Source: Rhodoplanes elegans
GTDB lineage: Bacteria; Pseudomonadota; Alphaproteobacteria; Rhizobiales; Xanthobacteraceae
DNA length: 33,586 bases
Assembly: GCF_016653355.1 (NCBI RefSeq)
Contig: NZ_NHSK01000147.1
Location: forward strand, 1 to 33,586
Direction: 5' to 3'
The notes under the pieces: model-generated
The model's database searches: none
Seen by the model: only the letters and a program-made list of their open reading frames with translations
Told to the model about the DNA's origin: nothing
Translations under genes and position numbers: made by a program
Shown: positions 1 through 33,586 of the stretch, piece by piece
How positions within the stretch are numbered: position 1 is the first letter of the stretch
Layout of the letters: each line of letters opens with the position of its first letter

Positions 1-280
1 GCCGCACAGGGGCGGGCCGGCGCGGGCGCGGGCGGCCGGGTTCGCGCCCCGCGTGCCCGGGCGGCGGCCTCGAGATGGCATCCGGTCGCCGCATCGGCGG
101 GCGCGGGCCTGGAAACCGGGCCTTCGCACCCCTCCGACCGTCACCCGGCCGCGTCTCGCATGGAGCATTAAAAGCGCACCTCGACCCGGTCAGGAGCAGC
201 CGTGTCTGGTCCCTGATCGAGTTTGCTTATCGGCCGATTGAAAGTGACTATTAGTATTCGGCCGTTTTGATCGCGGCGAC

Positions 281-295
281 TTTGAAGCTTTCAAA
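281..295. promoter_or_regulatory. Palindrome upstream of hyfA, candidate operator
   Basis: TTTGAA-GCT-TTCAAA is a perfect 6-3-6 inverted repeat about 245 bases upstream of hyfA, in the AT-rich control region. Its symmetry fits a dimeric regulator, but I cannot assign the protein. It is not an FNR or NikR site by sequence. Confidence 0.3.
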
Positions 296-404
296 TAATA
301 ACATCCATTAGTAGCAGTCCGTATTCCGGCTTCTGAAAATCGATGGATACAGTCGTTCCCGTCGCGATGAGGCGGAGAGTGTGATTATTGGGTTCGAATA
401 CAGT

Positions 405-437
405 CGATAGACTTTATCTATTAGATGATTTCTATCG
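405..437. promoter_or_regulatory. Inverted repeat in the hyf leader
   Basis: CGATAGA (405-411) and TCTATCG (431-437) are perfect 7-base arms separated by 19 bases, about 100 bases before the hyfA start. It could be an operator or a leader hairpin. The left arm touches the second copy of a direct repeat ATACAGTCG (398-406; first copy 347-355), so several sites appear stacked here. Confidence 0.25.
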
Positions 438-537
438 TGCGATCAGTTCCAGTTATCGCCCCGAACACCCCTCCGCCGATCTCGCCTCGCACATCACGGT
501 CCCGCCGGCCCTGCCGTCGGGGGTTGGAGAGAGGGAC

Positions 538-1122
538 ATGAACCGCTTCGTCATCGCGGACCCCGGACGATGCATCGGCTGCAACACCTGCATGGCCGCC
601 TGCACCGCGGTGCACCGGGGCCAAGGTCTTCAGGCGCATCCCCGGCTGCACGTGACGCGCACGGCCGAGGCCACGGCGCCGGTCGTCTGCCGCCACTGCG
701 AGGACGCGCCGTGCGCGCGGGTCTGTCCGGTCGGCGCGATCGTGCGAGCCGACGGTGCCGTTCTGATCGACGAGAAGACCTGCATCGGCTGCAAGATGTG
801 CGCGCTCGCCTGCCCGTTCGGCGCGATCGCGCCGTCCGGCACGCCGATCTCCGGCGTCGCCGGGCTGCGGGTCGCGCATCCGGCCCGCTCGCAGGCGCTC
901 GATCCGATCCTCGCCTTCGACCTCGGCGTGAAGTCGGTCGCGGTGAAGTGCGACCTCTGCCGCTTCCAGGCGCAGGGCCCCGAATGCACCCGCGTCTGCC
1001 CGACCGACGCGCTCGCGCTGGTCGACGGCGACGCGCTGCGCGAGGCGCGCGAGACCCGGCGGGTCGCGACGGCCGCGACCACAGCCCATCAGCCCTTCGT
1101 GGTCACGGGAGAGACCGCATGA
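538..1122 (+). CDS. hyfA: Hydrogenase-4 / formate hydrogenlyase ferredoxin-like subunit HyfA (HycB family)
   Basis: A 194-residue polyferredoxin that would pass electrons from formate dehydrogenase to the hydrogenase at the inner face of the membrane. Four Cys groups are visible: C12/15/18/22, C51/54/59/63, C82/85/88/92 and C138/141/150/154, enough for four [4Fe-4S] clusters as in E. coli HyfA and HycB, which are about 200 residues long. I chose the ATG at 538 because it follows GGAGAGAGGG and gives the family-like start MNRFVIADP. A longer reading from 388 would run into the AT-rich control region. The stop overlaps the hyfB start (ATGA). It is the first gene of the operon. HycB and HyfA cannot be told apart by sequence alone; the companion hyfB-F genes favour HyfA. 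Confidence 0.93.
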   Translation: MNRFVIADPGRCIGCNTCMAACTAVHRGQGLQAHPRLHVTRTAEATAPVVCRHCEDAPCARVCPVGAIVRADGAVLIDEKTCIGCKMCALACPFGAIAPSGTPISGVAGLRVAHPARSQALDPILAFDLGVKSVAVKCDLCRFQAQGPECTRVCPTDALALVDGDALREARETRRVATAATTAHQPFVVTGETA

Positions 1123-3140
1123 GCCCGCCCCTGCAGCTCCTGATCCTGTCGCTCGGGCTCTATGGCGTCGCCGCGCTGGCGAGCCTGCTGCTCGCGCGGC
1201 GCGAGACGCTCGCCGTGTGGAGCGCCGGCCTCGGCGGCCTCCTGGCCGGCGTCGCCGGCACGGCCGCCGGGCTGTCCGTCCTCTCCGGCGCGCCGGCCGT
1301 GCTCGATGTCGCCGGCCCGTTCCCGTTCGCCCATTTCGTGATCAGGCTCGACGCGCTCGCCGGCCTGATGGTCGCCGTCATCTCGGCCCTGGCGGCCGTC
1401 GCCGCCGTCTACTCGCTCGCCTATGTGCGCGAGTACACGGGCCGCGGCGTCGGCGCCATGGGCTTCTTCCTGAACCTGTTCGTCGGCGCGATGGTGCTCG
1501 TCGTCGTCGCCGACAACGCGTTTTGGTTCCTGGTCTTCTTCGAGATGATGTCGCTCGCCTCGTATTTCCTGGTCATCTTCGACCAGGACGAGGAGGCGGT
1601 GTCGGCCGGCTTCGTCTACTTCCTGGTCGCGCATGCCGGCTCGGTCGCCATCATGGCGGCCTTCTATCTGCTCGCCAACGGCGCCGGCGGCAGCTTCGAC
1701 TTCGCGGCGTTCCGCGCCGCGCGCCCGGCCGAGCCGATCGCCTCGATCGTGTTCCTGCTGGCGCTCGCCGGCTTCGGCGCCAAGGCCGGCATGATCCCGC
1801 TGCACGTGTGGCTGCCGCGCGCCCATCCGGCCGCGCCCTCGCACGCCTCGTCGCTGATGTCGGGCGTGATGATCAAGATCGGCGTGTTCGGCATCGTCAA
1901 GGTCGGCATCGATCTGCTCGGCGGCGGCGTCCTGTGGTGGGGCGTGCTGGTGCTGGCGCTCGGCGCGATCTCGTCGGTTCTGGGCGTCGTCTACGCGCTC
2001 GCCGAGCACGACATCAAGAAGCTGCTCGCCTACCACTCGGTCGAGAACATCGGCATCATCCTGCTCGGCGTCGGCACCGGCATGATCGGCCTCGCCGCGC
2101 AACAGCCGCTGGTCGCCGTGCTCGGCCTGATGGCCGGCCTCTATCACCTGGTCAACCACGCGGTGTTCAAGGGCCTCCTGTTCCTCGGTGCGGGCTCGGT
2201 GATCTACCGCATGCACACCAAGAACATGGAGGAGATGGGCGGGCTCGCGCGGGCGATGCCGTGGACGTCGCTGTGCTTCCTGGTCGGCGCCCTGGCCATC
2301 TCGGCGATCCCGCCGCTCAACGGCTTCGTCTCCGAGTGGTTCACCTACCAGGCGCTGTTCGCCGCCGCGCTCGACGGCACCTTCCTGGTGAAGTTCGCCA
2401 CCCCGATCGCCGCCACCATGCTGGCGCTCACCGGCGCGCTCGCCGTGATGTGCTTCGTCAAGGCCTACGGCGTGATCTTTTCCGGCGCGCCGCGCAGCCG
2501 CCACGCCGAGCACGCCCGCGAGGTGCCGGCCGCCATGGTGATCGGCATGGTCGTCCTCGCCGCCGCCTGCGTCGCCCTCGGCCTCGCCGCGCCGCTGGTC
2601 GCGCCGGTGATCGGCGGCGTCGCCGCCGCGACCCTGCACATGCCGGTCGCGGTGCTGGCCGACGGCGCCCTCGTGGTGCCCGGCGATCCGGCCCGCGCCG
2701 TGCTCTCGACGCCGCTGATCGCGCTCCTGCTGATCGCCGCCGCGGTGCTGCCGCTCGCTTTGATGGCGGCGTGGAGCGCCGCCCGCGCCGGCGTCCGCCG
2801 CGTCGCCGCGCCGTGGGCCTGCGGCTATCTGCCGGACGGCCACATGGCGGTCTCGGCCGGCAGCTTCGCTCAGCCGATCCGCATGTTCTTCCGGCCGCTC
2901 TACGCGGTGCGCAAGGACGTCGCGGTGGTGTCGACGGCGATCTCGCATCGCTTCGAGAGCGTGGTCGCCCAGGCACGCCGCAGCGAGCCGCTGTTCGACC
3001 GCACCCTGGTGGCTCCGGTGATCGACGCCGTGACCGGCATCGGCCGCCGCGCCCAGACGCTGCAGAACGGCGACTTCCGCATCTACTGCCTCTACATCGT
3101 CGGGGCGCTGGTCGCTCTCCTGCTCGTGACCCTTCGCTAG
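1119..3140 (+). CDS. hyfB: Hydrogenase-4 membrane subunit HyfB (NuoL/M/N-like antiporter family)
   Basis: A 673-residue, very hydrophobic protein, almost the same length as E. coli HyfB (672). It belongs to the proton-translocating antiporter-like subunits of complex I and group 4 hydrogenases. The conserved core is visible around residues 225-265, with AKAGMIPLHVWLPRAHP followed by a helix carrying a membrane Lys (SGVMIKIGVFGIVK). It starts at ATGA overlapping hyfA by 4 nt, and its stop lies 10 nt before hyfC. With HyfD and HyfF it makes three antiporter-like subunits. That distinguishes this complex from the simpler E. coli FHL-1 (HycC only) and suggests greater capacity for proton translocation, which is inference from the family. 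Confidence 0.93.
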   Translation: MSPPLQLLILSLGLYGVAALASLLLARRETLAVWSAGLGGLLAGVAGTAAGLSVLSGAPAVLDVAGPFPFAHFVIRLDALAGLMVAVISALAAVAAVYSLAYVREYTGRGVGAMGFFLNLFVGAMVLVVVADNAFWFLVFFEMMSLASYFLVIFDQDEEAVSAGFVYFLVAHAGSVAIMAAFYLLANGAGGSFDFAAFRAARPAEPIASIVFLLALAGFGAKAGMIPLHVWLPRAHPAAPSHASSLMSGVMIKIGVFGIVKVGIDLLGGGVLWWGVLVLALGAISSVLGVVYALAEHDIKKLLAYHSVENIGIILLGVGTGMIGLAAQQPLVAVLGLMAGLYHLVNHAVFKGLLFLGAGSVIYRMHTKNMEEMGGLARAMPWTSLCFLVGALAISAIPPLNGFVSEWFTYQALFAAALDGTFLVKFATPIAATMLALTGALAVMCFVKAYGVIFSGAPRSRHAEHAREVPAAMVIGMVVLAAACVALGLAAPLVAPVIGGVAAATLHMPVAVLADGALVVPGDPARAVLSTPLIALLLIAAAVLPLALMAAWSAARAGVRRVAAPWACGYLPDGHMAVSAGSFAQPIRMFFRPLYAVRKDVAVVSTAISHRFESVVAQARRSEPLFDRTLVAPVIDAVTGIGRRAQTLQNGDFRIYCLYIVGALVALLLVTLR

Positions 3141-3150
3141 GAGCCGTGTC

Positions 3151-4089
3151 GTGCCCAACTTGAGCCAGTTCCTCCTCGCCGCTCTCCAGGCCGTGCTGCT
3201 CCTCGCGGCGGCGCCCCTGCTGTCCGGCTTCATGCGCGTCATCCGCGCCAAGATGCACACCCGGCACGGGCCGGGCGTGCTGCAGGACTACCGCGACATC
3301 CTCAAGCTGATGAAGCGCCAGGACGTCGCCCCGCCGGCCTCCGGCTTCGTCTTCCGGCTGATGCCGGTGATCATGCCTGCGACCCTCATGGTGATCGCCA
3401 TGGGAACGCCGATGATCACCCGCACGGCGCCGATCGACGCGCTCGGCGACCTGATCACCATCATCTATCTCTACGCGCTCGCGCGGTTCTTCTTCTCGCT
3501 CTCCGGGCTCGACTCCGGCTCGTCTTTCGCCGGCATCGGGGCCAGCCGCGAGCTGACGCTCGGCGTGCTGGTCGAGCCCGTGATGATGCTGTCGCTGTTC
3601 GTCGCGGCCCTGCTCGCCGGCTCGACCAATGTCGGCGCCATCGGCACGGCCGTCGCCTCGCTGTCGATGCACTCGGTCGCCGCCACCGTGATGGCCGCCG
3701 CCGCCTTCGCCTTCGCGGTCTATATCGAACTCGGCAAGCTGCCCTACGACATGGCCGAGGCCGAGCAGGAGCTGCAGGAGGGGCCGCTCACCGAGTATTC
3801 GGGGCCGTCGCTCGCGCTGATCAAGATCTCGCTGGCGATGAAGCAGCTCCTCGTCGTCGCCTGGTTCGTCGCCGTGTTCCTGCCCTTCGGCAAGGCGACC
3901 GCGATGGCGCCGCTCGATCTCGCGATCGGCGCCGTCGTCTTCGTCCTCGCGCTGCTCGCCGTCTTCGTCGCGGTCGGCATCGTCGAGAACAGCGTCGCCC
4001 GCACCCGCTTCCGCCTGACGCCGCGCCACTCCTGGCTCGGCGTCGGCATCGCGTCGCTCGCCTTCGTCTTCTATCTGGCCGGTCTGTGA
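3151..4089 (+). CDS. hyfC: Hydrogenase-4 membrane subunit HyfC (NuoH/HycD family)
   Basis: A 312-residue membrane protein (E. coli HyfC has 315) of the NuoH-like family, which anchors the hydrophilic arm and links electron transfer to the membrane arm. Family features include the loop LPYDMAEAEQELQEG near residue 195, with its acidic residues, and the GASRELTLG segment near residue 130. It uses a GTG start at 3151 preceded by TAGGAG seven bases upstream. The gap to hyfB is 10 nt and to hyfD 19 nt, so it is clearly cotranscribed. There is no frameshift. Confidence 0.93.
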   Translation: MPNLSQFLLAALQAVLLLAAAPLLSGFMRVIRAKMHTRHGPGVLQDYRDILKLMKRQDVAPPASGFVFRLMPVIMPATLMVIAMGTPMITRTAPIDALGDLITIIYLYALARFFFSLSGLDSGSSFAGIGASRELTLGVLVEPVMMLSLFVAALLAGSTNVGAIGTAVASLSMHSVAATVMAAAAFAFAVYIELGKLPYDMAEAEQELQEGPLTEYSGPSLALIKISLAMKQLLVVAWFVAVFLPFGKATAMAPLDLAIGAVVFVLALLAVFVAVGIVENSVARTRFRLTPRHSWLGVGIASLAFVFYLAGL

Positions 4090-4108
4090 GCGCGACAGGA
4101 GACCCATC

Positions 4109-5548
4109 ATGATCGACCTCGCTCTCGCGACCATCCTGCTGCCGGTCGCCGGCGCCGTCCTGGTGGCGCTCGCGCCGCACGCCTTCGGCAAGCGGCTGTG
4201 CCAGATCTTCACCGGGCTCGCCGGCCTCGCCGTCCTGGTGCTCGCCTGGCGGTTCGCCGACGCCGGCAAGGTGCCGGCCTCGGTGACGCTGATCGCCTAT
4301 GGCGACACGGCGATCCTCGGCTTCACGGTCGACACCGTCTCGGTGCTGGTCGCGGTCGCCGTGGTGGTGATCGGCTTCCTGATCGCCATCTATTCCGGTG
4401 CCTATCTGGGCGCCGGCAACCGCGAGCATCCCGACACCGGCCGGCGGCGCTTCTTCGCCTTCCTGTCGCTGTTCGTCGGCGCCATGGCGGGCCTCGTCTT
4501 CACCGACACGCTGATCGGCCAGCTCGTCTTCTTCGAGATCACGGGCGCCTGCTCGTGGGCGCTGATCGGCTACTACGAGAAGCCGAAGTCGCTGTTCTCG
4601 GCCGCCAAGGCGCTGATCATCACCCACGTCGCCTCGCTCGGCCTCTATGTCGCGGCGAGCGTGCTGTTCCTCGAGACGCACACGTTCTCGCTCTCGGCGA
4701 TCGCCGATCTCGGCACCACCGGCAAGACGATCGTCCTGATCGCCATCCTGGTGGCCGCCTGGGGCAAGTCGGCGCAGCTTCCCTTCCACATGTGGCTGCC
4801 CGACGCCATGGAGGCGCCGACCCCGATCAGCGCCTATCTGCACGCCGCCTCGATGGTGAAGGTCGGCGTCTACATCGTCGCCCGCGCCCTGATGTCGTCC
4901 GGCGGCGCGCCCGAGATCGTCGGCTGGATCGGCTCGGCGATGGCGATCGTGACGCTGATCTACGGCTTCGTCATGTACCTGCCGCAGGCCGATCTCAAGC
5001 GTCTGCTCGCCTATTCGACCATCACGCAGCTCGCTTACATCTTCCTCGCCTTGTCGCTGTCGGTGTTCGGCTCGAAGCTCGCCTTCGACGGCGCCATCGC
5101 GCACGTGTTCAACCACGCCTTCGCCAAGACGCTGTTCTTCCTGGTCGCCGGCGCGCTCAGCTACACGACCGGCACCCGCATGCTGCCGGTGCTGCGCGGC
5201 GTGCTCTCGCGGGCGCCCTTGATCGGCATCGCCTTCACGGTGGCGGCGCTCGCCATCACGGGCGTGCCGCCGTTCAACGGCTTCTTCTCGAAGTTCGCGA
5301 TCTTCGCCGGCGGCTTCTCGGTGTCGCAGGCGCATCCGCTGCTCTACGTGCTGGTCGGCATCGCGCTGATCGAGTCCGTCGGCAGCTTCGCCTGGTTCCT
5401 GAAATGGGTCGGCTGGACCGTGCCCGGCAAGGCGACCGAGCCGGTCGCCGCCGCCGCGCCGCTGCCCGCCGCCATGGGGTTCGTGCTGGTCGTGCTCATC
5501 GCCATGTCGGTGTGCTCGAGCTTCATCGCCGCGGCCTGGCTCGGCTGA
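4109..5548 (+). CDS. hyfD: Hydrogenase-4 membrane subunit HyfD (antiporter-like)
   Basis: 479 residues, the same length as E. coli HyfD. It belongs to the NuoL/MrpA-like proton-translocating family and lies in the inner membrane. The conserved block GKSAQLPFHMWLPDAM near residue 222, followed by APTPISAYLHAASMVKVG, holds the Lys and His positions shared with complex I subunits. A second conserved His segment (IAHVFNHAFAKTLFFLVAG) lies near residue 330. The ATG follows an AGGAG ribosome site. HyfD has no counterpart in E. coli FHL-1, so with HyfE and HyfF it marks a Hyd-4 type complex. Confidence 0.92.
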   Translation: MIDLALATILLPVAGAVLVALAPHAFGKRLCQIFTGLAGLAVLVLAWRFADAGKVPASVTLIAYGDTAILGFTVDTVSVLVAVAVVVIGFLIAIYSGAYLGAGNREHPDTGRRRFFAFLSLFVGAMAGLVFTDTLIGQLVFFEITGACSWALIGYYEKPKSLFSAAKALIITHVASLGLYVAASVLFLETHTFSLSAIADLGTTGKTIVLIAILVAAWGKSAQLPFHMWLPDAMEAPTPISAYLHAASMVKVGVYIVARALMSSGGAPEIVGWIGSAMAIVTLIYGFVMYLPQADLKRLLAYSTITQLAYIFLALSLSVFGSKLAFDGAIAHVFNHAFAKTLFFLVAGALSYTTGTRMLPVLRGVLSRAPLIGIAFTVAALAITGVPPFNGFFSKFAIFAGGFSVSQAHPLLYVLVGIALIESVGSFAWFLKWVGWTVPGKATEPVAAAAPLPAAMGFVLVVLIAMSVCSSFIAAAWLG

Positions 5549-5559
5549 AGGGGGAGACG

Positions 5560-6213
5560 ATGTCCGGACTTCAACTCGTCAACGGGCTCGCGGGCCTCCT
5601 GATCGTCACCTCGCTCCTGGTGGTGACGGCCCGCAGGCCGAACCAGTCGGCGTTGTTCTACGCGGCGCAATCCTTCGTGCTGGTGCTGGTGTTCCTGGCG
5701 CTCGCCTCGGTCACCGGCTCGCACGAGCTCTACACTTGGTCGGCGACCGCCTTCGTCACCAAGGTGATCCTCGTCCCGGTGATCATGACCCGGGTGGTCG
5801 GCAAGCTCGACGATCCCAAGCTCGGCTCGGGCGAACGCATCTCGCCGGCGCTCTCGGTGATCCTCGCCGCCGTGGTCGTGGTGCTCTGCTTCGTCGTCGT
5901 GTCGGGCGTCAATCTGCGCACCGCCGAGGCGGTCAAGCCGGCGCTCGCCATCTCGCTCGCCCACTTCTTCCTCGGGCTCGCCTGCATCGTCACCCAGCGC
6001 AACATCCTCAAGCAGGTGTTCGGCTATTGCCTGATGGAGAACGGCTCGCATCTCACCCTGGCCCTGCTCGCCGCCAACGCGCCCGAGCTGGTCGAGGTCG
6101 GCATCGCCACCGACGCCATCTTCGCGGTCGTGATCATGGCCCTGCTGGCCACCCAGATCCAGCGCACCATGGCGACCCTCGACGCCGACCAGCTCACGAC
6201 CCTGAAGGGATGA
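5560..6213 (+). CDS. hyfE: Hydrogenase-4 membrane subunit HyfE (NuoK-like C-terminal half)
   Basis: 217 residues (E. coli HyfE has 216), with about six to seven hydrophobic segments. The C-terminal half, from about residue 130, resembles NuoK, with QRNILKQVFGYCLMENG and the membrane Glu in that stretch. The ATG at 5560 follows GGGGAGAC and lies 11 nt after hyfD. The stop TGA at 6211 overlaps a possible upstream start of hyfF. It would be part of the membrane arm next to the three antiporter-like subunits. Nothing is unusual. Confidence 0.9.
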   Translation: MSGLQLVNGLAGLLIVTSLLVVTARRPNQSALFYAAQSFVLVLVFLALASVTGSHELYTWSATAFVTKVILVPVIMTRVVGKLDDPKLGSGERISPALSVILAAVVVVLCFVVVSGVNLRTAEAVKPALAISLAHFFLGLACIVTQRNILKQVFGYCLMENGSHLTLALLAANAPELVEVGIATDAIFAVVIMALLATQIQRTMATLDADQLTTLKG

Positions 6214-6218
6214 TCGTC

Positions 6219-7778
6219 ATGTCCTCCGTCCTGCCCTATGTCCTCCTGTTCGGGCCGCTGGTCGGGTCGCTGGCGATCTTCGCCGTGCCGGTCGGTGCCG
6301 GCCCGTCCCGCGTCGTCGAGGTCCTCCACGTGGTCTCGATCGCCGTGGTGCTGGTCGCCGCGCTGGTGACGGGGGGCGTCACGCTCGCCGCGGGGCCGGT
6401 CTCGGCCTTCGGCCAGTGGCTGTGGATCGACCCGCTGGCGGCGATCTTCGTGGGCCTCGTCGGCGTCGTCGGCTTCCTCACCGGGCTCTACTCGCTCGGC
6501 TACGTCCGCCACGACGTCGCCCACGGTGAGCTGACGCCGGCGCGGCACAAGCTCTACTACGGCTTCTTCAACCTGTTCCTGTTCACCATGCTGCTCGCCG
6601 TGACGGCCAACAACATCGTGATGATGTGGGTGGCCATCGAGGCGACGACGCTGGGCTCGGCCTTCCTGGTCGGCATCTACGGCAAGCGTTCCTCGCTCGA
6701 GGCGGCGTGGAAATATGTGATCATCTGCACGGTGGGCGTCGCCTTCGGGCTCTACGGAACCGTGCTCACCTTCTCGAACGGCTCCGAGGTGCTGGCGGAC
6801 CCCGAGGGCGCCATCCTGTGGACCACGCTGGTCGCCAACGCGAAGCTGCTCGACCCGATGCTGGCCAAGCTCGCCTTCGTGTTCGTGCTGATCGGCTTCG
6901 GCACCAAGGCCGGCATCTTCCCGATGCACGCCTGGCTGCCGGACGCCCACTCGGAGGCGCCGAGCCCGGTGTCGGCGCTGCTCTCTGGCGTCCTTCTCAA
7001 GTGCGCCTTGTTCGTGATCATCCGCTACTACGCGATCACCATCCAGGCGGTCGGGCCCGAGTTCCCGCAGACGCTCCTGCTGATCCTCGGCTTCCTGTCG
7101 GTCGGCGTCGCCTCGTTCCTGTTCCTCGTGCAGCAGGACCTCAAGCGCAAGCTCGCCTATTCGAGCGTCGAGCACATCGGCCTGATCCTGCTCGGTCTCG
7201 GCTTCGGCGGTCCGCTCGGCATCGGCGCGGCGCTCCTGCACGCCGTCAACCACTCGTTCGCCAAGGCGCTCCTGTTCTGCGGCTCCGGCAACGTGCTGGT
7301 GAAGTACGGCAGCCGCGATCTCCGCACCGTCAAGGGCCTCCTGCGCGTCGCCCCCGCATCGGGCGTCCTGATGATGGCGGGAGCGCTGGCGCTCGCCGGC
7401 TTCCCGCCCTTCAACGTCTTCGTCAGCGAGTTCATGGTGTTCAGCGCCGGCCTCGGAAGCGGCTGGATCTGGCTCACCATCGCGGCTGCGCTGCTGCTCA
7501 CCGTCACGGTCGCCGGCTTCGTCCAGATCGTGTCCGGTGCCGTGCTCGGCAAGCCGCCGGAGGCAATCCGCAAGGGCGACGTCGGCGCTGCGACGCTCGC
7601 CCCGATGGTCGCCCTGATGGCTCTCGTTCTCGTGTTCGGCGTCGCGATGCCGCGTCCGGTCGGCACGCTGCTCGGCCGCGCCGCCGGCATCGTCGAGGGC
7701 AAGGATGCCGCCGTCCTCACGCTGCCGACCCTGACCTACGGCTTCGCGACGCCCCAGAGCGTCCATGCCAGCCGGTGA
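6219..7778 (+). CDS. hyfF: Hydrogenase-4 membrane subunit HyfF (antiporter-like)
   Basis: 519 residues (E. coli HyfF has 526). It is the third NuoL/M/N-like subunit of this complex. The core motif TKAGIFPMHAWLPDAHSEAP near residue 230, followed by SALLSGVLLKCALFVIIRY, carries the conserved Lys. I chose the ATG at 6219 because AAGGGA sits eight bases upstream. An ATG at 6210 overlapping the hyfE stop is in frame but has no ribosome site. hyfG follows after 25 nt. Confidence 0.91.
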   Translation: MSSVLPYVLLFGPLVGSLAIFAVPVGAGPSRVVEVLHVVSIAVVLVAALVTGGVTLAAGPVSAFGQWLWIDPLAAIFVGLVGVVGFLTGLYSLGYVRHDVAHGELTPARHKLYYGFFNLFLFTMLLAVTANNIVMMWVAIEATTLGSAFLVGIYGKRSSLEAAWKYVIICTVGVAFGLYGTVLTFSNGSEVLADPEGAILWTTLVANAKLLDPMLAKLAFVFVLIGFGTKAGIFPMHAWLPDAHSEAPSPVSALLSGVLLKCALFVIIRYYAITIQAVGPEFPQTLLLILGFLSVGVASFLFLVQQDLKRKLAYSSVEHIGLILLGLGFGGPLGIGAALLHAVNHSFAKALLFCGSGNVLVKYGSRDLRTVKGLLRVAPASGVLMMAGALALAGFPPFNVFVSEFMVFSAGLGSGWIWLTIAAALLLTVTVAGFVQIVSGAVLGKPPEAIRKGDVGAATLAPMVALMALVLVFGVAMPRPVGTLLGRAAGIVEGKDAAVLTLPTLTYGFATPQSVHASR

Positions 7779-7803
7779 CCCGCGCCCGCTAGGAGAGAAC
7801 ACC

Positions 7804-9531
7804 ATGCACGCGCCACAGATGAAGCCGGACACGGTTCGGGTCGGGTCGGACACGATTGCGGCCCTGCGCGAGAAGCTCCCTCACGCCGTGCTCGACGAGA
7901 GCTGGCAGACCGACACCCAGGCGACCCTCACGGTCAAGCTCGACGAGCTGCCGAACGTCGTGTCGACGCTGTATCACGAGCACGACGGCTGGCTCTGCGT
8001 GATGGCCGGCAACGACGAGCGGCAGATCAACGGCAACTTCGCCCTCTACTACGCGCTGTCCATGGAAGGCGCGCAGAAGTCCTTCATCGTGGTGCGGGCA
8101 GAGGTATCGCCGGAGCTCGAGGAGTTTCCCTCGGTGACGCCGCTGGTGCCGGCGGCGGTGTGGCACGAGCGCGAGGTGCGCGACATGTTCGGCCTCACGC
8201 CCGTCGGGCTGCCGGACGAGCGCCGCCTCGTGCTGCCCGACGACTGGCCGGATCATCTCCATCCGCTGCGCAAGGACGCGATGGACTATCGCCTGCGCCC
8301 CGAGCCGACCGGCGACGACGAGACCTATCAGTTCGTAAACGACGCCAAGGGCGAGACCACGGTCGTCCCGCTCGGTCCCCTGCACATCACCTCGGACGAG
8401 CCCGGCCACTTCCGTCTGTTCGTCGACGGCGAGGACATCGTCGACGCCGACTACCGCATGTTCTACGTCCATCGCGGCATGGAGAAGGTCGCCGAGACCC
8501 GGATGGGCTACAACGAGGTGACCTTCCTGGCCGATCGAGTCTGCGGCATCTGCGGCTACGCCCATTCGGTCGCCTACACGATGTCGATCGAGAACGCGCT
8601 CGGCATCGCCGTCCCGGAGCGCGCCCAGGCGATCCGCGCCGTGCTGCTCGAGACCGAGCGGCTGCACAGCCATCTGCTCAATCTCGGCCTCGCCTGTCAC
8701 TTCGTCGGCTTCGACACCGGCTTCATGCAGTTCTTCCGCGTCCGCGAGAAGGCCATGTACTTGGCCGAGCTGCTCACCGGTGCGCGCAAGACCTACGGGC
8801 TCAACCTGATCGGCGGCGTGCGTCGCGACATCCTCGGCGAGCAGAGCGTCGAGACGCTGAAGATCATCGGCGAGCTGCGCGAGGAGGTGACGCGCCTGAT
8901 CGACATGCTGATGGCGACGCCCAATCTCGAAGGCCGGGTGAAGGGCGTCGGAATCCTCGATCCGGACGTTGCCCGCGCCTACTCGCCGGTCGGCCCGACC
9001 GTGCGCGGCAGCGGCCACAAGCGCGACACCCGCGTCGACCACGCCTTCGCGGGCTACAAGTGGGTGAAGCTCGGCATCAACACGGGCGACGGTTGCGACG
9101 TGCTCTCGCGCACCCTGGTCCGGGTCGCCGAGTTCTTCGACAGCCTCTCGGTGATCGAGCAGATCCTCGCCGATGCGCCCGCCGGCCCGATTCTCACCGA
9201 GGACTTCACGTACGTGCCGCACAAGTTCGCGCTCGGCTTCACCGAGGCGCCGCGCGGCGAGGACGTCCACTGGTCGATGACCGGCGACAATCAGAAGCTC
9301 TGGCGCTGGCGCTGCCGCGCATCCACCTACGCGAACTGGCCGGTACTCCGCTACATGCTCCGCGGAAACACGGTGTCCGATGCACCCCTGATCGTCGCGT
9401 CGATCGATCCCTGCTACTCGTGCACGGATCGCGTCACGCTCGTCGACGTGAAGAAGGCGACCAGCACCACCGTCCCCTACAAGGAGATGGAACGCTACTG
9501 CCGCGAGCGCACCGGCTCGCCGCTGAAGTGA
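7804..9531 (+). CDS. hyfG: Hydrogenase-4 large (catalytic) subunit HyfG, NuoC-NuoD fusion with NiFe site
   Basis: 575 residues combining an N-terminal NuoC-like domain (about 1-180, with EREVRDMFGL) and a NuoD-like [NiFe] hydrogenase large-subunit domain, as in HycE (569). The four NiFe ligands are present: C247 and C250 in RVCGICGYAH, and C537 and C540 in DPCYSCTDR. This separates it from NuoD, which lacks them. After R543 a 32-residue tail remains, matching the peptide removed from HycE during maturation, so HycI (11323) is its expected protease. The start at 7804 follows AGGAGA. It catalyses proton reduction to H2 on the cytoplasmic face of the membrane-bound complex. Confidence 0.95.
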   Translation: MHAPQMKPDTVRVGSDTIAALREKLPHAVLDESWQTDTQATLTVKLDELPNVVSTLYHEHDGWLCVMAGNDERQINGNFALYYALSMEGAQKSFIVVRAEVSPELEEFPSVTPLVPAAVWHEREVRDMFGLTPVGLPDERRLVLPDDWPDHLHPLRKDAMDYRLRPEPTGDDETYQFVNDAKGETTVVPLGPLHITSDEPGHFRLFVDGEDIVDADYRMFYVHRGMEKVAETRMGYNEVTFLADRVCGICGYAHSVAYTMSIENALGIAVPERAQAIRAVLLETERLHSHLLNLGLACHFVGFDTGFMQFFRVREKAMYLAELLTGARKTYGLNLIGGVRRDILGEQSVETLKIIGELREEVTRLIDMLMATPNLEGRVKGVGILDPDVARAYSPVGPTVRGSGHKRDTRVDHAFAGYKWVKLGINTGDGCDVLSRTLVRVAEFFDSLSVIEQILADAPAGPILTEDFTYVPHKFALGFTEAPRGEDVHWSMTGDNQKLWRWRCRASTYANWPVLRYMLRGNTVSDAPLIVASIDPCYSCTDRVTLVDVKKATSTTVPYKEMERYCRERTGSPLK

Positions 9532-9543
9532 GGGAGACGACGG

Positions 9544-10092
9544 ATGTTCAAGCTTCTGAAGGAAGTCTTCCGCACCGGCGAGGCGACGGTGAAGTACCCG
9601 TTCGCGCCCGTGGAGGTCTGCAAGGACTTTCGCGGCAAGCCCGAGCACACGGCCGCGAACTGCATCGCCTGCGCGGCCTGCACGGTGGCGTGCCCGGCGA
9701 ACGCGCTGAACATGGAGACCGACACGGCCGCCGGCACCCGCACCTGGTCGATCGATTACGGCCGCTGCATCTTCTGCGGCCGCTGCGAGGAGGTCTGCCC
9801 GACCGACGCGATCCGGCTCTCGCAGGAGTTCGAGCTCGCGGTGGCGAACAAGGCCGATCTCCAGCGCAAGGCGGTGTTCCGGCTCGCCCGTTGCGTGTGC
9901 TGCGGCGAGCCCTTCGCGGCCGAGAAGGAGGTCGCGTACGTCACGGCGCTGATCGAGGCGATGGCGCCGTCGCCCGAGGAAGGTGAGCGCCGCCGCCAGC
10001 TCGTCGCCACCTGTCCGTCCTGCAAGCGGGCCAATGACGTCGTGCAGATCAGCGACGCCGCCCTCGTCCGGAGCCTGGAGACCGCTCGATGA
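9544..10092 (+). CDS. hyfH: Hydrogenase-4 iron-sulfur subunit HyfH (HycF/NuoI-like)
   Basis: 182 residues (E. coli HyfH has 181). Two ferredoxin motifs are visible, [12 protein letters not shown] near residue 40 and [12 protein letters not shown] near residue 76, giving two [4Fe-4S] clusters that connect the small subunit to HyfA. The C-terminal part has four more cysteines (CVCC near 118 and CPSCKR near 158), as seen in HycF relatives, possibly a zinc or extra cluster site. It starts 12 nt after hyfG, with GGGAGAC upstream, and its stop overlaps the hyfI start (ATGA). Confidence 0.93.
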
Positions 10093-10874
10093 CCCGCCAC
10101 ATCACCGAAAGCGACGTGAAGGCCGCCGGTCCGTTCGCCAAGATCGACACGCCGGCCGACATCGTTCGCATGAAGGCGGCGCTGCTGAAGGACATTCGCC
10201 GCTCGGCCTACGTGTATCGGGTCGATTGCGGCGGCTGCAACGCCTGCGAGATCGAGATCTTCGCCTCGATCACCCCGGTGTTCGACGCCGAGCGGTTCGG
10301 CATCAAGGTGGTCGCCTCGCCGCGCCACGCCGACATCCTGTTGTTCACCGGCGCCGTGACGCGGGCGATGCGGATGCCGGCGCTGCGCGCCTACGAGGCG
10401 GCGCCCGATCCGAAGATCGTCGTCTCCTACGGCGCCTGCGGCGTGTCGGGCGGCATCTTTCACGACCTCTATTGCGTGTGGGGCGGCACCGACAAGATCC
10501 TGCCCGTCGACGTCTACATCCCGGGCTGCCCGCCGACTCCGGCCGCGACCGTCTACGGCTTCGCCGTGGCGCTCGGCCTGCTCGGCCAAAAGCTGAAGGC
10601 CGAGACACACGTCCAAGGCGACGACGAGCGGGCGCCGCTCGCGCATCCGGCGGTGCCCTACGACCTGCGCGTCGCGATCGAGCGCGAGGCGCGCCGCATG
10701 GCCGGCTATCGCCAGGGCGGCGACATCGCCGAGCGCTTTCTGGTGATGCTCGAGCAGCCCGGCCTCGTGCCGCTGACCGATCGCCTGGACAAGGTCACGG
10801 CGAGCGAGCGCGACCCGCGCGTCGCGGAGATCCTCGGCCGGCTCGGCGAGGTGGTGAAGGAGGCGATCGCATGA
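10089..10874 (+). CDS. hyfI: Hydrogenase-4 small subunit HyfI (NuoB/HycG family)
   Basis: 261 residues (E. coli HycG 255, HyfI 252). It holds the [4Fe-4S] cluster next to the NiFe site. Cysteines are at 47, 50 and 53 ([11 protein letters not shown]), 117 (YGACGVSGG) and 147 (PGCPPTP), the usual arrangement in group 4 hydrogenase small subunits. There is no Tat signal, in keeping with a cytoplasm-facing enzyme. The C-terminal 70 residues are charged and less conserved. It overlaps both hyfH and hyfJ by 4 nt, so translation is probably coupled. Confidence 0.93.
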
Positions 10875-11323
10875 CCGCGGTCTCGGAGGTTGTGCGACAG
10901 CCGCGCGGTGGAGCGAGCAAGACGGCCGGCGAGGTCGTCTTCTACCGGCTCTCCTCGAAGCTGCTCGAGCGCGACAGCGACATTCCGGAAAAGGCCCGCG
11001 AGGTCGTCTACTACTCGCTGGCGATCGGGCACCATGTCGGCGTGTTCGACTGCTTCACGCCGATCCTGCGCTGCTCGTCGGCGTTCTACGACACGCTGGT
11101 CGCCGCGCTGCCCGAGGGCGCCGCGCGGAAGAAGCTGGACGGGCTGCGCCGGTTCGGCGAGATCACCATCGACAAGAGCCATACGCGGCTGCTCGGCGCC
11201 GCCATCGCGGCGGTGCGCGGCGAGGTCGGGGCGGAGGAGGGGGCGTGGCTCGACACGCTCGCGGCCTCGCTTGCCGCGATCGAGCGGGAGCCTGCCATCT
11301 ATCTGATGGGACGGAGGCGATGA
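10871..11323 (+). CDS. hyfJ: Formate hydrogenlyase maturation protein HycH/HyfJ
   Basis: 150 residues, of the HycH family (E. coli HycH 136, HyfJ 137), an accessory protein needed for assembly of the hydrogenlyase but without known catalysis. The recognisable part is [15 protein letters not shown] near residue 20, followed by [20 protein letters not shown]. It begins at ATGA overlapping hyfI, and its stop overlaps the hycI start by one base. Its position between the structural genes and the protease is that of hycH in E. coli. Assignment rests on sequence resemblance and position. Confidence 0.85.
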
Positions 11324-11781
11324 TGAACGGCGTCGTGCTGACGGTCGGCAACCCGCTGATGGGCGACGACGGCGCCGGCCCGCTCCTCGCCGAGCTTCTG
11401 GAAGCCGAGGCGGCGGTGGGCTGGACCGTGATCGACGGCGGCGCCACGCCCGAGAACGTCACCCATGTGGTGCGACGCCACGCGCCCGACCACGTCCTGC
11501 TGGTCGACGCCGCCGCCATGGGCCTGCCGCCCGGCGAGATCCGCCGCATCGGCGAGACCCAGGTGGCGGCCAAGTTCATGATCACGACGCACGCGATCCC
11601 GCTCGACATCATCGTCGCCTCGCTCGGCGAGACGGTGCCGGAGGTGACGTTCGTCGGCATCCAGCCGGCCCGCGTCGAGTTCTTCGCCGACATGACCCCG
11701 GCGGTGCGCGCCGCCGTGGAGCGCCTGCATCGGCAGTTGCGGGAGGGGCGCGATCCGCGCGACATCCCGCCGATCTCGTGA
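11323..11781 (+). CDS. hycI: Hydrogenase maturation endopeptidase HycI
   Basis: 152 residues (E. coli HycI 156). It is the M52 family nickel-dependent protease that trims the C-terminus of the large subunit after NiFe insertion. The start VLTVGNPLMGDDGAGP contains the conserved Asp that probes nickel. A second conserved region is VLLVDAAAMGLPPGEI, and a conserved His lies in FMITTHAIPL. Two tandem ATGs exist at 11320 and 11323. The GGAGG at 11313-11317 is better spaced (5 nt) for the second, so I chose 11323. Its substrate is almost certainly HyfG, which keeps a 32-residue tail. Confidence 0.93.
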   Translation: MNGVVLTVGNPLMGDDGAGPLLAELLEAEAAVGWTVIDGGATPENVTHVVRRHAPDHVLLVDAAAMGLPPGEIRRIGETQVAAKFMITTHAIPLDIIVASLGETVPEVTFVGIQPARVEFFADMTPAVRAAVERLHRQLREGRDPRDIPPIS

Positions 11782-11863
11782 GACGACCGCACCGGGCTCC
11801 CCGAGGCGAGCCTGCGCGCGCACCATCAACCCGGACGACGGAATGCAGAGGCAGGAGAGACCC

Positions 11864-12769
11864 ATGGCGGCGGACAACCAGATTTTCGGTTCGGATGCCT
11901 ATTCGCCCGCGGAGATCCAGGACAAGGTGGAGAAGCTCGGCGTCAAGAAGGCGCGCATGCCCTTCCTGCCAGAGTTCATGCTGGCGATGGTGGCGGGCGG
12001 CTCGATCGGGCTCGGCGGCATGTTCTTCACCATCGTGCTCGCCGATCCCACCCTCGGCTTCGCGATCCAGCGCGTTCTCGGCGGCGTCGTGTTCTCGCTC
12101 GGCCTCGCGCTGGTGATGATCGGCGGCGCCGAGCTGTTCACCGGCAACTGCCTGATCGTGATGGCCTGGTGGAACGGCCAGATTCGCACCAGCGAGGTGA
12201 TCAAGAACTGGGCGATCGTCTGGTTCGGCAATCTCGTCGGCGCCCTCGGCCTCGTCTTCCTGGTCGTGATGGCGCACCACCCCGACATGAACAACGGCGC
12301 CATCGCGACCGCCGCCGTCAAGCTCGCCGCGAGCAAGATCCAGCCCGACATGGTGACGATCTTCTTCAAGGGCATCCTGTGCAACGTGCTGGTCTGTCTC
12401 GGCGTGTGGCTCGCCTATGCGGGCCGCTCCGTCTCCGACAAGATGGCCGGCATGGTGCTGCCGGTCGCCTGCTTCGTCGCCGCCGGCTTCGAGCACTGCA
12501 TTGCCAACATGTACTTCCTGCCGCTCGCCTGGGTGATCTCCGCGACCGGCCACGTGCCCGCGGGTGTCGACGCCTCGCTGATCACGCTGCCCGGCATCCT
12601 GCACAACATCGTCGCGGCGACGCTGGGCAACATCGTCGGCGGCGCCGGCTTCGTCGGCTTCGTCTACTGGGCCATCTACCGCAAGGGTCTCGGCGGCATC
12701 ACGCCGCTGCCGACTCAGAAGACGCCGTCCGGCGCCGAGCCGACCGGTCCGCGCGTCGCCGCGCGTTGA
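11864..12769 (+). CDS. focA: Formate/nitrite transporter family channel FocA
   Basis: 301 residues with about six membrane segments, of the pentameric FocA/NirC channel family. Visible motifs are LFTGNCLIVMAWWNGQI near residue 95, the segment FFKGILCNVLVCLGVWLAY near 168, and GFEHCIANMYFLPLAW near 210, whose His is the conserved gating residue of FocA. I chose ATG 11864 because GGAGAG precedes it. An in-frame ATG at 11843 is also possible. In a formate hydrogenlyase operon it would bring formate to the enzyme or move it out. It lies 82 nt after hycI and is probably cotranscribed with it. Confidence 0.92.
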   Translation: MAADNQIFGSDAYSPAEIQDKVEKLGVKKARMPFLPEFMLAMVAGGSIGLGGMFFTIVLADPTLGFAIQRVLGGVVFSLGLALVMIGGAELFTGNCLIVMAWWNGQIRTSEVIKNWAIVWFGNLVGALGLVFLVVMAHHPDMNNGAIATAAVKLAASKIQPDMVTIFFKGILCNVLVCLGVWLAYAGRSVSDKMAGMVLPVACFVAAGFEHCIANMYFLPLAWVISATGHVPAGVDASLITLPGILHNIVAATLGNIVGGAGFVGFVYWAIYRKGLGGITPLPTQKTPSGAEPTGPRVAAR

Positions 12770-12805
12770 GCCGACGGCGCCGACGCGCCGGTTCGCCCGC
12801 GCCCT

Positions 12806-12827
12806 GGCGTCTCCCACGGGAGGCGCC
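12806..12827 (+). terminator. Hairpin between focA and moaA
   Basis: GGCGTCTCCC and GGGAGGCGCC form a 9 of 10 base stem (one G-U pair) with a very tight loop, 36 bases after the focA stop. There is no T run, so it is at most a weak or Rho-dependent terminator, or an mRNA-stabilising hairpin between the hyf-focA transcript and moaA. Confidence 0.35.
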
Positions 12828-12858
12828 GCACCACCCCGACGACGCGAAGGCTCCTCCG

Positions 12859-13881
12859 ATGTCCATCGATCGCTCCACCGCGGTGCGGCCCGCTCTCGTC
12901 GACGCCTTCGGTCGGCGGATCTCGTATCTGCGCGTCTCGGTCACGGACCGCTGCAACTATCGCTGCACCTATTGCCTCGGCGATCATCCGGTGTTCGTGC
13001 CGAAGCGCGAGGTGCTGAGCCTCGACGAGCTCGACCGGCTGTGCTCCGCCTTCGTGCGCTGCGGCGTGCGGCGGCTGCGTCTCACCGGCGGCGAGCCGCT
13101 GACCCGGCGCAACGTCGTCGGCCTCGTCGAGTCGCTGTCGCGCCATCTCGCCGACGGGATGCTCGACGAGATCACCATGACGACCAACGGGGCGCTGCTC
13201 GGCCGCTTCGCCGACGCGCTCGCCGCCGCCGGCATGCGCCGCATCAACGTCTCGGTCGACACGCTCGATCCGGCGGTCTTCGCCCGCGTCACCCGCGGCG
13301 GCGATCTCCGCGTCGTGCTCGACGGCATCGCGGCCGCGCAGGCGGCCGGGATGGCGGTCAAGATCAACACGGTCGTGCAGGCCGGCGTGAACGATCGCGC
13401 GATTCCGGATCTGGTCCGCTTCGCGCACGGGCACGGCATGGACCTCTCGCTGATCGAGACCATGCCGGTCGGCGCCGTCGCGGCCGATCGCGCCGGCGGC
13501 TACGTGCCGCTCGACCGCATCCGGGCCGCGCTGGCCGCGCGGTTCACGCTCACCGACCTGCCGGACCGCTCGGGCGGGCCGGCCCGTTACGTGCGGATCG
13601 CCGAGATCGGCGGCCGCGTCGGCTTCATCACGCCGATGAGCCACGGCTTCTGCGGCGACTGCAATCGCGTGCGCGTCACCTGCACGGGCCGGCTGGTGCT
13701 GTGCCTCGGCCGCAGCGGCGCCGCCGATCTGCGTGCGGCGCTGCGCGCCAGCGAGGGCGACGACGCGCTCGTCGCCGCCATCCACGACGCGATCGGGCAG
13801 AAGCCGCAGAGCCACAGCTTCGCGCTGGATCAGCTCGGCCGCCCGGCGATCGTCCGCGGCATGAACGCGACCGGCGGGTGA
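12859..13881 (+). CDS. moaA: GTP 3',8-cyclase MoaA (molybdopterin synthesis)
   Basis: 340 residues. This radical SAM enzyme makes the first step of molybdopterin synthesis from GTP. The SAM cluster is C32/C36/C39 (RCNYRCTYC). The second cluster is C265, C268 and C282, in the C-x2-C-x13-C spacing typical of MoaA. The protein ends in Gly-Gly, the conserved MoaA tail needed for activity. It lies downstream of focA in the same direction, 89 nt away. Because formate dehydrogenase H needs a molybdopterin cofactor, a copy linked to the hydrogenlyase operon makes sense. Whether this is the only moaA in the genome cannot be known here. Confidence 0.93.
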   Translation: MSIDRSTAVRPALVDAFGRRISYLRVSVTDRCNYRCTYCLGDHPVFVPKREVLSLDELDRLCSAFVRCGVRRLRLTGGEPLTRRNVVGLVESLSRHLADGMLDEITMTTNGALLGRFADALAAAGMRRINVSVDTLDPAVFARVTRGGDLRVVLDGIAAAQAAGMAVKINTVVQAGVNDRAIPDLVRFAHGHGMDLSLIETMPVGAVAADRAGGYVPLDRIRAALAARFTLTDLPDRSGGPARYVRIAEIGGRVGFITPMSHGFCGDCNRVRVTCTGRLVLCLGRSGAADLRAALRASEGDDALVAAIHDAIGQKPQSHSFALDQLGRPAIVRGMNATGG

Positions 13882-13931
13882 GGCTGGAGCGGTTCTCGGC
13901 TGTGATCAACCGGCCCCGGCTTCGACTCATG

Positions 13932-13993
13932 CCCGCGGACGCGGGGACTCAGGAGCCGCCCAACGTCGGGCTCTGGAGTCCCGCGTCCGCGGG
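13932..13993. repeat. REP-like palindrome between convergent moaA and fdhD
   Basis: The arms CCCGCGGACGCGGGGACTC (13932-13950) and GAGTCCCGCGTCCGCGGG (13976-13993) are reverse complements with one extra G. The central part can extend the stem (GAGCC with GGCTC). Palindromes built on CCCGCG...CGCGGG between convergent genes are a common dispersed REP type in Rhizobiales, and this one looks like such a repeat. It may also work as a bidirectional transcription end. Confidence 0.65.
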
Positions 13994-14105
13994 ACACTGA
14001 GCGGAGTGTGGGGCGACTTCGGCGGACATCACGCCGGCGCCGGTGGAAGCTGGTGCCCGGCCGCGACCATCACGATCCTTGAAGGGTTCGGAGTGTCGAT
14101 GCCAT

Positions 14106-14987
14106 CTAGGCGACGTGCAGCTCCGCGCCGGCGATCCGGCCGGCACCCGCATACACGGTGAAGCGGCCGTCGCGGGCGAAGCCGAGCAGGGCGACGTTCG
14201 CCTTGGCGGCGAGGCCGATGGCGAGCGAGGTCGGTGCCGACACGGCGGCGATCAGGCCGATGCCGGCGGCCGCCGTCTTGTGCACCATCTCGTAGGAGCA
14301 GCGGCTCGACACCAGCACGAAGCGCTCCGAGACGTCGATGGCGTCCGCCGTCACCGCGCCGATCAGCTTGTCGAGCGCGTTGTGGCGGCCGACGTCCTCG
14401 CGCAGGGCGACGATGTGGCCGTCGCGATCGGCCAACGCCGCCGCATGCACGGCACCGACCCGGCGGTTGAGAAGCTGGTGAGCCGGCAGCTCGGCCATGG
14501 CGCGCCGCACTGCGGCCGGCGCGACGACGAGCGCCGACGTGACCCGGGCCACGGGGCGCAGCGCCTCGCTGAACTGGTCGACGCCGCACAGGCCGCAGCC
14601 GGTGCGCCCGGCGAGCGCCCGCTTGCGGGTGGCGAGCGCGAGCGCCCAGTCCTCGTCGATCGTGATCTTCACCTCGATGCCGCGGCCGACCGGGACGACC
14701 TCGATCGGTCCGATGTCGGACGGCGCGCCGACGATCCCCTCTGTCAGCGAGAAGCCGCGGCCGAAGTCGTCGAGATCGGCGGGGGTCGCCAGCATCACGG
14801 CGAACGTGGTGCCGTTGTAGATCAGCGCGACCGGCACCTCCTCCGCGACGGTCTCGCGGCGCAGCCCGGCGGCCGTCTCGGTGATCAGCAGGCAGTCGTC
14901 GATGCGACGGCTCCCCACGGGAGGATCGGCGAGCGCGGCGCCGTCTTGCAATGCGGGCGACATGACCAAGTCCGAAGGTCCGACCAT
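14106..14987 (-). CDS. fdhD: Formate dehydrogenase sulfurtransferase FdhD
   Basis: 293 residues. FdhD moves sulfur from IscS to the molybdenum-bis-MGD cofactor and is needed for formate dehydrogenase activity. The key CxxC motif is C131-G-L-C134 (GCGLCGV). The conserved C-terminal block REDVGRHNALDKLIG and SSRCSYEMVHK are both present. The gene is convergent with moaA and divergent from hypB. The start at 14987 gives an N-terminus of typical length, but ATG 14963 is equally possible, as neither has a clear ribosome site. Its presence implies an FdhF-like enzyme in the genome, although none is in the window. Confidence 0.93.
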   Translation of the reverse strand: MVGPSDLVMSPALQDGAALADPPVGSRRIDDCLLITETAAGLRRETVAEEVPVALIYNGTTFAVMLATPADLDDFGRGFSLTEGIVGAPSDIGPIEVVPVGRGIEVKITIDEDWALALATRKRALAGRTGCGLCGVDQFSEALRPVARVTSALVVAPAAVRRAMAELPAHQLLNRRVGAVHAAALADRDGHIVALREDVGRHNALDKLIGAVTADAIDVSERFVLVSSRCSYEMVHKTAAAGIGLIAAVSAPTSLAIGLAAKANVALLGFARDGRFTVYAGAGRIAGAELHVA

Positions 14988-15184
14988 TTTCGGTCGCCCG
15001 GATCATCTACAGTATACGGTATGGAATCAATAGGTAGATGTGCGGAAGAAAGGCGGAGAAGTGTTGTATTAAATAGATGGAGTAAGCAATAAGCCAAGTA
15101 AATCGACCGATAGAAAATCCCGATCGCGGTCCGTCGTCGCGCCGGCACCGCAGGGGGCGAGGTCGACGAGCAAGAGGTTTCGTG
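14988..15184. promoter_or_regulatory. Divergent fdhD-hypB control region
   Basis: This AT-rich stretch between two divergent genes must hold both promoters. It contains an inverted repeat CATCTAC (15004-15010) / GTAGATG (15034-15040) with a 23-base spacer, close to the fdhD start. I could not identify a sigma-54, FNR or NikR site. A strong ribosome site AAGAGG (15172-15177) lies seven bases before the hypB ATG. Confidence 0.5.
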
Positions 15185-16252
15185 ATGTGCACGGTGTGCG
15201 GGTGCGGGACGGGGTCGGTCGAGGCAGCGGGCGGGCGCGGCCACGACCATGCGCATGACCATGCGCACGAGCATTCGCATGACCATGACCACGACCATGG
15301 GCATGCCCACCAGCACGACCACGACCACGTGCATGCCGACGGGACCGTGCACCGCCACTCGCACAGCCATGCGCATGCTCATGTGCATGTCCACGCGCAT
15401 CCGCACGATCATGATCATGATCACGAGCGCCTGCACGCCGACGGCGTTCCGCACGAGCACCCGCACGATCACGACCACCATCATCACCATCATCACGTCC
15501 ACGGGCCGGACGGCGCGTTCGATTACGGCGCGGGCGCCGGGAGCGCGTCGGTGCCGGGCCTGAGCCAGGCCCGGATCGTCAGGATCGAGCGCGACATCCT
15601 CGCGCAGAACGATGCGCATGCGCGCGACAACCGCGCCCGGCTCGCGTCGGCCGGCGTGTTCGCCCTCAACCTCGTGTCCAGCCCCGGCTCGGGCAAGACG
15701 ACGCTGCTGGTGCGCGCCATCCAGGATCTCGCCGGCCGCCTCCCCGTGGTGGTGATCGAGGGCGACCAGCAGACCTCGAACGACGCTGCGCGGATCCGCG
15801 CGACCGGCGCACCGGCGATCCAGATCAACACCGGCAAGGGCTGTCATCTCGATGCCCACATGGTTGGCCACGCGCTGGAGCAGCTTCCGCTCGCCGCCGG
15901 CGGCGTCCTGTTCGTCGAGAATGTCGGCAATCTCGTCTGCCCGGCGGCGTTCGATCTCGGCGAGGCCCACAAGGTCGTCGTTCTGTCGGTGACCGAGGGC
16001 GAGGACAAGCCGCTCAAGTATCCCGACATGTTCGCGGCCGCCGACCTGATGCTCCTGAACAAGTCGGACCTGCTGCCGCATGTCGAGTTCGACGTCGCGG
16101 CCTGCGTCGCCAATGCGCTGCGGGTCAATCCGCGGCTGAAGACGCTGGTCGTCTCGGCCCGCACCGGCGAAGGCCTGCAGGCCTTCTACACCTGGCTCGA
16201 GGCGGGCGCCGCCGTGGCCAAGGCCGCGGCGCCGGCCGCGCCGCGCGGCTGA
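15185..16252 (+). CDS. hypB: Hydrogenase nickel incorporation GTPase HypB with histidine-rich N-terminal region
   Basis: 355 residues. HypB is a GTPase that delivers nickel to the hydrogenase large subunit. The N-terminus MCTVCGCG is the conserved metal-binding start of HypB. Residues about 20-107 form a His-rich stretch with about 42 His, mostly in His-Asp and His-Ala pairs and ending in seven consecutive His. Such nickel-storing stretches are known from rhizobial HypB, but this one is long. The GTPase domain follows, with Walker [10 protein letters not shown] near residue 160 and NKSD near 280. ATG 15185 was chosen over an in-frame GTG at 15182 because of ribosome-site spacing. It leads a hyp operon that lacks hypA. 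Confidence 0.95.
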
Positions 16253-16258
16253 GCCACC

Positions 16259-18559
16259 ATGCTGACCGCCTCGCCGATCCCGACCGGAAGCCCCGTGGCG
16301 CGCGAGCGCATCCGGGTGCGCGGGGTCGTGCAGGGCGTCGGCATGCGGCCCTTCGTGTTCGGCCTCGCCGAACGTCTGGGCCTTGCCGGCGAGGTGCGCA
16401 ACGACGCCGAGGGCGTGCTGATCGAGGCCGAGGGAACGTCGCTCGACGCCTTCGTCGCGGCGTTGCGCGAGGAGGCGCCACCCCTCGCCCGCATCGCGGC
16501 GGTGGAGCGCATGCCGCTGACGCCGACCGGCGCGGCCGGCTTCGTGATCGGGGCGAGCGTCGCCGGGCGTGCCGCGACACTCGTGCCGGCAGACGCGGCG
16601 ACCTGCGGCGATTGCCTCGACGAGCTGTTCGACCCGGCGAGCCGTTTCCATCTCTATCCGTTCCTCAACTGCACGCAGTGCGGGCCGCGCTACACCATCA
16701 CGCGGCGCCTGCCCTACGATCGCCCGAACACCGCAATGGCGGGCTTCCCGATGTGCCCGGCCTGCGCGGCCGCCTACGAGAACCCGCGCGACCGCCGCTT
16801 CCATGCCGAGCCGGTGGCGTGCCCGGACTGCGGGCCGCGGTTGAGCCACGCGATCGCGGAGATCGCCACCGCCTTGCAGGCGGGACAGATCGTCGCGCTG
16901 AAGGGCATCGGCGGCTTCCATCTGATGTGCGACGCGACCGACGAGGCCGCGGTGGCCGAGTTGCGCCGGCGCAAGCGGCGCGACGCCAAGCCGTTCGCCG
17001 TGATGGTAGCGAACGCCGCGTCCCTCGATCTGTTCGCCGTGCCGACCGCCGCCCATGTCGCGCTCGCGACCCGGCCGGCGCGGCCAATCGTGCTGATGCC
17101 GCGGCGACCTGATCACGACGGGCTCGCTGCGTCGGTCGCGCCGAACCTCGCCCATGTCGGCCTCGTGCTGCCCTACGCGCCCGTGCACCACCTGCTGTTC
17201 CACGCGCTGCTCGGCTCGCCGGAGGACAGCGGCTGGCGGAGCGCGCCACAAGAGATCGCCCTGGTCGCGACCAGCGCCAATCCGGGCGGCGAGCCGCTGG
17301 TGATCGACGACGCCGACGCCCGGCGGCGATTGGTCGGGATCGCCGACCTGATCGTCACCCACGACCGGCCGATCGTGGTGCGGGCGGACGACTCGGTGCT
17401 GGCCGTGATCGACGGCGCTCCGGCCTTCATCCGCCGCGCCCGCGGCGCCGTGCCCGAGCCGGTCGATCTCGGCCGCGACGGTCCCTGCGTGCTGGCGCTC
17501 GGCGCCCATCTCAAGACGACCGTGTGCGTCACGCGCGGTCGCGAAGCCTTCGTGTCCCAGCACGTCGGCAATCTCGACACGGTCGAGACGGTGACGTTCT
17601 ATCGCGAGACGATCGATCATCTCACGTCGATCCTCGACGTGAGACCCGACGTCGTCGCCTGCGATCTGCATCCCGACTACCGCTCGACCCGCCTCGCCGA
17701 GACGCTCGGCCTGCCGGTGGTGCGCGTGCAGCACCACGCCGCGCATGTCGCCGCGATCGCGGCCGAGCACGGGATCGCGGGCCCGGTGCTCGGCGTCGCG
17801 CTCGACGGCCACGGCATCGGCACCACGAGCGGCGAGACCGACGGGGCGCCCAGCGGGAACTGGGGCGGCGAGCTGATCGCGGTCGACGGCGCCCGTTGGA
17901 CGCGGCTCGGCCATCTCGCACCGCTGGCGCTGCCCGGTGGCGACCGCGCCGCGCGAGAGCCGTGGCGCATGGCGGTCGCGGCGCTCGCCGCGATCGGGCG
18001 GCGCCACGAGGCGGCTGCGCGATTCCCCGGCATCGCGATCGCAGGCGCGCTGGCGGCGCGCATCGACACTGCGCCGACCACCACCAGCCTCGGCCGTCTG
18101 TTCGACGCGGCGGCGGGCCTCCTCGGCCTGCGCACCCATCAGGATCACGAGGGCCAGGCCGCCATGGAGCTCGAGGCGCTGGTCGGCACACCGCGCGCGC
18201 TCGTCGACGGCTGGACGCTCGCGAACAGCGTGCTCGACTTTGCGCCGCTGCTCGCTGTCCTCGCCGACATCGCGGATCGCCGCGACGGCGCGGCGCTGTT
18301 CCACGGCACGCTGATCGACGGCATCACTGCGTGGATCGTCGAGGCCGCGCAGGCACGCGGGCATCGGACCATCGCGCTCGGCGGCGGCTGCCTGATGAAC
18401 ACGGTGCTGGCCGAGGGCCTCGCGGTGGCGCTGCGGGCGAACGGCCTCGTGCCGCTGCTCGCCCGAAACGTGCCGGCGAACGACGGCGGCCTGTCGCTCG
18501 GCCAGGCCTCCATGGCCCGTGCGGCGGCGACCCGAGGCTTCGGCACCGGAGCGACTTGA
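16259..18559 (+). CDS. hypF: Carbamoyltransferase HypF
   Basis: 766 residues. HypF makes thiocyanate on HypE from carbamoyl phosphate, the source of the CN ligands of the NiFe site. Domains in order: acylphosphatase-like (about 14-100, with [15 protein letters not shown]), zinc fingers (about 115-195, with [38 protein letters not shown] and CPDCGPRL), a YrdC-like domain (about 200-385), and a Kae1-like carbamoyltransferase domain (about 400-766, with [11 protein letters not shown] and [14 protein letters not shown]). All expected blocks are intact. It begins 6 nt after hypB without a strong ribosome site, which suggests translational coupling. Confidence 0.95.
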
Positions 18560-18572
18560 AGGAGATAAGAAG

Positions 18573-18818
18573 ATGTGCCTCGCGATTCCGGCCCGGGTGA
18601 CGGCGCTATTGCCCGATCAAATGGCCAAGGTGAGCCTCGACGGCGTCAGCAAGGTGATCTCGGTGGCGCTTCTCGACGACGTCGCGCCGGGCGACTACGT
18701 GGTGCTTCACGTGGGGTACGCGCTGGCGAAGATCGACGCCGCCGAAGCGGAGCGCACGCTGGCGCTGCTCGCGCAGGCCGGCGCTGCCGCGGCGGCAGAC
18801 GCGGAGGCACCGCGATGA
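18573..18818 (+). CDS. hypC: Hydrogenase assembly chaperone HypC/HybG
   Basis: 81 residues. HypC binds the large-subunit precursor and, with HypD, carries the Fe(CN)2CO group. It starts with MCLAIPARV, whose Cys2 is the essential residue. The start at 18573 follows AGGAGATAAGAAG, a strong ribosome site. The C-terminal Ala-rich tail is a little longer than usual. It overlaps hypD by 4 nt, and the two proteins act together. Confidence 0.95.
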
Positions 18819-19978
18819 AGCATGTCGACGAGTATCGCGACGGCGCGCTGGCGAAGAAGCTCGCGGCGGCGATCGCGGCCGAGGTCGAGCCGGGCCGACG
18901 TTATCACTTCATGGAGTTCTGCGGCGGCCACACCCATGCGATCTCGCGCTACGGCATCGAGGACCTGCTGCCCGCCAACTTGCGGATGATCCACGGCCCC
19001 GGCTGCCCGGTCTGCGTGCTGCCCGTCGGCCGCATGGACGACGCGATCCGGCTGGCGCAACGGCCCGAGATCACGCTGTGCACCTATGGCGACCTGATGC
19101 GGGTGCCGGGCTCGGACGGCGCCAGCCTGCAGAAGGCCAAGGCCGCCGGCGCCGACATCCGCATGGTCTACTCCACCCTCGACGCGCTGAAGCTCGCCGA
19201 ACAGGAGCCCGGCCGCGAGGTGGTGTTCTTCGCCATCGGCTTCGAGACGACGACGCCGCCGACCGCGGTGGCGATCGAGACGGCGGCGGCGAAGGGGCTG
19301 CGCAACTTTTCGATCTTCTGCAACCACGTGCTCACGCCGGCGGCGATCCGCGCCATCATGGAGAGCCCGGAGGCGAAGCGCGGCGAAGTGTCGTTGGACG
19401 GCTTCGTCGGCCCGGCGCATGTGTCGACCGTGATCGGCACGGCACCCTACGGCTTCTGTGCGGACGACTACGGCAAGCCCGTGGTGATCGCCGGCTTCGA
19501 GCCGCTCGACGTGCTGCACGCGATCCTGATGCTGGTGCGCCAGGTCAACCAGGGGCGCGCCGCGATCGAGAACCAGTACATCCGGGCCGTGACGCCGCAC
19601 GGCAACGTCAAGGCGCAGGCGCTGGTGGCGAAGCTGTTCGAGCCGCGGGCGAGCTTCGAGTGGCGCGGGCTCGGCGAGGTTCCGCACGGCGCGCTGAAAC
19701 TGCGCGACGCCTACGCGAGATTCGACGCGGAGACGCGCTTCGGCATCGTCACGGTGCCGGCCAAGGACAATCCGGCCTGCGACTGCGGCGCCATCCTGCG
19801 CGGCGTCAAGCGGCCGGCCGACTGCCGGCTGTTCGGCACCGCCTGTACGCCCGAGACGCCGATGGGCTCCTGCATGGTGTCGTCGGAAGGCGCCTGCGCG
19901 GCGCACTGGACGTATGGGCGCTTCCGCCAGCACGTCCGCACACGTGATCACGTCGTTCCCGAGAAGGCCCCGGCATGA
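18815..19978 (+). CDS. hypD: Hydrogenase maturation protein HypD
   Basis: 387 residues (E. coli HypD 373). An Fe-S protein that, with HypC and HypE, assembles the Fe(CN)2CO unit. Conserved blocks are [13 protein letters not shown] near residue 36, [10 protein letters not shown] near 64, [10 protein letters not shown] near 168, and a Cys-rich C-terminus with [13 protein letters not shown] and [19 protein letters not shown] that binds the [4Fe-4S] cluster. The ATGA overlap with hypC and the 4-nt overlap with hypE indicate one transcript. Confidence 0.95.
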
Positions 19979-21042
19979 CCATCCACACGCCGCACCCGCG
20001 CGCGCGAAAGCTCGACATGAAGAACGACCGGGTCGAGATGACCCATGGCGCCGGCGGCCGCGCCATGGCGCAGCTCATCGCCGACATCTTCGCACCGGCG
20101 CTGAGCAATCCCTACCTCGCGCAGGGCAACGACCAGGCCGCGATGCCGCTGCCGGCCGGCGCCGCCGGCGGCACGCTGGTGATGACGACCGACGGCTACG
20201 TGGTGTCGCCGCTGTTCTTTCCGGGCGGCGACATCGGCTCGCTCGCCGTGCACGGCACCATCAACGATCTCGCGATGAGCGGCGCGACGCCGCTGTGGCT
20301 GTCGGCGAGCTTCATCGTCGAGGAGGGCTTTCCGTTCGCCGATCTCGATCGCATCGCGCGCAGCATGGGCGCTGCCGCCCGTGACGCCGGCGTGCCGGTG
20401 GTGACGGGCGATACCAAGGTGGTGGAACGCGGCAAGGCGGACGGCGTGTTCATCACGACGGCCGGCGTCGGCCTGGTGCCGGCCGGGCTCGCGCTGTCGG
20501 GCGACCTGGCGCGGCCGGGCGACGCCGTGCTGCTCTCGGGCTCGATCGGCGACCACGGCGTCGCCATCATGTCGAGCCGCGAGAACCTGGAGTTCGAGAC
20601 GGCGATCGTCTCCGACTCGGCGGCGCTGCACGGGCTGGTCGTCGACATGGTGAACGTCGCCGGTCCGCATCTCAAGCTGATGCGCGACCCGACCCGCGGC
20701 GGGCTGGCCGCGACCTTGAACGAGATCGCGCACCAGTCCGGCGTCGGCATCACGATCGCCGAGGAGGCGATCCCGGTGAAGCCCGAGGTCGCCGCCGCCT
20801 GCGAGCTCCTCGGCCTCGAGCCGCTCAACGTCGCCAACGAGGGCAAGCTCGTCGCCGTCGTCGCGGCCGGGGGGGCCGACGCGCTGCTCGGCGCTATGAA
20901 GGCGCATCCGCTCGGCCGCGACGCGGCGATCATCGGCCACGTGACCGACGATCCGAACCGCTTCGTCCAGATGACGACCAGTTTCGGCGGCGGCCGCATC
21001 GTCGACTGGCTCGCCGGCGAGCAGCTCCCGCGAATCTGCTGA
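19975..21042 (+). CDS. hypE: Hydrogenase maturation protein HypE
   Basis: 355 residues, of the PurM/AIR synthase-like family. HypE dehydrates the carbamoyl group received from HypF to cyanide on its C-terminal Cys. The protein ends in Pro-Arg-Ile-Cys, exactly the conserved tail. Near the start MTHGAGGRAMAQLI is the family's nucleotide-binding region, and MRDPTRGGLAATLNEIA lies near residue 230. ATG 19975 overlaps the hypD stop. The next gene, the response regulator, starts 11 nt later, so the regulator is cotranscribed with the maturation genes. Confidence 0.95.
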   Translation: MTIHTPHPRARKLDMKNDRVEMTHGAGGRAMAQLIADIFAPALSNPYLAQGNDQAAMPLPAGAAGGTLVMTTDGYVVSPLFFPGGDIGSLAVHGTINDLAMSGATPLWLSASFIVEEGFPFADLDRIARSMGAAARDAGVPVVTGDTKVVERGKADGVFITTAGVGLVPAGLALSGDLARPGDAVLLSGSIGDHGVAIMSSRENLEFETAIVSDSAALHGLVVDMVNVAGPHLKLMRDPTRGGLAATLNEIAHQSGVGITIAEEAIPVKPEVAAACELLGLEPLNVANEGKLVAVVAAGGADALLGAMKAHPLGRDAAIIGHVTDDPNRFVQMTTSFGGGRIVDWLAGEQLPRIC

Positions 21043-21053
21043 AAGCGCCCGCC

Positions 21054-22494
<1,441 letters not shown>

Positions 22495-22505
<11 letters not shown>

Positions 22506-23913
22506 CGGCCGCCGCGGCCGGCCCCCTGCCCCACCGCGCGAGAGTCCGCGCCCTCCCGAGGCGCCGCGGCCGAAATCGCTCGTCGCCCACATGGCCCGTG
22601 ACGGCACCATCACGCTCGACGGCGACCAGGAGCGCGTCTGGATCGAGGTGATCGACAAGATCGACGAGGTCTACTCGGATCTGCTCCGCTACGAGAGCGA
22701 CCTCGAACGCAAGAACACGGCGCTGGAGGAGGCGCAGGCCTTCATCGCCAGCGTGCTCGCCTCGGTGTCCGACATTCTGGTGGTGGTCGACGAGCGCGCC
22801 GCCGTGGTGCAGGTCAACGCCGCCTTCGAGCGGCTGGTCGGCGAGGGCGAGGCCGCGCTGGTCGGCCGCTCGCTGCTCGACATCGTCGATCCGCAGGACC
22901 GCCGGGCGCTCGTCGACGCGCTCTCCCGCGGCGCCGGCACGGGCGAGGTCGAGGTGCGGTTCCGCACGGCGACCGGCCTCTCCGACCTGATGACGATCGC
23001 CGCCTCGGTGCGGCGCGGCCGCACCGGACGTCGCGCCGGCGCCGTGCTCACCGGCCGCCCGATCGGCGAGCTGCGGCGCGCCTATGTGGCGCTCGACAAG
23101 GCGCATCGCGACCTTCAGGACGCCCAGCGCACCCTCGTCGAGCAGGAGAAGATGGCGAGCATCGGCCGGCTCGTCGCCGGCGTCGCCCACGAGCTGAACA
23201 ACCCGATCAGCTTCGTCTACGGCAATCTCCACACCCTGGTGCGCTATCGCGCCGCCATCGCGCGCTATCTCGAGGCCGTGCACGACGCTCCGCAGTCGCT
23301 GCACATCGAGCGGCTGCGCCGCGAGCTGAAGATCGACGCCGTGCTGGCCGATCTCGAACCGCTGGTCGACGGGACGCTCGAAGGCGCGGTGCGCATCAGC
23401 GAGATCGTGCGCAACCTCCGCCGGTTGTCCTTCGCGAGCCCGCGCGAGCGCCACGCCGTCGACCTGGAGGCGACGGTGCGCACCGCCGTCCAGTGGGCGC
23501 AACGCGCCAAGCCGGGCGCCGGCGCCGTGACGCTCGTCATCGCGGCCGGCGTCTGTGCGATCGGCGACGAGGGCAAGATCCACCAGGTCGTCGTCAATCT
23601 GGTCGACAACGCGCTGGATGCCGTCGCATCGGTCGCCGAGCCCGAGGTCGTGGTGACGCTGTCGGCCGAGGGCGGCGAGGCCGTGATCACGGTCGCCGAC
23701 AACGGCCCCGGCATCGATCCGGCGATCACCGACAAGGTGTTGGAACCGTTCTTCACCACCAAGCCGGTCGGCAAGGGCACCGGCCTCGGCCTGTGGATCT
23801 CCTACGCGATCGTCACCGAGCACGGCGGCTCGCTGGCCGTCGGCCGCGGGACCTCGGGCGGCGCCCGGGTCACGGTGCGGCTGCCGGCCTGCCCGGCCGC
23901 AACCGCCTCGTGA
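22495..23913 (+). CDS. hoxJ: Soluble PAS histidine kinase, HoxJ/HupT-like
   Basis: 472 residues and no membrane segment. After a Pro-rich N-terminus comes a segment [20 protein letters not shown] (51-70) leading into a coiled coil, a PAS domain (about 87-190), a dimerisation domain with acceptor His232 ([12 protein letters not shown]), and an ATPase domain (about 345-468, with [19 protein letters not shown] and GKGTGLGLW). This layout resembles HoxJ/HupT, which receive a signal from an H2-sensing hydrogenase (HoxBC/HupUV). No such sensor is in the window. The start at 22495 overlaps the regulator by 11 nt; ATG 22483 is in frame. The partner is surely the adjacent response regulator. Confidence 0.83.
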
Positions 23914-23928
23914 CAGGGCGCCGGGACC

Positions 23929-24738
23929 TCACTTCGCCAACGCATCGCCGAGCCGGCGCGCGTTCTCGCGGAACACGGCGAGCAGATCCTGGTCGGCGCC
24001 GGGGAAGTTGATCAGCGCGACCTGCCGGGCGCCGGTCGCCTCGGCGATGGTGCGGCCGGCCGACGGCGCGCCCTCGCGCTCGGAATGGGCGTTCTTCACC
24101 ACGACGTCGGGCGCCTTCGCGACCAGCTCGGCGAGCTGCGCCGGCTGCAGCGGGCCGGGCCCGTAGAGGCCGACCACCTCGAGCCCGGCGAGCTCGGCCC
24201 ACGGCCGCATGAATCGCTGCACCACCGCTTTCGGCCGCGCATCGCCGCGCCGCGCCGTCGTGTCCGCGACGAGCTGCGCGTAAGCCTCGTCGAAGCCGCG
24301 CAGCCAGGCGGTCGCGGCGGCGGTCGTGCCGAACGCCTGCCCGAGCCGCGTCACCTCCGAGCGCACCGTCTCCGGCGCGTTGACGAGGTCGAGCGTGATC
24401 ACGGTCGCGGCGCTGCCGGCCGCCTCGCGCAGCCGCCGGGCGAAGCCGTCGAACGGCGCCATCACGACGAAATTCGCGTCCGCCACCGCGGCGAGGTCCG
24501 ACGGCTTCGGGTCGTAGTCGGGCGGATGCGGCACGCTCGCCGGCGCCACCACGGTGATCCGTGTCGCCCCGGCCGCGCGCGCGAAGGCCGCCGCCCAGGC
24601 GGTCGAGGCGACGACTTTTGGGCCGTCACCGGCGAGCGTCGCTGCGCCCTGCTGGGTCGACGCGGGCGACGGAAGCATCGCCGCGACGGCAAGCACGAGA
24701 GCGGGAAGAACGAGGGCGGCAAGGACGAAACGTCTCAT
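23929..24738 (-). CDS. Periplasmic metal-binding protein of a ZnuA-family ABC transporter
   Basis: 269 residues with a signal peptide (Arg-Arg at 2-3, hydrophobic 5-21). It belongs to the cluster A-I metal-binding proteins (ZnuA/PsaA/TroA fold): HPPDYDPKPSDLAAVADANF (71-90) is the first ligand block with His71, and a second His occurs at 218 (VKNAHSE). The middle ligand His found in most ZnuA proteins is not evident: the expected place reads RFMRPWAELAGL (175-186). There is also no His-rich zinc loop. Metal preference may therefore differ from zinc. The NikR-like operator upstream of this operon and nikR nearby point to nickel, which is inference. ATGA overlaps the permease gene. Confidence 0.82.
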   Translation of the reverse strand: MRRFVLAALVLPALVLAVAAMLPSPASTQQGAATLAGDGPKVVASTAWAAAFARAAGATRITVVAPASVPHPPDYDPKPSDLAAVADANFVVMAPFDGFARRLREAAGSAATVITLDLVNAPETVRSEVTRLGQAFGTTAAATAWLRGFDEAYAQLVADTTARRGDARPKAVVQRFMRPWAELAGLEVVGLYGPGPLQPAQLAELVAKAPDVVVKNAHSEREGAPSAGRTIAEATGARQVALINFPGADQDLLAVFRENARRLGDALAK

Positions 24739-25547
24739 CTGGCTTTTCCGACCATGAAGGTGAGAAGCGTGATCAGGCCCGAGCACAGGACCAGGACCGG
24801 CCCGGGCGGCTGGTCGATCAGGAGCGCGACCGAGAAGCCGAGGACGTTGCCGGCGAGCCCGAAGCCGATCGCCCAGGCGACCATGCGATCGAAGGAGCTC
24901 GCCACGTTGCGGGCGGCGAGCGCCGGCAGCAGCGTCACGGCGTCGACCAGCAGCGCGCCGGTCAGCGGCAGCGCCGCCGCGATGGCGACCGCGACGACGA
25001 CCAGCAGCAGCATCGCGAGCCCGTCGACCCGGATGCCGGAGCAGCGCGCCAGCTCCATGTCGAACAGCATCAGGGCGAGCGGCCGGCGGAAGCGCAGATA
25101 GACGGCGAGCACGGCGGCCGCGAGCACGGCCAGGATCGTCAGCTCGCGCGGGCCCACGGCGAGCAGCGATCCCCACAGCAGCTCGAAGGCTCCGGCGGCG
25201 TTGACGCCCGACAGCGACAGCATCAGCAGCGCGGCGGCGATCGCCATGGTCATCAACAGCGCCATCGGCCCGGACAGGCCGCCGCGCCGACCCGCGAACG
25301 GCGCGAGCGACGCGCCGGCGAGGCCGCACAGCACGATCGCGCACGCCATCGGATCGAGGCCGGTGAGCAGGCCGAGGCCGACGCCGAGCAGCGCCACGTG
25401 CATCATGGCGAAGCGGGCCGTGACGATGTCGAGGCCGATGATGAACACGCCGACCACCGGCAGGGCGGCGCCGGCGACCAGCAGGGCCGCCACCGCGCGA
25501 TGCACGGCGGGCAGCGCCAGCACGGCCGCCAAGCTTTCGGCGGTCAC
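24735..25547 (-). CDS. Metal ABC transporter permease (ZnuB/ABC-3 family)
   Basis: 270 residues with about eight to nine membrane segments. It is a permease of the ABC-3 family, the channel part of zinc, manganese or iron importers. Recognisable parts are VTARFAMMHVALLGVGLGLL near residue 38 and the C-terminal LTGALLVDAVTLLPALAARN near 190. The GTG start at 25547 overlaps the ATPase stop, and the gene end overlaps the start of the binding protein, so the order is ATPase, permease, binding protein in one transcript. The metal cannot be told from this subunit. Confidence 0.85.
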   Translation of the reverse strand: MTAESLAAVLALPAVHRAVAALLVAGAALPVVGVFIIGLDIVTARFAMMHVALLGVGLGLLTGLDPMACAIVLCGLAGASLAPFAGRRGGLSGPMALLMTMAIAAALLMLSLSGVNAAGAFELLWGSLLAVGPRELTILAVLAAAVLAVYLRFRRPLALMLFDMELARCSGIRVDGLAMLLLVVVAVAIAAALPLTGALLVDAVTLLPALAARNVASSFDRMVAWAIGFGLAGNVLGFSVALLIDQPPGPVLVLCSGLITLLTFMVGKAR

Positions 25548-26263
25548 GCCCGCCACTCGCGCAACCGGCCGTCCGCCATCTCGACCACCCGGTCGCACTG
25601 GTCGGCGATGGTCTTGTCGTGGGTGGCGACCAGGACGCTGACCGGAAGCTCGCGCAGCATCGCCGCGACCGTGTCGCGGGTGGCGAAGTCGAGCGCCGCG
25701 GTCGGCTCGTCGGCGAGCAGCAGGCGCCCGCCCCGGGCGACGGCGCCGAAGGCGCGGGCCAGGAAGCAGCGCTGGAGCTGGCCGCCCGAGAGCGCGTGCA
25801 GCGGCCGGGCTCCGAGCTGGACGATCCCGAGCCGCGCGGCCGCCGCGCCCGCCGCGTCGCGATCGCCGCTGGAGGCGAGCAGCTCGTCGACGGTCAGCGG
25901 GAAGCGGCCGATCGCCTGCCGCTGTGGCACCCACGGCGCCAGCCGGCGCCGCTCGTCCCAGTCGACGCGGCTCGTCGCCACCTTGCCGTCGAGCGCCACG
26001 CGCCCACCGATGGCGGGCTGGAGCCCGAGGATCGCCCGCAGCAGCGTCGACTTGCCGGCCCCGTTGGCGCCGACCAGCGCGACGTGCTCGCCCGGATGAA
26101 TCGTCATCGCGGCGCGATCGACGGCGGCGAGCCCGGAAAGGCGGCAGCTCAGGTCGGTGATATCGAGGTGGGCGCCGAGGGGCGGCTGCACGCCGACGTT
26201 CGACGCGAGAGCCGCGGCCCCGCCGAGGGTCATGTCGCCATCGAGGGTGGAACAGTCGAACAT
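25544..26263 (-). CDS. Metal ABC transporter ATPase (ZnuC-like)
   Basis: 239 residues. The ATPase of the importer, with Walker A GANGAGKST near residue 65, signature LSGGQLQRC near 158, Walker B LLLADEPTAALD near 182, and a switch His in VLVATHDK near 213. About 30 N-terminal residues precede the first ABC strand, so a start further inside (ATG 26233) is possible. No start has a clear ribosome site. Its upstream region carries the NikR-type site, 70-97 bases before the start, overlapping a -10-like TATGAT read on this strand. It is divergent from the cupin gene. Confidence 0.85.
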   Translation of the reverse strand: MFDCSTLDGDMTLGGAAALASNVGVQPPLGAHLDITDLSCRLSGLAAVDRAAMTIHPGEHVALVGANGAGKSTLLRAILGLQPAIGGRVALDGKVATSRVDWDERRRLAPWVPQRQAIGRFPLTVDELLASSGDRDAAGAAAARLGIVQLGARPLHALSGGQLQRCFLARAFGAVARGGRLLLADEPTAALDFATRDTVAAMLRELPVSVLVATHDKTIADQCDRVVEMADGRLREWRA

Positions 26264-26332
26264 GGCTCGTGCGGATGTCCGGCGCGGCGAATCCCGCGGC
26301 CCGATCCGGGCTCGCGGAGTGCGGAATTCTAT

Positions 26333-26360
26333 GTATGAACTTTTTCAGAAGTTATCATAT
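26333..26360. promoter_or_regulatory. NikR operator (nickel-responsive)
   Basis: GTATGA (26333-26338), 16 bases, TCATAT (26355-26360). The established E. coli NikR site is GTATGA-N16-TCATAC, so 11 of 12 half-site bases agree with exact spacing. It lies in a short AT island between the divergent ABC transporter operon and the cupin gene, about 500 bases from nikR. On the - strand one half-site overlaps a -10-like TATGAT, so bound NikR would block transcription of the transporter. The match is seen directly; the regulation is inferred. Confidence 0.82.
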
Positions 26361-26451
26361 GGTGCCCACACGGTCCAGCGCAGGCGGTGCGGAGCGGACC
26401 ACCCAGGAGGCGCATGCGGGCTCCGCCCGGCGCCGCGATCGGAGGCGGAGC

Positions 26452-26814
26452 ATGGAGCGAGACGTGACGGATCAGGCGGACGCGGCCGGCGTCCCGGAGA
26501 TCAAGTCGATCGCGTTCGACGGGATCGACCTGCCCTACGCGCTGCTGCTGAAGGGACCGCCGGAGACCAAGTCGTTCCGCTCCGGGCTCGTCACGCTGGC
26601 CCCCGGCAAGTCGATCGGCGTGCACAACAGCGGCATCAACGAGGAGATGCTGGTGCCGCTCGAAGGCGAAGGCGAGCTGAGGTTTCCCGATCGTCCAGCG
26701 CTCGCGCTGCGGCCCGGCGTCGTCACCTACGCGCCGGCCCATTCCGAGCACGACGTGATCAACACCGGCACCGGCCGGCTGCGCTACATCTTCATCCTGG
26801 CACGGACGGAGTGA
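26452..26814 (+). CDS. Small cupin-domain protein next to the NikR site
   Basis: 120 residues, one cupin barrel. Motif 1 is GVHNSGINEEMLVPLEGEG near residue 59 and motif 2 is PAHSEHDVINTG near 96, with several His and Glu that could bind a metal. No enzymatic function can be assigned. I chose ATG 26452 because GGAGG (26441-26445) sits six bases upstream. The frame stays open to 26269 but without family resemblance. It is transcribed away from the ABC transporter across the NikR operator, with the operator 92 bases before its start, so it may belong to the nickel regulon. It is convergent with nikR. Confidence 0.75.
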   Translation: MERDVTDQADAAGVPEIKSIAFDGIDLPYALLLKGPPETKSFRSGLVTLAPGKSIGVHNSGINEEMLVPLEGEGELRFPDRPALALRPGVVTYAPAHSEHDVINTGTGRLRYIFILARTE

Positions 26815-26825
26815 CGCTCACGATT

Positions 26826-26840
26826 TTCGCGCGACGCGAA
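26826..26840. terminator. Short hairpin between convergent cupin gene and nikR
   Basis: TTCGCG-CGA-CGCGAA is a perfect 6-base stem in the 28-base gap between two convergent genes. Read toward nikR's downstream side it is followed by AAAATC and not by a T run, while on the + strand a TTTT precedes it. It is a weak candidate for a shared transcription end. Confidence 0.3.
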
Positions 26841-26842
26841 CG

Positions 26843-27400
26843 CTAGCCGGCGCGGCCGCGGCGCTTGGGCGCGGCACCACGGCGGGACGGGCCGGCGTCG
26901 TCATGGCCGTGCGGGTGGTGATGCGCGTGATCGTGCGTGTGGGGATGCGCATGATCGTGGGCGTGCGGATGCCCGTGGCCGGCGTGGTCGTGCGCCCCCG
27001 GCGACTCCGGCACGATGTAGAGATGCCCGTGCCGCACCCCGCGCTGGGTGATGACGCTGTCGGCGAAGGCCGAGACGTCGCTCATCGGCCCGCGCAGCAC
27101 CGCGACCTCCAGGCAGTCGTCGTGCGACAGATGCACGTGCATGGTGGCGATCGACAGGTCGTGGTGATCGTGTTGCCGCGACGTCAGCCGGCGGGCGAGG
27201 TCGCGAGTCTCGTGCTCGTAGACATAGGCGAGCGCCGCGAAGCACGGCTCGGTGCCGGACTGCCGGGTGCGCTCGCTCGCCTCGGCCTGGCGGACCATGT
27301 CGCGGATCGCCTCCGACCGGTTCTGATAGCCGCGTCGCACGCACAGCGCGTCGAGCGCTTCGAGAAGATCGTCGTCGATCGCGATCGTGACCCGCTGCAT
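26843..27400 (-). CDS. nikR: Nickel-responsive regulator NikR with histidine-rich C-terminal tail
   Basis: 185 residues against 133 in E. coli. The N-terminus (1-45, [20 protein letters not shown]) is the ribbon-helix-helix DNA-binding domain. The ACT-like metal domain holds all four nickel ligands: H77, H88, H90 and C96 ([15 protein letters not shown]). After the usual end ([13 protein letters not shown], about 123-135) comes an extra tail with 16 His between residues 137 and 166, then a basic Arg/Lys-rich end. The tail could hold extra nickel or tune sensing. Its likely operator is at 26333-26360. nikR lies on its own, downstream of a tRNA and facing the cupin gene. Confidence 0.95.
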
Positions 27401-27537
27401 CGAGACACCCCCCTGTCGGCCACCGGTGCCGGTCCGCCGCCGGTCGGATGCCGGCCGCCGCGACCGTAGGACGCCGGCCCCGGCTTGTCACGGCCGCCGC
27501 CGCGACAGGACCCGGGGCGAGCGTTCGGCAAAAAGGG

Positions 27538-27612
27538 TGGCTGGGGCGCCTGGATTCGAACCAGGGAATGGCGGAATCAAAATCCGCTGCCTTACCACTT
27601 GGCTACGCCCCA
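27538..27612 (-). tRNA. tRNA-Gln (anticodon TTG)
   Basis: The reverse strand folds as a full cloverleaf. The acceptor stem TGGGGCG / CGCCCCA is followed by discriminator G and an encoded CCA. The anticodon stem GCGGA/TCCGC encloses the loop TTTTGAT, giving anticodon TTG for the CAA codon, and the T arm reads CCTGG-TTCGAAT-CCAGG. No mismatch in the main stems. Confidence 0.96.
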
Positions 27613-27870
27613 AGGCGGCGGCCTTTCGCGGGCGCGACCATACTGAGACGCCCGGTCCGGATCAACAGAGCGGTTGCACGGCCGGCGGAATTTCGCGAAC
27701 CGGGCCGGCGCGATGTCCGAACCGCCGCACGGCCGCTCGGCGTCCGGCGGCCCTGCGACACGCCTCCCGCGGGCGGCGCGCCCGGCCGGCACGCGCCGGC
27801 CGCGAAGATTCTTTTGACACCAGGGCACCGACAACGCGATATGGTTGAAATTCCATCGCCGATGCATCCG

Positions 27871-28800
27871 ATGACGACCCTGTACATCACTCATCCGGCC
27901 GCCCTCGACCACATCCCGCCGCTCGGCCATCCCGAGCGGCCCGACCGTATTCGCGTGGTCGACCGCGTGCTCGAGCAGGAGGCGTTCCAGTCGCTCGCCC
28001 GCGACCAGGCGCCGGTCTGCGCGATCGACCGCATCGCGCTCTGCCACACCCAGGACTACATCGACGCGATCCGCGAGGCGGCGCCGACCGAGGGCATGGT
28101 CCAGCTCGACTCCGACACCTCGATGTCGCCCGGCACCTACGAGGCGGCGCTGCGCGCCGTCGGCGGCGCCGTGCTGGCCGTCGACGAGGTGATGACCGGC
28201 CGGGTCGCCAATGCCTTCTGCGCGATGCGGCCGCCCGGCCACCACGCCGAGATCACCCAGCCGATGGGGTTCTGCTTCTTCAACAACGCCGCGATCGCGG
28301 CCCGCCACGCCCGCGACCGGCACGGCGCCGAGCGGGTCGCCGTCATCGACTTCGACGTCCATCACGGCAACGGCACCCAGGACATCCTGTGGGCCGACCG
28401 CAACGTGATGTACTGCTCGACCCACGAGATGCCGCTCTATCCCGGGACCGGTGCCGCCTCCGAGCGCGGCGAGCACGGCACCATCGTCAACGCGCCGTTG
28501 CGGGCCGGCGACGGCGGCGACGAGTTCCAGGAGGCGTTCGAGAGCGTGATCATCCCGCGCCTGCTCGGCTTCCGGCCCGACCTCGTGGTGCTCTCCGCCG
28601 GCTTCGACGCCCACATGCGCGACCCGCTCGCCAACATCAACCTGCTGGAGCCCGACTACACCTGGGTGACCAAGCGGATGATGGACGTCGCCGACACCTG
28701 CTGCGGCGGCCGGCTCGTCTCGCTCCTGGAAGGCGGCTACGACCTGCAGGGCCTCGCCCGCTCGGTCGCCGTGCACGTCACGGCGCTGATGCGCGGCTGA
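27871..28800 (+). CDS. Histone deacetylase-like (class II) amidohydrolase
   Basis: 309 residues, of the arginase/deacetylase superfamily. The catalytic His pair is H124-H125 (RPPGHHAE). Zinc ligands are D162 and H164 (DFDVHHGNGTQ) and D246 (SAGFDAHMRDPL). The active-site Tyr is in LEGGYDLQG (Y290). All key residues are present, so it is probably an active zinc deacetylase. Bacterial members act on acetylated polyamines, proteins or small molecules, and the substrate here is unknown. Three in-frame ATGs exist (27841, 27862, 27871). I took 27871 because MTTLYITHPAALDHI matches the family start. It has no visible link to the nickel genes. Confidence 0.88.
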   Translation: MTTLYITHPAALDHIPPLGHPERPDRIRVVDRVLEQEAFQSLARDQAPVCAIDRIALCHTQDYIDAIREAAPTEGMVQLDSDTSMSPGTYEAALRAVGGAVLAVDEVMTGRVANAFCAMRPPGHHAEITQPMGFCFFNNAAIAARHARDRHGAERVAVIDFDVHHGNGTQDILWADRNVMYCSTHEMPLYPGTGAASERGEHGTIVNAPLRAGDGGDEFQEAFESVIIPRLLGFRPDLVVLSAGFDAHMRDPLANINLLEPDYTWVTKRMMDVADTCCGGRLVSLLEGGYDLQGLARSVAVHVTALMRG

Positions 28801-28926
28801 GTGGTGCCGCCACGCGGCCGGCCGTCGCACCGCGCCGGCCTACCCGGACGCCGACACCGAATACCGCAAATTCGACGCAAGTGTCCGGCAGGCGAGAGAC
28901 GGGACGATCATCGTCGGGGCGAGGGC

Positions 28927-29454
28927 GTGGCGGCGAAAGTGACGGGACACGGCGGACCGGGCGCCGCTCGATCGGCAGCATCGACAGCATCGGCAGTGCA
29001 GACGACGCCGCGGCGGCACGCCGGGCTGCTCGCCATCGGACTCGCGGCCGTGGCGATCGGGCTCGGCGGCTGCAGCCTGAGCGGCCCGTTCTTCGACGAC
29101 TCCTACGAAAAGGCCAGGGTGCTGTCGCCCGAACCGGTACCGCCCTATCGCAAGCTCGTCGCCGTCGCCATGAAGGAGCTGAGCACGCCGATCGAGGCGG
29201 CCGGCCTCTCGATCTCCGAGCCGCGCTGGATCGAGCGCATCGGCGGGCCGGCCTGGATCGTCTGCCTGCGCTCCGACCCCAAGGCCGTCCACGCGGTCTA
29301 CTATGCGTTCTTCATCCAGAAGGAGAAGGTGACGGACTCCCGCACCGCGATCGGCACCGACCGCTGCGTGCACCAGGAGTTCGTCCCGTTCGACGTCGCC
29401 GCGGTCCCGATCGACAAGCCGACGGCCGAGCCCGCATCGGCGCGGGCCCGGTAA
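28927..29454 (+). CDS. Putative lipoprotein of unknown function
   Basis: About 175 residues if the GTG at 28927 is the start. A hydrophobic segment LLAIGLAAVAIGLGGC ends in a lipobox (Leu-Gly-Gly-Cys), so the mature protein would be lipid-anchored at the periplasmic side. The mature part has two further Cys (in AWIVCLRS and TDRCVHQEF) that could form a disulfide. I do not recognise a family. A GTG at 28996 would give a shorter, more typical signal peptide (MQTTPRRHAG), so the true start is uncertain. It follows the deacetylase by 126 nt and is convergent with the dehydrogenase gene. Confidence 0.68.
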   Translation: MAAKVTGHGGPGAARSAASTASAVQTTPRRHAGLLAIGLAAVAIGLGGCSLSGPFFDDSYEKARVLSPEPVPPYRKLVAVAMKELSTPIEAAGLSISEPRWIERIGGPAWIVCLRSDPKAVHAVYYAFFIQKEKVTDSRTAIGTDRCVHQEFVPFDVAAVPIDKPTAEPASARAR

Positions 29455-29497
29455 GCGTCGGCGTCTGCCCCGTGTCCCGGCCGCGTACCCCGGACCA

Positions 29498-29526
29498 GGT
29501 GCATCAGACCGAAGGGCTGATGCACC
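29498..29526. repeat. Perfect 10-base inverted repeat
   Basis: GGTGCATCAG (29498-29507) and CTGATGCACC (29517-29526) flank a 9-base loop, just after the lipoprotein stop. It lies between convergent genes and may be part of a REP-like palindrome cluster or act as a transcription end. There is no T run. Confidence 0.55.
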
Positions 29527-29588
29527 GCAGAGCCGGGGCCCAGGGGCGGCACGGCGAGCCATCGCTGGCGCTAATCTGGTCGCTCTGG

Positions 29589-29624
29589 GTCCCGGGTCAC
29601 GGCGCGATGCGTCGCGCCCGGGAC
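29589..29624. repeat. REP-like palindrome near the dehydrogenase 3' end
   Basis: GTCCCGGG (29589-29596) and CCCGGGAC (29617-29624) enclose an inner stem GGCGCGA-TGCG-TCGCGCC. The element is GC-rich, non-coding and sits 42 bases after the end of the - strand dehydrogenase gene. Its layout is that of dispersed palindromic repeats. It differs in sequence from the one at 13932-13993. Confidence 0.5.
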
Positions 29625-29665
29625 ACGAGGCTCGGTCCCGGCGGAGCCGGGGTGACAAAGCCGCG

Positions 29666-30646
29666 CTATTTGTTCAGCACCGCGGGATTGACGCAGGTGT
29701 CGGGGGCTTCGCCCGACAGCACCTTGACGATGTTGGCGACCGCGATGCGGCCCATGTTCATCCGCGTCTCCGGCGTCGCCGAGGCGATGTGCGGCACGAG
29801 GATCACGTTGTCGAGGCCGAGGAGCTCGGGCTCGACCGCCGGCTCGTTCTCGAACACGTCGAGCGCGGCGCCCCAGATCACCTTGTCCTTCAGAGCGCGC
29901 GCCAGCGCCTTCTCGTCGACCACCGGCCCGCGCGCCGCGTTGATCAGCACCGCGGTCGGCTTCATGGCGGCGAGCTCCTTCTCGCCGATCCAGTGACGGG
30001 TCTCCGGCATCAGCGGCACGTGCAGCGTGACGTAGTCGGATTCGGCCAGCAGGGTCGCCTTGTCGACGAAGCGCGCCCCGACGCTCTTCTCGAAATCCGG
30101 ATCGGGCTTCACGTCGGTGTAGAGGATTTTCATGCCGAAGGCCGCCGCCTTGCGGGCGACGTTCTTGCCGATACGGCCGGCGCCGGCGAGGCCGAGCGTC
30201 CTGCCGTCGACGTCGAGCCCCATGAAGAACAGCGGCGCCCAGCTTCCCCACTTGCCGGCGCGCACGAACTTGTCCGCCTCGACGATGCGGCGCGCCATGG
30301 AGAGCATCAGCGTGATGGTGTGGGTCGCGGTGGCATCGTCGAGAACGCCCGGCGTGTTGGTCAGGATGACGCCACGCTGCGTCGCCGCGGCGACGTCGAA
30401 GTTGTTGTAGCCGACGGCGAAGTTCGCGACGATCTTGCACTGCGGCCCGGCGGCGTCCAACACCTCGCCGTCGATCGTGTCGGTCAGCATCGACAGGACG
30501 GCGTCCTTGCCGGCGACCTTCTGCTTCAGCTCGTCCTTGGTGTAGGCGCGGTCGTCCGGGTTGATCTCGACGTCGAAGCGCTCGCGCAGGCGATCGATGT
30601 TCTCCTGCTGGATCATGCGCGTGACGAGGACTTTCGGCTTGGACAT
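29666..30646 (-). CDS. D-2-hydroxyacid dehydrogenase (glyoxylate/hydroxypyruvate reductase-like)
   Basis: 326 residues from the ATG at 30646; a start at 30676 would add 10 residues. NAD-binding GAGRIG is at residues 155-160, with an Asp at 178 (YTD) at the end of the second strand, suggesting NAD rather than NADP. The catalytic triad is R239 (NAARGP), E268 (FENEP) and H286 (PHIASAT). VGYNNFDVAAATQRGV is typical of the GRHPR/GyaR branch, which reduces glyoxylate or hydroxypyruvate. Some relatives reduce 2-ketogluconate. It is downstream of a GlcG-like gene and kdgT on the same strand, so a sugar-acid or keto-acid substrate is plausible. Confidence 0.87.
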   Translation of the reverse strand: MSKPKVLVTRMIQQENIDRLRERFDVEINPDDRAYTKDELKQKVAGKDAVLSMLTDTIDGEVLDAAGPQCKIVANFAVGYNNFDVAAATQRGVILTNTPGVLDDATATHTITLMLSMARRIVEADKFVRAGKWGSWAPLFFMGLDVDGRTLGLAGAGRIGKNVARKAAAFGMKILYTDVKPDPDFEKSVGARFVDKATLLAESDYVTLHVPLMPETRHWIGEKELAAMKPTAVLINAARGPVVDEKALARALKDKVIWGAALDVFENEPAVEPELLGLDNVILVPHIASATPETRMNMGRIAVANIVKVLSGEAPDTCVNPAVLNK

Positions 30647-30758
30647 GGAGGGTTCGGTCCTTGGCTCGTTCGACATTGGTGGGCGCCGCAGCGCCGGGCG
30701 GGCGGGCCCCGGTCCAGGGTCCGCCCGAAAGGTCTTCGGATGATCTCGCCGCCGCGGC

Positions 30759-31175
30759 TCAGAGCGCGTCGCGGCCGACGAGATCGGCGAGGGCGTGGAC
30801 GATCGCCTGATCCTCCTCCGACTTCAAGCCGCTGACGCCGACGCCGCCGATCACGGCGCCGTCGGCGCTCTTGAGCACGGCGCCGCCCGGCAACGACGTG
30901 ATCTTCTCGTCGCAGAAGTCGCGGGCCGTCACCTGCTCGCGATGCAGCCGCTCCAGGAAGGCGTCGGTGTGCACGCCGAGGCGTGCGGCCGAGTAGGCCT
31001 TTCCGATGGCGATCTGGATCGAGCGCAGCGGCGCCCCGTCCATCCGCGAGAAGCCGACGAGATGGCCGGTCCCGTCGACGACGGCGACGCAGATCGGGCG
31101 CTTGTAGTCGGCGACGGCCTGGCCGATCGCCCGGGCGATCATCGCATCGGCGGCGTCGCGGTTGATGCTGTTCAT
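30759..31175 (-). CDS. GlcG/HbpS family (DUF336) protein
   Basis: 138 residues, a full single-domain member of the family found as GlcG in glycolate operons, as haem-binding HbpS, and as the C-terminal half of PduO. Family features are VAVVDGTGHLVGFSRMDGA near residue 30, SLPGGAVLKSADGAVIGGVGVSG near 95, and a final helix EEDQAIVHALAD. Its function in sugar-acid operons is not established, and haem or cofactor binding is possible. It lies 26 nt after kdgT and 112 nt before the dehydrogenase start, in the same direction. Confidence 0.85.
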   Translation of the reverse strand: MNSINRDAADAMIARAIGQAVADYKRPICVAVVDGTGHLVGFSRMDGAPLRSIQIAIGKAYSAARLGVHTDAFLERLHREQVTARDFCDEKITSLPGGAVLKSADGAVIGGVGVSGLKSEEDQAIVHALADLVGRDAL

Positions 31176-31201
31176 GATGAAACTCCGGCTTCTGGTTCAC
31201 G

Positions 31202-32212
31202 TCACTCGGCCGGCGCCGCACCGGCGGTCGCCGGCGCCGCGGCGGGAGCCGCACCGGGCGTCGCCGCCTGCCCGGCGGCGGCGCGCTGCTTCTGCACCCG
31301 GTTGTACATCCACGAGGTGAGGATCGGAGTCAAAACCGCGGTGACGATCACCGAGGCGGCAACCTGGATGGTGGCGATCGGAGCGATCGCCGCATAGGTC
31401 GGATCCGCCATGGCGACCGCCTTCGGCACCGCCGCGGAGTTGCCGGCCGTGCTCGACGCCGCCGCACCGGCGATGCCCGAGCCGCCGAGCAGCTTGTCGG
31501 CCGCGATGCAGCACAGGCCGGTGATCACCAGCGTCATGAGGCCGAGCACGACGCCGAGCAGGCCGCCGTTGACGACGTTCATCAGGTTGATGTTCTGGCC
31601 GAGCGTGAAGGCCATGAAGGGCACGATGATCGGCTCGTGCGAGCCGAAGAACTCGCGCAGATCCTCGTCCAGATTGGCCAGGATGGCGCCGGCCATGATC
31701 GGCGCGATCACCGACACCATGGTCATCCACGGGATGTTGGCGAGGCCGGCCCCGACCAGGATGATCATGGTCAGGAACGGGCCGGTCTCGATGCTCTGCG
31801 GCACGTAGGTCCCGGCATCCTCCTTGTCGCCCATGGCGCTGGTGAGCGCCAGGAACATGCCGCCGTTGGTGTCGCTCATCGCGACCAGGAGCGCGAGCGT
31901 CGACAGGCCGAACAGGTCGCCGCCGAGGAAATAGGCGACCGACAGCGCGATCGTGGTGGCGATGCCGACCTTGGCGACCAGGATGCCGAAGCCGCGCTTG
32001 AGCATGCGCGGCGCGGTCCTCAGCGTCATCTTGGTGCCGGCCGTGAACAGGAACATGCCGAGCACGGTGGGATAGCCGACGCCGCTGAGCGCCTCGGTGA
32101 AGCCGCCGATCTTCAGGAGATTCGGCGTGAAGGTGTTGATCGCCATGCCGAGGAACAGCGGCACGACCATCAGCCCACCCGGGACCTTGTTGATGGCTTT
32201 CAGAATCTTCAT
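31202..32212 (-). CDS. kdgT: 2-keto-3-deoxygluconate permease family transporter (KdgT)
   Basis: 336 residues (E. coli KdgT 327), with about ten membrane segments. It is a proton symporter family for 2-keto-3-deoxygluconate. Characteristic parts are VPLFLGMAINTFTPN near residue 18, MSDTNGGMFLALTSAMGDKED near 110, and SIETGPFLTMIILVGAG near 138. The C-terminus adds an Ala/Pro-rich tail of about 25 residues. ATG 32212 is preceded by GGAG at six bases; an upstream extension to 32299 lacks family similarity. It leads the group with the GlcG-like protein and the dehydrogenase. No KDG kinase or aldolase is in the window, so the transported acid could be different. Confidence 0.87.
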   Translation of the reverse strand: MKILKAINKVPGGLMVVPLFLGMAINTFTPNLLKIGGFTEALSGVGYPTVLGMFLFTAGTKMTLRTAPRMLKRGFGILVAKVGIATTIALSVAYFLGGDLFGLSTLALLVAMSDTNGGMFLALTSAMGDKEDAGTYVPQSIETGPFLTMIILVGAGLANIPWMTMVSVIAPIMAGAILANLDEDLREFFGSHEPIIVPFMAFTLGQNINLMNVVNGGLLGVVLGLMTLVITGLCCIAADKLLGGSGIAGAAASSTAGNSAAVPKAVAMADPTYAAIAPIATIQVAASVIVTAVLTPILTSWMYNRVQKQRAAAGQAATPGAAPAAAPATAGAAPAE

Positions 32213-32749
32213 GACCAGCTCCGAGACGATGTCGCGATGGGCCGGGACGGCGGACGTCGCCCGGCGGCACGGGGGTCGTCGGATCACGCGCAGGCGCAAG
32301 CGGCGCGCCGCGACGGGCGGCGCGTTCGACGAGCTGATGATTTGATTCGATGACGAGGCGGTGGCGGGGGCGTGCTCGCCCGCCTCGAGTGCCCTTCATT
32401 CGTGACCCGGCGGAAAGCTACGCCGGCCGGTGCGGCATGAATATCCGTAAGTATGACCTTTTCGGTATGGCGGACCCGCCCGAACGCGCGGCGTTCCTCG
32501 CTTTTCTACTGATTAGCAAATCGTGATTTTCGCGCTCTCGCGCGCCGGCGCGTGAGAGATCGCGGCTGCCCGCCCACCAGCGCGTGCGGCCGGCCGGACC
32601 GGACTCGATTTCGAGGTCGCTCGTGAATTCGCAAAACGCCGCGTGCGCTCGGCCATCCGGCGCGGCCGGGCCGAATCGGATGCGGGCGACTCCGACAAGC
32701 GGAGCCGCCCGCGATCTCGTAGGCCGGACATCAGGTCAGGTGCCGACCA
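32213..32749. other. Intergenic region upstream of kdgT
   Basis: No gene is supported in this stretch. It drops in GC around 32430-32530, where the kdgT promoter may lie. It contains a direct repeat GTATG (32451-32455 and 32465-32469) and a palindrome AAATC-GT-GATTT (32518-32529) that could be a regulator site. An open frame on the - strand at 32513-32731 has biased Arg/Ser-rich composition and no family resemblance. Confidence 0.5.
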
Positions 32750-32848
32750 TCAGCTGTTGATGTAGGGGACGAGCGGCAGCAGCGTCATGGCACCGAGCAG
32801 TGCGAGGGCGGCCCGGTCGAGCAGGCTGGCTTGGCTGAAGTAGCGCAT
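32750..32848 (-). CDS. Small membrane peptide, 32 residues
   Basis: The peptide reads MRYFSQASLLDRAALALL followed by GAMTLLPLVPYINS. A hydrophobic stretch of about 16-18 residues (ALALLGAMTLLPLVPYI) fits a single membrane segment, with a positively charged start and the orientation of a small inner-membrane protein. The ATG is preceded by GAGAGGAG with AGGAG six bases upstream, one of the best ribosome sites in the window, which is the main argument that it is a gene. The function is unknown. It stands alone between kdgT and a divergent small membrane protein gene. Confidence 0.6.
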   Translation of the reverse strand: MRYFSQASLLDRAALALLGAMTLLPLVPYINS

Positions 32849-33125
32849 CGGCTTCTCCTCTCGGTGATTGATGATCGGTTTACGGGGTTGCGTCCGGACC
32901 GGATCACCGCCCAGAGGCTGCGGCAGGCGGTCGCAGCATACCGCAACGTCGTCCGACGCGAATCATCGCTGCCGGGGTCCGGGAGACGAGGGCCGACCGT
33001 CGGCCGAGCGACGGAGCCGAGCGATGCAGATGTGCCCATGTCCCGGGCTCTCGCGCGTGCGGCTTGACGCTGGGCACGTCCGGTGGTCGCTTCGGTTGTG
33101 GCACGACTCGAGTTCAGGGGCCGCG

Positions 33126-33494
33126 ATGTCCACGGAGAGCGATCTTCGCGAGAAGCTGCAGAAGATCGAAGCGCTGTTCGCAGGCGCCAAGACGCCGGGC
33201 GAGCGAATCGCCGCCGAGGCCGCCCTGCAGCGCGTCCACACCCGGCTGGCGGATGCCCGGCGCGACGCACCGCGGCCCGAGCTGCGCGGCGTGTCGGCGG
33301 ATTCGATCCTCACCCATCTGCTCGTCGGGCTGTATCGGCGGGTCCACCCCGGCGCCCTGATCGGCGGCCTCGCCGCGATGATCGGCTGGAGCATGCTGAC
33401 CGGCGACACCTCGTGGACCGGCAACACGCTGGTGTTCCTGATCGGCACGATCGGCACCCGCCGCTACATCCGCCGCGTCTTCGCCCCGTGGTGA
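33126..33494 (+). CDS. Small membrane protein of unknown function
   Basis: 122 residues. The N-terminal part (2-45) is a charged helix, LREKLQKIEALFAGAKTPGERIAAEAALQRV, somewhat like DUF2786-type repeats. The C-terminal part has two hydrophobic segments (about 77-93 and 97-112) separated by TGDTSWTGN, then ends with basic residues. ATG 33126 was chosen because it follows AGGGG and removes an unrelated upstream frame. Its stop overlaps the GTG start of the next gene, so the two are likely cotranscribed. I cannot assign a function. Confidence 0.72.
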   Translation: MSTESDLREKLQKIEALFAGAKTPGERIAAEAALQRVHTRLADARRDAPRPELRGVSADSILTHLLVGLYRRVHPGALIGGLAAMIGWSMLTGDTSWTGNTLVFLIGTIGTRRYIRRVFAPW

Positions 33495-33586
33495 GCGCGC
33501 CGACGCGGGCGACACGCCCCTCGCCGCGGCGCCTGCCGGCCGCCCTGCTGATGCTCGCGATCCTGTTGTCCCCCGCCGCCGCCGCG
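33491..33586 (+). CDS. Start of a secreted protein, cut by the window edge
   Basis: A GTG at 33491 overlapping the previous stop (GTGA) opens a frame that stays open for 32 codons to the end of the window. The translation has an Arg-rich start (RATRPSPRR), a hydrophobic core LPAALLMLAILLSP and a small-residue end AAAA, which is a classical Sec signal peptide. The mature part lies beyond the window, so the function is unknown. Confidence 0.6.
   Translation, partial: MSAPTRATRPSPRRLPAALLMLAILLSPAAAA

Follow-up and report, generated by a model that had tools for sequence, protein, structure and literature searches.

Gene content of the locus

The window analyzed here, 33,586 nucleotides long, is the whole of contig C147 of the Rhodoplanes elegans genome. 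Its left two thirds are occupied by a formate-hydrogenlyase-like cluster consisting of hydrogenase-4/complex-I-like subunits (recognized by eye), FocA, FdhD, and hyp genes. The [NiFe]-hydrogenase large subunit is encoded on the plus strand (7765..9531; PF00346, PF00329, and PF00374) and carries both nickel-binding cysteine motifs, RVCGICG and DPCYSC, as read by eye. The hydrogenase maturation genes hypB, hypF, hypD, and hypE, named by eye from their translations, lie on the same strand (15182..21042). Beyond the hydrogenase cluster come a response regulator, a histidine kinase, three ABC transporter genes on the minus strand facing a cupin gene, and nikR.

The ABC operon begins with the ATPase (25544..26263, minus strand; PF00005, 86.3 bits), followed by an ABC-3 (ZnuB-like) permease (24735..25547, minus strand; PF00950, 121.7 bits versus 20.1), for which the GTG start at 25547 is our own reading, and a divergent ZnuA/TroA-type substrate-binding protein (23929..24738, minus strand; PF01297, 37.6 bits versus 29). 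The PF01297 match covers only positions 1-79 of 263, scored 23 bits (below the cut-off) in a six-frame search, and was accompanied by no NCBIfam match for the binding protein. An AlphaFold model of this protein (pLDDT 88.2, alignment of 41 of the 81 sequences) matches ZnuA, AztC, and PsaA with query TM-scores of 0.56-0.66 among the 50 matches listed, and as modeled the protein is of the ZnuA/TroA fold. Since both the ABC-3 permease and the ZnuA-type binding protein were matched, the system belongs among the ABC-3/ZnuA-TroA importers. An earlier note on this DNA had called the transporter ZnuABC-type, a term that fits its fold and architecture, although it does not belong to ZnuABC proper, as the permease falls below the ZnuB equivalog cut-off (70.8 bits versus 284). 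Matches to the AztABC models were also below cut-off (AztB, 68.3 versus 280; AztA, 111.1 versus 220).

The small cupin gene (26452..26814, plus strand; PF07883) is divergent from the ABC operon and shares the operator region with it. The nikR gene (26843..27400, minus strand) was identified by TIGR02793 (186.2 bits, cut-off 175.45) and NF002815 (205.8 versus 83), its product matches both PF01402 (ribbon-helix-helix) and PF08753 (NikR_C), and it gives the only NikR_C match in the R. elegans genome. In an alignment to 1q5v, with positions counted by hand, all four nickel ligands (His76, His87, His89, and Cys95 in E. coli numbering; PMC7055735, excerpt) are identical in the window NikR. In both Rhodoplanes genomes the protein ends in a His-rich C-terminal tail that extends past the end of the E. 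coli protein by about 50 residues (26843-26995 in the window; L158 10681-11241 in R. tepidamans). His-rich stretches of HypB buffer nickel, and by analogy the NikR tail may do the same.

A predicted NikR operator between the ABC operon and the cupin gene

The dyad GTATGA-N16-TCATAT, a predicted NikR operator without assigned strand, lies at 26333..26360 between the divergent ABC operon and cupin gene, as the earlier note had claimed. This 28-mer, GTATGAACTTTTTCAGAAGTTATCATAT, agrees at 11 of 12 positions, and with exact spacing, with the E. coli NikR operator GTATGA-N16-TCATAC (PMC7055735, excerpt), so that the claimed agreement was borne out. When the 188-base intergenic stretch (26264-26451) was dinucleotide-shuffled, 11/12 was reached in 0 of 2000 shuffles. 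A whole-genome scan, proposed in the earlier note, was performed on 6.54 Mb in 320 contigs and returned 23 places with at most two mismatches, compared with 11 for the pattern read backwards as a control. The window site was the only place in the genome with one mismatch, and none had fewer. With R/Y allowed at the ends of the pattern, 51 places were found (control, 20), and only 26333-26360 had no mismatches.

The site is 69 bases from the ATPase start codon and 91 bases from the cupin ATG. The nikR gene had been placed about 500 bases away; its 3' (near) end is about 480 bases from the site and its start about 1 kb. The -10-like TATGAT described on the transporter strand is present in its letters, but no sigma-70-type promoter was matched by a promoter scan in 26200-26500, which leaves that part of the claim weak and also counts against the interpretation favored below. 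An inner repeat within the site, AACTT-N6-AAGTT, was set aside, being off-centre and not kept in R. tepidamans.

Conservation in Rhodoplanes tepidamans and NikR-like sites at TonB receptor genes

The ATPase, permease, binding protein, and cupin gene are found at the same relative places in R. tepidamans, with 69, 76, 75, and 83% identity, respectively, in the best segment. The intergenic site there, ATATGATAATTCGTCGAAATGGTAATAC (L054 7143-7170), matches at 10/12, a score reached in 7 of 2000 shuffles, and it is one of nine places with at most two mismatches in the 6.9-Mb genome (backward control, six). The earlier note had let its claim stand or fall with conservation at orthologous loci, and at this locus the site is kept. 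The best place in the R. tepidamans genome (11/12) falls between nikR and a TonB receptor gene on a contig other than that of the ABC locus. In R. tepidamans the ABC genes have thus kept their site even though nikR has not remained beside them. A 9/12 NikR-like site also precedes hupE in R. tepidamans (L158 7063-7090).

TonB receptor genes were likewise preceded by NikR-like sites in R. elegans. On contig C206, two tandem 10/12 sites (5 of 2000 shuffles of a 301-base stretch) precede, by 6 and 39 bases, the start predicted for a gene that Pfam identifies as a TonB receptor (L157 4782-6954), a candidate outer-membrane nickel receptor. This place was examined since the contig also holds HupE and was not chosen beforehand. 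Together, such sites stand before TonB receptor genes in both Rhodoplanes genomes and in two of the three beta-proteobacterial loci described below. The TonB receptors of the two Rhodoplanes genomes are only about 25% identical, which counts against the favored interpretation.

The remaining places with up to two mismatches were sorted with a rough gene caller. Once the window site and the pair of TonB receptor sites are set aside, R. elegans has 20 further places, of which nine were inside open reading frames, ten in intergenic stretches, and the last (C156:6334) inside an open reading frame; the seven others in R. tepidamans were three inside open reading frames and four intergenic. By eye, none of these 2-mismatch places in either Rhodoplanes genome was nickel-related, with the possible exception of one on R. 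elegans contig C173 (L185 1503-1530). That place, GCATGA-N16-TCATGC, is a perfect dyad in its half-sites and separates the gene for the binding protein from that for the permease in an ABC operon that by eye is DppA/NikA-like.

Distribution of the transporter and its neighbors

The transporter was followed in the best 80 of 154 confirmed relatives. In each of these 80 loci tblastn found all three components (ATPase, permease, and binding protein), with ATPase identities of 47-69%, and by record title the loci came from 69 Actinobacteria, 7 Chloroflexi, 3 beta-proteobacteria, and R. tepidamans, the closest named relative among the matches listed (permease 76% identical). A binding-protein profile was matched in only 1 of 398 Pseudomonadota genomes (R. 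elegans itself), and the permease in 2 of 6 genomes of the genus at E <= 1e-40 and in 41 of 385 genomes of the class at E <= 1e-15, where the best match outside R. elegans was only 35% identical. These sparse matches indicate that the branch is rare near R. elegans. The transporter forms a branch of its own within the ZnuA/TroA type, one that is common in Actinobacteria and also occurs in Chloroflexi. In a permease tree of 29 of the 81 sequences, without outgroups, the NikR-linked transporters were grouped at support 50/57; in the same sampling, the five proteobacterial binding proteins did not form one clade. Besides R. elegans, 23 genomes with the transporter were searched for NikR, which was present in four, exactly the four proteobacteria, and in 0 of the 19 actinobacterial and chloroflexan genomes; this absence counts against the favored interpretation.

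Genes adjoining the transporter in the 80 loci were clustered from a rough gene caller, with one member of each cluster run against Pfam. The recurrent clusters were CoA-transferase III (51 loci), AMP-ligase (48), an MFS protein (41), acyl-CoA dehydrogenase (21), and heavy-metal P-type ATPase (18). The first four recur near the transporter in L066, L067, L110, L125, and other actinobacterial loci; as speculation, their products could synthesize a small metal chelator and export it. PCuAC was placed beside the transporter in three loci by cluster, and two of these were run against Pfam (L078 and L082). Because such copper-linked neighbors occur in relatives, the ancestral metal may not be nickel. 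Apart from its copy in R. tepidamans, the window cupin had no match in the 80 loci.

In all three loci from beta-proteobacteria (L068, L082, and L096), nikR and a TonB receptor gene lie within about 5 kb of the transporter. Their TonB receptors form one family (45-73% identity), and a NikR-like site precedes the receptor in two of the three. In L082 a 10/12 site is found before the receptor-ABC genes (10 of 2000 shuffles). In L096 a match of 11/12 occurs only at spacing N15; shuffles covered spacing N16, at which 1884 of 2000 do as well as the locus. The N15 spacing agrees with the N13/14 stated for GTATGAT, a longer half-site (PMC545781, excerpt). L068 has no site before its ABC genes (8/12, 609 of 2000 shuffles) and nothing above 9/12 in the 16.8-kb locus. 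A second nikR in the L068 genome is downstream of a CbiM gene with a 10/12 site in front (3 of 2000 shuffles). Since the pattern, at up to two mismatches, is no more frequent than the backward control in the L082 genome (26 versus 35) or the L096 genome (16 versus 27), the beta-proteobacterial sites rest on their position. In L082, DUF1775 and PCuAC copper-type genes (4172-5254) stand directly before the NikR-like site and the receptor-ABC genes.

An alignment of the binding proteins shows His71 (window numbering) in all 81 rows and His218 in 71. Exactly one Met is present at positions 177 and 219 in 76 of the 81 rows, with both in three and neither in two, although the rows are related sequences and not independent events. 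Met219, next to the His218 position, occurs without Met177 in 64 rows, and Met177 without Met219 in all five proteobacterial binding proteins and also in seven actinobacterial rows.

A predicted NikR-controlled nickel route

Comparison of these loci suggests that NikR represses a nickel route, made up of a TonB receptor and the ABC importer, that feeds the adjacent [NiFe]-hydrogenase, and we consider this reading probable for the locus as a whole. When nickel is sufficient in the cytoplasm, Ni-NikR would bind 26333-26360 and repress the ABC operon and perhaps the cupin gene too. When nickel is short, the ABC operon would be expressed and would import nickel, free or chelated, for the neighboring [NiFe]-hydrogenase, which is the likely consumer. 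Entry through the outer membrane would be provided by the TonB receptor encoded elsewhere and itself preceded by NikR-like sites. The parts of this reading differ in strength. Control by NikR is well supported at the level of sequence, and nickel is the likely substrate, while we infer NikR binding, repression, and the partnership with the TonB receptor. The R. elegans genome also has HupE/UreJ, NicO, and CbiM matches, so the ABC importer need not be the only nickel route or an essential one.

Several lines of evidence support this NikR-nickel reading. The site is rare and conserved in R. tepidamans, NikR has its nickel ligands, TonB receptor genes carry sites of their own, and nikR is linked to the transporter in beta-proteobacteria. 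The transporter adjoins a [NiFe]-hydrogenase cluster, and NikR is present in 4 of 4 other proteobacterial genomes searched. A Zur box is found at one canonical znuA gene but not here, and the znu regions reach no more than 8/12 for NikR. The reading is weakened by the L068 locus, which lacks a site throughout, and by the L082 and L096 genomes, in which there is no excess over the control.

Alternative explanations

The earlier note had named a response to zinc (Zur) in place of nickel among the findings that would refute its claim. The ZnuABC-like fold and architecture would suit a zinc importer, but the intergenic stretch of the window scored only 3.8 bits for Zur (120 of 1000 shuffles), in a scoring built on Paracoccus sites (PMC5387054, excerpt), and thus has no Zur box. 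Two canonical ZnuA proteins are encoded elsewhere in the R. elegans genome, which also argues against zinc as the substrate here. These genes served as positive controls, and the scoring worked at one of the two: znuA on C88 has a Zur box of 16.7 bits (0 of 1000 shuffles), whereas znuA on C150 scored 4.8 bits (119 of 1000 shuffles). As the C150 gene also lacks a Zur box, the missing box at the window operon is not decisive alone. Within the 12-13 kb surrounding each canonical znuA gene, no NikR-like site scored above 8/12. Zur control of the window operon is thus disfavored, and a zinc importer under Zur appears highly improbable. In the 80 loci, raw consensus scores for actinobacterial Nur and Zur boxes before the ATPase gave no match common to most loci; single high raw scores for the Zur box were found in L085 (13/15) and in L055 and L056 (12/15). 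A chance dyad would fit the totals from the five genomes, where the pattern, with up to two mismatches allowed, occurs at 9 to 26 places and the backward control at 6 to 35. It would not readily account for the sole one-mismatch place in the genome, its orthologous conservation, or the 0 of 2000 shuffles, and we regard chance as the least probable explanation of all. Alternatively, the dyad may chiefly control the divergent cupin gene, with the ABC operon a mere neighbor. The site is between both genes, and the cupin is kept at the same place in R. tepidamans (83% identical). The beta-proteobacterial loci, however, have nikR near the ABC genes and no match to the window cupin, and the site is closer to the ATPase start than to the cupin start (69 versus 91 bases), making a site chiefly for the cupin improbable.

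A more serious alternative is that the dyad is a true NikR operator but that the transporter mainly carries a different metal (copper, cobalt, iron, or zinc) or a metal chelate, with nickel control as cross-talk. Actinobacterial relatives near the copper-type genes PCuAC (L078) and DUF1775 (L066), the heavy-metal P-type ATPase cluster in 18 of the 80 loci (one member run against Pfam), and the DUF1775 and PCuAC genes just upstream in L082 are all consistent with this possibility, as is the Met next to the His218 position in most relatives. In L082, however, the copper-type genes lie on one side of the NikR-like site and the TonB receptor-ABC genes on the other. All five proteobacterial binding proteins lack Met219 and have Met177, though seven actinobacterial rows do likewise, and the cluster in the window is that of a [NiFe]-hydrogenase, with no copper gene noticed among its members. 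On balance, we consider another main substrate unlikely. A broader form of the NikR-nickel reading is that a distinct ABC-3/ZnuA-type branch, represented in Actinobacteria, Chloroflexi, and a small number of Proteobacteria, uses a His-Met site to handle nickel or a chelate of it and in Proteobacteria was taken under NikR control together with TonB receptors, giving a complete outer-plus-inner-membrane route. This is possible, and we propose it only tentatively.

Relation to known systems

The locus resembles the NikR-nikABCDE system of E. coli in the metal ligands of NikR, in a nearly identical operator, and in an ABC nickel importer that serves [NiFe]-hydrogenase. It differs in that NikABCDE is of the peptide-transporter type whereas the window importer is of the ABC-3/ZnuA type, and in the His-rich tail of the window NikR, which E. 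coli NikR does not have. With ZnuABC, AztABC, and TroABC it shares the permease family, the binding-protein fold, and the three-gene architecture. In contrast to these systems, the window genes are below the ZnuB, AztB, and AztA cut-offs, a NikR-like site takes the place of a Zur site, and the Pfam ZnuA match is N-terminal only, with an invariant His71 and other positions changed (Met177 or Met219).

NikR-linked nickel importers have been predicted from gene context and operator sites before, namely NikMNQO (ECF) in delta-proteobacteria, although these belong to another transporter class and have the operator consensus GTGTTAC-N13/14-GTAACAC (PMC545781, excerpt). Helicobacter pylori likewise combines, in one organism, an ABC nickel importer, NiuBDE, with NikR-controlled uptake factors (fecA3 and frpB4), according to excerpts of PMC7840056, PMC5140060, and PMC7055735. 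Its permease differs in type from the ABC-3 permease of the window. NiuD is a FecCD-type permease. Within the part of it available to us, a 2009 inventory of nickel and cobalt transporters covers Cbi/NikMNQO, NikABCDE, NiCoT, UreH, and HupE/UreJ, and a ZnuABC-like nickel importer is not among these classes (PMC2667541, excerpt). Searches of the open-licence literature yielded no report of a ZnuABC-like nickel importer or of this R. elegans locus. As predicted here, a NikR-controlled importer of the ZnuA/ABC-3 class would be a variant not found in that literature.

If nickel is the substrate, the annotation of branch members as zinc or manganese transporters would be wrong, and the branch, with its Met177/Met219 variation, would form a natural set for finding determinants of metal choice in the ZnuA fold. 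The locus also offers a ready test of nickel supply in a hydrogen-producing Rhodoplanes relative. Within the branch, one chloroflexan binding protein (L060 8946-10931) carries a long fused tail in which His-rich stretches and three repeats were seen by eye.
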